From the NCBI RefSeq assembly GCF_024807615.1, contig NZ_JANUCJ010000003.1, forward strand, positions 620,001 to 684,000: a DNA stretch of 64,000 nt, read 5' to 3'. The stretch's first letter is position 1, and each line of letters begins with the position of its first letter. The notes beneath the pieces were generated by a model. The model was not told the origin of the DNA. It saw only the letters and a list, made by a program, of their open reading frames with translations, and ran no database searches. Of the stretch, positions 1 to 64,000 are shown piece after piece. This stretch comes from Tsukamurella ocularis (GTDB taxonomy: Bacteria; Actinomycetota; Actinomycetes; Mycobacteriales; Mycobacteriaceae). Position numbers and translations under genes: made by a program.

Positions 1-307
1 GCAGGCGATCGCGCGGGTCATCTTCCTGACTCGACTCCGCCTGTCCGGCATGCCGATCGCCGACATCACGGAGTACGTGCACCTCGTCGACGGCGGCGAC
101 GCCACGATCCCGGCCCGCCTGGCCCTGCTCACGGCGCACCGCGCCCGCACGGCCGCGCAGGTCGAGGAGCTGCAGTACTCGCTCGCGGTCATCGACTACA
201 AGATCGCCACCTACGGCGGCGGGCTCGGCGACTGCATCGCCGGGGCGCCTGCCGATACCGCGGCGGTCGGCACCGTCGCAGCCCACGAACTCGACCTGAA
301 GGACTGA
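1..307 (+). CDS. MerR-family transcriptional regulator, C-terminal part (5' end outside window)
   Basis: The reading frame is open from base 2 to a TGA at 305-307; the start codon and the N-terminal helix-turn-helix lie upstream of the window. Visible residues (IFLTRLRLSGMPIADITEYV) are the typical MerR segment in which a second helical motif reads 'LR..G..I.EI...'. A coiled region follows (ARLALLTAHRARTAAQVEEL) that forms the antiparallel dimer helix in this family. One base separates its stop from the aldo/keto reductase, so the two probably share a transcript, and MerR genes paired with AKR genes often regulate them. The effector is unknown. Confidence 0.85.
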   Translation, partial: QAIARVIFLTRLRLSGMPIADITEYVHLVDGGDATIPARLALLTAHRARTAAQVEELQYSLAVIDYKIATYGGGLGDCIAGAPADTAAVGTVAAHELDLKD

Positions 308-308
308 C

Positions 309-1307
309 ATGCTCTCCACTCGCACCCTCGGCGACCTGCGCGTCTCCGCCCTCGGCCTCGGCTGCATGGGCATGAGCCACGCCTACGGCTCGGCCGACCC
401 CGACGAGGCCCGCGCGACCCTCGAAGCCGCCCTCGCCGCCGGCGTGACGCTCTACGACACCGCCGACATGTACGGCAACGGCGCCAACGAGGAGTTCCTC
501 GCCCCCTTCGTACAGGCGCACCGCGACGAGATCGTGCTCGCCACCAAATTCGGCTTCGTCAACGACGAGAACGCCAAACCCGTCGGCCTCGACGGCCGCC
601 CCGAGCGCGTGGCCGGCTGCGTCGACGGCTCGCTTCGCCGCCTCGGTGTCGATGTGATCGACCTCTACTACCTGCACCGCGTCGACCCGCAGGTGCCCGT
701 CGAGGAGACCGTGGGCGCGATGGCCGACCAGGTTGCGGCGGGCAAGGTCCGCGCGCTGGGGCTGTCCGAGGCGACCGCGGAGGACATCCGCAAGGCGGCG
801 GCCGTGCACCCGATCGCCGCGCTGCAGTCCGAGTACTCGATCTTCACCCGCGATGTCGAGGACGGGCCGCTGCAGGCCGCCCGCGAGGTCGGCGCCGGCC
901 TGGTGCCGTTCAGCCCGCTCGGGCGGGGCCTGCTCACGGCGGACCGGAAGGCCGTCGCCGCAGCGCTGGGCAGCGACGACTTCCGCCAGTCGATCCCGCG
1001 CTGGCAGGGCGAGAACCTCGAGGCGAACCTGCGGCTCGTGGACCGGATCGACGCCATCGCCGCCGACCTCACCGCCGCCGGAGCGGGGGCCGACGGTGCC
1101 CCGGTGACCGCCGCGCAGGTCGCGCTCGCCTGGGTGTTGGCGCAGGGCGAGGACGTCGTGCCGATCCCGGGCACGACGCGACGCACGCACCTCGCGGACA
1201 ACCTCGGTGCAGCCGCCGTCCCGCTCACCGCGGACCAGCTCGCCGAGCTGACCGCTCTCTCGGCCGTGGGCAGCCGCCTGCCGCAACGCACGCTGCAGCA
1301 GCGCTGA
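309..1307 (+). CDS. Aldo/keto reductase
   Basis: A 332-residue NADPH-dependent oxidoreductase with a TIM-barrel fold. The catalytic tetrad is visible: Asp and Tyr in YDTADMYG near residues 48-55, Lys in ATKFGF near 80, and His in YYLHRVD near 122. The C-terminal cofactor segment (VVPIPGTTRR) is the usual NADP 2'-phosphate site of YakC/AKR13-like enzymes. The ATG lies one base after the MerR stop, implying co-transcription and probably regulation by that MerR protein. Length is normal for the family. The substrate cannot be read from sequence; a carbonyl or aldehyde detoxification role is the usual guess. Confidence 0.9.
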   Translation: MLSTRTLGDLRVSALGLGCMGMSHAYGSADPDEARATLEAALAAGVTLYDTADMYGNGANEEFLAPFVQAHRDEIVLATKFGFVNDENAKPVGLDGRPERVAGCVDGSLRRLGVDVIDLYYLHRVDPQVPVEETVGAMADQVAAGKVRALGLSEATAEDIRKAAAVHPIAALQSEYSIFTRDVEDGPLQAAREVGAGLVPFSPLGRGLLTADRKAVAAALGSDDFRQSIPRWQGENLEANLRLVDRIDAIAADLTAAGAGADGAPVTAAQVALAWVLAQGEDVVPIPGTTRRTHLADNLGAAAVPLTADQLAELTALSAVGSRLPQRTLQQR

Positions 1308-1358
1308 CACTCGGCGGTCGGCCTTGCGGCGGGACTCGCTGTACCCGCTGAAATGTGT

Positions 1359-1408
1359 CCGCCAGCGGCGCAGACCTCGGATTCCGCGGGGTTCGCGCCG
1401 CTGGGCGG
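1359..1408. terminator. Long GC-rich inverted repeat between convergent genes
   Basis: The arms CCGCCAGCGGCGC (1359-1371) and GCGCCGCTGGGCGG (1395-1408) pair over 13 bases with a single bulge and a 23-nt loop. It lies between the convergent ends of the aldo/keto reductase (1307) and the MFS gene (1415). There is no T-run, which is common for actinobacterial terminators. A bidirectional terminator is inferred from structure and position only. Confidence 0.5.
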
Positions 1409-1414
1409 CACAGG

Positions 1415-2542
1415 TCAGCGGACGCTGGGGGTGGCGGCCCGATCCGGCGCGGTCCAGCGAGCGACCGCGGCCAGGACCGCCGAGGCGACGAGGACCCCAC
1501 CGGCGGTGAGGAACGCCGCGTCGTAGCCGTCGCCGAGCATGGGCGCGACGACGAGCGGGCCCACGATCTGGCCGATGCCGTACCCCGCAGTCAGTACGGC
1601 GGCCGACCGGGGGATGCCGATCCGCGCGCCCGCCTCCATCGACAGTTGCACCGCGCCGATGAAGGTGCCGCCGAACAGCACCGCCGAGACGGCGGCCGCC
1701 GCCGGACCGTGGACCAGCGCGGGCAGCACCGCGGAGACCACCTGCAGCAGCAGCGCGATCACCAGCAGCGATTCCGCGGAGCGGTATCGCCGCAGCCGCG
1801 CCCAGATCAGCGGTGACACGGCGGCCGCGAAGCCGACGATCACCCACGCCGCGGGCCCCTCCCAGGGCCGCCCGCCAACCGCCACGGCCGCGACGAGGAA
1901 GGTGCCGAGCACGATGTAGCCGAGCCCCTCGAGGAAGTAGCTGATCCCGAGCGCCCACCCGGCCACGCCGGGCCGGGGCGCGGGGGCACCGTCGGGCACG
2001 GCCGACGGTGCCCCGCCCGGCTGGAGCCGCCACGCGCACAGCCCGAACACCGCGGTCGCCACCGCGGCCACCCACCACAGGACCTGCCAGCCGACCACCT
2101 CCCCCAGCGCGACGACCAGCACGCCCGAGGCCGCGATCCCGACGCCCACGCCGCAGAAGGCGACGCCCGCCGCCGCGGTCCCGGCAACCGCGCCTGCGCA
2201 GTAGACGAAGACGACGGCGCTGGCGAGCCCGGCGATCAGCCGCACCCCGGACCACAGCGGCACGCTCACGGCCAGCACCATCGCCACTTCGCTGGCGACG
2301 AGCGCGACCAGCGAGGCGCGCAGCAGTCCCCGGCTGCGGGCCAGCCGCGGCCAGACCGCCAGCGCCAGGGCGCCGAGGAAGTAGCCGAAGTAGTTGAACG
2401 TGGCGACCACGGCGGTGGAGCCGGGCGAGATGCCGGCCTGCTCCTGCATGAGTGGCAGAATCGGCGTGTAAACGAACCGGCCGAGACCCATCGCCGCCGC
2501 GAGCCCGGCCAGGGCACCGAAGCCGAGCTGCCGCGTATTCAC
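1415..2542 (-). CDS. MFS transporter, YbfB/YjiJ type
   Basis: A 375-residue membrane protein with about 12 predicted transmembrane helices, starting at a GTG. The N-terminus (GALAGLAAAMGLGRFVYTPI) carries the GxxxMGxGRFxYTPxLP signature of the YbfB/YjiJ branch of the major facilitator superfamily, whose substrates are mostly unknown. It is transcribed toward the aldo/keto reductase and ends 108 bases from it. The neighbouring DHA2 exporter on the same strand ends 9 bases upstream of its start, so both MFS genes may share a transcript driven from the promoter next to the TetR gene at 3989. Confidence 0.85.
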   Translation of the reverse strand: MNTRQLGFGALAGLAAAMGLGRFVYTPILPLMQEQAGISPGSTAVVATFNYFGYFLGALALAVWPRLARSRGLLRASLVALVASEVAMVLAVSVPLWSGVRLIAGLASAVVFVYCAGAVAGTAAAGVAFCGVGVGIAASGVLVVALGEVVGWQVLWWVAAVATAVFGLCAWRLQPGGAPSAVPDGAPAPRPGVAGWALGISYFLEGLGYIVLGTFLVAAVAVGGRPWEGPAAWVIVGFAAAVSPLIWARLRRYRSAESLLVIALLLQVVSAVLPALVHGPAAAAVSAVLFGGTFIGAVQLSMEAGARIGIPRSAAVLTAGYGIGQIVGPLVVAPMLGDGYDAAFLTAGGVLVASAVLAAVARWTAPDRAATPSVR

Positions 2543-2551
2543 TACGCCATT

Positions 2552-3934
2552 CTAACGAGCAGGCGAATCCTGCTTCGCGGGCAGGAGGAGCGCGAGGGCG
2601 AAGGCGGCCGCCACCAGGCCGGCGCTCACCAGCAGCGCGGAACGGTAGCCGGGGAGGACGGCGCCGTCGCTGTTCATCGCGGCGGACACGGTGACCAGTA
2701 TCGCGAGCCCCAGAGCGCCGCCCACCTGCCGGAACGTGTTGAGCGCACCCGAGACCATGCCCGCGGCCGCGGGCACGACCGCCGCGGTCGCGACGTTGGG
2801 TAGCGGCAGGAAGACCATGCCGATGCCCACCGAGGTGACCAGCGACGGGATGAGCACCGCCGTGAGGAAGCCGCCGTCCGCAGGGAGCGGCGCGAAGAGC
2901 AGGAAGCCGACGGTCGCCAGCGCGGTGCCGATCGCCACCACCCGGCGGGCGCCGATCCTCGGCACGAGGCGCGACGCGACCTGCACCGCGACGACGATGC
3001 CGAAGGAGAAGGGCAGGAACATCAGTCCGGTCTTCGTCGCCGAATAGCCCAGGCCCATCTGCAGGTACAGCGAGACGAAGTAGAAGGCGCCGAACTGTCC
3101 CGCGACCACGAAGGCGAAGACCAGGCACGGGATCAGGACCTCGCGCCGGCCGAGCACACGGAAGTCGAGCAGCGGCAACGTCGTTCGCCGCTCGACCGCG
3201 ACGAAGGCCACGAGCAGCACCGCGGCGACGGCGAACCAGCCCAGCGTGCGCGCGCTGCCCCAGCCGTTGTCGGTGGCCGCGACGATCCCGTAGGCGAGCA
3301 CCGTCAGGCCCGCGGTGGCGAACGCGCCGCCGGCCCAATCGGTGCGACGGTCCGCCCCCTCCACCGGCCCGGGAGCTGCATAGGTCATCGCCAGACCGAG
3401 CGCGGAGACCACCGCCCCGCACGCGATGACGGTGCGCCAGCCGAAGGCGTCGGTGAGGACGCCGGAGAGCACCACGCCCACGGCGCCGCCGACCGACGCG
3501 CCGATCGCGATGGCCGCGAAGCCCTTCGCGCGCTGTGCGGGCTCGCGGAAGGTGAGCGCCACGGAGGTGATCGCCGCGGGCGCGATCGCGGCGGCGCCGA
3601 CGCCCTGCAGCACGCGCACAGCGATCACCTGCCACGGCTCGTGGCACAGGTACGCCGCCAGGGAGGCGACGGTGAACAGCGCGAAGCCGAAGCGCAGCAG
3701 CGCCCGTGGACCGAACCGGTCGGAGAGCCGGCCGGCCAGGAGGAGCAGCCCGCCGAAGACGATCGCGTACGCGTTGACCACCCACGACAGGCCCTGCGGG
3801 GTGAAGTGCACGTCGTCCCGGATCGCTCGGAGCGCGACGTTGGTGACGGAGGCGTCGAAGGCGACGAGGAACTGGGAGAGCGCGGCGAGGAGAAGCGCCG
3901 CCCGCACCCGAGGCTTTTGTGTATCTAGTAACAT
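2552..3934 (-). CDS. MFS drug exporter, DHA2 (EmrB/QacA) type
   Basis: A 460-residue, probably 14-helix drug:H+ antiporter. I chose the ATG at 3934 (MLLDTQKPRVRAAL): the reading frame stays open further upstream but that extension runs through the divergent TetR gene and has no hydrophobic character. Motifs: motif C-like helix 1 (LSQFLVAFDASVTNVALRAI), motif A GRLSDRFGPR, and a GASVGGAVGVVLSGVL antiporter motif. The TetR gene starts 54 bases away on the opposite strand, the classic arrangement in which a TetR repressor controls an efflux pump. Codons at the start (TTA, CTA, ACA) are AT-rich, as expected for a promoter-proximal region. Confidence 0.88.
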   Translation of the reverse strand: MLLDTQKPRVRAALLLAALSQFLVAFDASVTNVALRAIRDDVHFTPQGLSWVVNAYAIVFGGLLLLAGRLSDRFGPRALLRFGFALFTVASLAAYLCHEPWQVIAVRVLQGVGAAAIAPAAITSVALTFREPAQRAKGFAAIAIGASVGGAVGVVLSGVLTDAFGWRTVIACGAVVSALGLAMTYAAPGPVEGADRRTDWAGGAFATAGLTVLAYGIVAATDNGWGSARTLGWFAVAAVLLVAFVAVERRTTLPLLDFRVLGRREVLIPCLVFAFVVAGQFGAFYFVSLYLQMGLGYSATKTGLMFLPFSFGIVVAVQVASRLVPRIGARRVVAIGTALATVGFLLFAPLPADGGFLTAVLIPSLVTSVGIGMVFLPLPNVATAAVVPAAAGMVSGALNTFRQVGGALGLAILVTVSAAMNSDGAVLPGYRSALLVSAGLVAAAFALALLLPAKQDSPAR

Positions 3935-3988
3935 AAATTGGAAGGGTAACCTCAGTTTCGAGCACCCACAAGTCCCCTCCGCCAGAAT

Positions 3989-4654
3989 GTGGGCATGCGT
4001 CAGATCACGCCGCGCCGCGGCCGCCCGCCCAGCATCACGCGGGAGAGGATCGTCGAGCGGGCCCTCGTCGTGCTCGACGAGGCCGGCGTCGACGGCCTCA
4101 CGATGAAGTCGCTCGCCGGCGACCTGGGCGTGACCACCATGGCCCTGTACCGGCACGTCGACGACAAGGAGAACCTGCTCGCGCTGGCGCTCGACGCGAT
4201 CGCGGAGCCCTTCGCGGCGATCGCCTTCCCCGACGAGCCACGCGCCTGCATCCGGATGGCGATGACGACCCTCTACGAGTCGCTCACGGCGCACCCGTGG
4301 GTGCCGGAGGCGCTGATCCGGCCGCAGCGCGTCGGCCGCGGCGCCCTGCTGCTGACGGACGCCGTCATGGGCGCGGCGTACGAGCTCACCGGCGACCGCG
4401 CCGCCGCACTCGCCGCCTACCGCGCGCTGTGGAGCCTGACCCTGGGCAGCGTGCTCTCGCACCTGCGACAGCGAGCGGAGGGGACGCCGCTCACGCACGA
4501 GCGCATGGACGAGATCGTCGGCACACTGCCGCGCGACGCGGTACCGAACCTGCGCGCGAGCGCCGAGCTCGACGGGACGCCTTCCACCGTCGACGATTTC
4601 GCCACGAGCCTCGCGGCGCTGACGGCGGGCCTGTTCGGGCCCGAGGAGGCCTGA
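3989..4654 (+). CDS. TetR-family transcriptional regulator (TetR_C domain)
   Basis: A 221-residue repressor-type protein. The N-terminal HTH is clear (RERIVERALVVLDEAGVDGL... LGVTTMALYRHVDDKENLL, about residues 18-65); the C-terminal domain resembles the TetR_C family of TetR(B)-like proteins. The start may be GTG at 3989 or ATG at 3995. It is divergent from the DHA2 exporter, and the 54-bp gap has to contain both promoters and the operator; I do not see a long clean palindrome there. The C-terminus runs into a decameric repeat, and the stop codon TGA is itself part of that repeat, so the tail (FGPEEA) is likely to vary between strains. Confidence 0.9.
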   Translation: MGMRQITPRRGRPPSITRERIVERALVVLDEAGVDGLTMKSLAGDLGVTTMALYRHVDDKENLLALALDAIAEPFAAIAFPDEPRACIRMAMTTLYESLTAHPWVPEALIRPQRVGRGALLLTDAVMGAAYELTGDRAAALAAYRALWSLTLGSVLSHLRQRAEGTPLTHERMDEIVGTLPRDAVPNLRASAELDGTPSTVDDFATSLAALTAGLFGPEEA

Positions 4655-4694
4655 GGAGGCCTGAGGAGGCCTGAGGAGGCCTGAGGAGGCCTGA
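4641..4694. repeat. Decamer tandem repeat CTGAGGAGGC, about 5.4 copies
   Basis: Five complete 10-bp units, the first with one C/T difference, plus a partial sixth run from 4641 to 4694 between the convergent tetR and nagB. Because the unit is 10 bp and carries TGA, stop codons occur in all three forward frames. The first units encode the last residues and stop of the TetR protein. Probably a slippage-generated VNTR. Confidence 0.95.
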
Positions 4695-4698
4695 GCGA

Positions 4699-5478
4699 CT
4701 AGAAGGGCTGGTTCGCCGGCTTGTTGGCGAGCACGTGCACGTAGTAGTCCTTCAGCCGGAGCCGCGACGCGGCGGCCTCGTCGATGACGACCGTGACATG
4801 CGGGTGGAACTGGAGCACGGACGCGGGGTTGATCGCGGCGACGGGCCCCTCGACGGTGGCGGCGATCGCCTCGGCCTTGCCCTTACCCGTGGCGAGCAGC
4901 AGCAGGTGCTCCGCCTCGGAGATGGTGCCGAGGCCCTGCGTCAGAACGTGGATCGGCACCTCGTCGATCGACGCGAAGAAGCGGGCGTTGTCCTCGCGGG
5001 TCTGCGTGGTGAGAGTCTTGATGCGGGTCCGCGAGGCCAGCGACGAGACCGGCTCGTTGAAGCCGATGTGGCCGTCGGTGCCGATGCCCAGCAGCTGCAC
5101 GTCGACGCCGCCAGCGGCCTTGATCGCGTCCTCGTAGCGCTTCGCCTCGGCGGCGATGTCGGCGGCGGTGCCGTCCGGCCCCTCGACCTTGGCGTCCGGG
5201 ATGTCGACGTGCGAGGTGAACTCCTTGCGGATCACCTCGCGATAGCTCTCGGGGTGCCCCGTCGGCAGCCCGACGTACTCGTCGAGGTTGAAGGAGACGC
5301 AGTCCGCGAAGCTCAGCCCCTCGTCGCGGTGGCGGCGGATGAGCTCCTGATAGGTGGCGAGCGGGGTGGACCCGGTGGCCAGCCCCAGCACCGCGGGACC
5401 GCGGCGCACGTGCTCGGCCACAATGTCGGCGGCGGTGACTGCGACGGCGGCGGGAGTCGGGCGGATCACGATTTCCAT
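4699..5478 (-). CDS. nagB: Glucosamine-6-phosphate deaminase
   Basis: Converts glucosamine 6-phosphate to fructose 6-phosphate and ammonia in the cytoplasm, the last step of amino-sugar catabolism. The 259-residue length is standard. Motifs seen: GLATGSTP (phosphate loop, residues 33-40), NLDEY with the catalytic Asp, and [13 protein letters not shown] carrying the second catalytic Asp and the ring-opening His. There is no nagA or PTS gene next to it, so it is a free-standing unit here. A TGGT-N4-ACCA palindrome lies 51 bp before the start, compatible with GntR-family (DasR/NagR) control. The stop is 4 bp from the decamer repeat. Confidence 0.95.
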
Positions 5479-5528
5479 GCGGCCATCCTAAGACGCGCGA
5501 CCGTGGAATACCCGCAGATCAGCCAAAC

Positions 5529-5540
5529 TGGTAATAACCA
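5529..5540. promoter_or_regulatory. DasR/NagR-like palindrome upstream of nagB
   Basis: TGGTAATAACCA is a TGGT-N4-ACCA inverted repeat centred about 56 bp before the nagB ATG. It matches 8 of 12 positions of the streptomycete dre core TGGTCTAGACCA, all in the two half-sites, and is preceded by AC as in the full consensus. No GntR gene is in the window. Operator function is inferred. Confidence 0.4.
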
Positions 5541-5544
5541 CAAC

Positions 5545-6045
5545 TCAGGCCCCGCGAGCGCGCCCCCGCAGACCCCCGATGAACAGCACCAGGCCGGGTC
5601 CGCCGACGAGCAGGGCGAAACCGAAGGCGCCGAAGATCCCGCCGAGCAGCCTCGGCATGTCGGGCCGCTTCCCGAGCACGACCTCGGTGTAGCCGGGCGT
5701 CGACGGGCACGTCGCCGTGACCGCGCCGGTGCCCGTGTCGAAGACGCGCAGCTCCATCCGGTTCTCCACCGTGACGCCGCCGGAGACCTCGCGCAACGGA
5801 ATCGGCGCGTCGTCGGGCCCGGCCAGCACGCACGACGGTGCCCCCTCCTTGGTCCGCGTGGCCGCGAGGACCGCATACTCGGCGCCGGCGGGCAGCGCGA
5901 CGGCGTGCGGCGCACCGTCGAGGGGGACGGACTGCGCGTCGAGCCGGAACTGCGGCAGCGTGAGCGTGAGGATCAACAGGATCGGCATCACTACCGCGGC
6001 GAAGATCATCGCCGCGCCGGCGCGGAGCTTCGTCGTGGGGTTCAC
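5545..6045 (-). CDS. Hypothetical membrane protein with two transmembrane segments
   Basis: A 166-residue protein starting at GTG (MNPTTKLRAG). One hydrophobic helix lies at about residues 9-29 (AAMIFAAVVMPILLILTLTL) and a second at about 134-158 (GIFGAFGFALLVGGPGLVLF); the intervening 100 residues look extracytoplasmic, with two Cys (residues about 72 and 113) that could form a disulfide. It ends in a basic tail. I do not recognise a named family. The codon pattern is coding-like throughout and the gene lies upstream of nagB on the same strand, but the nagB operator-like site separates them. Confidence 0.7.
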   Translation of the reverse strand: MNPTTKLRAGAAMIFAAVVMPILLILTLTLPQFRLDAQSVPLDGAPHAVALPAGAEYAVLAATRTKEGAPSCVLAGPDDAPIPLREVSGGVTVENRMELRVFDTGTGAVTATCPSTPGYTEVVLGKRPDMPRLLGGIFGAFGFALLVGGPGLVLFIGGLRGRARGA

Positions 6046-6147
6046 ACCCCGACCCTAGGGCGGAAAGCCCGATTCATGGCGGTTCGCGGCCCCGCATTAA
6101 TGCACGTCACAGTATCCCCGGCCGGGGTGACGCTCGCCGCATCCGAT

Positions 6148-6176
6148 TGCGTGCAGTTGTATTCTGCAACTATCGT
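6148..6176 (+). promoter_or_regulatory. Putative promoter with internal operator before the MFS gene
   Basis: TTGCGT (6148-6153) and TATCGT (6171-6176) are 17 bp apart, and the ATG follows at 6185. Almost all of the spacer is an inverted repeat, AGTTG (6155-6159) and CAACT (6167-6171). A repressor site between -35 and -10 is the natural reading, but no regulator gene is adjacent. Confidence 0.35.
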
Positions 6177-6184
6177 CGGGCGGC

Positions 6185-7672
6185 ATGACAGACATGCTCC
6201 GAAAGACCCGAACCGGGGCTCCCTCGGATGGAATTCTCATCGCCGTCCTGTGCCTCGGCGGACTCCTCGCCTCCCTGATGCAGTCGCTGGTGGTTCCGCT
6301 CGTCGGGCAGCTGCCGCACCTACTGGACACCTCCGCCGACAACGCCTCGTGGGTCATCACCTCCACGCTGCTGGCCTCGTCGGTCGCGATGCCGATCGCC
6401 GGCCGCCTCGGTGACATGTACGGCAAGCGACTCATCCTGCTCACCAGCCTGCTCAGCCTCATCGCGGGCTCGCTGATCTGCGCTCTCTCGCACACGCTGC
6501 TGCTCACCGTCGTGGGTCGCTCGTTCCAGGGCTTCGCGATGGGCCTGGTGCCCGTGGGCATCTCGCTCATGCGCGACGAGCTGCACGCGAAGAAGATCCC
6601 CGGCGCCGTCGCGCTCATGTCTGCGATGCTCGGCGTGGGCGGCGCGATCGGTATCCCGTTCGGCGCCTACATCTCCGAGCACTTCGACTACCACACGCTG
6701 TTCTGGTTCTCGCTCGCGCTGGGCGTCATCACGCTCGGCCTGGTGTACGTGGTGGTCCCGGAATCACCGAACCTCAGCCCCGGCAAGTTCGACGTGGTCG
6801 GCACCGTCGGCCTCAGCGTCGGCCTGGTCTCCGTGCTGCTCTCGATCACCAAGGGGCAGAGCTGGGGCTGGACCTCGGCGGCCACTATCGGCTGCGCCGC
6901 CGGCGGCGTGCTCGTCCTGCTGGCCTGGGGTTGGTGGGAGCTGCGCACCCGCGAATCCCTGGTGGACCTGCGGATCTCGGCCCGCCGCCCGATCCTGCTG
7001 ACCAACCTCGCCTCGATCATGGTCGGCTTCGCGATGTTCTCGCTCATGCTGACGATGCCGCAGCTGCTGCAGATCCCCGAGGCCACCGGCTACGGCCTGG
7101 GCCTGACCATGCTGAACGCGGGCCTGTGGATGGTGCCCGGCGGCCTGGTCATGATGGCGCTCTCCCCCGTCTCGGCGCTGCTCACCAAGCGGATCGGCGC
7201 GCGCCTGACGCTCGCGATCGGCGCCGCCATGTCGGCCATCGGCTACTTCGCGCTGCTCGGCCTCACGGACGCGACGTGGAAGATGTCGCTCGGCTCGATG
7301 ATCGTCTTCGGCGGTGTGGGCGTGGCCTATTCAGCGATGCCCGCGCTCATCATGGGCAACGTCCCGGAGACCGAATCCGCCGCCGCGAACGGCCTCAACT
7401 CGCTCATGCGCTCCATGGGCACCGCGGTCGCCTCGGCGGTGATGGCGACGGTACTCACCCGCACCACGATCACCCTGGGCGCGGGCACCCCGCGCGCCGT
7501 GGAGCTGCCCGCGGAGTCGGCGTTCACCAGCACCTTCGTGATCGCCGGTGTCGTCGCCGCGGTCGCCGCCGCGGTCGCCCTGGCCATCCCGCGGGCCCGA
7601 ACCGAAAAGACGGGAACCGCTACTGCGGAAGATCTTCCGGAAACTCCGGCAGTAGGTGCTCGAAGGGCTTGA
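6185..7672 (+). CDS. MFS transporter, DHA2 family, 14 TM
   Basis: A 495-residue exporter. Hydrophobic segments are spaced as in 14-helix DHA2 proteins; motif A is GRLGDMYGKR near residue 76 and the motif C region is SAMLGVGGAIGIPFG near 143. Start ATG 6185 (MTDMLRKTRTG). Function is probably proton-driven export of a hydrophobic compound; the substrate is unknown. Its 3' end overlaps the convergent YbjN gene by 53 bp (7620-7672), so both C-termini are encoded on opposite strands of the same DNA, and no conventional terminator fits between them. Confidence 0.88.
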   Translation: MTDMLRKTRTGAPSDGILIAVLCLGGLLASLMQSLVVPLVGQLPHLLDTSADNASWVITSTLLASSVAMPIAGRLGDMYGKRLILLTSLLSLIAGSLICALSHTLLLTVVGRSFQGFAMGLVPVGISLMRDELHAKKIPGAVALMSAMLGVGGAIGIPFGAYISEHFDYHTLFWFSLALGVITLGLVYVVVPESPNLSPGKFDVVGTVGLSVGLVSVLLSITKGQSWGWTSAATIGCAAGGVLVLLAWGWWELRTRESLVDLRISARRPILLTNLASIMVGFAMFSLMLTMPQLLQIPEATGYGLGLTMLNAGLWMVPGGLVMMALSPVSALLTKRIGARLTLAIGAAMSAIGYFALLGLTDATWKMSLGSMIVFGGVGVAYSAMPALIMGNVPETESAAANGLNSLMRSMGTAVASAVMATVLTRTTITLGAGTPRAVELPAESAFTSTFVIAGVVAAVAAAVALAIPRARTEKTGTATAEDLPETPAVGARRA

Positions 7673-8135
7673 GGTTCCACAGTGGTTCGCCGCGGGAGAC
7701 TCGCCAGTCGAACTCGCGGCGGATCGCGGTGGAGAAGCCCATCTCCAGCAGGATGTTGAAATCGCCGTCGGCGGCCTCGAGCACCTGCCCGAGGATCCGG
7801 TCCAACTCGTCCTCGGTGAGCTCGGCGAACTTGCCGGTGAGGTAGATGTCGCCGGCCTTGTCGAGCGTGTACGCCACCCCGTACAGGCGCCGATTGCGCT
7901 GCAGCAGATAGCGGTACACGCCCTCGAAGTTCTCGTCGACATGCCGGCAGACGAAGGCCTCCACCCGCGCGCCGTGCGTGCCCAGCGTGAGCAGAGTCGT
8001 GGTCTTCAGCTTCTTCTCGCCGGGCAGCTCAATCACGAAGTGGGCGGCGTCCTTGCCCGACTCCTCCTTGCGCGTGAACTCCAGTTCACGCTCGGCGAGC
8101 GCCGCCTCGATCTGCTCAGGCGTCATCGTGGTCAT
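7620..8135 (-). CDS. YbjN domain-containing protein
   Basis: A 171-residue cytoplasmic protein of the YbjN/type III secretion chaperone-like fold. The ATG at 8135 ([17 protein letters not shown]) forms an ATGA overlap with the mshA stop, so translation is coupled. The same pair (mshA followed by a YbjN gene) occurs in mycobacteria as Rv0486-Rv0487. YbjN proteins have no assigned biochemistry; the conserved pairing suggests a link to mycothiol metabolism, but that is inference. Visible features are an N-terminal acidic helix, a beta-rich core ([20 protein letters not shown]) and a C-terminal acidic helix. The 3' end overlaps the convergent MFS gene. Confidence 0.88.
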
Positions 8136-9445
8136 ACCCGCGCTCCTGTTCTGCGTCGCCGGCGGCGCACCGTCTGCGCCGCCTCGCTCCGCGCCAGCAT
8201 CGCCTTCCCGTAGCTCTCCAGCAAACCGTCGGCCGTGCGCGCCCAGGAGAACTGCCGGGCGTGGGCGGCGGCACCGTCGGAAAGCCGCTGCCGCAGCGTG
8301 GGATCCGCGGTGATCTCGTCGAGCACGGCGGTCCACACCTGGGGCTCGTGGCCGTCGACGAGGCGGCCCGAGAGACCGTCGGCGACGGCGACCGGTAGGC
8401 CGCCGACCTTCGCGGCCACGACGGGCGTGCCGCACGCCTGCGCCTCGACGGCGACGAGGCCGAAGGACTCGGAGTAGCTCGGCACGACGACCACGTCGGA
8501 GGCGCGGTAGACCTCTGCGAGCCCCGCGGGCGGGCGCGGCGGGCCGAATGTGACCGCCGGCTCGATGCCGAGCTCGCGGGCCAGCGCGATCAGCGCGTCC
8601 GGGCGCTCCAGTCCCGTGCCCGACGGTCCTCCGATCACCAGCAGGCGGATGCGTCGCTCGGGGTGCGCGTGGATCAGCGGAGCGGCGGCGCGGAGCAGCA
8701 GGTCCGGAGCCTTGTGCGGCTGGATGCGGCCGACGAAGGTGAGCACCAGCTCGTCGGGCGCGATGCCGAGCTCGGCGCGCGCGGCGGCCCCGTCGCCGGG
8801 GGTGTAGGTGTTCAGGTCGGCGCCCGGGTAGACCACGTCGATGCGGCCGGGCGGCACGTCGTGGATCCGCGCGAGCTGGCCGGCCTCGACCTCGGTGTTG
8901 ACGATGAGCCGGTCGGCCTCGTCGGAGACCTGCTGCTCGCCGATGAGCCGGGCCTGCGGTTCCGCGGTGTCGCCGACCGCGAGGGCGTCGTTCTTCACCG
9001 CGGCGAGGGTGTGGGCGGTGTGCACCAGCGGCACGCCCCAGCGGTCGCGCGCGAGCCAGCCGACCTGGCCCGAGAGCCAGTAGTGCGAGTGGATGAGGTC
9101 GAAGTAGCCGGGCTCCTCGCGGGCCTCGGCGCGCTGCACGCCCGCGGCGAAGGCACACAGCTGCGCGGGCAGATCCGTCTTGTCCAGGCCCTCAAACGGC
9201 CCAGCGACGATGTTGCGCACGCGGATGCCGGGCGCGGCCTCGACGATCGGCTGGTCGGCCGAGGCGGTGGCGCGAGTGAAGATCTCGACCTCGATGCCGC
9301 GCTTCGCGAGCTCGAGGGAGGTCTGCCAGATGTAGACGTTCATCCCGCCGGCGTCGCCCGTCCCGGGCTGGGCCAGCGGCGACGTGTGCACCGACAGCAC
9401 CGCGATCCGGCGCGGCACGGGGGCCGCGGACTTCCCAGTAGGCAC
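8132..9445 (-). CDS. mshA: D-inositol-3-phosphate glycosyltransferase
   Basis: Transfers GlcNAc from UDP-GlcNAc to 1L-myo-inositol 1-phosphate, the first committed step of mycothiol synthesis. The 437-residue length and GT-B layout match the family: N-terminal domain with [13 protein letters not shown] and GGMNVY (Gly-loop), central IHSHYWLSG, and C-terminal [11 protein letters not shown] followed by [20 protein letters not shown], the UDP-sugar EX7E motif. Start GTG at 9445. The gene lies between an alpha/beta hydrolase upstream and a YbjN gene coupled downstream. Its presence places the organism among mycothiol-making actinobacteria. Confidence 0.96.
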
Positions 9446-9469
9446 GCCGTCCAGCTTAACCCCGGCCGT

Positions 9470-10324
9470 TCAGCGCGCCAGTTCGAGGAGTTCGCGGGCG
9501 CTACGGGCCGGGTCGACCACGAAGGGCGCGTGCCCGCCGCCGTCCCACCAGGACAGGGTCGCGTTCGGCAGGATCCGGGCGTGATGCTCGGCGGTCGACG
9601 GCGCCACCACCTCGTCGTCCCGGCCGTGCTGCACCAGGACCGGAAAGATCCAGGTAACGAGGTCGGCGTCGTGGTCGACGGTGCGCCGGAACAGCCCGCC
9701 GCGGACGGCCGGGGGCGTGGACAGCGCGATGCCGAACTGTTGCTGAGCGACGGGGCCGAGCGCATCCTGGTCGAAGCCGTGCGGCAGCATCCGCAGCTTG
9801 GCAAGGGCGGTGATGGCCTTGCCCGCGTGCGCGGATAGGGCGGCGGGCAGCGCGGCGTTCATAGAGGCGCCGGTGATACCGCCGGGGAACGGGCCGGTCT
9901 CCTTCGAGCCGCCGATCGAGGTGATGGCGCCGATGAGGCCGACGGCCTTGACGCCGTCCGTGCCGTGGGTCGCGAGGTGGTCCGCGATGATCAGGCCGCC
10001 GTAGGACCATCCGACGAGGATGACCTCGGTGAGGCCGAGGTCGCGGCGGATCACCGCGAGGTCGTCGGCGAAGCGCTCCGTGGAGTAGGGATGCTCGGAG
10101 TCCGGGACGGAGCTGCGGCCGTGGCCGCGGTTGTCCACTGCCACCACGCGATGCCCGGCGGCGGTGAGTTCGCCGAGGAACGCCGCGCCCCACGAGTCCG
10201 AGCTCGCCGACCAGCCGTGGACCAGCAGGAACGCCGGCTTCGCCGGGTCGGCTCCATCCGCATGATCGGCGTAGAAGATCTCCGTGCCGTCGTACGAGAC
10301 GGCCAAGCCCACTGATCGAGTCAC
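9470..10324 (-). CDS. Alpha/beta hydrolase
   Basis: A hydrolase of about 284 residues. I prefer the GTG at 10324 (MTRSVGLAVSYDGTEIF) because homologous proteins begin just before the first beta strand; an ATG at 10390 would add 22 residues without family character. The catalytic triad is visible: nucleophile Ser in GWSYGG, Asp in GRDDEVV, and His in GGGHAPF. The oxyanion HGWSASSDSW follows the HGxx pattern. It ends 24 bp upstream of mshA on the same strand and may be co-transcribed. Possible activities include esterase, haloperoxidase-like or lactonase; the substrate is unknown. Confidence 0.88.
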   Translation of the reverse strand: MTRSVGLAVSYDGTEIFYADHADGADPAKPAFLLVHGWSASSDSWGAAFLGELTAAGHRVVAVDNRGHGRSSVPDSEHPYSTERFADDLAVIRRDLGLTEVILVGWSYGGLIIADHLATHGTDGVKAVGLIGAITSIGGSKETGPFPGGITGASMNAALPAALSAHAGKAITALAKLRMLPHGFDQDALGPVAQQQFGIALSTPPAVRGGLFRRTVDHDADLVTWIFPVLVQHGRDDEVVAPSTAEHHARILPNATLSWWDGGGHAPFVVDPARSARELLELAR

Positions 10325-10494
10325 GGCTCCGAGCGTATCCGTCGAGAAATCAGCCGATTTCCGCGCCACACCGGATATGCGCGCCGCCACGCGAGAATCG
10401 CCCGGTTCCTAGACGGACGAACCCGCGGGAATTAATCGGACTGCGGTCCGGTTGATGGTAGTGTCAGCGTCACCAGCCAATCGAGGAGGACGAC

Positions 10495-11466
10495 ATGCCC
10501 GCCGTCACCGCAGACACCCTGACCCTGCCCCGCATCGCCGCGGCGGCACCGTCGGACACCGAGCGCCCTGTCCGGAAGATCACCACCGGCCCCCGCGGCC
10601 ACGAGGGCGAGGGCTTCCCCGTCGTCCGTGCCTTCGCCGGCGTGCACCCGCGCGACCTGGACCCGTTCATCCACATGGACCAGATGGGCGAGGTCGAGTA
10701 CGAGCCCGGCGAGCCGAAGGGCACGAGCTGGCACCCGCACCGCGGCTTCGAGACCGTGACCTACATGATCGACGGCCTGTTCCAGCATCAGGACAGCCAC
10801 GGCGGCGGCGGACTGATCCAGGACGGCGCCACCCAGTGGATGACCGCCGGCTCCGGCATCCTGCACATCGAGACCCCGCCGGCCGAGCTGGTCGAATCGG
10901 GCGGCACCTTCCACGGCATCCAGCTGTGGGTGAACCTCCCCAAGTCGGAGAAGTTCACGACGCCCGCCTACCAGAATCTCGAGGGCGGCCAGACCACGCT
11001 CGTCACCACCCCGGACGGCGGCGCGCTGATCCGCGTCGTCGCGGGAGAGGTAGACGGGCACGCCGGCCCCGGCTCCACCCGCACGCCGATCAACTTCGTC
11101 CACGCGACCATCGCGCCCGGCGCCGAGGCCTCGCTGCCATGGAACCGCGACTTCAACGCGCTGGTCTACGTGCTGAGCGGGAAGGGCACCGTCGGGCCCG
11201 TGGGACACCCGATTCACCAGGGCCAGCTCGCGCAGCTCGGCCCCGGCGACCGGATCACCGTGGCCGCCGACGAGTCGCAGGACTCGCACCGGCCCGCGAT
11301 GGAGGTGCTGATCCTGGGCGGCCGACCGATCCGCGAGACCGTGGCGCAGTACGGCCCGTTCGTGATGAACACCAAGGCCGAGCTGATCCAGGCGCTCGAG
11401 GACTACAACGCCGGCAAGTTCGGCGTGATCCCGCCCGACGCGCTCATGCCGCACGTCGTGCGCTGA
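10495..11466 (+). CDS. Pirin family protein
   Basis: A 323-residue bicupin. The N-terminal pirin domain has the metal-binding signature HPHRGFETVTY (residues about 81-91) and the downstream His/Glu ligands (HQDSHGG and HIETPPAE). The C-terminal pirin_C domain contains the second degenerate cupin (VYVLSGKGTV) and the conserved LGGRPI. An AGGAGG Shine-Dalgarno lies just before the ATG. Bacterial pirins act as quercetin-dioxygenase-like enzymes or metabolic regulators; which applies here is unknown. It is divergent from the alpha/beta hydrolase. Confidence 0.93.
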   Translation: MPAVTADTLTLPRIAAAAPSDTERPVRKITTGPRGHEGEGFPVVRAFAGVHPRDLDPFIHMDQMGEVEYEPGEPKGTSWHPHRGFETVTYMIDGLFQHQDSHGGGGLIQDGATQWMTAGSGILHIETPPAELVESGGTFHGIQLWVNLPKSEKFTTPAYQNLEGGQTTLVTTPDGGALIRVVAGEVDGHAGPGSTRTPINFVHATIAPGAEASLPWNRDFNALVYVLSGKGTVGPVGHPIHQGQLAQLGPGDRITVAADESQDSHRPAMEVLILGGRPIRETVAQYGPFVMNTKAELIQALEDYNAGKFGVIPPDALMPHVVR

Positions 11467-11488
11467 CCGGGCCTACGCTCGGCCGGCA

Positions 11489-12217
11489 TCAGGGGTAGGG
11501 CAGCGAGGTCGCGTTTCGCACGGTGAGCTGGATCAACATCATGCTGATCTCGTCGGACTGCTCTTTGACCATCGCCGTCGCGCGCTGCCGGACCGCCGGC
11601 GCGTCGCCCCGCCGCTGGCCGTACGCGGCCATGTCGACCCCGCCCTGGTGGTGGCGGAGCATCAGCTGGAGGAACAAGATCTCCTGCTGCACCCCCGGGG
11701 TGTTGGTGAGCGCGGTGAGTTCCTCGCTCGTCGCCATCCCGGGCATGGCGTGCTGCACCGTCGGCGCGGCCGACACCGAGCTCGACGTCGTTGCGGGCAT
11801 CGCGTGACCAGCGTGCCCGCCCGACGCGCTCGAGGTCGACGGCGCTGCCGACTCGTCGGTCATCCAGGCCATCGGGTGCGGGTTCTGCAGCGGCTGCCCC
11901 ACCACCTCGAGCCAGCCCATGAGCACGCCGATCTCCCTGCTCTGCGAGAGCTGGATCTGCGTCGCGATACCCCGCACGTCCGCGCTGAGGTCGGGCCCCA
12001 GCAGCTCGACCATCTGCAACGCCTGCTGGTGATGGGCGAGCATGTCCTGCGCGAAGCCGATGTCGGCGGCGCTGAGCCGCTGGGGGCCGCCCGGCTCCTG
12101 CGCGGGCTGTACCGACTGGGAGCCCTTCCCGACCAGTACGCCGATCACGACCGCGAGGGCGATCGCCAGCACCGCGGCGGCCGCGCGCACCGACCGCCGT
12201 TCCGTGAAGTCCGTCAT
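11489..12217 (-). CDS. DUF305 domain-containing membrane-anchored protein
   Basis: A 242-residue protein: short cytoplasmic N-terminus, one transmembrane helix (about residues 12-30), then two DUF305 repeats outside the membrane, each with its hallmark motif (MLAHHQQALQM near 59 and MLRHHQGGVDM near 186). The linker between them is rich in His and Met (GGHAGHAMP, QHAMPGM), a composition seen in copper-handling proteins such as cyanobacterial CopM. The ATG overlaps the stop of the LVIVD gene (ATGA), so the two are translated together. Metal binding is inferred from residues only. Confidence 0.88.
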   Translation of the reverse strand: MTDFTERRSVRAAAAVLAIALAVVIGVLVGKGSQSVQPAQEPGGPQRLSAADIGFAQDMLAHHQQALQMVELLGPDLSADVRGIATQIQLSQSREIGVLMGWLEVVGQPLQNPHPMAWMTDESAAPSTSSASGGHAGHAMPATTSSSVSAAPTVQHAMPGMATSEELTALTNTPGVQQEILFLQLMLRHHQGGVDMAAYGQRRGDAPAVRQRATAMVKEQSDEISMMLIQLTVRNATSLPYP

Positions 12218-13767
12218 CGCGGCGAGTACACCTTCGGGTCGATGCGCAGCCGCAGGAAGCCGTTGTCCATGCAGCTGACCATGAGTTCGTTACCGCGGAA
12301 CTCCGGCGGCGACATGCACCAGTCGGCCGAGAGATCCGCACCCAGGAGCCTGCTCTGGTCGTTGACGAGCCCGTTCACCGGCGCCTGCCCCTGCAGGATC
12401 GACCGGGCGATCGAGAGAGTTCCCATGATCGGCGGCGCGATGATGGAGCCGAGCAGGGCGTGCGTCGAGTTCGGCAGCTGGAGGTTCTTCCCCGTCTGGG
12501 CGGGCGGGTTGAAGTAGGCGATCTCCCGGATCCGGTCCGGGTCGCGGATGTCGAAGACGCGGATCCCGGACTGGATCCAGCCGCAGGCCAGGGCCGTGGG
12601 CTGCTCGGGCCGGTCGACGGTGCAGTAGTGCGCGTCGTAACCGAAGACGCCGTTCGAGGTGGCGCTCGACGCCCACTTCGTCGCGTTCTTCGGCAGGTTG
12701 ATCTCGAGCTTGATCTGGTTGCGCAGCGTGAGATTCTTCAGATCGCTGAGACCGAGCAGCTTCACGCCGCCCGATCCGGCCTCGTCGACCACGTAGACGT
12801 ACGGCTTTCCGCCATAGGTGACGTAGATGCTGTGTTGCGTGATGTTCCCGTCGAGCCAGAACATGCGCCCGACGTGCGGCACCGGTGCGGTGACGACGGT
12901 GCGCGGCTTGCGGTCCTGGATCGCCGAGACGTCGATGACCGTGATGCCGGCGAGCGTGGACGCGTAGAGCTGGCGACCGTCTGGCGAGAAGCCCACGCCG
13001 TGCCCGAAAATGCCGGTGATGCCGGACCAGACGACCATCGGATTTGCGGGGTCGGTGATGTCGACGGCACTGAGATGCCCGGCGAGCGGCCCCGACGCCC
13101 AGTAAGTCCTCCCGTCGGGCGAGAAGTCGCCCTCGTGCGTGGTGATCGGGATCGGCATCGCCAGGTTCGAGCCGGGGCCAGGATTGAGCAGGCGCGGATG
13201 GGCGCAGTCCGCCGCGACGTCGTAGATCGCCATATACCCGGCACCGACCAGCAGAGGCACCGATGTTCCGACCAGCAACCCCCGCTTCGCATTGACCTTG
13301 AGCGACTCCCAGGTCCCCGTCACCACGCCGAGCTCGTTGAGGACCGCCGTCTGCCTCGGGTTCTTCGGGTCGGAGTTGTCGACCACCCGCACGCCGGGGC
13401 CGCGGCCACCGGCGAAGTTCGTCGGGAAGGTCGTGGAGATGTACGAGCAGTTCTTGTAGCTCGGGCTGACGATGCCCGCACCGTCGCCCTGGTACTGGCC
13501 GACGAGGTCGATGTTGCAGTTGTAGCCCTGGGTGCTGCGCCGGTTCTTGCGGTCCCCGAGGGGGACGTCGCCCTGGATCCCCGTCTCGACACGGTCGCCG
13601 TCGCGGCAGTCAGCACGCGGAACCGCCTTGTCCCACCTGCCGGTCGTGGGGACGTACGACGGGTCGGCCTGCGCCGCGCCCGGCGCGCCGACCACCCCCA
13701 CCGCCACGAGCAGGCCGGCCAGCAGGAAGCGCAGCAGGGCAGAGCCCCTGACATCCATGGTCCTCAT
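12214..13767 (-). CDS. Secreted LVIVD-repeat (beta-propeller-like) protein
   Basis: A 517-residue exported protein. The Sec signal peptide is clear: basic start, hydrophobic core (LLRFLLAGLLVAVGVVGAPG), cleavage near AQA-DP at residue 35. The mature part carries LVIVD-type blades (GVRVVDNSDPKNPRQ, LSAVDITDPANPMVV, GIRVFDIRDPDRIRE) and several Cys likely to pair outside the cell. A GGAGGA Shine-Dalgarno precedes the ATG at 13767. It is translationally coupled to the DUF305 gene, a pairing that recurs in actinobacteria. Function is unknown; an extracytoplasmic complex with the metal-ligand-rich DUF305 protein is plausible. Confidence 0.88.
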   Translation of the reverse strand: MRTMDVRGSALLRFLLAGLLVAVGVVGAPGAAQADPSYVPTTGRWDKAVPRADCRDGDRVETGIQGDVPLGDRKNRRSTQGYNCNIDLVGQYQGDGAGIVSPSYKNCSYISTTFPTNFAGGRGPGVRVVDNSDPKNPRQTAVLNELGVVTGTWESLKVNAKRGLLVGTSVPLLVGAGYMAIYDVAADCAHPRLLNPGPGSNLAMPIPITTHEGDFSPDGRTYWASGPLAGHLSAVDITDPANPMVVWSGITGIFGHGVGFSPDGRQLYASTLAGITVIDVSAIQDRKPRTVVTAPVPHVGRMFWLDGNITQHSIYVTYGGKPYVYVVDEAGSGGVKLLGLSDLKNLTLRNQIKLEINLPKNATKWASSATSNGVFGYDAHYCTVDRPEQPTALACGWIQSGIRVFDIRDPDRIREIAYFNPPAQTGKNLQLPNSTHALLGSIIAPPIMGTLSIARSILQGQAPVNGLVNDQSRLLGADLSADWCMSPPEFRGNELMVSCMDNGFLRLRIDPKVYSPR

Positions 13768-13910
13768 GCGTCCTCCGCATTCCCGCAGTTCCCGGACTAT
13801 CCGGCGCGGATGCGAAGCGCATGCACACCCCTACACGGGTTGGTCCTGCAGGCATCCTAAGGAACGGCGACCAGCCCGTCCGCTGAAACCGGAAAATGTC
13901 GAGCGCCGCG

Positions 13911-14483
13911 TCAACCGTGCGCGTCAGACGCGATCCGGGCGCGCAGCGCCGGCAGTGCCAGCTCCGCCCACGCGACGTTCTCCCGCTCGAAGGACAGCCC
14001 GCGCAGGAGCGTGAGATACGGGCCGCCGAGATGACGGTCGGCGAGCAGCTCGGCGCGCGTGCGGCCACCGAGCCAGGTGCGCTCGATCCGTTGGTAGTAG
14101 TCGAGCTTGGCCGCGGCGGCGGCGCGGAGCGCGCCCACGGCGTCGCACACGGCGGCCGGGTCGCCGACCTCGACGGCCTGCACCTGCACCATCAACTCGT
14201 CGCGGATCGCCGTCGCGCGCGGCGCGGTCGCGGTGAAGGCGGCGAGCTCGGCGCAGCCGTCGTCGGTGAGCCGGAAGACGCGTTTGTTCGGCCGTTTCTC
14301 CTGCTCGACGGTCCGCGCATCGATCGCTCCGTCGGACTCCATCCGTTCGAGCTCCCGGTAGAGCTGCTGCGGCGTGGCCACCCAGAAGTTGGCGCGGGCA
14401 CCGTCGAACTCCTTGGAGAGGTCGTACCCGGAGGCCTCCCCCAGCACGAGGAGCGTGGATTCGATCGCGTGCCGCAGCGCCAT
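13911..14483 (-). CDS. PadR-family transcriptional regulator
   Basis: A 190-residue regulator. The N-terminal winged helix is typical (MALRHAIESTLLVLGEASGYDL... PQQLYRELERMESDGAI), and the Vir_C domain follows (LDYYQRIERTWL). I chose the ATG at 14483; an ATG at 14492 adds three residues. It is divergent from the SnoaL-fold gene, and the 70-bp gap is unusually AT-rich with a long inverted repeat, so autoregulation and control of the neighbour are likely. PadR proteins often sense phenolic or other xenobiotic ligands; the ligand here is unknown. Confidence 0.9.
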   Translation of the reverse strand: MALRHAIESTLLVLGEASGYDLSKEFDGARANFWVATPQQLYRELERMESDGAIDARTVEQEKRPNKRVFRLTDDGCAELAAFTATAPRATAIRDELMVQVQAVEVGDPAAVCDAVGALRAAAAAKLDYYQRIERTWLGGRTRAELLADRHLGGPYLTLLRGLSFERENVAWAELALPALRARIASDAHG

Positions 14484-14493
14484 GCCTTCCATT

Positions 14494-14545
14494 CTAGTCA
14501 ATTAGTTGCCTATACTTGTGAGCACCTACTCAACAAATTTACTAG
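14494..14545. promoter_or_regulatory. Large inverted repeat in the padR / SnoaL divergent promoter
   Basis: CTAGTCAATTAGTTG (14494-14508) and CAACAAATTTACTAG (14531-14545) are reverse complements at 13 of 15 positions, separated by 22 bp. It lies entirely in the intergenic gap between padR and the SnoaL-fold gene. Most probably the PadR operator pair. Confidence 0.55.
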
Positions 14546-14553
14546 GAGATCCC

Positions 14554-14973
14554 ATGCGTGAGTTCCGTGCCGCCGTCGAGGCCCGCGACGGCGGGGCCTT
14601 CGACGGCCTGCTCGCCGACGACGTGACGTTCACCAGCCCGGTCGCCTTCAAGCCCTACGAGGGCCGGCACATCACCGCGGCGATCCTGCGCGGCGTGCTG
14701 CGCGTTTTCGAGGACTTCCGCTACGTCCGCGAGATCAACGACGGCGACGATCATGCGCTCGTCTTCGAAGCCGCGGTCGACGGCAAGAAGATCACCGGCT
14801 GCGATTTCATCCACGTCAACGCCGAGGGCAAGATCGATGACTTCATGGTGATGGTCCGCCCGCTCTCCGCTGCGCAGGCCCTCGCGGCCGCCATGGGCGC
14901 GCAGTTCGGCGCCATCGCCGAGGAGGCCACTGCCACCGCGCAGGCCGAGGCCGCCGGAGCAACCGGGGCCTGA
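14554..14973 (+). CDS. Nuclear transport factor 2 (SnoaL-like) family protein
   Basis: A 139-residue protein with the NTF2/SnoaL cone fold: MREFRAAVEARDGGAFDGLLADDVTF is the usual helix-helix-strand opening, and the C-terminal sheet follows (ALVFEAAVDGKKITGCDFIHVNAEGKI). AGGAG at 14544-14548 fixes the ATG at 14554. Members include small isomerases, cyclases and binding proteins; the active-site residues cannot be assigned. It ends with an Ala-rich tail. It is divergent from padR, which likely regulates it. Confidence 0.85.
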   Translation: MREFRAAVEARDGGAFDGLLADDVTFTSPVAFKPYEGRHITAAILRGVLRVFEDFRYVREINDGDDHALVFEAAVDGKKITGCDFIHVNAEGKIDDFMVMVRPLSAAQALAAAMGAQFGAIAEEATATAQAEAAGATGA

Positions 14974-15043
14974 CCTCACCGAATGGGCCGATACATGCAC
15001 ATTCGCCTATTCGACAGCGCAACCACGTCGCCGCTACTCTAAA

Positions 15044-15067
15044 TGACAACGATTCCCATTGCTGTCA
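15044..15067. promoter_or_regulatory. Zur-like box upstream of the metal ABC operon
   Basis: A 24-bp dyad starts TGACAACGATT and ends CATTGCTGTCA; the outer TGACA/TGTCA arms are perfect and the inner AT pairs are symmetric. On the minus strand the core reads AATGGGAATCGTT, the classical form of a Fur-family zinc/iron box. It ends 13 bp before the start codon of the substrate-binding protein, an ideal repressor position. Zur is favoured because the operon it precedes is of the zinc/manganese type. Confidence 0.7.
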
Positions 15068-15080
15068 GAGGAGCTCGACC

Positions 15081-15977
15081 GTGCGCAACCGCCTTCGTCT
15101 CACCCGGGCCGCCGGCGCCGTCGCCGCCCTGGCCCTCGCGCTCACCGCGTGCGGGACGTCCTCCTCCGACTCCGGTGACGGCAAGCCCGCCGTCGTCGCG
15201 TCGACCGACGTCTACGGCGCGATCGCGACCGCCGTCGCGGGCGGCGATGCCACGGTGACCTCACTCTTCGCGAACCCGACGGGTGATCCGCACGAGTTCG
15301 AGCCCTCCGCGCAGGACACCCTCAAGGTCAAGAAGGCCGCGGTGCTGGTCTTCAACGGCGGTCACTACGACGCCTACATCGAGCAGGCCGCAGAGGGCGC
15401 CGCCGCCGCGAAGATCGACGCGGTCGCGCTGCAGGACCCGAAGGGCGAGAACGAGCACGTCTTCTACGACCTGCCCACCATGCAGAAGGTCGCGACCGCC
15501 GTCGCGAAGGCCCTCGCCGAGAAGGACGCCGCGCACCGCGAGGGCTACGAGAGCCGCGCCGCGGCCTTCTCCACGAAGCTCGACACGGTCATCGGCCAAG
15601 CCCGGGCCATCGGTCATGCCAACCCCGGCGCGAAGATCGCCGCGACCGAGCCCGTCGCCGGCTACCTGCTGACGCTCGCAGGCCTGACCGACGCCGCGCC
15701 CGCCCGTTACACCGCGGCCATCGAGTCGGGCACCGATCCCGCGCCCGCCGACATCGCCGCCGCGAACGCGCTGGTCAGCAGCCAGCAGGTGCGGGCAGTG
15801 GTGCTCAACGCCCAGACCGAGAGCCCCGTCACCGCCGCCCTAGCGAAGACTGCCGAGACCGCCGGCGTGCCGGTCGTCAAGGTCACCGAGTCGCTGCCCG
15901 CGGGCGTCGACGACTACATCGCATGGCAGGCGAGCAACGTCAAGGCGCTCTCCGACGCGCTCGCACCGCGCCCGTGA
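15081..15977 (+). CDS. Metal (zinc-type) ABC transporter substrate-binding lipoprotein
   Basis: A 298-residue cluster A-I binding protein. Signal peptide with lipobox LTAC at residue 24, so it is lipid-anchored outside the membrane. Metal ligands typical of ZnuA/AztC-like proteins are visible: His in GDPHEFEPSAQD near 71, His in NGGHYDAY and ENEHVFYDL, then Glu/Asp in the C-terminal lobe. There is no His-rich loop. GAGGAG precedes the GTG start. It is the first gene of a coupled operon with ATPase, permease and pxpA behind a Zur-like box. Zinc is the likely substrate; manganese is not excluded. Whether it belongs to the ZnuABC or AztABC lineage I cannot settle. Confidence 0.9.
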   Translation: MRNRLRLTRAAGAVAALALALTACGTSSSDSGDGKPAVVASTDVYGAIATAVAGGDATVTSLFANPTGDPHEFEPSAQDTLKVKKAAVLVFNGGHYDAYIEQAAEGAAAAKIDAVALQDPKGENEHVFYDLPTMQKVATAVAKALAEKDAAHREGYESRAAAFSTKLDTVIGQARAIGHANPGAKIAATEPVAGYLLTLAGLTDAAPARYTAAIESGTDPAPADIAAANALVSSQQVRAVVLNAQTESPVTAALAKTAETAGVPVVKVTESLPAGVDDYIAWQASNVKALSDALAPRP

Positions 15978-16729
15978 GCGCACCGTCAGACCCGGTGATC
16001 CGCCTGCGTGACGCCGGACTGCGTTACGGCGACCGCACTCTCTGGGACGGCCTCGACCTGGACATCGCGCCCGGCGAGTTCGTCGCCGTACTCGGCCCGA
16101 ACGGCGCCGGCAAGACCTCGCTGCTGCGCATTCTGCTCGGCCAGAGCCATCTGTCCGCCGGCACCGTCGAGGTGAACGGCCGGATCGGCTACATCCCCCA
16201 GCAGCGCGCGCTCGACGGGGCCGTTCCCCTGCGCGGGCGCGACCTCGTGGGCCTGGGCTTCGACGGTGCCGCCTGGGGCCTCGGCCTGCGGAATCGCGCC
16301 GCCCGACGGTCCGCCGTCGACGAGGCGCTCCGGCAGGTCGACGCCGAGGCCTTCGCCGAGGCGCCCATCGGCTCGCTCTCCGGCGGCGAGCAGCAGCGGC
16401 TGCGGGTGGCGCAGGCCCTGGCCTCCGACCCGACGATCCTCCTGTGCGACGAGCCTCTGCTCTCGCTGGACCCGGGCAACCAGCAGCTGGCCGTCTCGCT
16501 CATCGAGCGCCGCCGCCGTGAGCACGACACGGCCGTGCTGTTCGTGACGCACGAGATCAACCCCGTGCTCCCCTACTGCGACCGCGTCCTGTACCTGGTG
16601 GACGGGCGGTTCGAGGTGGGGCCGACCGCCGAGGTCATGACCTCCGAGCGGCTGACGCGGCTGTACCGCACCCCCGTCGACGTGCTGCACGTGCGCGACC
16701 GGCTGGTCGTGGTGGGAGGGGATCACTGA
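15974..16729 (+). CDS. Metal ABC transporter ATP-binding protein
   Basis: A 251-residue ATPase. Motifs in order: Walker A GPNGAGKTS (residues about 38-46), Q-loop (IPQQRA), signature LSGGEQQR, Walker B ILLCDEP and H-loop VTHE. The GTG start at 15974 overlaps the stop of the binding-protein gene (GTGA). The H-loop is followed by INPVLPYCDRVLYL, the usual form in zinc/manganese importers. It powers the permease encoded next, again with overlapping codons. Confidence 0.94.
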   Translation: MSAPSDPVIRLRDAGLRYGDRTLWDGLDLDIAPGEFVAVLGPNGAGKTSLLRILLGQSHLSAGTVEVNGRIGYIPQQRALDGAVPLRGRDLVGLGFDGAAWGLGLRNRAARRSAVDEALRQVDAEAFAEAPIGSLSGGEQQRLRVAQALASDPTILLCDEPLLSLDPGNQQLAVSLIERRRREHDTAVLFVTHEINPVLPYCDRVLYLVDGRFEVGPTAEVMTSERLTRLYRTPVDVLHVRDRLVVVGGDH

Positions 16730-17631
16730 TGGACCGGCTCGAGAACCTGACGAACTTCTCCCTCACCTGGGAGCTGCTCCAGCAGCCCTTCGTGCAGCAG
16801 GCGCTGCTCGCCGCGGCGCTCCTCGGCGTGCTGGCCGGGGTGATGGGCCCGCTCATCGTCTCGCGGCAGATGGCCTTCAGCGTGCACGGCACCTCCGAGC
16901 TGTCGCTCACCGGCGCCGCCTTCGCCCTACTCATGGGCTGGAGCGTGGGATCGGGCGCGCTGCTGGGCGCGCTCGTCGCGGGCCTGCTGTTCGGCCTGCT
17001 CGGCGTCTACGCCCGCGAGCGGGACTCGGTGATCGGCGTGATCATGGCCTTCGGCCTGGGCCTGTCGGTGCTGTTCCTGGCGCTGCACGAGGGCCGGCAG
17101 GGCACCGCGTTCGCGCTGCTCACCGGGCAGATCGTGGCCGTCGGGATGAGCGGCGTGACGCTCATGGCGATCACCACCGTCGTGGTGCTGCTGATCCTCG
17201 CGTTCATCTACCGGCCGCTGCTGTTCCTCTCGACCGACCCCGACGTGGCCGCCGCGCACGGCGTCCCCGTGAAGACGCTGTCGGTGGTCTTCGCGATGCT
17301 CGTCGGCGCCGCCGCCGCGCAGGGTGTGCAGATCGTCGGGGCGCTGCTGGTGATGAGCCTGCTCATCACGCCGGCCGCCGCGGCCGCGCGGGTCACCAGT
17401 TCCCCCGGCAAGGCGACGGTGCTCTCGCTGATCTTCGCGTTGGTCTCCGCCGTCGGCGGCATCATCCTGTCGCTGGCCCCGGCGCTGCCCGTGTCGGTCT
17501 TCGTCACGTCGATCTCGTTCGTGATCTACCTGGTCTGCCGCCTGCTCGGGCAGCGCGGCCGCCGCGGCACCGTCGCCCTCGTCGACACTCCCGCGCACGA
17601 CTGCCAGCACGCGCTACCGTCGAGGTCGTGA
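16729..17631 (+). CDS. Metal ABC transporter permease
   Basis: A 300-residue integral membrane protein with about eight to nine helices, ABC-3 family. The ATG shares its A with the ATPase stop (TGATG). Typical family segments are seen: GPLIVSRQMAFSVHGTSELSLTGAAFA, where His sits at the conserved metal-path position, and the C-terminal VGALLVMSLLITPAAAA. The tail is soluble and contains His and Cys residues (AHDCQHAL), which is not typical and might bind metal. Its stop overlaps the pxpA start. Confidence 0.93.
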   Translation: MDRLENLTNFSLTWELLQQPFVQQALLAAALLGVLAGVMGPLIVSRQMAFSVHGTSELSLTGAAFALLMGWSVGSGALLGALVAGLLFGLLGVYARERDSVIGVIMAFGLGLSVLFLALHEGRQGTAFALLTGQIVAVGMSGVTLMAITTVVVLLILAFIYRPLLFLSTDPDVAAAHGVPVKTLSVVFAMLVGAAAAQGVQIVGALLVMSLLITPAAAAARVTSSPGKATVLSLIFALVSAVGGIILSLAPALPVSVFVTSISFVIYLVCRLLGQRGRRGTVALVDTPAHDCQHALPSRS

Positions 17632-18383
17632 AAATCGACCTCAACGCCGACTGCGGCGAGTCCTTCGGCGCCTGGCGCCTCGGCGACGACGCCGCGCTGC
17701 TCGACGTGGTGACCTCGGCCAACGTCGCGTGCGGCTTCCACGCCGGTGACCCGACGACGCTGCGGGAGACCTGCGCTGCGGCGGTGGCCGCGGGGGTCGC
17801 GATCGGCGCCCAGGTGGGCTATGCGGACCTGCGCGGCTTCGGCCGCCGGCCCATGGACGTCCCCGCCGCCGACCTCACCGCCGACGTGATCTACCAGATC
17901 GGCGCACTGCAGGCGATCGCGCGAAGCGTCGGCGGCACCGTCGACTACGTCAAACCGCACGGCGCGCTCTACAACCGGATCGTCGCCGACGAGGCGCAGG
18001 CCGCGGCCGTCGTCGAGGGCGTGCTCGCAGCGGCGCCGGACCTACCGGTCCTCGGCCTTCCCGGTTCCGCCTTCCTCCGCCTCGCCGCCGGGCGTGGATT
18101 GCGGACGGTGCGCGAGGCCTTCGCCGACCGCGCCTACCTGCCCGACGGCGCCCTCGTCCCCCGCTCCCGCGAGGGCTCGGTGCTGCACGATCCCGACGAG
18201 ATCGCCGCGCGTGTGCTGCGCATGGTCGGCGACGGCACGGTCGAGGCGATCGACGGCAGCGAGGTACAGCTCACCCCCGACTCCGTCTGCGTCCACGGTG
18301 ACAACCCGTCGGCCGTCGCCGTCGCACGACGCCTGCGCACCGTGCTCGACGGTGCCGGCGTGACCATCGCGCGGTTCGCCTAG
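17628..18383 (+). CDS. pxpA: 5-oxoprolinase subunit PxpA (LamB/YcsF family)
   Basis: A 251-residue LamB/YcsF protein. Family signatures: MKIDLNADCGESFG, ANVACGFHAGDP, GAQVGYADLRGFGRR and DYVKPHGALYN, then DGSEVQLTPDSVCVHGDNP. In bacteria PxpA works with PxpB and PxpC to open 5-oxoproline with ATP. Here pxpB and pxpC are absent, and the GTG start overlaps the stop of the zinc permease, so pxpA is the fourth gene of the metal operon. Either the partner subunits lie elsewhere or this paralogue has another job linked to metal limitation. The fold is related to NodB-type deacetylases, which use metal ions. Confidence 0.9.
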   Translation: MKIDLNADCGESFGAWRLGDDAALLDVVTSANVACGFHAGDPTTLRETCAAAVAAGVAIGAQVGYADLRGFGRRPMDVPAADLTADVIYQIGALQAIARSVGGTVDYVKPHGALYNRIVADEAQAAAVVEGVLAAAPDLPVLGLPGSAFLRLAAGRGLRTVREAFADRAYLPDGALVPRSREGSVLHDPDEIAARVLRMVGDGTVEAIDGSEVQLTPDSVCVHGDNPSAVAVARRLRTVLDGAGVTIARFA

Positions 18384-18387
18384 CGCC

Positions 18388-18993
18388 TCAGTCCGCGAAT
18401 CGCTTCGGCGCGGTGGCGACGAGCCGGACGCAGTGGTCGACGAGCCGCTCGCGCGTGACGTCGAGCCGGCCGGCGATGTACTCGGTGAACAGCGTGGTCA
18501 ACGCGCCGACGAGGCCCATGGCTACGAGCCGCCGGGTCGTCCCGTCGACCGAGCTGGGCATCGCGCCCGCGACCACGTCGAAGAAGCCCGGCATGCTGCC
18601 GAGGCCCCGCTCGGCGAGCGAGGGCTCGCGGTAGGGGCCGAGCAGCAGCACTCGCCCGATGTCCGGCCGGTCGATGACGAACTCGACGAACGCGGTGACC
18701 GCGCCCTCCGCGACCGCGGCCCGGCTGACCGTTCCGCCATCCGCGGAGGCGCTGGCGTCGCTGACGCCGCGCACCAGCGCGCCGTGCGCGCGGCTGCTGA
18801 CGTCGTCGTAGACGGCATGCGCGAAGCCGTCGCGCGTGCCGAAGGCCTCGTAGAAGTAGCGCTCGGTGATGCTCGTGGAGCGACACACGGCCCGGACCCC
18901 GAGCGCCCCCGCCTCGGGGCCGCCGAGGAGCGCGATACCGGCGTCGAGCATCTGCCGACGCCGGCTCTCCTGTCGCTCCTCGAGTGAGGTCAT
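18388..18993 (-). CDS. TetR-family transcriptional regulator
   Basis: A 201-residue protein. The HTH segment is at residues about 9-55 (ESRRRQMLDAGIALL... VRAVCRSTSITERYFYEAF), with the recognition helix in STSITERYFY as in many actinobacterial TetR proteins. The ligand domain is unassigned. It is 25 bp downstream of rlmB on the same strand and may be the last gene of the cysS-rlmB transcript; its 3' end is 4 bp from that of pxpA. No adjacent target gene is obvious. Confidence 0.87.
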   Translation of the reverse strand: MTSLEERQESRRRQMLDAGIALLGGPEAGALGVRAVCRSTSITERYFYEAFGTRDGFAHAVYDDVSSRAHGALVRGVSDASASADGGTVSRAAVAEGAVTAFVEFVIDRPDIGRVLLLGPYREPSLAERGLGSMPGFFDVVAGAMPSSVDGTTRRLVAMGLVGALTTLFTEYIAGRLDVTRERLVDHCVRLVATAPKRFAD

Positions 18994-19018
18994 TCGTTCA
19001 GGCTAACGCAGATGATCT

Positions 19019-19984
19019 TTACTGACGGCGCTGTCGCGCGAACTCGGCCAGCACGACGCCTGCGGCCACCGAGGCGTTGAGCGACTCCACCGACGAGGCG
19101 ATGGGGATCGACAGGATCGAATCGCAGTTCTCACGCACCAGGCGTGAGAGGCCCTTGCCCTCGGAGCCGACGACCACGACCACGCCGGTGTCGGCGCGGT
19201 AGTCGTCGAGATCCACGTCGCCGCCCGCGTCGAGGCCGACGACCTGCAGGCCCGCCGCCGCATAGTCGGCGAGCGTGCGATTGAGATTCGGCGCCTGCGC
19301 GACGGGCAGCCGCGCCGCGGCACCGGCGGACGTGCGCCAGGTGACGGCGGTGACCGCCGCGGACCGTCGACCCGGGATGACCACGCCGTGCCCGCCGAAC
19401 GCGGCGGTCGACCGGATGACGGCGCCCAGGTTGCGGGGGTCGGTGATGTTGTCGAGCGCGACGATGAGCGGTGCCTCGCCGCGGTCCTGCGCCCGGGTGA
19501 GGAGATCCTCCGGGTGCGCGTACTGGTACGGCGGCACCTGCAGGGCGACGCCCTGGTGCAGGCCGTTGTCGCTGAGCCGGTCCAGCTCGCCCTTCTGCAC
19601 TTCGAGGATCGCAATGCCGGTGTCGGCCGCGATCTGCACGGACTCGGTGAGCCGCTCGTCGTTCTGCGAGCCGATCGCCACGTACAAGGCCGACGCGGGG
19701 ACGCCCGCGCGCAGGCACTCGACGACGGGGTTGCGGCCGAGGACGTACTCGGGGCCGTCGTCGGCGGCGCGGCCGGCGACCTTCGGGCGGCGCTGCGGCG
19801 TGGTGGCCGCCTTCGCCGCGGCCCGCGCCTTCTTGTGCGCGGGGTGGTACGGGCGGTCCTTCGCGGCCGGCGTCGCGCCGCGCCCCTCGAGCCCACGGCG
19901 ACGGACGCCGCCCGAGCCCTGGACCTGCCCCTTCTTGGTGCCCGCCTTGCGGACCGCGCCGCGGCGCTGCGAATTGCCTGCCAT
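19019..19984 (-). CDS. rlmB: 23S rRNA (guanosine(2251)-2'-O)-methyltransferase
   Basis: SPOUT-class 2'-O-methyltransferase acting on G2251 of the 23S rRNA P-loop. I chose the ATG at 19984 ([20 protein letters not shown]), which yields 321 residues. The first 75 residues are very basic and low-complexity, typical of actinobacterial RlmB. Then come the substrate-binding domain ([18 protein letters not shown]) and the trefoil-knot motifs: [40 protein letters not shown], and [20 protein letters not shown]. It follows cysS by 11 bp, as in mycobacteria (Rv3580c-Rv3579c). Confidence 0.95.
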
Positions 19985-19995
19985 CAGTCCGCCTC

Positions 19996-21402
<1,407 letters not shown>

Positions 21403-21487
21403 GTCGATTGATTCTACGGGTCGCGGCGCGCGCGCCTCGCAGGTCAGGGGCTTCGACGGTGCGCGACCAAAAAGGTAGGATCATTCG

Positions 21488-22411
21488 GTGGCCGAACGTG
21501 ACGTCTCCGAGGTGACCCGCGGCACCGCCATGGGCGTCGCCGCCTACCTGCTCTGGGGCCTGTTCCCGCTGTACTTCGACGCCCTCAGGCCCACCGGACC
21601 GTGGGAGATCCTGGCCCACCGCATCCTGTGGACGCTGGTGCTGTGCGGCGCCGCGCTACTGATCCTGCGCGACCTCGGCTGGATCCGGCCGGTACTACGG
21701 CAGCCGCGGCTGCTCGCCGGGGTGACGATCGCCGCGCTGCTGATCTCCACGAACTGGATCGTCTACATCATCGCGGTCACGTCGGGCCACACGTCGGATG
21801 CGGCGCTCGGCTACTTCCTCAACCCGCTGGTCACGGTGGCGCTCGGCGTCGTCGTGCTGCGCGAGCGGCTGCGGCCGCTGCAGTGGGTCGCGGTCGGCAT
21901 CGGCGTCCTCGCGTTCGTCTACCTCGCGGTCGTGGCCGGGACGTTCCCCGTGACGGCGCTGGCGCTGGCCTTCTCGTTCGGCCTCTACGGGCTGGTGAAG
22001 AACAAGGTCGGCGTGCACCTGAACGCACTGCAAGGCCTGACGCTGGAGACCGCGATCCTGGCGCCGATCGCCGCGGCGGTGCTGGTGGGCATCGCGACGT
22101 GGGGCGGCGGGCTCGACTTCGCACGCCACGGTGCCGGCCACGCCGCACTGCTGGCCTTCGCCGGCGTCGCCACCGCGGTGCCGCTGCTGCTCTTCGCGGC
22201 GGCCGCGCGCCGGATCCCGCTCGTGACCGTCGGGCTGATCCAGTTCGCGACGCCGATCATGCAGCTGCTGTGCGCGGTGCTGTTCCTGGGCGAGCACGTC
22301 TCCCCCGAACGCTGGATCGGCTTCGGCATCGTCTGGGTCGCACTGCTCCTGCTCACGGTCGACACCGTGGTGACGCTGCGTCGCGCGCGGGCCGGCCGCC
22401 TCGCGGCGTAG
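21488..22411 (+). CDS. rarD: EamA-family transporter RarD
   Basis: A 307-residue DMT-superfamily protein with about ten transmembrane helices in two EamA halves. The RarD hallmark AAYLLWGLFPLYFDALRP opens the first helix; NWIVYIIAVTSGHTSDAALGYFLNPL and SFGLYGLVKNKVGVHLNALQGLTLE are also diagnostic. Start GTG 21488. A TAGGAT -10-like element lies just upstream. RarD function was originally linked to chloramphenicol resistance in Pseudomonas, and the substrate is unsettled. Its position interrupts the conserved ispF-cysS order and its strand is opposite, suggesting insertion. Confidence 0.92.
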   Translation: MAERDVSEVTRGTAMGVAAYLLWGLFPLYFDALRPTGPWEILAHRILWTLVLCGAALLILRDLGWIRPVLRQPRLLAGVTIAALLISTNWIVYIIAVTSGHTSDAALGYFLNPLVTVALGVVVLRERLRPLQWVAVGIGVLAFVYLAVVAGTFPVTALALAFSFGLYGLVKNKVGVHLNALQGLTLETAILAPIAAAVLVGIATWGGGLDFARHGAGHAALLAFAGVATAVPLLLFAAAARRIPLVTVGLIQFATPIMQLLCAVLFLGEHVSPERWIGFGIVWVALLLLTVDTVVTLRRARAGRLAA

Positions 22412-22608
22412 CGGCACTGCATTGAGGGGGAGCCTGCGTTCCCCCGGGAGGCCTGGCGTTTCGCGGGGGAATCGGTGCGGCGCGGGGGATGGCCGAGCCC
22501 CCGCTGAACGACCGGCGTGGGGTGGGGGACAGAACGCAGCACAGGGGAATCGGTGTGGCGCAGGGGACGACATCTGCACCTCGCGCGCGACAACCGCGCC
22601 GGCGCGAG
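22412..22608. repeat. Intergenic region with imperfect direct repeats between rarD and ispF
   Basis: Two 25-bp copies begin GGGGAATCGGTG and end GGGGAT or GGGGAC (22466-22490 and 22544-22568); they match at 22 of 25 positions and are 78 bp apart. A 6-bp hairpin (GGGGGA 22426-22431, TCCCCC 22440-22445) may end rarD transcription. I see no coding potential supported by a start and Shine-Dalgarno. The repeats sit at the edge of the rarD insertion. Confidence 0.75.
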
Positions 22609-23082
22609 TCAGCCTGCGGAGTAGACCAGGGCGGTCGCCATGGCGGCGACGCCCTCGCCGCGGCCGGTGAGGCCGAGGCCGTCGGTGGTGGTGGCGGAGA
22701 CGGAAACCGGCGCGCCGAGCAGCCCGCTCAGCACCTCCTGCGCCTCGGCCCGTCGCGGCCCGATCTTGGGTCGGTTGCCGATCAGCTGCACCGCGGCGTT
22801 CCCCACCGTGAAACCGGCGGACTCGAGCAGCGATCGCACGTGCGTGAGCATCTCCGCGCCCGTGATTCCAACATTGTCGGAGCGCCCCACGCCGAAGACG
22901 GTGCCCAGGTCTCCGAGGCCGCCGGCGGAGAGCAGCGCATCGCACAGGGCGTGCACGGCGACGTCGCCGTCGGAGTGGCCCGAGCAGCCGTCACCGTCGA
23001 AGAGAAGACCGAGCATCCAGCACTCGCGGCCCGGTTCGAACGGATGGACGTCGGTGCCGATGCCGACGCGAGGAATGATCAT
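22609..23082 (-). CDS. ispF: 2-C-methyl-D-erythritol 2,4-cyclodiphosphate synthase
   Basis: Fifth enzyme of the MEP isoprenoid pathway, forming MEcPP from CDP-ME 2-phosphate. A 157-residue protein of family length. Zinc ligands are visible: Asp and His in GIGTDVHPF (residues 11 and 13) and His in CSGHSDGDV. The conserved [16 protein letters not shown] segment binds the cytidine. Its start overlaps the ispD stop by four bases (ATGA). Confidence 0.96.
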
Positions 23083-23741
23083 CTCTGCTCCTGCGCAAGG
23101 ACTTCCGCGACCCGCAGGTCGAAGGCGGTGGTGATCTTCATGGCGAGGGGATCGCCGGGAACGGTGACGACGGTGCCGCCGGCCCGCTCAACCAGGCCCG
23201 CGTCGTCGGTGGCGAGCTCGCCGGGCGCGGCGTCGTAGGCCGCGCGCAGCGCCTCTGCGGTGAAGCCCTGCGGTGTCTGCACGGCCCGCAGGTCGGCCCG
23301 GTCGACGGTGGCCTCGACGGCACCGTCGGCGCCGACGCGCTTGATGGTGTCGGCGACCGGGAGGACGGGGATGACCGCGCTCGCCCCGCCCCGCAGCGCG
23401 GAGACGACCCGGACGATCATCGGGCCGGGCGTCAGCGGCCGCGCAGCGTCGTGCACCAGGACGAGGTCGGCCGATCCCGCGGCGGCGAGGCCGGCCCGGA
23501 CGGAGTCCGTGCGCTCCGCCCCGCCCACGACGACGCGTGCCCGTGGCACCAACTCGCGGGACCGGTCGACCATGTCCGGCGGCACCATCACGACCACCTC
23601 GTCGACGACCCCGGACGCCAAAAGACCGTTCACTGCCCTTTCGAGCAGTGAACGGTCTTTCAGAGTCACGAAGGCCTTGGGGATGTTCAGCCCCAGGCGT
23701 GTCCCCTGCCCAGCGGCGGGAACCAGCGCGACGACGGTCAG
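23079..23741 (-). CDS. ispD: 2-C-methyl-D-erythritol 4-phosphate cytidylyltransferase
   Basis: Third MEP-pathway enzyme, joining MEP to CTP. The nucleotide loop [12 protein letters not shown] must be near the N-terminus, and Lys in [21 protein letters not shown] and QTPQGF complete the family pattern. There is no ATG, GTG or TTG in frame between the loop and a point far inside carD. The best candidate is a CTG at 23741, whose last two bases start the carD stop codon (CTGA), mirroring the ATGA couplings nearby; this gives 220 residues. The alternative is an ATG at 23894 with a 51-residue basic extension in the wrong frame of carD. A 16-bp perfect hairpin lies within codons 28-41. Confidence 0.9.
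23621..23660 (-). other. Perfect 16-bp inverted repeat inside ispD (terminator-like hairpin)
   Basis: AAAGACCGTTCACTGC (23621-23636) and GCAGTGAACGGTCTTT (23645-23660) are exact reverse complements with an 8-base loop. On the minus strand the RNA hairpin opens with AAA and closes with CUUUU followed by GG, the look of a bidirectional intrinsic terminator. It begins 78 nt after the carD stop codon and spans ispD codons 28-41 (KDRS...NGLL). An attenuator or terminator role for the carD transcript is inferred. Confidence 0.85.
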
Positions 23742-24226
23742 GAGGCCGCCGCCAGCGCCTCGTCCAGCCGGGACTCGGCGTTGCCGTCGTCCGTCGCCTC
23801 GGCGAGCGCGAGCTCGCCCACGAGGATCTGGCGGGCCTTCGTCAGCATGCGCTTCTCGCCGGCCGAGAGGCCGCGATCCTGCTCCCGACGCCACAGATCG
23901 CGAACGACCTCGGCCACCTTGTTCACATCGCCCGACGCGAGCTTCTCGAGATTCGCCTTGTACCGGCGCGACCAGTTCGTCGGCTCCTCGGTGTGCGGCG
24001 CGCGCAGCACCTGGAAGACCTTGTCCAGGCCCTCCTGGCCGACCACGTCACGAACGCCGACGATCTCGGCGTTCTCAGCGGGAACCTTGACCGTCAGATC
24101 ACCCTGTGCGACCTTGAGCACGAGGTACTCGCGCTCACGTCCACCGATGGTCTTGATCTCGATAGCTTCGATCAGTGCGGCACCGTGATGGGGGTAGACA
24201 ACGGTGTCTCCGACCTTGAAAATCAT
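23738..24226 (-). CDS. carD: RNA polymerase-binding transcription factor CarD
   Basis: A 162-residue essential actinobacterial regulator that binds the RNA polymerase beta subunit and stabilises open complexes, notably at rRNA promoters. The N-terminal RID/Tudor domain is [23 protein letters not shown], and the C-terminal DNA-binding domain contains the conserved promoter-wedge Trp in RDLWRREQD (near residue 85-130). Start ATG at 24226 behind AAGGA. TATCCT at 24254-24259 (minus strand) is a good -10, giving a short leader. It is followed immediately by ispD with overlapping codons, as in M. tuberculosis (Rv3583c-Rv3582c). Confidence 0.97.
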
Positions 24227-24508
24227 CTGATCCTTGCCCCTTTCGATATGACCAGGATAACACGGGGCGAATTCGGGCTGCGAGGCAACGTCGCAGGTCA
24301 GGACTCCTCCAGGGCTTGACAAACGAAGCCGTGGCTGTTCTCCGCAGGTTCCGGCGACCGGCGGAGTGCACGACGGCGCGTAGTACTCGCGCCCTACGTG
24401 CCGCCCGGCGGCACGGGCCGACCCGCCTTCTACTACGCTGCGTGGTGACATACTCAGCACCGTCCGCACGCGGGTGTCGCCGCGCACGGGGAGGAAACTG
24501 GAGGAACC
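24227..24508. other. Divergent intergenic region carD / lpqE
   Basis: 282 bp with no credible gene. It contains the carD -10 element (TATCCT, 24259-24254, minus strand) and the Shine-Dalgarno sites of both genes. A TTGACA hexamer at 24316-24321 on the plus strand has no matching -10. GTAGTACTCGC near 24379 and CTACTACGCTG near 24433 are the only AT-richer stretches before lpqE. Confidence 0.6.
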
Positions 24509-25102
24509 GTGTCCGCACGCACCGTCTCGACCCGCCGCACCGCCACCACCGTCGCGGGCGCCCTGCTCGCCGCCGGCGCCCTGCTCTCGGTGTCCGCCTG
24601 CGGCGCAGGCCAGATCTCGCAGACCGCGAACCAGGTGGCCGCGATCAACGGCGCCAACCAGACCTTCGTGGATCAGAAGATCACCCTCAGTGACGTGCAC
24701 GTCCTCTACCCGGTGTCGGGCAGCCAGGGCAAGCTCGCGTTCGTGCTGACCAACCTGAATGCGTACCAGGGCGACAAGCTCAAGGGCATCTCGGACGAGA
24801 AGGGCCGCTTCGCCACTATCGGCGGTGACACCACCCTTGCGCCCAACGGCTCGCTGTACGGCACCGCGCCCGTGGGCAGTGACACCAAGGCCGCCGGGAT
24901 CACTCGCCTCACGGTCTCCGTGCCCGTCGACGCGAACTGGCGCCCGGGCCTGACCAACAAGCTCTGGTTCCACCTCGAGAAGGCCGGCTCGCTGCCGATC
25001 GACGTGCCGATCGACGCCGGCGCGGCCCCCGCCTCCGCCGCGGGCATCACCCCCACCGAGGGTGGCGAGCACGGTGCGGGCGAGGGCACCGGCGGCCACT
25101 AG
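24509..25102 (+). CDS. lpqE: LpqE-like lipoprotein
   Basis: A 197-residue lipoprotein: basic start, hydrophobic core, lipobox VSAC with Cys at residue 31. The mature part is a beta-sandwich (PCu_A_C-like) domain with [21 protein letters not shown]. The C-terminus holds His in GGEHGAG and GGH. In M. tuberculosis LpqE (Rv3584) occupies the same place between carD and radA. GGAGGA precedes the GTG start at 24509. A periplasmic copper or metal role has been proposed for related domains; it is not proven for this one. Confidence 0.88.
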
Positions 25103-25117
25103 GCCTCTCGGTACTTC

Positions 25118-26521
25118 ATGGCACGAGCCAAGGTGCAGTACACCTGCACCGAGTGCGGCCACACCGTGGCCAAATGGGTCGGCCGCTGCCCGTCGTGCGG
25201 CGCCTGGTCCACGATGGAGGAGGGCGCGCCCGCCCGCGCCGCGGGCTCCGGCCCCGCGGCCAACGTCGGGCTGACGCTCCCGAAGACCCCCGCGGTCCCC
25301 ATCACGAAGATCGACCCGAATTCGACGCGCGCGCTGCCCGTCGGCATCGGCGAGCTCGACCGGGTCCTCGGCGGCGGCATCGTCCCCGGCTCGGTCATCC
25401 TGCTCGCGGGCGAGCCCGGCGTCGGTAAGTCGACGCTGCTGCTCGAGGTCGTGCACCGCTGGGCCACGACGGGCCGCGGCAAGTCCCTGTACGTCACGGG
25501 CGAGGAGTCCGCGGGCCAGGTGCGGCTGCGCGCCGAGCGCACCGGCGCCCTCTCGGATCAGCTGTACCTCGCCGCCGAATCCGACCTCGGCACGGTGCTC
25601 GGCCACGTCGAGCAGATCTCCCCCACCCTCATGGTGGTCGACTCGGTGCAGACCCTCTCGGCCTCCGGCGTCGACGGGGTGCACGGCGGCGTCACCCAGG
25701 TCCGCGCGATCACGACGACCCTCACGTCGCTGGCGAAGGCCTCCGGCATCGCGGTGATCCTCGTCGGCCACGTCACCAAGGACGGCGCCGTCGCCGGCCC
25801 CCGCTCGCTGGAGCACCTCGTGGACGTGGTGCTCAGCTTCGAGGGCGACAAGCACTCCACGCTGCGCATGGTGCGCGGCATCAAGAACCGCTTCGGCGCC
25901 TCCGACGAAGTGGGCTGCTTCGAGCAGCGCGAGTCCGGCATCGTCGAGGTCACGGACCCGTCGGGCCTGTTCCTCCACCACCGCGACCAGGCCGCGGCCG
26001 GCACCGCTGTCACCGTCGGCCTCGACGGCAAGCGGCCCATGCTCGGCGAGCTGCAGGCGCTCGTGACGCCCACTCCCCTGCCCTCGCCGCGGCGGGCCGT
26101 CTCGGGCCTGGACTCGGCGCGGGTGGCGATGATCCTCGCCGTGCTGACGAAGCACGGCGGCATCGAGAACCTGCCGCAGAAGGACGTCTACGCGGCCACC
26201 GTCGGCGGCATGAAGATCACCGAGCCGGCCGCCGACCTGGCCCTGGCCCTGGCCGTGGCGTCCGGCGCGGTCGAGAAGGCGCTGCGGCCGAACACCGTCG
26301 TGCTGGGCGAGGTGGGCCTGGCCGGCGAGGTGCGGCGGGTGACCGGCCTGGAGCGACGCCTCGCCGAGGCCGCCCGTCTCGGCTTCACCCACGCCATCGT
26401 GCCGCCCTCGCCCGACGAGCAGAAGCTCAAGGTCGAGGGCATCCACATCGGCGAGGCGGCGACACTGGCCGACGCCCTCCGTCTGGGCTCCCTGGCGCCG
26501 AGCAGCAAGAAGGAGCGCTAA
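25118..26521 (+). CDS. radA: DNA repair protein RadA
   Basis: A 467-residue RecA-like branch-migration helicase. Domains in order: C4 zinc finger (Cys10, 13, 24, 27 in CTECG...CPSC), RecA core with Walker [10 protein letters not shown] (98-106), KNRFG motif near residue 256 that replaces the RecA L2 function, and a C-terminal Lon-protease-like domain lacking the catalytic Ser-Lys dyad. Start ATG 25118. The lpqE-radA-disA order is conserved in mycobacteria, and in some species DisA activity is modulated by RadA, which fits the pairing with the next gene. Confidence 0.97.
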
Positions 26522-26530
26522 CCTACCGCT

Positions 26531-27604
26531 ATGGACCTCGAAGCCGCGTTCGTCGGGAACGCGTCGCTGCGCGACACCGTGATCCGGGTGGCCCCGGGCA
26601 CCGGGCTGCGCGACGGGATCGAGCGGATCCTCCGCGGCCGCACGGGCGCGCTCATCGTGCTGGGCTACGACGACGCCGTCGAGGGCATCTGCGACGGCGG
26701 CTTCCACCTGGACGTCGAGTTCGCGCCCACCCGCCTGCGGGAGCTGGCGAAGATGGACGGCGCAGTGGTGCTCTCCACCGACGGCACCCGGATCGTGCGG
26801 GCGAACGTGCAGCTCGTGCCTGATCCCGCTATCCCCACGCAGGAGTCGGGCACGCGGCACCGCTCGGCTGAGCGCGCCGCGATCCAGACCGGCTACCCGG
26901 TGATCTCGGTGAGCGCGTCGATGTCGATCGTGCACGCTTACGTCGGCGGGGTACGGCACCTCGTGGACGACGCGGCGCCCATCCTCTCCCGCGCCAACCT
27001 CGCGATCGCCACGCTGGAGCGCTACGCCCACCGCCTCGATGAGGTACTCACGCAGCTCTCCCGCGCGGAGATCGAGGACGTGGTCACGGTCCGGGAAGTC
27101 GCGCACGTCGTGCAGCGGCTGGAGCTGGTGCGGCGGTTGGCCGTCGAGATCGAGCAACACGTACTGGAACTCGGCACGTCGGGCCGGCAGATCGCGCTGC
27201 AGCTCGAGGACCTGCTGGGCGAATCGGTCTCGCTCCGCGAGCCGGTCCTCCGCGACTACCTCGGCGACGACGACACGGTGGACGCCGCCGTCACCCGCAT
27301 CGACGCACTCACCGATGCCGATCTGCTCGCCGCCACCACCATCGCTGCGGCGCTGGGGTTCTCGGGCACCGTCGAGGCGCAGGACGAGCCCATCTCCCCG
27401 CGCGGACACCGCCTGCTCGGCTCGATTCCGCGGCTACGCCCGTGGCAGGTGGAGGCACTGGTCGCAGCGTTCGGCTCGCTGCAGACGCTGCTCGCCGCCT
27501 CCGCCGCGGATCTGCAGGCCGTCCCCGGTATCGGGTCCGACGGTGCGCGGCAGGCCCGCGAGGGACTCTCCCGCCTCGCCGAGGCCTCGGTCGAGCGCTT
27601 CTGA
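26531..27604 (+). CDS. disA: DNA integrity scanning diadenylate cyclase DisA
   Basis: Makes cyclic di-AMP from two ATP. The 357-residue octameric enzyme has the N-terminal DAC domain with its DGA motif near residue 75 and the RHR motif near 108 (GTRHRSAER), a helical spine, and a C-terminal helix-hairpin-helix domain ([20 protein letters not shown] ... [16 protein letters not shown]) that reads branched DNA. It starts 9 bp after radA and is probably co-transcribed. All catalytic motifs are intact. Confidence 0.97.
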
Positions 27605-27622
27605 GCCGCAGTGCGTTCTGAA

Positions 27623-27642
27623 CCGCTCCGAGTTCCGAGCGG
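27623..27642. terminator. Weak hairpin between convergent disA and membrane-protein genes
   Basis: CCGCTC (27623-27628) and GAGCGG (27637-27642) form a 6-bp stem in the 38-bp gap between the disA stop and the stop of the next minus-strand gene. There is no T-run. Termination is suggested by position. Confidence 0.35.
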
Positions 27643-28479
27643 CTAGTTGCCGGTGCCCGTACCCGCGTCTGCGCCGGCCTCCGGCTGGGGAGCGGCCCGG
27701 ACGATGTTGAAGGTGACCGGGGCACTGCGCTTGGCGCCGAGCTGCGCAACCACCTGGTACGCACCGGGCGCGACGGGGACGCGCTGCGCCTGGCAGCCGG
27801 GGGCGGAAGTGGTTCCGGCCCACTGCAGCTTGTAGCGCAGCTGCTGGCCGGGCTGCAGCACCTCGTTCTTGATCCCGGGCTGGAAGGTGCAGTCGAAGTT
27901 GGTCCACAGCTGCTTGCTGCCGTCGAGGGTGAGCACGATCAGCTGTTGCTGCCCGGAACCGATGTCGCGCGAGCAGGCCACCGGGCCGGCGTTGGTCACG
28001 GTCGCCTCGAATGTCGGCTGCTCGCCGAGCGCGTACGTCGCCTTGTCAGCGCCGACCACCACGGAAATGTTGGCGTCGGGGCAGGGACCGCCGGCGACGA
28101 CCGCGCCGGGCGTCGGGACGCCGCCGCCCGAGGAGCTGGCGGAGGCCGAGGCGGAACCCGACGCCAGGGCACCGGACTGGGACGCACCCGAACCGCCGGC
28201 CCCGCCCGCACCACCGTTGTTGTTCCCGGCGGACGGGTCGGCACCGCCGGGCGCCTGCGACGGGGGCAGGTCGGACGTGGTGACCGGCGTCGACGAGGTC
28301 GCCGCCGCGTTCTGCGACGAGTCCTTGCCGCCACCGACGAAGACGATGAGGAGCACCACGACGAGCACGGCGAACAGCGCCAAGACGGCGGCCAGCACGC
28401 GGCGGCGCCAGTAGATCTCGGGCGGTAGGGGTCCGTTGGGCTCAAGCACGTCCCAACCGTAACGTTTCCCCGACCTCAC
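27643..28479 (-). CDS. Conserved membrane-anchored protein (Rv3587c-like)
   Basis: A 278-residue protein: about 25 cytoplasmic residues (LEPNGPLPPEIYWRRR is a conserved opening), one transmembrane helix (about 29-50), a long Ser/Gly/Ala linker (about 55-150) and a C-terminal extracytoplasmic beta-domain (about 150-265) with four Cys likely to pair, as in MPT63/DUF4232-like folds. It holds the position of the M. tuberculosis membrane protein Rv3587c between disA and canB. No enzymatic motif is seen. The linker length suggests passage through the cell wall. Confidence 0.85.
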   Translation of the reverse strand: MRSGKRYGWDVLEPNGPLPPEIYWRRRVLAAVLALFAVLVVVLLIVFVGGGKDSSQNAAATSSTPVTTSDLPPSQAPGGADPSAGNNNGGAGGAGGSGASQSGALASGSASASASSSGGGVPTPGAVVAGGPCPDANISVVVGADKATYALGEQPTFEATVTNAGPVACSRDIGSGQQQLIVLTLDGSKQLWTNFDCTFQPGIKNEVLQPGQQLRYKLQWAGTTSAPGCQAQRVPVAPGAYQVVAQLGAKRSAPVTFNIVRAAPQPEAGADAGTGTGN

Positions 28480-28518
28480 GCCGCTGACCTGCGGCGGCGT
28501 GTCACGAATCGGGGCAGA

Positions 28519-29172
28519 TCACTCCGGCCGGACAGCCTGGAAGGGCGAGGTGGCCGCCTCGCCGATATCGCCGACAGAACCGCGCAGGTGCACCTTGCCC
28601 TCGGCGAGCTCGTAGGTGAGACCGACGATCGCGACCCGGCCCTCCTCGACGCCCTTGGCGATGATCCGCGAACGCTCGATCAGCAGCCAGCTGGTCTCCA
28701 GGACGTGCTGGGCGGTGATGTCGTTGACGTCCGACAAGCCCTCGCGGCGACCCGCCAGAACCGACGGGGTGAGCCGCTCGACGATGTCGCGGATGTAGCC
28801 GGGAGGCATGGTGCCCGTGTCGATCGAGTTGACGGTGGCCGCGACGGCGCCGCAGCTGTCGTGGCCCAGGATCGCGATGAGCGGCACCTTGAGCACCTCG
28901 ATGGCGTACTCGATCGAGCCGAGGACGGCGGCGTCGATGATGTGGCCGGCGGTGCGGACCACGAACATGTCGCCGAGACCCTGGTCGAAGATCACCTCGG
29001 CGGCGACGCGGGAGTCGCCGCAGCCGAAGAGCACGGCGGTGGGCTGCTGTCCGGCTGTCAGTTCGGCCAAGCGGCTGGCACCCTGATTCGGGTGCGCCGG
29101 AGCGCCTTCGACGAAGCGCCGGTTGCCGTCACGGAGGGCGCGCCAGGCGCCGGGAGGAGTCGAAGTAGGCAT
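28519..29172 (-). CDS. canB: Beta-class carbonic anhydrase
   Basis: Hydrates CO2 to bicarbonate with a Cys2His zinc site. ATG at 29172 (MPTSTPPGAWRALRDGNRRF), 217 residues. Zinc ligands and the Asp-Arg dyad: GCGDSR (near residue 51), and GHDSCGA (His and Cys near 104-107). Bicarbonate feeds carboxylases of fatty and mycolic acid synthesis. The open frame continues upstream into mutY but that extension is spurious. The divergent mutY start codon is only nine bases away, so promoters must overlap the coding starts or the transcripts are leaderless. The homologous M. tuberculosis gene is Rv3588c. Confidence 0.93.
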   Translation of the reverse strand: MPTSTPPGAWRALRDGNRRFVEGAPAHPNQGASRLAELTAGQQPTAVLFGCGDSRVAAEVIFDQGLGDMFVVRTAGHIIDAAVLGSIEYAIEVLKVPLIAILGHDSCGAVAATVNSIDTGTMPPGYIRDIVERLTPSVLAGRREGLSDVNDITAQHVLETSWLLIERSRIIAKGVEEGRVAIVGLTYELAEGKVHLRGSVGDIGEAATSPFQAVRPE

Positions 29173-29181
29173 GGGTCCATA

Positions 29182-29196
29182 ATGCACGTCGTGCAT
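29182..29196. promoter_or_regulatory. ATGCAC-GTC-GTGCAT palindrome at the canB / mutY divergence
   Basis: A perfect 6-bp inverted repeat with a 3-bp spacer covers the first five mutY codons and starts 10 bp from the canB ATG. It could be an operator for either gene, or chance: the palindrome encodes MHVVH. Function is unproven. Confidence 0.35.
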
Positions 29197-30102
29197 GACA
29201 CGCGAGACACCAGCGAGGATTCTGTCCCGGATCTCACACCGGTGCTCGCCTGGTTCGACGCCGCGGAGCGCGACCTCCCGTGGCGCGCGCCGGACGTCGG
29301 GGCCTGGGCGATCCTGGTCAGCGAGGTGATGCTGCAGCAGACGCCGGTGGTGCGCGTCGAGCCGGTCTGGCGAGCGTGGATGGAGCGCTGGCCCACGCCC
29401 GCGGACCTCGCCGAGGCCACCGGTGCGGACGCGGTGCGCGCCTGGGGCAAACTCGGTTACCCGCGCCGGGCGATGCGGCTGCACGCGTGCGCGCAGGCCC
29501 TCGTCGCGCGGTTCGACGGTGCCGTCCCCGCCGACGTCGACGAGCTCCTGTCACTGCCCGGAGTGGGCGACTACACCGCCCGCGCGGTGGCCTGCTTCGC
29601 CTTCGGCCAGGACGTCCCCGTCGTGGACATCAACGTGCGCCGGGTGCTCGCCCGCGCCGTGGACGGCGATTCGGACGCGGCGGCACCGTCGGCGAAGCGC
29701 GATCTGGCGGCGGCGACGGCGGCCCTGGGCACCGTGCCCGTGGACCGGCGGACGCGGCTCTCGGCCGGCCTGATGGAGCTCGGCGCGCTGGTCTGCACGG
29801 CGCGGTCGCCACGCTGCGGCGAGTGCCCCGTCCAGGCCGACTGCGCCTGGCTCGCGGCCGGGGCACCGTCGGACACGGTGGCGCCGCGGAAGGTGCAGAA
29901 GTACGAGGGCACCGACCGTCAGGCACGCGGGAGGCTGCTCGACGTGCTCCGCGGGTCCGACGGTGCCGTTCCCCGCGCCGCGCTGGACCTGGCGTGGGAG
30001 CGCGATCCGGCGCAGCGCGACCGCGCACTGGACTCGCTGCTGGTCGACGGCCTGATCGAGCAGACGGCCGACGGGCGATTCGCGCTGGCCGGAGAGGCGT
30101 GA
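29182..30102 (+). CDS. mutY: A/G-specific adenine glycosylase
   Basis: Removes adenine mispaired with 8-oxoguanine. About 306 residues. Motifs: catalytic Glu in SEVMLQQTPV, helix-hairpin-helix LLSLPGVGDYTARAVACFAFG with the catalytic Asp in VVDINVRRVLARA, and the 4Fe-4S cluster C-x6-C-x2-C-x5-C (CTARSPRCGECPVQADC). The C-terminal MutT-like domain is short. The start may be ATG 29182 or GTG 29191; either lies within 20 bp of the divergent canB start. In M. tuberculosis mutY also neighbours canB. Confidence 0.93.
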   Translation: MHVVHDTRDTSEDSVPDLTPVLAWFDAAERDLPWRAPDVGAWAILVSEVMLQQTPVVRVEPVWRAWMERWPTPADLAEATGADAVRAWGKLGYPRRAMRLHACAQALVARFDGAVPADVDELLSLPGVGDYTARAVACFAFGQDVPVVDINVRRVLARAVDGDSDAAAPSAKRDLAAATAALGTVPVDRRTRLSAGLMELGALVCTARSPRCGECPVQADCAWLAAGAPSDTVAPRKVQKYEGTDRQARGRLLDVLRGSDGAVPRAALDLAWERDPAQRDRALDSLLVDGLIEQTADGRFALAGEA

Positions 30103-30113
30103 CGAACTTTTTA

Positions 30114-30142
30114 TTCACTGTTGTAGGAATCGGTGATAGATT
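30114..30142 (+). promoter_or_regulatory. Promoter of the MpaB-family gene, probably leaderless
   Basis: TTCACT (30114-30119), 17-bp spacer, TAGATT (30137-30142), and the ATG at 30149. The distance from -10 to the start codon leaves no room for a Shine-Dalgarno, the layout of leaderless actinobacterial transcripts. GAATC and GATTC repeats flank the -10. Confidence 0.45.
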
Positions 30143-30148
30143 CGGGAT

Positions 30149-31078
30149 ATGAAGCTCTCAGACGGCCCTCTGCGCGTCACCGACCAGGGATTCTTCGGTC
30201 CGGACTCGCCCACGTGGAAGGTGTGGGCCTCGCCCACCGCACTCATCGGTTTCCAGCGCTCGGTAGTACTGGAACACTTCGACCCGAACCTCACCGCCGC
30301 GGTCGCGGACTCGGCAGGGATCTACACCGACCCCTTCGGCCGGCTCGACCGGACGCTCGCCTACTTCCTGCTCGTCGCCACCGCGGATTCCAAGACCGCG
30401 ATCGAGGCGTCCGAGCACCTCATGGACGTGCACCGCAGGGCCACCGGCATCGAGCCGATCACCGGCAAGCGGTACAGCGCCAACAACCCCGCCTCGCAGC
30501 TGTGGATCCACGTGACCGGCTGGCACTCGGTGCTCAAGTGTTACGAGATGTACGGCCCCGGCCCGCTCTCCGCCGAGGACGAGGCGCAGTACTGGCGCGA
30601 CTGCGTCGTCGCCGCCGAGTTGCAGACCTGCGACCCGGCTGACGTGCCCACCTCGCGCGACGAGGTGCGGGAGTACTTCGCCCGCGTCCGGCCGACGCTC
30701 GCGCTCACCGAGCGCGCCCGCCGCGGCATGCACTACCTGTTGCGCCCGCGGGATCGCGGCGTGCGACTGCGAGTGGGCGGCTCCCTCATCGCTCCCGCCA
30801 CGATCGCGACGCTCCCGTCCTGGATGCGGGAGGTGGGTGGCTTCGACCAGCCCGGCATCGTCGACGCCGCGTACCCGCGCGCCGTGCGCCTCGCCGTCCG
30901 CGCGGCGTCGGCCCAGCACGCCGCGGGCACCGTTCGGCTGGGCGGGCTCGTCGCGCCGATGACCGGCGACATCCTGCGCCGCCACTTCGCGCAGGCCCAA
31001 GAACCCGCCGGCACAGTCACGCCTGCGCAGGCACGGGAGCGGTACGGCCGCGGGGCGCAGTCGGCGACCGCCTCGTAG
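30149..31078 (+). CDS. Oxygenase MpaB family protein (DUF2236)
   Basis: A 309-residue all-helical protein of the DUF2236 family, which includes latex-clearing protein Lcp and fungal MpaB and uses a b-type heme. The family's His pattern is visible: HLMDVHRRATG near residue 90-100 and WIHVTGWHSVLKCY near 118-131. It begins with SPTWKVWASPTALIGFQRSV, the usual N-terminal motif. A likely leaderless promoter is just upstream. Substrate is unknown; oxygenase or hydrolase activity on a hydrophobic compound is the family expectation. The SDR gene follows by 10 bp on the same strand. Confidence 0.88.
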   Translation: MKLSDGPLRVTDQGFFGPDSPTWKVWASPTALIGFQRSVVLEHFDPNLTAAVADSAGIYTDPFGRLDRTLAYFLLVATADSKTAIEASEHLMDVHRRATGIEPITGKRYSANNPASQLWIHVTGWHSVLKCYEMYGPGPLSAEDEAQYWRDCVVAAELQTCDPADVPTSRDEVREYFARVRPTLALTERARRGMHYLLRPRDRGVRLRVGGSLIAPATIATLPSWMREVGGFDQPGIVDAAYPRAVRLAVRAASAQHAAGTVRLGGLVAPMTGDILRRHFAQAQEPAGTVTPAQARERYGRGAQSATAS

Positions 31079-31088
31079 GCTGGCGGCC

Positions 31089-31928
31089 ATGACAACCTAT
31101 GTAGTGACCGGCGCCAACGGCGGGCTCGGCGAGGTCGTGACGCGCGCCCTCGCCGCCACGGGCGGCCGCGTCGTGATGGCGTGCCGCGACGTCGCGGGCG
31201 CCCAGCGCATCGCCGACGGGATCGATGGCGACGTGACCGTCGAAGCCCTGGACCTGGCCGACCTCGATTCCGTGCGGGCGTTCGCCGACCGCACAGCCGA
31301 GGTCGACGTGCTCGTCAACAACGCGGGCCTGATGAACATCCCCCTGCGCCGCACGAAGCAGGGCTTCGAGATGCAGTTCGGCGTGAACCACCTGGGGCAC
31401 TTCGCCCTCACCGGCCTGATGCTCGACCGGCTAACGGACCGCGTCGTCGCGGTCTCGTCGGTGGCGCACCGGCAGAACTACCGCTGGCGCATGGACGATC
31501 CGAACTACGAGAACCGGAAGTACCTGCGCACCGAGGCGTACGGGCAGAGCAAGCTCGCGAACATGATGTTCGCGCGCGAGCTGCAACGCCGGTTCGAGGC
31601 CGCAGGCTCGGAGAAGCGGGCGTACTACGTGCATCCGGGTGTCTCCCCGACGGGTCTGTTCGCTCGCACGGATACGCCGCTCGACTTCGTGATGAAGCCG
31701 GCCGTGGCGCTGCTGAACAATCCGCCGGAGAAGGCCGCGCAGTCACTGATCCTGGCCGCGACCGATCGCGATCTCGATCCGCACCCGTGGTGGGGCCCGA
31801 CACAGCTCTTCCAGTCCCGCGGCCGGGTGGGCAAGTGCTCCAGCACCGCGGTCTCCAAGGATCAGGCCAAGTGGGCCGAGCTGTGGGACGTCTCGGAGAA
31901 GCTCACCGGCGTCACCTACGCCCTCTGA
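31089..31928 (+). CDS. Short-chain dehydrogenase/reductase
   Basis: A 279-residue classical SDR. Cofactor loop TGANGGLGE (residues 7-15), NNAG in LVNNAGLMNI, and the catalytic Ser in VAVSSVAHR followed by Tyr-x3-Lys in AYGQSKLAN. The layout resembles retinol-dehydrogenase-like SDRs. It lies 10 bp after the MpaB-family gene and ends 17 bp inside the convergent epimerase gene, so the two stop codons overlap. Substrate unknown; a lipid or terpenoid alcohol is typical for the subgroup. Confidence 0.9.
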   Translation: MTTYVVTGANGGLGEVVTRALAATGGRVVMACRDVAGAQRIADGIDGDVTVEALDLADLDSVRAFADRTAEVDVLVNNAGLMNIPLRRTKQGFEMQFGVNHLGHFALTGLMLDRLTDRVVAVSSVAHRQNYRWRMDDPNYENRKYLRTEAYGQSKLANMMFARELQRRFEAAGSEKRAYYVHPGVSPTGLFARTDTPLDFVMKPAVALLNNPPEKAAQSLILAATDRDLDPHPWWGPTQLFQSRGRVGKCSSTAVSKDQAKWAELWDVSEKLTGVTYAL

Positions 31929-32919
31929 GGTCCAGCAGACTTTCGGCCGAGGCGGTCACCGCGTCCTGCCAGGCGCGGGGCCGCCAGCCGAGTTCGTCGC
32001 GGGCCCGCGCGCTCGACGCCGCGCGGCTCTGCCCGAGGAGCGGCACCAGGTCGCCGACCTCGGGGGCGAACCGCCCGACGAGGCGCAGCACCAGGTCGGG
32101 GATCGTGCGGGTCGGCACCCCCTTCGCGCGGTCGCCGAGGCGGGCGCGCAGTTCGCGAGCGATGTCGAGCATCGAGATCACGCCGTCCGTCGCGGCGATG
32201 TAACGACGGTTCGCGGCCACCTCGGCGTCGGCGGCCCGCAGGTGCAGGTCGACGACGTCGCGCACGTCCACGACGTTCAGCCACACGTTCGGCACAGCCG
32301 GCGGGCGGCCGGACAGCAGGCCGTCGATCAGCCGCAGCGACGACGTCGCGTCGGCGGAGCGGGCCGGACCGAAGATGCCGGTCGGGCAGACCGTCGTGAG
32401 CGCGAGGCCGCCGCCCTCGCGTTCCATGAACTCCCACGCGGCACGCTCGGCGAGCGCCTTGGACTTCACGTACGCGCTCATCGGCCCGCCCTCGACGTTG
32501 GTCCAGTCCGACTCGTCGAAGGGCGTCTCCCGCGAGGGGTGGCCGTAGTACACGGCACCGCACGACGAGGTGGCCACCACCCGTGGGACACCGGAATCCC
32601 GTGCGGCCCTGAGCACCCGAAGCACCCCATCGACCGCGGGGCGGATCACCTGCTCCTCGTCGCGCGTGGCGGTGAGCGGCGAGGCGACGTGGTGGACGAC
32701 GTCGCACCCGGCAGTCGCCTCGGCCCAGCCGTCGTCACCGAGCAGGTCAGCCCGGATGACGGTGAGCCGCCCGTCGGCGTCCGGGAACCGCCCGAGAACG
32801 GCGTCGGCCTTCGCGGCGTCGCGCACCGTGGTCCGCACGGTGTCGCCGCGGTCGAGCAACGACGCGATCGTCCATCCCCCGACGAAGCCGGTTCCGCCGG
32901 TGACGAGTGCTGTGACCAT
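31912..32919 (-). CDS. NAD-dependent epimerase/dehydratase (extended SDR)
   Basis: A 335-residue extended SDR like dihydroflavonol 4-reductase. I chose ATG 32919 (MVTALVTGGTGFVGGW), preceded by AAGGGAAG; an upstream ATG at 32934 lies within the operator. The Rossmann loop is TGGTGFVGG (residues 7-15); the active site is VVATSSCGAVYYG followed by YVKSKALAE (Tyr-x3-Lys). It is divergent from a TetR gene, with a 16-bp palindrome in the gap, so TetR control is likely. Substrate unknown. Confidence 0.9.
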   Translation of the reverse strand: MVTALVTGGTGFVGGWTIASLLDRGDTVRTTVRDAAKADAVLGRFPDADGRLTVIRADLLGDDGWAEATAGCDVVHHVASPLTATRDEEQVIRPAVDGVLRVLRAARDSGVPRVVATSSCGAVYYGHPSRETPFDESDWTNVEGGPMSAYVKSKALAERAAWEFMEREGGGLALTTVCPTGIFGPARSADATSSLRLIDGLLSGRPPAVPNVWLNVVDVRDVVDLHLRAADAEVAANRRYIAATDGVISMLDIARELRARLGDRAKGVPTRTIPDLVLRLVGRFAPEVGDLVPLLGQSRAASSARARDELGWRPRAWQDAVTASAESLLDLRGRR

Positions 32920-32933
32920 GATCTTCCCTTTCA

Positions 32934-32949
32934 TTAGCCAATCGACTAA
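32934..32949. promoter_or_regulatory. TetR-type operator between epimerase and tetR genes
   Basis: TTAGCCAATCGACTAA is a 16-bp imperfect palindrome, 12 of 16 symmetric, with perfect TTAG/CTAA ends. It lies between the divergent epimerase (start 32919) and tetR (start 32969) and fits a single TetR dimer site covering both promoters. Confidence 0.55.
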
Positions 32950-32968
32950 CGAAAGGTATCATGGGATC

Positions 32969-33523
32969 GTGAGCACGCGAGCGGAGCAGGCGAAGCGGAC
33001 CCGGGCGACGATCCTGGCGGCCGCCGAGGCGCTGATCGCCGAGCAGGGATTCGACCGCACCTCGCTGCAACAGGTCGCGGACCGCGCCGGTGTCACCAAG
33101 GCGAACGTCTACTACTACTTCCGCACCAAGGAGGCACTGCTCGGAGGCGTCCTCGCGCCGCACGCACAGGCGCTGCGCTCGCTCGTCGACGACGCTGCGG
33201 CACTCCCCGAACCCGCCTCCCGCCGCCACGCCCTCATCGTGGGCTACGTCGAGCAGTCGGTCCGCGCCTTCCGCCGGATCGGCACTGTCGGCATCGGCGG
33301 TGACCCCGCACTCCGTCGCGCGATGGCCGCGACCGCTGACCTCGACGCCATCGCCGAGGACGCACTGCCGATCCTCCTCGGACCGGACCCGACGCCGCGC
33401 CAACTCGCCGGCTGGCTGCAGCTCAGCGATCTGGGCCCAGCGCTGCGCGGGCTCGGCCACCTCACGGACACGGAATTGCAGGACGCGTTGGTCGATCTCT
33501 GTGAGCGCGCCCTCGAGGCGTGA
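32969..33523 (+). CDS. TetR/AcrR-family transcriptional regulator
   Basis: A 184-residue protein with GTG start at 32969. Its HTH is a textbook TetR_N (RATILAAAEALIAEQGFDRTSL... AGVTKANVYYYFRTKEALL, residues 12-57). The C-terminal part (about 80-180) is the usual variable ligand domain. It is divergent from the NAD-dependent epimerase with an operator-like palindrome in between. The DsbA-family gene downstream follows closely, possibly overlapping, and could be in the same unit. Confidence 0.9.
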   Translation: MSTRAEQAKRTRATILAAAEALIAEQGFDRTSLQQVADRAGVTKANVYYYFRTKEALLGGVLAPHAQALRSLVDDAAALPEPASRRHALIVGYVEQSVRAFRRIGTVGIGGDPALRRAMAATADLDAIAEDALPILLGPDPTPRQLAGWLQLSDLGPALRGLGHLTDTELQDALVDLCERALEA

Positions 33524-33564
33524 CCGGCAGGAATGTCGGCGGGCGGCCGACTGTTGAACATTTC

Positions 33565-34272
33565 ATGCGCGTGGACGTCTGGACCGATATCAACTGCCCC
33601 TTCTGCTACATCGGGAAGGCCCGTTTCGAGGAGGCGCTGGCCGCGTTCCCGCAGCGCGATCAGGTCGAGGTGATCCACCGCTCCTACGAGCTGGATCCCA
33701 CCGCGGGCGATTCCGAGCCCGTCATCCCGCGGATCGCGGCCAAGTACGGCATCAGCGAGGCGCAGGCCGCCGCGAACGAGCGCGGCCTCGGCGCGCAGGC
33801 ACAGCAACTCGGCCTGCCCTACCAGGTCGACGGCCGCGACAGCGGCAACAGCTTCGACATGCACCGCCTGCTCCACTGGGCCCTTGAGCTCGGCAGGCAG
33901 GAGGCGCTGCTCGACGCGCTCTACGCGGCGAACTTCGCCGAGCCGACGCCCGCCTTCGGCAGCCGCGACCGCCTCGTCGCCATCGCCGAGTCCGCCGGGT
34001 TCGACGGTGCCGCTGCCCGCGCGGTGCTCGACGACCCGTCCGCCTATGCGGACGCGGTCCGCGCCGACGAGGAGACCGCCACGCGGATCGGCATCGGCGG
34101 CGTCCCGTTCTTCGTCTTCGACGGCAAGTACGCCGTCTCGGGCGCCCAGCCGCCCGAGGTCTTCGCCGAGGCGCTGACGAAGGCCCGCGGCGAGGAGCCG
34201 CTCACCGTCATCGGTGGCGACGACGCCGAGGCCTGTGGGCCCGACGGCTGCGAGCTTCCTCCGCGCGACTGA
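33565..34272 (+). CDS. DsbA family oxidoreductase (FrnE-like)
   Basis: A 235-residue thioredoxin-fold protein with the C-P-F-C active site in DINCPFCYIGKARFE (residues about 11-14) and cis-Pro in GIGGVPFFVFDGKYAVSGAQ. I chose ATG 33565 (MRVDVWTDINCPF), where the family starts; a GTG at 33520 overlapping the tetR stop would add 15 residues. FrnE-like proteins are cytoplasmic and lack a signal peptide, as here. The tail has two further Cys (EACGPDGCELP). The role is disulfide or mycothiol-linked redox chemistry; the partner is unknown. Confidence 0.9.
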   Translation: MRVDVWTDINCPFCYIGKARFEEALAAFPQRDQVEVIHRSYELDPTAGDSEPVIPRIAAKYGISEAQAAANERGLGAQAQQLGLPYQVDGRDSGNSFDMHRLLHWALELGRQEALLDALYAANFAEPTPAFGSRDRLVAIAESAGFDGAAARAVLDDPSAYADAVRADEETATRIGIGGVPFFVFDGKYAVSGAQPPEVFAEALTKARGEEPLTVIGGDDAEACGPDGCELPPRD

Positions 34273-34293
34273 GCCCTGCGCCCGCGACCGGGC

Positions 34294-34887
34294 CTACGGC
34301 GCGGTGAGCCGCCGCACCGCGGCGGCGAGGGCGTCGTCGTTCAGTGCAGCCTCCACGGCCTCGCTCCCCCCGGTGAGGATGTCGCCGTGGACGAGCGCCA
34401 GCACCTCGAGGAGCAGCGTCGGCGCGGGCGTCGCCGCGGTGACAGCGCCCGCATCCTGCGCCGCCTGGAGAGCGGCGACCTTCTTCGCATTCGAGTCCGA
34501 CGTGAACTCCAGCTCCAGCAGTTCCCCCGGGCACTCCAGCGTGTGCCAGAGCACGAGCCGCATCAGCTCGGGGTGGCTGCGATTGAAGGTGCGCAGCCGC
34601 ACCGCGTAGCCCGGAAGGTCCTCGGCCGTGAAGGGCACCGTCTCCAGCAGCTCCGCGACGCGGCCCTCGATGACGGCGTCGAAGAGCTGCCGCTTGTTGC
34701 CGAAGTAGGCGTAGATCAGCTGCTTGTTGGCCTCGGCGGCCGCGGCGATCCGGTCGACGCGGGCGCCGGCGAGCCCGTGCTCGGCGAACTCGACGGTCGC
34801 GGCGTCGAGTAGCCGGGCACGGGTCGCTGCTGCGTCGCGCTGCCCTTTGATCGAGGACGGCCGCTGTTGCTTAGGCGCGGGCGGCAT
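34294..34887 (-). CDS. TetR-family transcriptional regulator
   Basis: A 197-residue regulator. HTH at residues about 21-66 ([22 protein letters not shown]... [18 protein letters not shown]), of the AcrR/TetR_C_24-like subgroup. Its start lies inside the 3' end of the SDR gene (17-bp overlap on the same strand), so the repressor is co-expressed with the SDR it probably controls. Two strong AACTA-type palindromes in front of the SDR are candidate operators. Confidence 0.9.
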
Positions 34888-35806
34888 CGCGCGGCAGGTC
34901 GGTTCCGGTCACCTCGGCAGCGTACTTCCACAGCTTCGCGGCGACGTCGGCGTCCCGCATCCGTGCGTTCTTCTTGGTCACGCCCGGCGCGCCGACGAGG
35001 CCGAATCGCCCTTGGGGGCCGTAGTACTCGCCGTTACGGGCCTGCGGGTCGCTCGCGGCGAGCAGCAGCGGCTCAGCGCCCTGCTCGGCCTGCTGCGAGG
35101 GCAGGAAACGGCCGGCGAAGCGGGTGACCACGGACTCGCGCTCACTGCCCGCACCGAGGCTCGCGCCCGCGGTCTGCAGGTTGGTCTGGGTGTAGCCGGG
35201 GTGCGCGGCGTTGCTGAGCAGGCCCCAGCCGCGGCGCTCGCTCTCGGCGGCGAGATGGTTCGCCATGAGCAGATCGGCGAGCTTCGACTGGCCGTAGGCG
35301 CGGGTCGGGGAGTACTTGCGTTGCGACTGCGGATCGTCGAAGTCGATGCGGCCGAAGTTGGCGACGCCGGAGCTCATCGTCGTGACCCGAGGCGCCGCGG
35401 AGTGGAGCAGCACGGGCAGCAGAAGGTTGGTGAGCGCGAACGGCCCGAGGAAGTTCGAGCCGAACTGCAGCTCGAAGCCGTCGGCGGTCTCGAAGCGCTC
35501 GGGCGGGGTCATCACGCCCGCGTTGTTGACGAGGACGTCGACCGCGACACCGTCGGCGACGATGCCGTCGGCGAAGGCCCGCACGGACGCCAGGTCCGCG
35601 AGGTCGAGGCGCCGGACCGCGAGGTCGGCGCCGGGCACCTGCGCGAGGATCTCCCGCCGCGCGGCCTCCCCCTTCTCCGGCGTGCGAACCGCCATGATCA
35701 CGGTCGCGCGCGCCGCTGCAAGCCGCTTCGCCGCCTCCTTGCCGGTTCCGCTGTTCGATCCGGTGACCACGAAGGTCTTTCCCGACTGATCGCTGACCTG
35801 GTACAT
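34871..35806 (-). CDS. SDR family oxidoreductase (retinol-dehydrogenase-like)
   Basis: A 311-residue classical SDR. ATG 35806 is fixed by AAGGAG seven bases upstream; longer frames are untranslated leader. Motifs: [10 protein letters not shown] (cofactor), [21 protein letters not shown] with the catalytic Ser and [11 protein letters not shown] with Tyr-x3-Lys. Similar to the SDR at 31089 in layout. The TetR gene overlaps its 3' end. Its promoter region contains two palindromic operator-like sites, so expression is likely repressed until a ligand is present. Substrate unknown. Confidence 0.9.
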
Positions 35807-35823
35807 CCCGTACTCCTTCGATT

Positions 35824-35841
35824 CAACTAACTGGTTAGTTG
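35824..35841. promoter_or_regulatory. Operator 1 of the SDR-tetR unit
   Basis: CAACTAAC-TG-GTTAGTTG: 8-bp arms that are exact reverse complements around a 2-bp centre, 18 bp upstream of the SDR start codon. It shares the AACTA core with the second site at 35871-35886. Most likely the binding site of the TetR protein encoded at 34294-34887. Confidence 0.65.
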
Positions 35842-35870
35842 AAAGAGTAGGGCCGATCTCACCAACTGTC

Positions 35871-35886
35871 AACCAACTAGTTAGTT
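35871..35886. promoter_or_regulatory. Operator 2 of the SDR-tetR unit
   Basis: AACCAACTAGTTAGTT is a 16-bp palindrome with 14 symmetric positions, 47 bp from the centre of operator 1. It overlaps the nei2 stop codon, so the control region of the SDR reaches into the upstream gene. Confidence 0.5.
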
Positions 35887-36672
35887 AGAGCGTTGGGGCT
35901 GGCATCTCGAGCACCACCAGATCGCCCGTTCCGCCGCGCCCGGACCGCCGAGGGAGCCCGCGACGATCGCCGTCCCACAGCGCAGGCAGGGGCGCCGCGC
36001 GCGGTCGTAGACGAAGGCGCGCATGCCGTTCCGGTCGACGCCCGTCGTCACCCGGCGCGTGCGCCCGAGGTTGGCCCGCAGCAGCCGTGCGGCACCGTCG
36101 GCCCAGGCGAGTGGATCGCCGCACTCCCCGACCGGCGTCGCCGGGTGCGCGCCACGCAGGAAGCAGAGCTCGTTCCGGTAGACGTTGCCCACCCCTGCCA
36201 AGTTCCGCTGGTCCAGCAACGCCAGTCCGACGGGGCGCTCCGGCTGGGCCGCGAGGTTCGTCGCGGCGCGGCCGGCGTCCCAGTCGGGGCCCAGCGGATC
36301 GGGCCCGAGGTGGGCGAGGGCACCGTCGGCCTCGGCAGTCGTGAGGATCTCGAGCGTCCCGAGGGAGAAGCCGACCACCTGCGCCCCGCCGACGGCGAGC
36401 ACCGCGCGGGCGGTGTGCGCGGGGCGGCGCCAGCGCTCGCCGGGGCGGTACACGTGCCACTCGCCCTCCATCTTCAGGTGACTGTGGATCACGGCGTTCC
36501 CGGCGACGATCAGGAGGTGCTTGCCGCGCGCGGCGACGGCGTCGACGGTGCGACCCGTCAGGTCGACGGTGGCGTACCGCGGCACGCGGATGTCGCAGGC
36601 GGTGAGAACCTTCCCCGCGAGCACCGGCCGCAGCCGCGCGGCCAGGTTGTGGACGGTGTCGCCCTCGGGCAC
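35881..36672 (-). CDS. nei2: Fpg/Nei family DNA glycosylase, endonuclease VIII-like
   Basis: A 263-residue base-excision repair glycosylase. After Met removal the catalytic N-terminus is Pro-Glu-Gly-Asp (PEGDTVHN), a Nei-like rather than Fpg-like start. H2TH domain: [21 protein letters not shown]-terminal zinc finger: CLRCGTAIV...WWCSRCQ (four Cys). Start GTG 36672. The set matches mycobacterial Nei2. It removes oxidised pyrimidines. The downstream hydrolase-nei2 pair is on one strand, 3 bp apart. The last codons overlap a TetR-type operator of the SDR gene. Confidence 0.9.
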
Positions 36673-36675
36673 CGG

Positions 36676-37446
36676 TCAGTCCAGTCCGGAGAGGAACGCC
36701 TCGACGGCGCCGCGGTACACGCCTGGAGCGTCGTCGTGGACGAGGTGGCCGGCACCGTCGACCTTGAGGTACCGCAGGTCGGGACCCGCGTAGGAGCGGA
36801 CCATGCGCTCGCCCACCCCGGGCGGCACGACGGTGAACTCGGCCTCGACGAGCAGGGTGGGCGCCTGCACGGCCCGCCACTGCGGCCAGTGATCGCGCGG
36901 GCCCCAGTGGTCGGCGATGGCGCGGAAGACGTCGAGTTCGCCGTGCAGCGCGCCGTCGTCGAAGGCCTCGTAGAAGTAGCGCCCGGCGACCGGCCCGAAC
37001 AGCGCCTCGCACTCGGCCTGCGAGGCGAAGCGCTCGGGCCAGCTGGCGAACCACGGCGCCCAGGTGTCGGTGGACTGCCCGGTGAACTCGGGCGACATGT
37101 CCTCGATGACGAGGGCCCGCACGAGCTCGGGATACTCGGCGGCGGTGCACCAGGCGTGGAGGCCGCCCATGGAGTGACCGATCAGCGTCGCCGGGCCCTG
37201 GTCGAGGCAGGTGAGGATCTCGGCGACGTCGGCGACGAAGCGTTCGGTACTGATGTCGTCCGGCGGCACGGGAAAGCCGGGGCCGCGGTGGAACTCGGCG
37301 TCGAAGGTGAAGACGCGGCCGTAGCGCCGCAGCCACGGGATCTGCCTGCGCCAGGTGCGGCCGCGCCCCATCAGGCCGTGCAGCAGCACGATCGGTCCAG
37401 CACCCTCGCGGCCACCCCAATCTCTCAGGCCCACACACTCATCCAC
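36676..37446 (-). CDS. Alpha/beta hydrolase (Rv3591c-like)
   Basis: An approximately 256-residue hydrolase. Start is GTG 37446 (MDECVGLRDWGG) or TTG 37455; I favour the GTG for its spacing to an AGG. Nucleophile Ser in IGHSMGG (near residue 100), His in GAGHLVHDDAP near the end; the oxyanion region is LLHGLMGRGRTW. It is divergent from mhuD by about 40 bp, as the hydrolase Rv3591c is from mhuD Rv3592 in M. tuberculosis, and lies 3 bp upstream of nei2. Substrate unknown. Confidence 0.88.
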   Translation of the reverse strand: MDECVGLRDWGGREGAGPIVLLHGLMGRGRTWRRQIPWLRRYGRVFTFDAEFHRGPGFPVPPDDISTERFVADVAEILTCLDQGPATLIGHSMGGLHAWCTAAEYPELVRALVIEDMSPEFTGQSTDTWAPWFASWPERFASQAECEALFGPVAGRYFYEAFDDGALHGELDVFRAIADHWGPRDHWPQWRAVQAPTLLVEAEFTVVPPGVGERMVRSYAGPDLRYLKVDGAGHLVHDDAPGVYRGAVEAFLSGLD

Positions 37447-37487
37447 GCGGCCCAACCTACCGGGTCGGGCGGCGGTATCGTCGGGTC

Positions 37488-37823
37488 ATGTCGGTAGTGA
37501 AGATCAACGCCATCCACATCCCCGAGGGCGCGGGCCCCGAGCTCGAGAAGCGGTTCGCCCAGCGCGCGCACGCGGTCGAGAATTCGCCCGGCTTCCTAGG
37601 CTTCCAACTGCTGCGTCCGGTGAAGGGCGAGGACCGGTACTTCGTCGTCACGCAGTGGGAGTCCGAGGAGGATTTCGCCGCCTGGCGCGACGGGCCCGCC
37701 CGACAGGCCCACGCCGGCGAGCGCAGCCCCGATGGTGGGGAGGGCCGCAAGCCCGTCGCCTCGGGCGCCGACCTGCTCGAATTCGAGGTCGTCCTCGACG
37801 TCGCCGGCAAGGCCGCCCAGTAG
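37488..37823 (+). CDS. mhuD: Heme-degrading monooxygenase MhuD
   Basis: A 111-residue ABM-fold heme oxygenase that breaks heme to mycobilin and iron in mycobacteria. The heme-site residues line up exactly: Asn7, Trp66 and His75, as in the M. tuberculosis enzyme (Rv3592). VKINAI, AHAVENSPGFLGFQLLRPVK and SGADLLEFEVVLDV are near-identical family segments. The loop after His75 (ERSPDGGEGRKPVA) is longer by several residues than in M. tuberculosis. No heme-uptake genes are adjacent; the divergent hydrolase is the conserved neighbour. Confidence 0.95.
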   Translation: MSVVKINAIHIPEGAGPELEKRFAQRAHAVENSPGFLGFQLLRPVKGEDRYFVVTQWESEEDFAAWRDGPARQAHAGERSPDGGEGRKPVASGADLLEFEVVLDVAGKAAQ

Positions 37824-37860
37824 CGCCGTCCTGCCTGAGCGGAAGGCTCTGCCCGTCCGC

Positions 37861-38763
37861 CTACACCGATCGCTCGCGTCGCAGCGGAACGTCGTACCGT
37901 TCCTTGATCAGATCCAGGTGCACCCAGCTCACGAGTCGCGTCACCTCGTCCAGCTCGCGGATCCGATCGAGTTTGCGTGCCAGTTCGCCGCCGGACGTCG
38001 CGAGCACGGTCGCCACCAGATCGAAGCGCCCCAGGGTTCGCGCCGCGAAATCGACGCCCACCAGTCCGAGCAGGTGATCGACGACGGTATCGCCCGCACC
38101 GCTCACGTTGATCCCGATACCCGCGGCGATCTCGGCGGTTTGCAGTTGCCGATTGAGCACCGGAGCGATCCGCACCACCTCGTCACCGATGAGCGAGAGC
38201 ACCCGAGCCCGTGCCGCACTCGGCGAAAGCCCGGTGGCATCCGCGAGCGCCCGGAAGGACATCCGGCCGTCGTCCTGCAACAGGGTCATCAACTCCTCAT
38301 CGAGCGCGTCCACCCTGCGATCGGGCGCCAGCGGGCGTCCGGTCATGAACGTCCCACGTAGCACCTCCAGATAGCCGAGAGCGTCTACCACCCGCACTCC
38401 TCGCACCCGACGGATCGCGGCCGCGGCATCCGCTAGCTGCGCCTGGTCCGGCAGGCGCAGCTCCGCGACCACCTGGTGCTCCCCGCTCGTCACCGAGACG
38501 AACGCGACGCCGGGCACCTCCGCGATGGACCGCGCCGCCGGGCCCACGGCACCGTGGACCACGACGGCGAGGTGCGCGTACGCAGTCACTCCGAGGTGGT
38601 CCGGATGAACCGCGGCGACCACACGCAGGACTCCGTCGTGCACGAGCGCATCGAGCCGCGAGCGCACCGCTCGGCGCGGGTGATACGTGGCGGCGGCGAG
38701 TTCCGCGATGGAGGCCCGGGGCGATCCCCGGAGATGCTCGATCAACGCGTCGTCGAGATTCAT
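37861..38763 (-). CDS. Lrp/AsnC-family regulator with two AsnC units
   Basis: A 300-residue protein, twice the usual Lrp length. Two HTH-AsnC units are visible: residues about 5-60 (DDALIEHLRGSPRASIAELA) and about 150-200 (LDEELMTLLQDDGRMSFRALADATGLSPSAARARV), each followed by a RAM-like ligand domain. ATG 38763. It is divergent from the amidohydrolase-transporter pair, which it probably controls. Double-Lrp regulators are common in actinobacteria near amine or amino-acid utilisation genes. The 3' end is 38 bp from mhuD, convergent. Confidence 0.88.
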   Translation of the reverse strand: MNLDDALIEHLRGSPRASIAELAAATYHPRRAVRSRLDALVHDGVLRVVAAVHPDHLGVTAYAHLAVVVHGAVGPAARSIAEVPGVAFVSVTSGEHQVVAELRLPDQAQLADAAAAIRRVRGVRVVDALGYLEVLRGTFMTGRPLAPDRRVDALDEELMTLLQDDGRMSFRALADATGLSPSAARARVLSLIGDEVVRIAPVLNRQLQTAEIAAGIGINVSGAGDTVVDHLLGLVGVDFAARTLGRFDLVATVLATSGGELARKLDRIRELDEVTRLVSWVHLDLIKERYDVPLRRERSV

Positions 38764-38977
38764 CGTCACCGAGGCCCTTTCACTCCGTGAATTCGTTAGC
38801 GATCGATTACCCACAGTTCGACTGTCAATATCGCACCTCAGGCCCCGAACTCACCGCATATGAGCGGAATCTCGCCCATATCGATCGAACGAGAACACTG
38901 TTTGCACATTGAATGGTTGATGTGATCCAGGTCATGTCCTACGGTCCCTCTACACCACGACCGAGAGATCGAGAGCC

Positions 38978-40645
38978 ATGCGCACCTTGAACCACCTCGA
39001 ACAATCACCACTCGACGAGCGGGTCCTCCTGCTCCGGCCCGATTCGGTCCGTACCCTCGATAGGGCGGTCCCGACCGCGGACGCGATCCTCGTGGTGGGC
39101 CCCCGGATCGCTGCCGTCGGCACCGTCGATGAGTGCCGGCATCGCGCCGGCGAGCTAGGGCGATCCAGAGTCGAGGAGGTGCGACTCGACGGGGTCCTCC
39201 TCCCCGGCTTCGTCGACCCCCACGCGCATCCCCTGATGTTCGGCCAGATGCTCAGCTGGGTCGACTGCGGCCCGGAGCACGCCGCCGATATCCCTGGCAT
39301 CGTCGCACTCCTCCGCCGCGCTGCCAACGATGTTCCGGCGCAGCAGCCGATCCGCGGGTACGGCTACGAGCATCGAAATCTCGTCGAGGGCCGGCATCCG
39401 CACCGTACCGAGCTCGATGCCGTGGCCACGGATCGCGAGGTGTACGTGATGAACGCCAGCGGGCACGGCGGAGTGGTGAACACGTTCACGCTCGAACGCG
39501 CGGGTATCACCCGGGACGCAGCCGACCCTCCGGGAGGCCACTTCTTCCGCGACGCGAACGGCGACCTCACCGGCGAGCTGTCCGACGCCGCCTGCGACAT
39601 CCTCACCGGCGTGCACGGAGTGAAAGTCGGGCACCACGGCCCCAACTTTCATCTGGAGGACGCCGCGGAGGAGCACGTTCGCCAGCTGGGCGTAGCGCAG
39701 GACCGGTTCCGAGCCGCCGGCGTCACCACCATCGGCGACGCACAGGTCAGCCGTCGCGAGTTCGACATGTACCTTCGGCTCGCCGAGGAGGGACGGCTCC
39801 GGACCCGAATCTCGATGTATCTCCTGTCGCATCTGTTGGACGACGCCATCGACATGGGGCTGCATGGCGCGTTCGGCAACGCCATGCTGTCGTTCGCGGG
39901 CATCAAGTTGTACGCCGACGGCACTCTCGGCGGCTGGACCGCGTACTTCCCCGACGGCTATGTCGGCGATCCGTGCCGCACGGGGCAGCTCTATCACGAG
40001 CCCGAGGAGTACGCGGCGCTCATCGCCCGAGCACACGCCGTCGGACTGCAGACCGCCACCCACGCCCAGTCACCCACGGCCATCGGCATGGTGATCGACG
40101 CCATTCGCGCCGCCCAGACGTCGGCGCCGCGTCCGGACGCGAGGCACCGAATCGAGCACTGTGGACTCCCGACTCCCGATCAGATCGCCGCGATGGCGCG
40201 GTGGGGAATTCGCCCGGTGAATCAGACGCAGCACTACCTCAATTGGGGCGAAGGTGTGACGGACGCGATCGGAACTCCGGGCGAGCGGTTCAACCCGCTC
40301 GGCGAGTTCGTCGCTGCCGGCGTCCCGGTCACCCTCAGCTCCGATGCTCCCGTCGCCGAACCGAATCCGTTGGAAGCGATTCAGACGGCAGTGACGCGCC
40401 GGACACGCCGAGGCCATCGACTCGGAGGCGACAAACTGCTCATCGACGCCGAGACCGCCCTCCGCGCGCACACGCTCGGCGGCGCCGAGGTATTGGGCCG
40501 CGAGACCGAACTCGGATCGATCATCGCCGGCAAGCGGGCCGACCTCGTACTACTCTCATCCGATCCCCTGTCCGTTGCACCCGAAGACATCTCGTCCATC
40601 GACGTCACCGCCACGTGGCTCGACGGACTCCCCGAACACCGATGA
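38978..40645 (+). CDS. Amidohydrolase (YtcJ-like, amidohydrolase_3)
   Basis: A 555-residue metal-dependent hydrolase. The beta-barrel metal site is seen as FVDPHAHP (His-x-His, residues about 78-80), a metal Lys in AGIKLYADGTLGGW, then THAQSP and RIEHCGLP His ligands and the Asp in SSDAPVAEPNP. YtcJ-like enzymes cleave amide or formamide-type bonds. Codon use is a little less GC-rich than the flanks. Its stop overlaps the MFS start (ATGA), so substrate uptake and hydrolysis are tightly linked. The Lrp regulator is divergent. Confidence 0.9.
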   Translation: MRTLNHLEQSPLDERVLLLRPDSVRTLDRAVPTADAILVVGPRIAAVGTVDECRHRAGELGRSRVEEVRLDGVLLPGFVDPHAHPLMFGQMLSWVDCGPEHAADIPGIVALLRRAANDVPAQQPIRGYGYEHRNLVEGRHPHRTELDAVATDREVYVMNASGHGGVVNTFTLERAGITRDAADPPGGHFFRDANGDLTGELSDAACDILTGVHGVKVGHHGPNFHLEDAAEEHVRQLGVAQDRFRAAGVTTIGDAQVSRREFDMYLRLAEEGRLRTRISMYLLSHLLDDAIDMGLHGAFGNAMLSFAGIKLYADGTLGGWTAYFPDGYVGDPCRTGQLYHEPEEYAALIARAHAVGLQTATHAQSPTAIGMVIDAIRAAQTSAPRPDARHRIEHCGLPTPDQIAAMARWGIRPVNQTQHYLNWGEGVTDAIGTPGERFNPLGEFVAAGVPVTLSSDAPVAEPNPLEAIQTAVTRRTRRGHRLGGDKLLIDAETALRAHTLGGAEVLGRETELGSIIAGKRADLVLLSSDPLSVAPEDISSIDVTATWLDGLPEHR

Positions 40646-42012
40646 CCCTCCCCGAAACGAACGGAATTCCCATGGCTGCACCTGACGTCGCCCGCGCCAG
40701 AAGGGCGGGCACCGCCGCATTCGTCGGAACCACCATCGAGTGGTACGACTTCTACGTCTACGCGACGGCGGCGAGCCTCGTCTTCGACAAGGTCTTCTTC
40801 CCGGAGGCCGACCGCCTCACTGCCGTCGCCGCCTCTTTCGCCACCTTCGCAGTCGGATTCTTCGCCCGACCTCTTGGCGGAATCGTGTTCGGCCACATCG
40901 GAGATCGGATGGGTCGCAAGTCCGCTCTCGTCATCACCCTGACCATGATGGGTACGGCGACCTTCCTCGTGGGCTGTCTCCCCGGATTCAGTTCCATCGG
41001 CACTTGGGCGCCCGTGCTGCTGGTGCTCCTACGTTTCATCCAAGGCATCGCGGTGGGCGGAGAGTGGGGTGGTGCCGTCCTCATGGCAGTCGAGCACGCC
41101 CCCGCCGATAAACGCACCTTCTACGGAGCCTTCGCACAAGCGGGCAATCCCGCCGGCGCACTACTGGCCACCGGACTGTTCGCACTACTGACTCTCAACG
41201 GCAATGAGTTCGTCGAGAGCTGGGGATGGCGTATCCCATTCTTCTTCTCCGCCCTACTGATCGTCGTGGGCTTCGTCGTCCGTATGCGGGTCGAGGAGTC
41301 TCCCGTGTTCGCCGAGATCGCAGTCCAGGCCGACTCCGCGGCATCGGCCTCACACGCCCCGTTGATGATCGCGCTACGTACCAACTGGCGCACCATCCTG
41401 CTCGGCGCCTGCGTGCTCCCCGTCGCGATCGGTGGCTACTACCTCACCACCACCTTCGCCACCGCGTACGCGACCGATCCATCGGTAGGGGTCGCGGAGC
41501 ACACGGTGCTCACCGCGCTCTCCGTGGCGGCATTCGTCGAGTTGGCGGTGACGCTGGGTGCCGGCTGGCTCGCGGACAAGGTGGGTCGGATCAGGGTGGT
41601 GATGGCGGGTCTGGCCGGGGTGGCGCTCCTCGCCGCTCCCCAGTTCCTCGTGTTCGGTTGGGGCTCGACCTTCCTGATCTTCGTGTTCATCATTCTCATG
41701 AGACTGGCGATGACAGCCACCTACGGCCCGATCGCGACCGTGCTGGCACAGATGTTCAGGCCCGACGCCCGGTACACCAGCATCTCGCTGGCGTACCAGC
41801 TCTCCGGTGCCGTATTCGGCGGCCTGTCACCGCTCGTTTCCACGCTGCTCTGGAAGTGGACTGGAAGTATCTGGCCCGTGATCGGTCTACTGATCGGGAT
41901 GTGTGCCCTCAGTGCCTGGTGCCTGCGGCGGGTGCCGCAGTACGACGATGTCGAGTCACCGGAATTCGACGGATCACCGGCCGCCGCGCCGGATCGCGCG
42001 AACGGGCGCTAG
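40642..42012 (+). CDS. MFS transporter, metabolite:H+ symporter (MHS) family
   Basis: A 456-residue, 12-helix symporter. TTIEWYDFYVYATAASLVF is the diagnostic MHS opening, followed by FFARPLGGIVFGHIGDRMGRK (motif A) and GGEWGGAVLMAVEHAP. ATG 40642 overlaps the amidohydrolase stop; an internal ATG at 40672 is possible. MHS proteins import organic acids, shikimate, proline or betaine. The coupling suggests that it imports the amidohydrolase substrate. Its stop (TAG) and that of the convergent flavin reductase share CTAG at 42009-42012. Confidence 0.9.
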   Translation: MTLPETNGIPMAAPDVARARRAGTAAFVGTTIEWYDFYVYATAASLVFDKVFFPEADRLTAVAASFATFAVGFFARPLGGIVFGHIGDRMGRKSALVITLTMMGTATFLVGCLPGFSSIGTWAPVLLVLLRFIQGIAVGGEWGGAVLMAVEHAPADKRTFYGAFAQAGNPAGALLATGLFALLTLNGNEFVESWGWRIPFFFSALLIVVGFVVRMRVEESPVFAEIAVQADSAASASHAPLMIALRTNWRTILLGACVLPVAIGGYYLTTTFATAYATDPSVGVAEHTVLTALSVAAFVELAVTLGAGWLADKVGRIRVVMAGLAGVALLAAPQFLVFGWGSTFLIFVFIILMRLAMTATYGPIATVLAQMFRPDARYTSISLAYQLSGAVFGGLSPLVSTLLWKWTGSIWPVIGLLIGMCALSAWCLRRVPQYDDVESPEFDGSPAAAPDRANGR

Positions 42013-42560
42013 AGCCAGGCGCCGGAGTCCCAGGTGAGGAAGGACTCGAGGCTGGCCGCGGGGTGCTGCTGCGGGTGGTTCGTGGAAAGGTATGCGCCGC
42101 GGTAGAACAGCAGCGGCTTCGCGTCATCGACATCGCCGAGGTGGTGCACCCGGCCGATCGCGATATGGTGATCTCCCCCGTCGAGCACGTTCTCCAGCGT
42201 GCAGTCCATCCACGTCAGCGAGCCGTCGATCGTCGGGTTTCCGAGCGGTGAGGGCGTCCACTGCAGGCCCTCGAACTTGTCGTCCACCGACCGCCCGAAC
42301 GCGGCGCTCACCGCCTCCTGCTCCTGCCCCAGCACGGAGACGGCGAACTTCCCGGAGGCCTCGATGTGCTTCCACGTCCGCGACGTCTTCATCGGGCAGA
42401 ACAGCACCAGCGGCGGATCCAGCGACAACGCGGCGAACGACTGGCAGGCGAAGCCGACCGGCTTCTCCTCGGCGTTGGACGTCGCAATGATCGTGACGCC
42501 GGTGCAGAACTGCCCCATCACATGTCGGAACGTGCGCTGGTCGAATCCGGCCTCGGTCAT
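42009..42560 (-). CDS. Flavin reductase family protein (HsaB-like)
   Basis: A 183-residue FMN/FAD reductase supplying reduced flavin to a two-component monooxygenase. Strong family segments: GQFCTGVTIIATS, FACQSFAALSLDPPLVLFCP, DGGDHHIAIGRVHHL and KPLLFYRGAY, which resemble HsaB, the reductase of the cholesterol-ring hydroxylase in mycobacteria and rhodococci. The oxygenase partner and other cholesterol genes are not in this window, so the substrate pathway is open. Start ATG 42560. Confidence 0.88.
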   Translation of the reverse strand: MTEAGFDQRTFRHVMGQFCTGVTIIATSNAEEKPVGFACQSFAALSLDPPLVLFCPMKTSRTWKHIEASGKFAVSVLGQEQEAVSAAFGRSVDDKFEGLQWTPSPLGNPTIDGSLTWMDCTLENVLDGGDHHIAIGRVHHLGDVDDAKPLLFYRGAYLSTNHPQQHPAASLESFLTWDSGAWL

Positions 42561-42862
42561 GCTGCCAACCTACTCCCGCCGTTTCCGGCGGGGCGCGCCA
42601 CTCCACCGCCCGGCACGCCCCGCGGCCGGGTCCACCGAGCCTGCGCACGGCCGACGCCCCGCGCCACCGATCCGCTCGGCGTGATCCTTACCCGCGGCGG
42701 CCGAGAACGATCGCCCGCGTCACCGGCGCGTCCGGCGCGGACGAATCCCCCCACCTGCTCCTCGGTCAGCGCCCACCGTGCGTCGCACCTCGACGGGGCC
42801 GGACGCCCGCGGATTCTCCACGCCGCCGCGGCTCCCCTCGCCCGACGGACGAGGCACTGGCG
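42561..42862. other. 302-bp gap without a supported gene
   Basis: Between the flavin reductase start and the next minus-strand stop. It holds a 7-bp perfect hairpin, CCCGCCG-TTTC-CGGCGGG (42575-42592), 15 bp before the flavin reductase ATG, and otherwise low-information GC-rich sequence. Small frames present here lack Shine-Dalgarno sites and family character. Confidence 0.6.
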
Positions 42863-43321
42863 TCACTCCTCCGGCACGGGAAAGACCTCGCACAGGACGG
42901 CTCCGAGGAGCGCCGCGACCATCGCGACCGCCGCCGCCCGGTCGTGGACCAATGGGACGGGAATCACGCTCGCGGCGATCCCCGCGATCAGCGGGATGGC
43001 CGCCCTACGCAGCGCGCGGTCAGGCGGGTCCGTGCCGAGACACCAGATCAGGGTCGCAAGGGCCATGAGACACGACATCCCGATCCCCATGGCAGCATCG
43101 CGCCACCCCCAGTGCCCGCCCGCACCCGGTTGGTGCGGACCGATCGTTACCGCTAACAGGATCACGAGCATCACCAGCGCCAGGCCCGCCGCGTAGCAGA
43201 TCGCGATCGTTGGCAGCCGCGACGGCCGGCGGCAATGCAGAACCGTGGCGGCGACGAACAGGACCACGCCCACGAGGAACAGGGACCCACCGAGGTCGTC
43301 CTCGTCGACGACGATCCCCAT
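42863..43321 (-). CDS. Hypothetical membrane protein, four TM helices
   Basis: About 152 residues. Start uncertain: ATG 43321 (MGIVVDEDDLGGSLFLVG), GTG 43333 or TTG 43339. Four hydrophobic stretches are visible (about residues 13-30, 41-60, 80-97, 108-125 and a weaker one at the end). Charged residues lie in the loops as expected for a small integral membrane protein. I do not recognise a family. Coding character is moderate. It is divergent from the potassium channel gene. Confidence 0.6.
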   Translation of the reverse strand: MGIVVDEDDLGGSLFLVGVVLFVAATVLHCRRPSRLPTIAICYAAGLALVMLVILLAVTIGPHQPGAGGHWGWRDAAMGIGMSCLMALATLIWCLGTDPPDRALRRAAIPLIAGIAASVIPVPLVHDRAAAVAMVAALLGAVLCEVFPVPEE

Positions 43322-43507
43322 CGTGGCGAGCACGGTCAAACGATGCGAGAGCCAGCAGCACCCGCGACGCCCATCGTCGCACGACCCAGTGCATCGCCAC
43401 CCCCACCTGGAACGTCAGATACCGATGCGACACTATTGCATACTGCACGGATTGCCACGCGCGCAGTTCCCCAGCGGAGATGGACCTGATCGGAGTACCT
43501 TTCGCCG

Positions 43508-44257
43508 GTGACCCGCAGGCAACTCTGGGAGCGCCGGACGAATCCACTGATGATCGCCCTGGCGCTGGCCTTCCTCGCCGTCTACGCCGTGCAGGTCCTC
43601 GACGTGGCGCCGAGTCCACTGATGCGCCACCTCGTGGACTGGACCGACATCGCCATCTGGGCGGCCTTCGTCGTCGACTACGCGATCCGGGTGCGGCTGT
43701 CGACGGACCGCTGGCGGTTCGTGCGGACGCACCCGATCGATCTGCTCGCGATCGCGCTGCCGCCCTTCCGCCCGCTCCGGGCACTCCGTGCCGCGCCGCT
43801 CCTCCTCGGCGGCCTGCACCGATCGCGGCTCACCCGTGCGCGCCTGGCGGTCTTCGTGGGCACCACGTCCGTCCTGGTCGTCTTCCTCTGCAGCATGGCC
43901 TTCCTCGACGCCGAGCGCGGCGCCCCGGACACCAAGGTCACCGGCTACGGGGACGCCCTGTGGTGGGCGGCCGTCACCGTCACCACCGTCGGCTACGGCG
44001 ACATCTACCCGGTGACCACCGAGGGCCGCTTAGTGGCCTTGCTGCTCATGGTCGTCGGTATAGGCCTCATCAGCTTCGTGATCGGCACCGCGACCAGCTG
44101 GGTCGTCGACCAACTCAAGGCCGTCGACGCCAGCGCCCGCCGCACCGATCGGGAGGTCGATGAGCTCACCGCCGAGGTCCGCGCTCTGCGCGAGGAGATC
44201 GGGCGGCTCAGCGACGGCACCGTCGAGAACGCGAGGAGCCGCCACCCCGAAGGGTGA
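43508..44257 (+). CDS. Voltage-gated-like potassium channel
   Basis: A 249-residue channel subunit. TTVGYGD selectivity filter near residue 160; pore helix DALWWAAVTVTT before it; S5 (VFVGTTSVLVVFLCSMAFL) and S6 (LLLMVVGIGLISFVIGTATSW) on either side. An S1-S4-like region precedes it, with a weak S4 (FRPLRALRAAPLLLGG) of few Arg, so gating may be weakly voltage-dependent. The C-terminus (about 205-240) is a coiled coil that would assemble the tetramer. GTG start at 43508. The stop codon lies inside a terminator hairpin shared with clpC1. Confidence 0.88.
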   Translation: MTRRQLWERRTNPLMIALALAFLAVYAVQVLDVAPSPLMRHLVDWTDIAIWAAFVVDYAIRVRLSTDRWRFVRTHPIDLLAIALPPFRPLRALRAAPLLLGGLHRSRLTRARLAVFVGTTSVLVVFLCSMAFLDAERGAPDTKVTGYGDALWWAAVTVTTVGYGDIYPVTTEGRLVALLLMVVGIGLISFVIGTATSWVVDQLKAVDASARRTDREVDELTAEVRALREEIGRLSDGTVENARSRHPEG

Positions 44258-44267
44258 CGGCTCCTCG
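44232..44267. terminator. Strong terminator hairpin between channel gene and clpC1
   Basis: CGAGGAGCCG (44232-44241) pairs with CGGCTCCTCG (44258-44267); after a C-A mismatch an inner CACCC/GGGTG stem closes on a CGAA tetraloop. It overlaps the stop codon of the channel gene and is 20 bp from the clpC1 stop, so it can serve both directions. Confidence 0.75.
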
Positions 44268-44287
44268 ACGGAACTCCGCCGGCCGCG

Positions 44288-46870
<2,583 letters not shown>

Positions 46871-47112
46871 GGCCATTTTCCTCACATCCCGGTTACTTCG
46901 GGGAGCGGCCGAGGCCGAACCCGCAGTTAGCCGTCTGCATCAACGTCTTCTCACTGTAGTTCGGACCGGTCAGCGGTGGTGTCGGCAGTGCCCCGCAGCC
47001 GGGGCCCGCGGGCCCCGTCGCCCACTGGTCGAATCCTGATACACCAGGTCAAACGCGCCCCCGGCGGGTTTTGATCCCCGTTCCGCCGTGAGCGAAACGG
47101 CCCCGGACACGA
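46871..47112. other. Upstream region of clpC1
   Basis: About 240 bp with no gene. It contains an 18-bp perfect palindrome CGGGGCCCG-CGGGCCCCG (47000-47017) and, on the minus strand, TTGACC near 47050 and TACAGT near 46958 as the best promoter-like hexamers, which do not pair at standard spacing. GAGGAAAA precedes the start. No ClgR-like or CIRCE element was recognised. Confidence 0.5.
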
Positions 47113-47143
47113 CTCACCCCGGCGCACCGGGCGCCGGGGTGAG
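47113..47143 (-). terminator. Terminator hairpin downstream of lsr2
   Basis: CTCACCCCGGCGC (47113-47125) and GCGCCGGGGTGAG (47131-47143) form a perfect 13-bp stem with a 5-nt loop, 12 nt after the lsr2 stop. No T-run follows. It separates lsr2 from clpC1 transcription. Confidence 0.75.
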
Positions 47144-47155
47144 GTCGAACGGGCG

Positions 47156-47500
47156 TCAGTTCGCCGCGTTGTACGCGTCGATCACGTCCTGGCTGATGCG
47201 GCCGCGGTCGTTGACCTTCAGGCCGGACTTGCGGGCCCAGTCGCGGATCGCGGCGCTCTGCGAGCGGTCGATCGGCGTACGGCCGCGCGGCGCGGCCAGG
47301 GCACGCGTACCGCGCTTGCGGCCGCCGGCCCGACGGGCGTTCTCGACCCATTCCTCCAGGGATCCGCGCAGCTTCGCGGCGTTCTTGGACGACAGGTCGA
47401 TCTCGTACGTGACGCCGTCCAGCCCGAATTCCACGGTCTCGTCAGCGGTCTGCGTATCGTCCACGTCGTCGACCAGCGTAACGGTGACCTTGCGCGCCAT
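47156..47500 (-). CDS. lsr2: Nucleoid-associated xenogeneic silencer Lsr2
   Basis: A 114-residue H-NS-like protein that binds AT-rich DNA and silences foreign genes. The N-terminal dimerisation domain starts [15 protein letters not shown] and includes [15 protein letters not shown]; the C-terminal DNA-binding domain contains [25 protein letters not shown] with the RGR AT-hook-like minor-groove clamp. The 180 bp upstream are markedly AT-rich for this chromosome and include GTGTATACAC (47551-47560), consistent with autoregulation. A strong hairpin follows the gene. Confidence 0.97.
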
Positions 47501-47682
47501 AGTATTGGCCCCTTCTCGAAGTAATTGCTCCATTGCGTCGTTCAAATCGAGTGTATACACACTATTGACATTGTTTCGATTCGAGGCGCCGGAAATATGT
47601 CGCGATAGCGTAACGATCACGACCGAGAAGGAGCCGCATTCCGGCGAATCGCGCCCGATTCCGCGCAATTCACCGATTCGGA

Positions 47683-49467
47683 CTACGGGAGTGACACCAG
47701 CGTGCGCACACGTTCCACGCCGATCGCGAGCAGCAACGTGGGCAGGCGCGGACCGGTATCGCTGCTCACCAACAGGCGGTAGAGCAGGACGAAGAATGCG
47801 CGCTGCGCAGCGGCGAGTTCCTTATCGCCCTTGACGATCTGATCCGCACCCAGCCCGCGCTGCACCTTCGCGACGCCGTACACCTGATGCGTGATTCCGG
47901 CGAGCGTCCAGTCGTCCTCGAGTCGCCCGAGACCGGCAGGGGCGGGGGCACCGGAGCCCTCGAGCAGCAGCCGCAGGCCCTCCCGCTGCTCGTCGGTGAG
48001 GGACGCCAGGAGTTCGGCGTCCGGTTCGGCTCGCACGACGGTGCGCTCCTCCGCCGGCATCTGCTCGGCCACCCAGGCGGTGGCGCGGTCCAGCCGCGGT
48101 CGCAGCGGGGCCAGCTCGTCCAGCGGCTGGTCGGGCTCGAGGGCGGCCAGGATGCGCAGGGTCTGCTCGTCGTCACCGGTGGTGATATCGACGACGGAGG
48201 CCAGCGTCTTGTACGGCACGGGGCGAGGCGTCAGCGGCAGCTCTCGCAACTGCCGCGATGCCGAGTCCAGCACGGACACCGCCCGGGCGTGCGCCGCAAT
48301 GTCGCCGGGCTGGGCCTTCTCCCCGGCCGTCTTGCGGACCAGAGCGTCCCATTCGTCGTACGTGCGGGGCAGGTCGCCGTCCAGCGCCACGTCGAAGGAC
48401 TGATTCGGCTTCTTACGCCCATACAGCCAGCGCAGCAGCGGCGGCTCGAGGTAGCGCAGCGCGACCGCGGCGGTCGGTACTCCGCCCTTCGACGACGACA
48501 TCTTGGCCATGCCGCGGATGCCCACGAAGGCGTACATCGGTCCGAGCGGCCGTTTCCAGTCGAAGATCGGCGCCACGTCCTTGCCCACCGCGAACGACGA
48601 CCCCGGGGATTGATGGTCGACGCCGGAGGGCTCGAAAGTGATCTTCTCGAAGGCCCAGCGCATCGGCCAATCGACCTTCCACACCAGTTTGCCGTCGGTA
48701 TGATCGCGAAGAATCACCGTTTCGGTGTGCCCGCACCGGCAAACGTAAGTCAGCTCGGTCGAATCGTCGTCGTACGACGTTACCGTGGTGAAATCGGTAC
48801 CGCACACCGAGCAGTACGGCTTGTACGGATAGTAACCGGAATCACCCGACCCGTCCGCTTCCTCCGCCGCTCCCGACGCCGCATCAGCCTCCGATTCCGT
48901 GACCGTTTCCGATGCACTTTCGTCCACTGCTGACGTTTCTCCGCGGTCGAGCGTCCGATAGCGTTCGAGGATGCTATCGATGCGCCCTCGTTGCGCCATC
49001 GCGTGCAGCACCTGATCGGTATATGCCCCAGAGGTGTACATGGCTGTCTGGCTGATTCCGCGGTACTCGACGCCCAGATCCTCTAGCGCGCCCTGCAATT
49101 CGCGTCGGAAATGCTCGGCCCAGTTCTCCGCATCGGAGCCGTGCGGCGCCGGGACGCGTGTCAGTGGTTTACCGATGTGCTGTTCCCAGGAGGAATCGAC
49201 GCCGGGGACGTTCGGAACCTTGCGGAAACGGTCGAAGTCGTCCCAGGAGATGATGTGCTCGACCTGCAGGCCGCGGCGGCGCAACTCGTCGGCCACCAGG
49301 TGCGGGACCATCACCTCACGGAGGTTGCCCAGGTGGATCGGCCCCGACGGGGAGATCCCCGAGGCCACTTTCACGGGTGTCCCGTTCCGCTCGGCGAAGG
49401 CCACGGCCTCGTCCGCGAGGCGGGAGACCCAGTCGTCCAGGGGTGCAGTCACGGGCGCAGCATTCAC
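47683..49467 (-). CDS. lysS: Lysine--tRNA ligase, class I type
   Basis: A 594-residue class I (Rossmann-fold) LysRS. The HIGH motif is [12 protein letters not shown] (near residue 42), the KMSKS equivalent [10 protein letters not shown] (near 325). A zinc-binding insert is visible (YCSVCGTDF...VCRCGHTE). An acidic, Ser-rich, low-complexity stretch of about 30 residues (near 175-205, [12 protein letters not shown]) lies just before it. In M. tuberculosis the gene at this place (Rv3598c) is class II, so this locus has been replaced by a non-homologous enzyme. The region 48.6-49.1 kb uses less GC-rich codons than its surroundings, which is compatible with transfer. Start GTG 49467. Confidence 0.93.
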
Positions 49468-49567
49468 GGGTGGTGATCCTACCGCCCGGCCGCGATCACC
49501 CCGGATTTGCTGCGGGCGAGACCGCCGCCCCGGGTCATCACGGGCGTGAGCGGCCCGCGGAGGAGGT

Positions 49568-49936
49568 TCAGGCCTCGTGGGCGGCGAACTGGGCGAGCGT
49601 CCGCTCGTAGGACTTGGTCACGCGCCCGGCGCCGGGCGTGATGCCCAGGGTCAGGGCCCGGAAGCCACCGTCGACCGACGAGGCCTGCACGCCCCGGTCC
49701 CGGAGCCGGGTGGCGATCGCGGCTGCGGTGGCGCCGTTGCCGCTGACGAGCAACCACTGAGCATCGGGGCCGGCGGCAGCGAGGCTGGTGGGGAGGCCGG
49801 GGACGAGCCGGGCCGCGACGGCGGCGGCGTCGAGGGCGACGGCACCGGGCAGGATGCCGTCGCGATTGCGCTCGGACTGGTCGCGGACGTCGACGACGAT
49901 CTGGCCGTCGGCGGGGGTGAAGTGCACGGGGTGCAT
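49568..49936 (-). CDS. Rhodanese-like domain protein lacking the catalytic Cys
   Basis: A 122-residue single rhodanese domain. The N-terminal VVDVRDQSERNRDGILPGAV is the family's VxDxRxxxE...IPGA motif, and the C-terminal VDGGFRAL is the G-G-xxxW-like end. The active-site loop reads LVSGNGATAAA, with Ser where sulfurtransferases have Cys, so classical sulfur transfer is not expected. The ATG at 49936 follows GGAGAA. A leaderless Cys-rich reading frame and a hairpin precede it, indicating control by cysteine supply. Possible roles are sulfur sensing or a non-catalytic carrier partner. Confidence 0.85.
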   Translation of the reverse strand: MHPVHFTPADGQIVVDVRDQSERNRDGILPGAVALDAAAVAARLVPGLPTSLAAAGPDAQWLLVSGNGATAAAIATRLRDRGVQASSVDGGFRALTLGITPGAGRVTKSYERTLAQFAAHEA

Positions 49937-50003
49937 CGAAGATTCTCCAGGAGGGAGGCGGAGCGCGGAAAGCGCGTCCGGGCAGCGGAAGGGGGCCGGG
50001 TTC

Positions 50004-50048
50004 CTAACGGACCCGACAACACTCCATGCAGCTGCGCACCTGGCTCAT
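50004..50048 (-). CDS. Cys-rich leader peptide MSQVRSCMECCRVR (attenuator uORF)
   Basis: A 14-codon frame from ATG 50048 to TAG 50004, with Cys at positions 7, 10 and 11, ends 67 nt before the rhodanese-like gene. A promoter (TTGCCG 50080-50085, 18 bp, TACTTT 50056-50061, minus strand) would start transcription at the ATG, so the frame is probably leaderless. Between it and the rhodanese start a hairpin (about 49961-49982) and a CU-rich stretch lie next to the GGAG. Polycysteine leaderless uORFs are known cysteine-responsive attenuators of sulfur genes in mycobacteria. Translation is inferred. Confidence 0.65.
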   Translation of the reverse strand: MSQVRSCMECCRVR

Positions 50049-50055
50049 GGCAGCG

Positions 50056-50085
50056 AAAGTAGCACCCCGCCGCGGCCTGCGGCAA
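50056..50085 (-). promoter_or_regulatory. Promoter of the leader peptide / rhodanese-like unit
   Basis: On the minus strand: TTGCCG (-35, 50085-50080), 18-bp spacer, TACTTT (-10, 50061-50056), then seven bases to the ATG at 50048. This spacing fits leaderless initiation. It sits just after the coaX stop codon. Confidence 0.55.
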
Positions 50086-50094
50086 GGGTTCGAA

Positions 50095-50928
50095 TCATGC
50101 ATGGCGCGAATCCCGCGCGCGCCGGTCCCGCTGCGCCCGGTTGGCGCACTCCCGCAGGTATACGGCCCGCAGACCCTGCAGCGTGAGGTCGGCGCGATGG
50201 TCGGTCACGGTCGAGCACTCGGTGGCAATGCCCTCGTCGAAACCGCCCGTCGCGACCACCCGGGCCCCGGGAACCACCTCGAGCGCGCGCCCGACGAGCG
50301 CGTCCACCATCCCGGCGAAGCCGTAGATGATGCCCGACTGCAGCGCCTCGACGGTGTTCTTGCCGACCACCGACCGCGGCGCGACGAGCTCAACGCGGCG
50401 CAGCGCGACGGTCCGCTCGGCGAGCGCGTCCAGCGCGCTCCCGACGCCGGCGGCGATCGCGCCGCCGAGGAACTCGCCCTTGGCGCTGACCACGTCGACC
50501 CGCGTCGACGTGCCGAAGTCGACGACGACGCACGGGGTACCGGCCGCCCGGCCGACCAATTCGAAGGCGCCGGCGGCGTTGGCGACGCGGTCGGTACCCA
50601 CCTCGCGCGGATTGTCCACGAGCAGCGGCACGCCGGTCTTCACGCCGGGCTCGAGGATGACGTGCTCCGCCGACGGGTAGTAGCGCGGCATCACGGCGCG
50701 CAGCGAGCGCAGCAGCTCGGGCACTGTCGACAGCACGGAGACGCCCGTCACCCCCGCGGGATCGACGCCCGCGCCCGTGAGGAAGCCGCGCAGGATCAGC
50801 GCGAGCTCGTCCGAGGTCATCCGCGGGTCGCTGCGCAGCCGCCAGGTGCCGAGCAGTTCCTCGCCCTCGGCGGACGCGAACAGCCCGACGGTGACCGAGG
50901 TGTTGCCGGCGTCGATCGCCAGCAACAC
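50095..50928 (-). CDS. coaX: Type III pantothenate kinase
   Basis: A 277-residue acetate/sugar-kinase-fold enzyme phosphorylating pantothenate, the first step to CoA. Motifs: DAGNTSVTVGLF (phosphate loop 1, residues 6-17), GTDRVANAAGAFEL (pantothenate site), and VVDFGTSTRVDVVSAKGEFLGG. GTG start at 50928 shares a base with the panD stop. It concludes the panC-panD-coaX run, so pantothenate synthesis and use are co-expressed. The C-terminus is basic (QRDRRARDSRHA). Confidence 0.95.
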   Translation of the reverse strand: MLLAIDAGNTSVTVGLFASAEGEELLGTWRLRSDPRMTSDELALILRGFLTGAGVDPAGVTGVSVLSTVPELLRSLRAVMPRYYPSAEHVILEPGVKTGVPLLVDNPREVGTDRVANAAGAFELVGRAAGTPCVVVDFGTSTRVDVVSAKGEFLGGAIAAGVGSALDALAERTVALRRVELVAPRSVVGKNTVEALQSGIIYGFAGMVDALVGRALEVVPGARVVATGGFDEGIATECSTVTDHRADLTLQGLRAVYLRECANRAQRDRRARDSRHA

Positions 50929-51335
50929 TAGACGCGCCCCGTGACCAGGCCGTAGCCGTCCGGCACATGGGCCGCGTCAGCGGTGAGCTCGACGGGCTTG
51001 TTGTCGGCGTCCACGAAGACGACGCTGGGCGCGTAGGTCTTCAGCTCGTCCTCGTTCAGCTGGCCGTAGGCGATGAGGATGACGATGTCGCCGGGGTTGA
51101 CGAGATGCGCGGCGGCGCCGTTGATCCCGATGACGCCGCTCCCCCGCTCGCCGGCGATGGTGTAGGTCTCCAGGCGGGCGCCGTTGGTCACGTCGACGAT
51201 GGCGACCTGCTCGCCCTCGAGCAGGTTCGCGGCGTCCAGCAGATCGGCGTCGACGGTGACCGAGCCCACGTAGTGCAGATTCGCCTCGGTCACGGTGGCG
51301 CGGTGGATCTTGCTGGTCATCATGGTGCGCAGCAT
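50928..51335 (-). CDS. panD: Aspartate 1-decarboxylase
   Basis: Makes beta-alanine from aspartate for pantothenate. A 135-residue zymogen that self-cleaves at Gly24-Ser25 (YVGSVTVD) to create the pyruvoyl cofactor. Conserved Arg/Tyr/Asn positions ([21 protein letters not shown]) are present. Its ATG shares a base with the panC stop (TAATG), and its stop TAG shares a base with the coaX GTG. In mycobacteria PanD is the target of pyrazinoic acid; the C-terminal tail involved there is present. Confidence 0.96.
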
Positions 51336-52228
51336 TATTCGGCCTCCTCCAGGAACCCGGTGCCGATGGCGATGCCCACGTTGTCGAGCAGCCGGGTGTT
51401 GCCGAGCCTGGCGGCCACCAGCAGGCGGCCGTCGCCCTTCTCCGGCGCGACGCCCAGGTCGGGGGCGCGCAGCTCCAGGTACTGGACCTCGATCCCGGGA
51501 CGCGAGGCGAGCACGGCGTTGGCGGCCGCCAGGATGGCGGGCTCGCCGCCCTGCGCGGCGTAGGCCCCGGCGAGCAGCGCCGCCGAGAGGGCCGTCGCGG
51601 CCTCGCGCTCGTCCTCCGACAGGTAGACGTTGCGCGAGCTCATCGCCAGGCCGTCCGCCTCGCGGACCGTCGGGACGCCGACGATCTTGACGTCCAGGTT
51701 GAGGTCCGTGACCATCTGCCGCACCAGCACGAGCTGCTGGTAGTCCTTCTCGCCGAAGTAGGCGGTGTGCGGCCGCACGATGTTGAGCAGCTTGTTGACC
51801 ACGGTCAGCATGCCCGCGAAGTGCGTGGGGCGGCTGTCGGCCTCGAGGCCCACCCCGGCGGGGCCGGGCTGGATCGTGGTGCGCGGGCCGTTCGGGTACA
51901 TGTCGGCGGCCGACGGGGCGAAGACCAGCTCGACGCCGGCGGCGCGCAACTTCTCGACATCCGCGTCGAGCGTGCGCGGGTAGGCGTCCAGGTCCTCGTT
52001 CGCGCCGAACTGCAGCGGGTTCACGAAGATCGAGACCACGACGACGGCGCCGTTCAGCTTAGCGGCGTGCACCAGCTCCAAGTGGCCCGCGTGCAGCGCA
52101 CCCATGGTGGGCACGAAGGCGATCTGCCGGCCGGTCGACTTCAGCGCGCTGGTGACCCTGGTCAGCTGCGCCGGGTCGTGGTGCACCGTGAGCTGACCAG
52201 GGGTGTACGGACGGGTGGGTGCGCTCAT
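51335..52228 (-). CDS. panC: Pantoate--beta-alanine ligase
   Basis: Joins pantoate and beta-alanine with ATP. About 297 residues from ATG 52228. The HIGH-like motif is [13 protein letters not shown] (near residue 42), the pantoate site is [19 protein letters not shown], and the KMSKS-like loop is [11 protein letters not shown]. Its ATG overlaps the DUF2520 stop by four bases (ATGA). Together with panD and coaX it forms a coupled cassette; panB is not in the window. Confidence 0.96.
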
Positions 52229-53184
52229 CGGTTGTCCTTCTCGAGGGCGGGATCGATCATGGCTGATGTTCCGGATTGGGCCGCCGCGCGCCGGGATTGG
52301 GCGCGGTAGGCGTCGGCGATGGCCGGGTCGACGGTGTCGATCGCAGCCAGGTGGCGGGTCACGGCCGCGGCGTCCCCGCGGGCGGCGGGACCCGTGAGAG
52401 CGGACGGTCCGCGGGCGAGGGCGTTCTCGAGGGCGGCACGGACGAGCGGGGCGAGGACGCGCTCGGCGAGCGAATCGGCGGAGCCCCCGACGATCTCGGG
52501 ATCGTCGAGCCCCACCCCACCGGCGAGGGCGGCGCGCAGCGCGACCACGGCATCGTCGACCAGCGCGACCAGATGGTTCGCGCCGTGCGCGAGCGCCGCG
52601 TGGTAGAGCGGACGGGCCGATTCCGGCACCCGGACGGGCTCGGCGCCGATCTCCAGCGCAATGGCCTGGCCGACGGCGTGCCCGATCTCGTCGGCGGCGG
52701 TGATGCCGATGCAGCACGTGGCGAGCCGGGCGGTGTCGTCGGGGTCGTCGACGAAGGTCATGGCGGGATGGAACGCGATGGTGGTGCAGCCGAGCCGCGC
52801 GAGTGGCGCGAGCACGCCGACACCGAGCGCGCCGGAGGTGTGCAGCACGATCGCCGACGGGTTGATCCGCGCCGCGAGGTCGTCCACCAGCGCGGGGAGC
52901 TCGGTGTCCGGCACCGCCAGGATGAGCAGCTCGGCCTTCTCGGCGATGACCGCGGGGGCGTCGACGCGGGCCTCGGGCAGGCGCTGCGCGGCGCGGGTGC
53001 GGGAGCGGCCGGACGGCGCGGACGCGGCGGTGACGATGTGGCCGGCCCGTTCGAGGGCGGCGCCGAGTGCGGTGCCGACGCGGCCGGCCGAGATCACGCC
53101 CACGGACAGTCGCGCGGGGGTGGGGGGATTGGGGATGCCGGACAACTGGTCCACGGCATCGGGCGAGTCCGAGAACTCGGGCAT
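52225..53184 (-). CDS. Rossmann-like and DUF2520 domain-containing protein
   Basis: A 319-residue dehydrogenase-like protein. The N-terminal NADP-binding domain opens with [24 protein letters not shown] (GxxxxGxxL variant of the GxGxxG loop), and the C-terminal DUF2520 domain is all-helical ([21 protein letters not shown]). Its architecture resembles ketopantoate reductase and pyrroline-5-carboxylate reductase. It is fused in expression to panC by an ATGA overlap, conserved as Rv3603c-Rv3602c. A role in pantoate supply is a reasonable inference, not established. Confidence 0.9.
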
Positions 53185-53292
53185 GGGCGTACGCCTCCAA
53201 GGGTCGTTCCAGTCCCGCTCCGCGGGTACCAGACGGTCACCGAAAGGCTATGCCCGCACGGCCGAACGGGCAACGACGTGTGAGCTAGATCA

Positions 53293-54516
53293 TCACTCCG
53301 GCTTGCGCCGGCGGCCGCCGCTCGAGCGCTCCGTGTCGGCGTTCATCCGGGCGATCAGATCCGCCACGGTACTGCCCGACGAGTGCTGCCCGGCGTGACT
53401 CGCTTCGACCTGCTGCTCCTGCCGGTCCTCGGGCGCCTGCTGCGGCGGGGTGCGCTGCTGGTCCTGCGCCCACGGCCGTCCCTGTGCCTGACCCGCCTGC
53501 TGCGCGTCCTCGAACTGGGGGGCCTGCGGGGGCGCGGACTGGAACGGGGAGTACGGCGCCGCCGGGGATACGGTCGGCGGGTTCGACGGGGCGTCCGGCG
53601 TGTACGGGCGCGGCGGCAGCGGCGAGCGGTAGCCGGACTGTGGCGCGAGCGGCACGAAGGGCTCGGCGACGTGGTCGACGTGCTCGACGTCGACGGGCGG
53701 CTGCGTATCCGGGGTCGCCGCGGTGGCGGGCGCGGCGGGTGCCGCGGACGGCTCGTCCGCGACGACGTGGAAAACAGTGGTCGGCGACTCCTCGTGCGGC
53801 CGGTCGGCGGCGGGGTTGCTCGCCGGCCCGGACGGCACCGTCGGACCCGACGGACCGGGCGGGACGGGGGCGGCGGGCACCTCGGTCACCGTGGCCTCGT
53901 CGATCGGCTCACCCGCGACGGACGCTGCACCGTAGTAGTCGTCGACGGCCGCGGCAGCAGGCTCTGGCACACCGGCGAAGTCCTGCTGCGCCCGGAATCG
54001 GTCGTCGTCCTCGAAGACCGACTTGGCCCGCTGGGCGTCCAGGGCCCGCTGCTCCGCCGCGGCGTACAGCTCGGTGTACGACGGGCCCAGATCGCGGCCG
54101 AGCAGCTCCTCGAGATTGGCGCGCAGCGCCAGGACCTCGGCCTTGAGCGCGGTCAGCTCCTCGTTGGACTCGCCCTTGAGCTCCGCGCGGATGTCGTGCT
54201 CCACCTGCAGCTCGTACTCGCGGCGCGCGCTGATCTCCCGCTCGAGTTGCAGCCCGTAGACGGTCTTGAGGCCGCTCTCCTTCGACTCCGCGGCGCGCAG
54301 GTCGCGCGAGTACCGCGCGATGAGGAAGGCCGCAATGACGAGGCCCCACACCAGCAGGATCAGCGAGACCAGGCCCCAGCGGCGGTCTTCCGAGAACACC
54401 CACATGCCGGTCCCGACGACCGCCAGCAGGATCACCGCACCGAGCATCCACTGCCCCGCACCCGAGGACCGTCGCGGGGCGCGCTTTCGTGAACTCGGGA
54501 TAGGCGGTTGCGTCAT
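53293..54516 (-). CDS. DUF6779 domain-containing membrane protein
   Basis: A 407-residue protein with two transmembrane helices near the N-terminus (about residues 22-42 and 47-68), a coiled-coil region (about 70-160, rich in Glu/Lys/Arg) and a long disordered Pro/Ala/Gln tail (about 190-407) ending in a short conserved-looking helix (STVADLIARMNAD) and basic residues. It corresponds to Rv3604c in position and composition. The layout suggests a cytoplasmic coiled-coil scaffold at the membrane; function is unknown. Confidence 0.88.
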   Translation of the reverse strand: MTQPPIPSSRKRAPRRSSGAGQWMLGAVILLAVVGTGMWVFSEDRRWGLVSLILLVWGLVIAAFLIARYSRDLRAAESKESGLKTVYGLQLEREISARREYELQVEHDIRAELKGESNEELTALKAEVLALRANLEELLGRDLGPSYTELYAAAEQRALDAQRAKSVFEDDDRFRAQQDFAGVPEPAAAAVDDYYGAASVAGEPIDEATVTEVPAAPVPPGPSGPTVPSGPASNPAADRPHEESPTTVFHVVADEPSAAPAAPATAATPDTQPPVDVEHVDHVAEPFVPLAPQSGYRSPLPPRPYTPDAPSNPPTVSPAAPYSPFQSAPPQAPQFEDAQQAGQAQGRPWAQDQQRTPPQQAPEDRQEQQVEASHAGQHSSGSTVADLIARMNADTERSSGGRRRKPE

Positions 54517-54552
54517 ATCCGCGACCTTACCTTTTACCTGAGGTCGGATTCC

Positions 54553-55080
54553 TCAGGCTGGCGATGTGTCGGCGGGCTGGTCGTCGGGATCGTCGGGTGT
54601 GCGACAGCAACGCTCGAGCCAGAGCGCGGCAGCCAGGAGCAGCAGCGCCCCGGCGGCGCCGATCCAGGCGCCCGGCCGGTCCGCGTGGGTGGCGGCCAAG
54701 GCAGCGCCCTCGGTGAGGAGGAAGACGAGCATGCCGCCGAAGAAGCCCAGGGCAACGGCGCCGAGGTACGCGGACGCCTTGGCGAGCGCCACGGCGCGGG
54801 CGACGGCGATCGGGTGGATCCGCCCGGGCCCCCAGCCGACCTCGCCGCGGCTCAGCCGCGAGCGCACGAGCTGGGCGATGTACAGGTCCGCCGCCGCCAC
54901 GCCGTACAACAGCGCCCCCGCCCACACGGGGACGACCGGCACCACGGTGCGCACCAGCAGGTACGAGCCCAGGCCCACGCCCAGCACGATCACCACCAGC
55001 TCGACCCAACCGGTCGCGCGCACCGTCGGGCCGCCCGGCTCCTCGGGCGCCCGGTCCAGGCGGTTCGACGGTCCGCTCAT
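54553..55080 (-). CDS. DUF3180 domain-containing membrane protein
   Basis: A 175-residue integral membrane protein with four transmembrane helices (about residues 24-45, 48-66, 96-118, 134-152). Conserved RIHPIAVARAVALAKASAYLGA marks the DUF3180 family (Rv3605c). ATG 55080 overlaps the folK stop by four bases. The family's steady association with folK in actinobacteria suggests a related job, but none is known. The tail carries a Cys-Cys pair (LERCCRTPD). Confidence 0.9.
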   Translation of the reverse strand: MSGPSNRLDRAPEEPGGPTVRATGWVELVVIVLGVGLGSYLLVRTVVPVVPVWAGALLYGVAAADLYIAQLVRSRLSRGEVGWGPGRIHPIAVARAVALAKASAYLGAVALGFFGGMLVFLLTEGAALAATHADRPGAWIGAAGALLLLAAALWLERCCRTPDDPDDQPADTSPA

Positions 55081-55565
55081 AGGCGCGTCACCTCCGCAGT
55101 CTCGTCGGCGGGCAGAGCCCGCAGCAGGTCGCCAACGGCGCCGTGCCCGGGCAGCTGCGCCGCCGGATCGGCGTCCAGCCAGGGGATGAGGACGAAGGCA
55201 CGCTCGTGCGCGCGGGGGTGCGGCAGGGTCAACTCGGGGTCGTCGGAGAGCACGGGCCCGTCGCCCTCCCAGACCGCGATCACGTCGACGTCCAGGGTCC
55301 GCGGGCCCCAGCGGACGTCGCGGACGCGCTGCGCGGCGGCCTCCTGTTCGCGGGCGAAGGCCAGCCATCCGGCCGCGTCCCGAGCCTGGTCGTCGACCAG
55401 CACCGTCGCGTTGACGAAGTCGTCCTGTTCGACCCCGCCCCACGGCGGGGTGCGGTACAGAGCCGACGCGCGCACCAGGGCAGGGCCGAGGGCGCCGATC
55501 GCGGCGCGGACGGCGACATCCGCGGCGCCGAGGTTGGCGCCCAGAGAGAGGACGGCGCGGCTCAC
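55077..55565 (-). CDS. folK: 2-amino-4-hydroxy-6-hydroxymethyldihydropteridine diphosphokinase
   Basis: Transfers pyrophosphate from ATP to the pterin in folate synthesis. A 162-residue protein with VLSLGANLGA at the start, FVNATVLVDD, and the magnesium-binding Asp pair in RTLDVDVIAV (near residues 91-95), then LTLPHPRAHERAFVLIPW. GTG start at 55565; a 61-bp gap to folB is the longest in the fol cluster. Complete catalytic set. Confidence 0.95.
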   Translation of the reverse strand: MSRAVLSLGANLGAADVAVRAAIGALGPALVRASALYRTPPWGGVEQDDFVNATVLVDDQARDAAGWLAFAREQEAAAQRVRDVRWGPRTLDVDVIAVWEGDGPVLSDDPELTLPHPRAHERAFVLIPWLDADPAAQLPGHGAVGDLLRALPADETAEVTRL

Positions 55566-55626
55566 TGTGCGCCCCGGGCGCCGGAGCGGAACCGGCGGGC
55601 GACGACCACGACATCAGCGGAAGGGG

Positions 55627-56010
55627 TCATTGGGGTACGCGCCTTTCCGCAGCCCGAGACCGCCGAGCCGTCACCGCAACGTCGGCGAAAGACAGCGGGA
55701 TCGGGGCGGACGGCTTGTGCACCGTCACCTCGACGGCGTAGACCTTCTCGTCAGCGGCGATATCGTCGGCGATCTCCGCGGCGACGGTCTCGATGAGGTT
55801 GCGCGGCTCCCCCGCGACGATGTCGTGGGCGCGCTGCGCGAGCGCACCGTAGTCGACGGTGTCGTTCAGGTCGTCGGACGCCGCCGCGGGCCGCGAGTCG
55901 ACCCACAGCACGAGGTCGATCACGAACTCCTGCCCGTCGCGCCGCTCGTGCTCGAAGACGCCGTGATTGCCGCGCACCCGCAGGCCGGTGAGCTCGATCC
56001 GGTCCGCCAT
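55627..56010 (-). CDS. folB: Dihydroneopterin aldolase
   Basis: Converts dihydroneopterin to hydroxymethyl-dihydropterin. About 127 residues from ATG 56010 ([22 protein letters not shown]). The catalytic Tyr/His region is replaced by the actinobacterial [16 protein letters not shown]; catalytic Glu/Lys is in [10 protein letters not shown] with the conserved Lys. One base separates its start from the folP stop. The octameric tunnelling fold is expected. Confidence 0.94.
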
Positions 56011-56011
56011 G

Positions 56012-56851
56012 TCAGGCACCACCTTTCATCCAGGCCTCGGTCACGGCGATGGCGTCCGCCGTCGACCGCACGTCGTGCACGCGCACGCCCCACACCCCTG
56101 CCTGCGCGGCGAGGGCGGAGACCGCGGCAGTGGCGACCTCACGGCCCGCGGGTTCGCGGCCGCCGAGCAGCTCGCCGAGAAAGCGCTTGCGGGAGGCGCC
56201 GACCACGATCCGGAAACCGGTGTCCTGCAACGCCGGCAGGCCGCGCAGCAGCTCCCAGTTGTGGACCGCGTTCTTGGCGAAGCCGAGACCGGGGTCCAGC
56301 ACGATCCGCTCGGGGGCGATGCCCGCGGCGATCGCGGCGTCGGCCTGGTGCAGCAGCTCGTCGCGGACCTCGGCGACGACGTCGTCGTACTCGGTGATCT
56401 CGTGATGGATGCCGGCCCACACCGGTCCCGGCGCGCCGGGCGAGGGCCGCCAGTGCATGAGGATCCACGGCGCGTCCGAGTCGGCGACGACGCGCGTCAT
56501 GTCAGGGTCGGCGCGGCCGCCGGAGACGTCGTTGACGATCGCGGCGCCCGCGGCGAGCGCGGCGGCGGCCACGGAGGCCCGCATGGTGTCGACGGAGACG
56601 GCGATGCCCTCCGCGGCGAGCGCGGCGATCACCGGCACCACGCGGTCGCGTTCCAGCTCGGCGGGCACCCGGTGCGCGCCGGGCCGGGTCGACTCCCCGC
56701 CCACATCGACAATGGCGGCACCGTCGGCCACAAGCTCCCGCGCCCGTGCGACGGCGGCGCCGGGCTCGAGGTAGCGGCCACCGTCGGAGAAGGAGTCGGC
56801 GGTGACGTTGACGACGCCCATGATGAGCGTGCGGCCGGGCTGCTCCGTCAC
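56012..56851 (-). CDS. folP: Dihydropteroate synthase
   Basis: Condenses p-aminobenzoate with the pterin pyrophosphate; target of sulfonamides. A 279-residue TIM barrel. Signatures: [18 protein letters not shown] and [11 protein letters not shown] (both DHPS motifs), then [10 protein letters not shown] and the SRKRFLG phosphate site. GTG 56851 overlaps the folE stop (GTGA). All residues bound by the pterin are present, so this is the functional FolP1 rather than the FolP2-type paralogue. Confidence 0.96.
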
Positions 56852-57444
56852 CGGCGCAGGATCAGTTCGAGCGCCTCGGCGCGCGAGGTCGCACTGTCCT
56901 TGAACGCGCCGCGCACCGCCGAGGTGGTGGTGCTCGCGCCGGGCTTACGGATGCCGCGCATCGCCATGCAGAGGTGCTCGGCCTCGATCACCACGATCAC
57001 GCCGCGGGGGTCGAGCTTGCGGACCAGCGCGTCGGCGATCTGCGCGGTGAGCCGCTCCTGCACCTGCGGCCGCTTGGCGTACAGGTCCACGAGGCGGGCC
57101 AGCTTGCTCAGACCTGTCACTCGACCGCTGGTGCCGGGCAGGTAGCCCACGTGCGCAACGCCGTGGAAGGAGACCAGGTGGTGCTCGCAGGTCGAGTACA
57201 TGGGGATGTCCTTGACCAGCACCAGCTCGTCGTGGTCCTCGCCGAAGGTGGTGTTGAGCACTTCGTCCGGGTCGGTGTGCAGCCCGCCGAACACCTCCTT
57301 GAAGGCCTTCGCGACCCGCTCCGGGGTCTTCTGCAGCCCCTCGCGGTCCGGGTCCTCGCCGACGGCGATCAGCAGCTCGCGGACCGCGGCGACGGCGCGC
57401 TCGTGATCGAACGGGGCCACAGCGGCCCCGATGTCCTTGCCCAT
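56848..57444 (-). CDS. folE: GTP cyclohydrolase I
   Basis: First folate-pathway enzyme, GTP to dihydroneopterin triphosphate. A 198-residue protein. Zinc ligands: Cys and His in [13 protein letters not shown] and Cys in [35 protein letters not shown] is the dimer helix. Its ATG shares a base with the ftsH stop (TGATG), as in mycobacteria, so ftsH and the fol genes are read from one mRNA. Confidence 0.96.
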
Positions 57445-59864
57445 CAGCTCTCGCTCGATCGGCCCGGGCCGGACTGCTCCCCGCCCTGCTGACCGGTCTC
57501 ACCGGGGGTCCGCCCCTCGGGCGTGTTGCCCTGCGGCGGCCATCCGGGCGCCGACCAGCCTGCGGGGGCGCCGTAGTCGGGGCGGCTGCCAGGCTGCGGC
57601 GGCTGCTGACCGTACTGACCGCCCTGCGGCTGTCCGTATCCTGGCGCCGGGTACTGCGGGCCGGGGTAGGCCTGCTGCCCGCCCCACTGGTAGCCGGGCT
57701 GGCCGTAGGCCGGCTGCGGCTGCCCCTGCTGGCCGTACCCCGACGGTGCGCCGGGCGAGGGCCAGGGCTGTCCGGCCGGCGCGGGCGCGCCCCACTGGCC
57801 GTTCTGCCCGGCGTGACCGTTCGGCGCCGACTGGGCGGCGGCGAGGGCCGCGGCCTTCTCCTGTTCCGCCTTGCGGCGCTCGGCCTCCTCGTCGACGGGC
57901 GGCCACGGCTCACCCTTCTCGATCGCGATCTCCTTGGGAGTCTTGATCGGGGGCTTGGTCGACGGGATGCGGCCCCCGAAGTCGTCGAACTGCGTGATCA
58001 CGGGCCGCTTCTCGACGGACTCGAAGATCCGCTCGAGATCCTTGCGGACCAGCGTCTCCTTCTCCAGCAGCTCGCTGGCGAGCACGTCGAGGACGTCGCG
58101 GTACTCGGTGAGGATCGCCCAGGCCTCGGTGTGCGCGGCCTCGATCAGGGAGCGCACCTCCTCGTCGATCTGTGCGGCCACGGCGTCGGAATACTGCGCG
58201 CCGCTACCGAATCCACGGCCCATGAACGGGTCGCCCTCGTCCTGTCCGTACTTCACAGCGCCCAGGCGGGCGCTCATGCCGTACTCGGTCACCATCGCGC
58301 GGGCGATCTTGGTGGCCTGGTCGATGTCGCTCGACGCGCCGGTGGTGGGCTCGGCGAAGACCAGCTCCTCCGCCGCGCGGCCGCCCATGGCGAAGATCAG
58401 CCGGCCGATCATCTCGTTGCGGGTGTACATGCCCTTGTCGTTCTCGGGCACGGCCAGCGCGTGGCCGCCGGTGCGCCCGCGGGCGAGGATGGTGACCTTG
58501 TACACCGGGTCCAGGCTCTTCGTGGCCCACGCGGCCAGGGTGTGGCCGCCCTCGTGGTACGCGGTGACCTTCTTCTCGTGCTCGCTGATGATGCGGTTCT
58601 TGCGGCGCGGACCGCCCACCACGCGGTCGACCGCCTCCTCGAGCGTGGGCGCCGTGATGACGGAACCGTTCTCGCGGGCCGTGAGCAGCGCCGCCTCGTT
58701 GACCACGTTCGCCAGGTCGGCGCCGGACATACCGGGGGTGCGCTTGGCCAGGCCGTCGAGGTCGGCGTCGGGGGCCAGCGGCTTGCCCTGGGCGTGCACG
58801 CGGAGGATCGCCTTGCGGCCCGCGATATCCGGGTTCGTCACGGGGATCTGCCGGTCGAAGCGACCGGGGCGCAGCAGCGCCGGGTCCAGGATGTCGGGCC
58901 GGTTGGTGGCCGCGATGAGGATGATGCCCTGGCGGTCGCCGAAGCCGTCCATCTCGACGAGCAGCTGGTTGAGGGTCTGCTCGCGCTCGTCGTGGCCACC
59001 GCCCATGCCGGCGCCGCGCTGACGGCCGACGGCGTCGATCTCGTCGACGAAGATGATGCAGGGACTGTTCTCCTTGGCCTGCTCGAACAGGTCGCGCACA
59101 CGGGAGGCGCCGACACCGACGAACATCTCGACGAAGTCCGAACCGGAGATCGTGAAGAAGGGCACGCCGGCCTCACCCGCGACGGCGCGCGCGAGCAGCG
59201 TCTTACCGGTGCCGGGCGGGCCGTAGAGCAGCACGCCCTTCGGGATCTTCGCTCCCAGGGCCTGGTATCGGGCCGGATTCTGCAGGAAGTCCTTGATCTC
59301 GTACAGCTCCTCGACCGCCTCGTCCGCGCCGGCGACGTCGGCGAAAGTGGTCTTGGGCATGTCCTTCGTGAGCTGCTTGGCCTTGCTCTTGCCGAAGCCC
59401 ATGACGCCGCCTCGGCCGCCGCCCTGCATCCGGTTCATGAGGAAGAAGAACAGGCCGACCAGCAGCAGGATCGGGAGCAGCGTGAACAGCAGCATCGAGA
59501 TCCACGGCGATTCCTGCGTCACGTTCGTGGTGTACGTGACGGGCTTGCCCTCGGGGTTCCGCGCGTCCTGCACGAGGCCGAGGATGTCGCGGGAGGTGCC
59601 CGCGGGGTACTTCGCGAAGACCTTCGTCGAGCCGTCCGTGCCGTTCTCGCCGTCGACGGCTTTCGCCAGCGTCACGCGCAGCGTCTGCTCGCGGTCGTCG
59701 ATCTGGACGTCAGTGACGTTCTTCGCCTCGAGCTGCTGCACGACCAGCGAGGTGGACGCGGGCTTGTAGTCACGGTTGCTGCCGCCGACCATGGTGAACG
59801 CCCAGACCAGCAGGACGAACCCGGCGATGATCGCCAGCGTGCGGATGAGTGATTTCCGTTTCAT
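57444..59864 (-). CDS. ftsH: ATP-dependent zinc metalloprotease FtsH
   Basis: An 806-residue membrane AAA protease for quality control. Two transmembrane helices (residues 10-28 and 121-144) flank an extracytoplasmic domain. AAA motifs: Walker A GPPGTGKT (215-222), Walker [25 protein letters not shown]; zinc site HEGGH near residue 436. The last 120 residues are a Gly/Gln/Pro/Tyr-rich disordered tail, longer than in most bacteria; a similar composition recurs at the N-terminus of the neighbouring DUF2628 protein. Start ATG 59864. Confidence 0.97.
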
Positions 59865-60023
59865 ATGGCTTCGCCTCGCGGCTCGTCAGTCCTTCTTCTT
59901 CCGGCGCGCGGCGGGCCGCGCTGGGTCGACTTCCCAGGTTACCGTGCAGCGCCGGGACCGGGCCGGTCGCGTGGGTGCGCCCTGAGCGAACAACATCCCT
60001 TTCGCGCACATTATGCTGCCGCA

Positions 60024-60539
60024 ATGACCGAGAACAGTGTCCCGCCGCAGTACCCCATCGACCCGCAGAACCCCTACGGCCAGCAGTACCCGCAGCAGCC
60101 GTTCGGCCAGCAGCAGCCGCACCCGGGGCCGGCGGTCGACGTGCCGGAGCGGTGGCGTAGCCGGTTCGACTTCTACTCCCGCTACGGGCAGCCCGCATCC
60201 TCCCCCGAGGCGACGGCCGCCTTCAAACAGCTGTCCTTCGGCCAACGCTTCCGCCTGGGCTTCAACGGGCCTGCGTTCTTCTTCGGACCGATCTACTACG
60301 CGATCAAGGGACCGTGGCGGAAGGGCCTGAGCCTGTTCGGCATCGCGGTGGCGATCACCATCGTGATCTCGATGATCGAGATCCTGTTGAACTTCACGTT
60401 TCCCGGCGCTTCGTACAGCGTGGTGATCGGCCTGCTCTACTCGACCACGGCCAACTGGTCGTACTTCCTACACGCCGCCCGCGGCAGCACCAGCTGGAAC
60501 CCCTTCGAGGGCACTCCCCTCCTGCGCAAGCGGTCCTGA
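60024..60539 (+). CDS. DUF2628 domain-containing membrane protein
   Basis: A 171-residue protein: Pro/Gln/Tyr-rich N-terminus (PYGQQYPQQPFGQQQ, residues about 17-32), then the DUF2628 core (RSRFDFYSRYGQP, FGQRFRLGFNGPAFFFGPIYY) with two to three transmembrane helices (about residues 82-97, 102-125, 130-150). It is divergent from ftsH. The role is unknown; membrane placement and proximity to ftsH are the only hints. Confidence 0.85.
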   Translation: MTENSVPPQYPIDPQNPYGQQYPQQPFGQQQPHPGPAVDVPERWRSRFDFYSRYGQPASSPEATAAFKQLSFGQRFRLGFNGPAFFFGPIYYAIKGPWRKGLSLFGIAVAITIVISMIEILLNFTFPGASYSVVIGLLYSTTANWSYFLHAARGSTSWNPFEGTPLLRKRS

Positions 60540-60555
60540 GTCGAGGCAGCTACAC

Positions 60556-60573
60556 CTTTCTGGGCGCAGAAAG
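60556..60573. terminator. Hairpin between convergent DUF2628 and amidase genes
   Basis: CTTTCTG (60556-60562) and CAGAAAG (60567-60573) form a perfect 7-bp stem with a GGCG loop, centred in the 46-bp gap. Bidirectional terminator by position; no long T-run. Confidence 0.5.
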
Positions 60574-60585
60574 ACGACGCGGACC

Positions 60586-61899
60586 TCAGACCTCGATCTT
60601 CGCGGCCAAGGCGAGCAGGTCTGCCTCGCCGCCGGGGCGCGCCACGAGCTGCACGCCCTCGCCGAGGAAGGGCACCGTCATCGCCGGCCAGCCGACGAGG
60701 TTCCACAGCGGCGGGTACGGCGCATAGGCGAGGCTCGGGATCGCGCTGGCGGCCCAGGGCAGCTCGGCGTACCGGCGCGCGGGCGCAGGCCGGCGGGCCA
60801 GGGCGGGCGTCACCAGCACGTCGACGCCCTCGGCCGCGAAGAACCGCTCCAGCGAACTCTCGAGCCGGGCGGCATCGGCCGGCCGGACGAGGCCGCGGCG
60901 CGCGACGGCCCGGCCGAGGGCGGCGTGCCGGCGCGTACGGGCCTGCAGGAGCAACGGGTTCGCGCCGCGGGCGACGATGTCGTCGGCGTCGGTCGCGGCG
61001 GCGGCCGCCCACCGGGCGAGCAGGGGCAGGGGCGACGCGGGGTACGGCACCTTCACGTCACGGACTGCGTGGCCGCGCTCGGCGAGCCGGTCGGCGGCGC
61101 CCTGCACCGCCCGCGTGATCGCGCGCGAGGTGATCGTGAACGCCGTCGGGCGGTTCAGGCCGAGGCCCACACGCAGGCCGGCACCGTCGCCGACGGTCGC
61201 GAGCTCGGGGCGCCCGGCGAGCACGGAGAGGCCCAGCGCCGCGTCCTCGACGGTGCGCGTCATCGGCCCGTTCTCGGACATGCCGAACCAGTTCGTGGGC
61301 CCGAGCTGCGCGGGCACGACGCCGCGGCCGGGCTTGATCGCGACGATGCCGGTGCACGCGGCGGGGCCGCGCAGCGAGCCGAGACCGTCGTTGCCGTGGG
61401 CGAGCGCGACGTGGCCCGCGGCCACGACGGCGGCGCTGCCGCCGGAGCTGCCGCCCGCGGTGCGGCCGGGCCGGTGCGGGTTGCCGACGACCTCGCGGGC
61501 GTCGTCCGTCATGGCCCACAGGCAGAGCTCGGGAACCCGGGTCAGGCCCACCACGACGGCGCCGGCGGCGCGCAGCCGCTTCACCACGGGGTGGTCGGTC
61601 TGCTCGACGGGCAGGCCCGCACCGCAGGCCTCGGAGACACCGTCGAGCATCCGGTGACCGGAGACGGCGACGTTGTCCTTGATCGCGATGGGTACGCCCG
61701 CGAGCGGCAGCGAGTACCGGTCGGACCGCGCGTCGACTGCGGCGGCCTCGGCGAGCGCCTGCTCGGGGCGCAGCACGCGCCAGCCGTGCACGGCGGAATC
61801 GTCACCGATGCGGGCCAGCGCCTGGCGGGTGGCGTCGACGGCGGTGAGCCGGCCCGATCGCACCCGCTCCGCGGTGGCCGCAGCGGTGAGCAGAGTCAT
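60586..61899 (-). CDS. Amidase (amidase signature family)
   Basis: A 437-residue amidase. The catalytic Lys is in [10 protein letters not shown] (near residue 74) and the Gly/Ser-rich signature with cis-Ser and nucleophile Ser is [18 protein letters not shown] (near 146-163). C-terminal regions are of family length. ATG 61899 overlaps the hpt stop (ATGA), so it is coupled to purine salvage and tilS. Substrate unknown; the Asp-tRNA transamidation role of GatA is unlikely because gatB/gatC are absent here. Confidence 0.92.
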
Positions 61900-62462
61900 T
61901 CGCTGTAGACCTTGGGCTCCAGCACGCCGATGTAGGGCATATCGCGGTAGCGCTCGGCGTAGTCCAGGCCGTAGCCCACGACGAACTCGTTGGGGATGTC
62001 GAAGCCGACCCACTTCACGTCGACCTCCACGCGCACCGCGTCGGGCTTGCGCAGCAGGGTGACGACCTCGAGCGAGTTGGGCTGGCGGGTCGCGAGGTTG
62101 CGCAGCAGCCAGCTCAGGGTGAGGCCGGAGTCGATGATGTCTTCGACGATGAGCACGTCGCGGCCGGCGATGTCGCGGTCGAGGTCCTTGAGGATCCGCA
62201 CCACGCCGGAGCTCGACGTCGACGAGCCGTAGCTGGACACCGCCATGAACTCGAGCTGGGTGGGCACGGGCAGCGCCCTGGCCAGGTCGGTCACGAACAT
62301 GACCGCGCCCTTGAGCACGGTGATCAGCAGAAGATCGGTCTCCCGATCGCCGTACTCCTCCGCGATCTGCGCCGCGAGCTCCGCGGTCCGCTGCTTGATC
62401 TGCTCCTCGGAGAGGACCACCGAGGCGATGTCTCCCGCGTACAACTCACCAGTGCCGTTCAC
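61896..62462 (-). CDS. hpt: Hypoxanthine phosphoribosyltransferase
   Basis: Salvages hypoxanthine and guanine with PRPP. About 188 residues from GTG 62462, which overlaps the tilS stop (GTGA). PRPP loop: [18 protein letters not shown] (near residues 107-124), flexible-loop region [14 protein letters not shown], and the C-terminal [24 protein letters not shown] purine-site motif with the metal-binding Asp. Same order (tilS-hpt) as in M. tuberculosis. Confidence 0.96.
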
Positions 62463-63397
62463 CACGCCCTCAGAATGCCACCTGCCCGCTGCACCTGCAG
62501 CCGCCGCCCCGCACTTCCGCCCGGGATCGCCGTCGGGCCCTGCCCGCGCCAGTCGGTGACGAGGGCGTCGACGGCCGCGAGGTGGGCTCCCGTGAGCGCC
62601 CGTGCACCGCATCCAGCGAGCCAGGTCCGCAGCGCCCGGACCCTCAGGGCTGCAGGCAGTCCCGCGATGTCGGCCACCACCAGCTCGGGGCCCGACGGTG
62701 CCGGCGCCAGCGCGTCGAGCGCATCGTTGTCTGCGCGCAGCGAGGCGGCGGTGCGCGCGAGGGAGTCGGCCACTCCCCCGCCGAGCACGTCCTCAAGGAG
62801 CGGCAGCACCTCGGTCCGTACCCGCACGCGCGTGTACCTCGGGTCGAGGTTGTGCGGGTCCTCCCACGGGGTGAGCCCGAGCTCCCTGCACGCGGCCCGG
62901 GTGTCGGCGCGGCGCACGCCGAGCAGCGGACGGCCGTACGGGGCAGACCAGGCCGCCATCCCGGCGAGCGAGCGCGCCCCGCTGCCCCGGCCGAGGCCGA
63001 GCAGCACCGTCTCCGCCTGATCGTCGAGGGTGTGCCCGAGCAGCACCGGGGCACCGTCGCGGGCGCTATCGAGCGCCGCGTACCGGGCGGCGCGGGCGGC
63101 GGCCTCGGGCCCGCCCGCACCGTCGACCACGACGGGCAGGACATCGACCCGGCGCGCCCCGAGGTCGCGGGCTGTCGCCGCGGCGGTCGCGGCCACGGCA
63201 GCGGAGCCCTCCTGCAGTCCGTGGTCGACGACGAGCGCGGCGACCTCGAGGCCCTCCGCGAGCGCGCCGGTGAGCAGGGCGAGGGAATCGGCGCCGCCCG
63301 AGAGGGCCACGGCCACCGTCGGGCCCGATCCGTGGGCGGCGTGCCAGGCCCGGACCGCGTGCCGCACGCGCAGCGCCGCAGTCCCCGGGCGGCTCAC
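62459..63397 (-). CDS. tilS: tRNA(Ile)-lysidine synthase
   Basis: Modifies C34 of the CAU tRNA-Ile to lysidine, essential for AUA decoding. The PP-loop ATPase motif is [11 protein letters not shown] (near residue 32), followed by [12 protein letters not shown] and [13 protein letters not shown]. About 312 residues with GTG 63397, whose GTGA overlaps the protease stop; ATG 63415 is an alternative adding six residues. The C-terminal TilS domain is short, as in other actinobacteria. Confidence 0.93.
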
Positions 63398-64000
63398 AGG
63401 ACCCGGGCGATCCATCGCTGCGGCTCGTCGAGTTCCTCGGGCAGCGGCAGCGTCTCGGGGCCAGCCCACACGCGGTTGAACCGCTCCATGCCCACCTCTG
63501 CCACCACGGCGTCGACGAACGTCTTGCCGCGCACGTACTGCGCGATCTTCGCGTCCATGCCCATCAAGGCCCGCAGGAGCCGCTGGAACGGGTTCGACGG
63601 TGCCGCGCGCCGCCGGTCGAAGGCGGCGCGGATGGTCGCGACGGTAGGGATCACGCCGGGCCCGGCGGCGTCCATGACGTGGTCGGCGTGGCCCTCGAGG
63701 AGGGTGCCGAGCATGAGCAGCCGCTCGACTGCGGCGAACTGCTCTGGCGGGGCAGCGACCTCGAGCACGCCGATGATGCCGTCGTGCCGCGCGTCGCCGG
63801 ACAAGGCCCGCCGAACGCGGGCCAGGAGGTCACCGAGGGAGCCGGCGCCGGCGGTCCCGGCGAGCGCGGCGACGTTCTCCCGCATGTACTCCCGCAGCCA
63901 CGGATTGGCGGCGAACTGCACGCGGTGGGTCACCTCGTGCAGGCACACCCACATGCGAAAGTCCTCGGGCCGCAGCCGCAGCGCCCGCTCGACGGCGAGC
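63394..64000 (-). CDS. Zinc-dependent metalloprotease (Rv3626c/DUF2342-like), 5' end outside window
   Basis: The frame is open to the window edge; only the last 202 residues are visible. The zinc motif is HEVTH in MWVCLHEVTHRVQF (63924-63938), and a downstream Glu-rich helix (LMLGTLLEGHADHVMDAAG) supplies the third ligand as in the DUF2342 family. The final GWE-like region (FNRVWAGPETLPLPEELDEP) is conserved. In M. tuberculosis Rv3626c precedes tilS in the same way. Its stop overlaps the tilS start. Confidence 0.9.
   Translation of the reverse strand, partial: LAVERALRLRPEDFRMWVCLHEVTHRVQFAANPWLREYMRENVAALAGTAGAGSLGDLLARVRRALSGDARHDGIIGVLEVAAPPEQFAAVERLLMLGTLLEGHADHVMDAAGPGVIPTVATIRAAFDRRRAAPSNPFQRLLRALMGMDAKIAQYVRGKTFVDAVVAEVGMERFNRVWAGPETLPLPEELDEPQRWIARVL

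Follow-up and report, generated by a model that had tools for sequence, protein, structure and literature searches.

A cysteine-codon uORF behind coaX in Tsukamurella ocularis, a putative variant of the polycysteine leader attenuators

Behind the coaX gene of Tsukamurella ocularis, a short upstream open reading frame (uORF) with three cysteine codons precedes a rhodanese-like gene, and the question raised by this locus is whether the frame couples expression of that gene to the supply of cysteine. The original prediction, made on the window (the whole stretch of 64,000 nucleotides analysed here), was a cysteine attenuator of the kind found in mycobacteria. Polycysteine leaderless short ORFs of mycobacteria were reportedly treated by Canestrari et al. 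in 2020. In the accessible portions of PMC13236596, PMC9031893 and PMC9094748, that study is cited for cysteine-responsive attenuation in M. smegmatis, and Shell 2015, in the portion available, places Cys-rich leaderless uORFs before orthologues of cysA2, Rv0485 and nirA (PMC4633059). Seliverstov et al. 2005 predicted cys leader peptides in Mycobacterium, in P. acnes and for B. longum cbs, with no conserved hairpins in the accessible part of that text (PMC1262725). Among the eight leader peptides given in a reannotation of Streptomyces lividans, in the part available, there is no cysteine leader (PMC8079986).

Anatomy of the leader and the gene behind it

All features of the locus lie on the minus strand. 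The upstream neighbour, outside the leader, is coaX (50928..50095), which encodes type III pantothenate kinase (PF03309, E = 1.3e-59). Directly after it, direct reading finds the proposed uORF at 50048..50004 (ATG to TAG), with 14 codons in 45 nt that encode MSQVRSCMECCRVR followed by the stop, the Cys codons being TGC, TGT and TGT. Both cysteines of the ECC motif are TGT, a codon never used in the seven neighbouring genes and gene stretches, where TGC occurs 7 times. A putative leaderless promoter at 50085..50056 is composed of TTGCCG (50085-50080), an 18-nt spacer and an extended -10 element, TGcTACTTT (50064-50056), in which TGc precedes the hexamer TACTTT (50061-50056). The hexamer lies 7 nt upstream of the uORF ATG at 50048, as first noted, and the block TGCTACTTT, read directly from the sequence, ends at the same distance from this ATG. 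In 14 of 14 close Tsukamurella leaders the TGCTAnnTTC before the ATG and the 7-nt distance are invariant. The strict consensus scan found no sigma-70 promoter in 49850-50200, so that promoter and leaderless start are inferred from spacing and conservation only; the leaderless promoter of the original prediction has its conserved extended -10 and spacing in its favour and the strict scan against it.

Downstream, hairpin P2 (50017..49995) spans the uORF stop with the arms GUCGGGUCC / GGaACCCGGC in the fold of the window leader; hairpins in the same position were also seen in other genera, by eye and in folds. The second hairpin, P3 (49980..49959), pairs CGGA with UCCG according to alignment and fold, judged by eye, and it shows a two-sided change to CGAA...UUCG in two relatives (L012, L013); in the P3 table the segment overran in L001 (the window leader), L002 and L010. 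A CU-rich stretch (49958..49950) follows, then the Shine-Dalgarno sequence GGAG (49948-49945), both read directly. The first base of GGAG lies 12 nt upstream of the rhodanese-like ATG at 49936, and a local CUCC:GGAG pairing is possible from both the reading and the fold. Of these elements one hairpin and the CU-rich stretch had been noted at first, and both were confirmed on reading, with a second hairpin in addition. No intrinsic terminator was detected in 49850-50200, i.e. the terminator hairpin and U run of a classical transcription attenuator are absent, and in an Rfam search of 49500-50500 the leader had no match, the two matches elsewhere in that stretch being at chance level and well short of the gathering score.

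The gene behind the leader (49936..49568) encodes a rhodanese-like protein of 122 residues (PF00581, E = 2e-6) and is followed by lysS and lsr2, both assigned with Pfam, and then by a clpC-like gene named by eye. Rhodanese sulfurtransferases carry as their hallmark a catalytic cysteine in the active-site loop. The window protein has zero cysteines, and in an alignment of six proteins it places a serine in the column that we take to be the catalytic Cys position of this loop; the hallmark was not found in it. The rhodanese-like assignment stands at the level of the protein family and does not extend to the catalytic residue, and because this cysteine is lacking, the role of the downstream gene in sulfur metabolism is indirect.

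In several genomes the reading frame of the rhodanese continues without a stop through the leader, and one might suspect that the leader codes for part of the rhodanese, either through a frameshift or as an N-terminal extension. There is next to no probability left for this explanation: the distance from uORF stop to gene start ranges from 63 to 82 nt in 16 genomes and not in steps of 3, the frame varies among the relatives, and in the window the first start codon of this frame after the uORF region is the ATG at 49936. A frameshift or fusion was rejected because the frame is not conserved among relatives.

Conservation within Tsukamurella and across the family

The uORF peptide is identical in 14 of 16 Tsukamurella genomes, the window's own included, which bears out the frame as originally proposed; the other two (L015, L016) have diverged Cys-rich endings, CCRLECCRIR and CCQECCRIR. 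The cluster of Cys codons near the stop is kept throughout, as C-M-E-C-C in the 14 and as CCRLECC and CCQECC in the other two. Loss of the Cys codons in close relatives with kept flanks, which would have spoken against an attenuator, was looked for in the 16 Tsukamurella genomes and not found. With an identical peptide in 14 genomes and Cys-rich versions in the remaining two, the uORF is, as far as this comparison reaches, not a chance reading frame. Across the 14 close leaders a single one of the 45 uORF positions varies. Synonymous variation affects 1 of 12 uORF codons (M, W and stop left aside) vs 58 of 75 codons of the downstream gene (amino-acid-invariant codons without M and W), both sets taken on the same tree (Fisher p = 7e-6). 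Judged by this codon comparison, the uORF is conserved as RNA and not merely as a peptide. The frozen synonymous sites also bear on the idea that the product is a functional small metal- or thiol-binding protein of the CxxCC type, for which the identical 14-residue peptide in 14 of 16 genomes would speak. Lengths and sequences of the peptide differ between genera, and the uORF adjoins its gene even in the three genera where the gene is displaced from coaX or inverted, so that a functional small protein appears highly improbable.

The sampling across the family comprised one genome per genus; 30 were searched and the coaX locus was obtained in 28, giving 28 loci from 28 genera. A Cys uORF accompanies the gene in 24 of the 28, namely 17 with an ECC uORF behind coaX, 4 with Cys variants (CQVCR, CCPQNCRAL, AQKCCLR and CCC) and 3 with an ECC uORF whose rhodanese-like gene lies further from coaX or is inverted, the uORF still adjoining the gene. 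The other four coaX loci have no Cys uORF, a short CC frame behind coaX at L169 being taken as chance, and the gene is present without a Cys uORF at L146, L150 and L024. Behind the 17 ECC uORFs adjacent to coaX, a cysteine-dioxygenase-like (CDO-like) gene and then a rhodanese match follow in 11, and a rhodanese-like gene in 6. The CDO-like label was tested on one protein, which matched PF05995 (E = 8e-11) and the PDB cysteine dioxygenase 8qfl (E = 6.7e-14) and had no NCBIfam match, and it was extended to the others by eye on the basis of shared motifs. The rhodanese of these CDO-like and rhodanese pairs in other genera is Cys-bearing. In genus g8 (L163, at about 2322 in coaX orientation) the frame behind coaX and upstream of a rhodanese-like gene reads MLRCCC and stop, a pure Cys run instead of ECC. 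At L145 and L152, diverged fused CDO-like/rhodanese proteins, named by eye, stand behind the uORF variants CCPQNCRAL and AQKCCLR.

The exact pattern GAGTGTTGTCRNRGCTGA was found in 209 of 401 family genomes, with a reversed control of 0 and at most one copy per genome among the matches listed. It occurs in 0 of 16 Tsukamurella genomes, where the uORF has a different ending. Of 249 genomes of the order, 42 belong to the family and 207 do not; this pattern was present in 7 of the former and 0 of the latter, an absence that applies to the exact pattern only. With a related exact pattern, 45 of 79 loci in named records had a rhodanese-like gene within 450 nt, nearly all of them from Gordonia, Williamsia or Tsukamurella. 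Of the other 34, one is cut by the locus end (L129), two are Mycobacterium loci before a CDO-like gene (by eye), and 31 without a match were taken as chance, two of these having been inspected. The looser pattern TGYNNGGAGTGYTGYC matched 202 of 401 genomes, gave many control matches and was dropped for counts. GAGTGTTGTCG occurs three times in the window genome, and the two other copies, which by eye fall within long open frames or at their beginning, were set aside. Locus L084, from a record named Kitasatospora arboriphila NRRL B-24581, has a Williamsia-like uORF and gene and is probably a contamination of the assembly. By these comparisons the window's uORF is part of a family-wide set of ECC-type uORFs before dioxygenase-rhodanese or rhodanese-like genes.

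The window locus is without a dioxygenase gene. Elsewhere in the same genome, a fused CDO-like/rhodanese gene, named by eye (L174:1475-2377, minus strand), has a rhodanese part with the sequence IVLCSEGYASS, and no Cys uORF was seen in the 300 nt upstream of it. It is a plausible history that the dioxygenase left the Tsukamurella locus and that the remaining rhodanese-like gene kept the sensor.

Pairing with the next start site in other genera

In many genera, the uORF segment GCAUGAG...CCAGGAGUGU is complementary to UCCUGGAG...CUCAUGC of the next gene. In the folds this pairing covers the Shine-Dalgarno sequence (helix P1) and the start codon (P0), and a third helix lies over the uORF stop. 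Folding all GGAG leaders to a consensus on their MAFFT alignment yielded nothing meaningful, and pairs were therefore counted on anchors, the start codon and CUGG. The set comprised 55 distinct leaders (76 GGAG leaders outside Tsukamurella, minus 7 without CUGG, plus L152, duplicates removed), and 646 of 715 cells held canonical pairs. Re-dealt 3' arms reached a mean of 628.5 (sd 3.0), with 0 of 500 attaining 646, a gap that is small owing to strong conservation; sliding the register by 1-3 nt left 250-342 canonical cells. Compensatory changes were seen at both sites: the start codon AUG is replaced by GUG together with U by C in the uORF (L151, L210, L254), and GGAG of the uORF by GAAG together with C by U in the ribosome-binding site (RBS; L152). 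The pair at the first base of the start codon fails in 9 of 55 leaders. It should be kept in mind that the leaders are related by descent and unevenly sampled, that gene starts were picked by a script favouring a Shine-Dalgarno match, and that three unrelated leaders were removed from the leader set (146 to 143).

Against shuffled RBS sequences, the uORF:RBS duplexes had a median z of -2.39 in 58 CDO leaders and -2.35 in 12 GGAG rhodanese leaders. Opening of the RBS, from Shine-Dalgarno sequence to AUG, was modelled with an assumed ribosome footprint that reaches 16 nt upstream and 13 nt downstream of the start of the A-site codon, the folding ignoring co-transcriptional order. In 20 of the 64 CDO leaders the median cost was 14.5 kcal in the free state, 7.4 with the ribosome at the first ECC cysteine and 8.0 when the uORF was shuffled; for the 13 GGAG rhodanese leaders the cost fell from 13.9 free to 6.4 stalled, with 7.2 for the shuffled uORF. 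At least 3 kcal were gained in 17/20 and 11/13 leaders, respectively. A ribosome at the stop codon gave 9.2 in the CDO and 11.4 in the GGAG rhodanese leaders. In the former, stop vs stalled amounts to 9.2 vs 7.4, and to 9.9 vs 9.1 over a wider region, so that the CDO start site is opened almost as much by a ribosome that has reached the stop codon, and any response to cysteine would have to come from the time that ribosomes dwell. The gain in accessibility of the stalled state over the stop state exceeded threefold in 5/20 (g44), 1/8 (g10), 3/20 (g6) and 7/8 (g49) leaders. These foldings support the view that, in CDO and GGAG rhodanese leaders, the translation start of the next gene would become accessible while a ribosome is held on the uORF, and pairing, covariation and folding together back the attenuator logic in these relatives.

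The pairing also bears on an arrest of the TnaC type, in which the nascent peptide would sense free cysteine and stall the ribosome at the stop codon. The C-terminal endings of the ECC[R/Q]xG type are strongly conserved in many genera, as such an arrest would have it. The peptides nevertheless vary (CMECCRVR, QECCRG, CCC, CQVCR, KCCLR, CCPQNCRAL) while the Cys codons stay, and in the 55-leader set RNA pairing accounts for the conservation of the Glu codon and for some of that of the first TGT, which makes a peptide-mediated arrest very unlikely.

The cysteine-rich uORF probably lets the ribosome sense the supply of cysteine, as far as its codons tell, and it is likely that the 45-nt frame serves as the sensor in a leader that acts in cis and belongs to a short leaderless mRNA. 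Ribosomes would start at the 5'-terminal AUG of this presumably leaderless mRNA and, with charged tRNA-Cys scarce, would pause at the Cys codons (SC-ME-CC). In the other genera, where the RNA of the uORF can pair as an antisense with the Shine-Dalgarno sequence and start codon of the next gene, the held ribosome would uncover the start site and turn translation on, low cysteine presumably meaning ON. A point against this mechanism is that the CDO-like enzyme of the relatives would consume cysteine, which is odd for a gene that is on at cysteine shortage. The same sensor may work with the opposite sign, a ribosome stalled at low cysteine turning the gene off and high cysteine turning it on. This would suit a cysteine-degrading dioxygenase, and a CDO-like gene does follow in 11 of the 17 genera that have the ECC uORF directly after coaX. 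Furthermore, the window leader is slightly more closed when stalled than when free (8.5 vs 7.5 kcal, the stalled costs running from 8.5 to 9.0). In silico, though, the CDO start site becomes open when a ribosome sits on the uORF, and release of sulfite from other thiols by the CDO-like enzyme would suit cysteine shortage, so that the opposite sign is considered unlikely and low cysteine as the ON state is retained as the preferred reading.

Gordonia and Williamsia are, in these models, intermediate between the CDO leaders and Tsukamurella. Their duplexes are no better than shuffles (z -0.04, 48 leaders). The uORF start GUGAUC faces GAUCAC (24/50, for example in Gordonia L076) or GAUCAU (8/50) before the Shine-Dalgarno sequence, AUGAUC faces GAUCAU in 2 leaders, and the opening cost of the wider region falls from 10.5 to 7.9 with a control of 8.1 (24/50 leaders).

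The output step in Tsukamurella and the known leaders

In Tsukamurella the sensor half of the leader is intact, a statement well supported by the uORF comparisons. For the output step, the uORF:RBS duplexes of 15 leaders are no better than shuffles (median z 0.33); at its centre P1 has lost two pairs in 14-15 of 15 leaders, and of the 7 P0 positions 5 are kept in no more than one of 15. The median cost of opening the RBS in 16 leaders is 8.3 kcal free vs 8.4 stalled, with 8.2 for shuffled uORFs. At least 3 kcal were gained in 3/16 leaders, and in 0/16 in a recount with a longer 3' flank. A wider ribosome footprint had a weak effect (18.0 to 15.7, control 15.8), and the consensus structure showed almost no covariation (-0.33). 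In the window leader the Shine-Dalgarno sequence is held by the local CUCC:GGAG helix in all five states folded. In 11/16 leaders a ribosome at the first ECC cysteine makes the four Shine-Dalgarno bases more than threefold more accessible than one at the stop does, the median accessibility being at most 0.002. Release of the RBS by a stalled ribosome is, in these models, unsupported in Tsukamurella by most tests, the one accessibility test being mixed. The original claim of a cysteine attenuator holds to the extent that a conserved, leaderless-looking Cys-codon uORF stands in cis to a putatively sulfur-related gene, and as regards RBS release in Tsukamurella it is not supported by most of the foldings.

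The signal in Tsukamurella may be carried by other pairings in translation control, or by Rho-dependent termination in the C-rich leader. In the latter case, regulation would be transcription attenuation, the leader recruiting Rho after the uORF unless a stalled ribosome protects it. The stretch from uORF stop to Shine-Dalgarno sequence has a median of 57 nt with 54% C and 23% G in 16 Tsukamurella leaders, there is no intrinsic terminator in 49850-50200, and Rho was proposed for mycobacterial cys leaders, in the accessible part of PMC1262725. Nevertheless, the short CDO leaders, whose data are explained by RBS pairing, have a similar C excess (median 29 nt, 41% C, 15% G), and the involvement of Rho is rated as unlikely.

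For the translational reading taken to the whole family, we see even chances. A single-copy leader would combine three jobs in some 40 nt, i.e. sensor by Cys codons, leaderless start, and antisense of the next Shine-Dalgarno sequence and start codon, with the target start codon (AUG or GUG) co-evolving with the leader peptide. It would first have controlled a thiol dioxygenase-rhodanese pair and so linked the oxidation of thiols to the supply of cysteine; in Tsukamurella and Gordonia the sensor would have been kept, with a rhodanese-like gene lacking the catalytic Cys and a rewired output. If so, cysteine-sensing leaders would extend beyond mycobacteria to 24 of the 28 sampled genera of the family, and a testable RNA pairing would explain a conserved Glu codon in a leader peptide. 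A type of cysteine-oxidising enzyme would come under a cysteine sensor, raising the question of sign and substrate, and Tsukamurella would be a natural case in which the sensor is kept and the output is seemingly rewired.

Like the mycobacterial polycysteine leaders, the locus has a short, leaderless-looking ORF that carries Cys codons close to its stop and precedes a putatively sulfur-related gene; in the relatives' loci there would also be translation attenuation via sequestration of the RBS. It differs in the CxECC/ECC motif, which replaces the Cys run, and in occurring as one copy per genome among the matches listed. The next gene is also different, here CDO-like plus rhodanese or a rhodanese-like protein, as is the antisense relation of the uORF to Shine-Dalgarno sequence and start codon, a pairing not found in Tsukamurella. 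The polycysteine device first proposed is recovered in the clustering of Cys codons near the stop, and not in a Cys run. Since release of the RBS was not found in Tsukamurella by most of the foldings, the window leader is classed as working like a polycysteine attenuator, a putative variant of those known from mycobacteria. The open literature searched showed no paper that deals with this locus, with an ECC leader or with a Cys leader preceding a cysteine dioxygenase; the loci of Canestrari 2020 lie outside that scope and could include it. The cys leaders of Seliverstov 2005 also precede sulfur genes, with Cys runs towards the end of a short ORF and no intrinsic terminator, but other operons are concerned and, in the accessible part of PMC1262725, no conserved hairpins are reported, in contrast to the covarying pairings described here. 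The LEU element before actinobacterial leuA, from the same portion of that text (PMC1262725), is similar in that a run of leader codons pairs with the Shine-Dalgarno box, and it is distinguished by leucine codons, a pseudoknot and another gene.

A second candidate cysteine leader is present in the same genome. It encodes MDGQGELLASRRHIDYLRVCSSGCRA followed by a stop and ends 79 nt before a sulfite/nitrite reductase-like gene (PF01077, start at 2502 of locus L171, minus strand), which is followed by a cysH-like gene named by eye. The two leader sequences are unrelated, and MDGQGELLASRRHIDYLRVCSSGCRA has no ECC motif; common to both is a short ORF with terminal Cys codons before a putatively sulfur-related gene.
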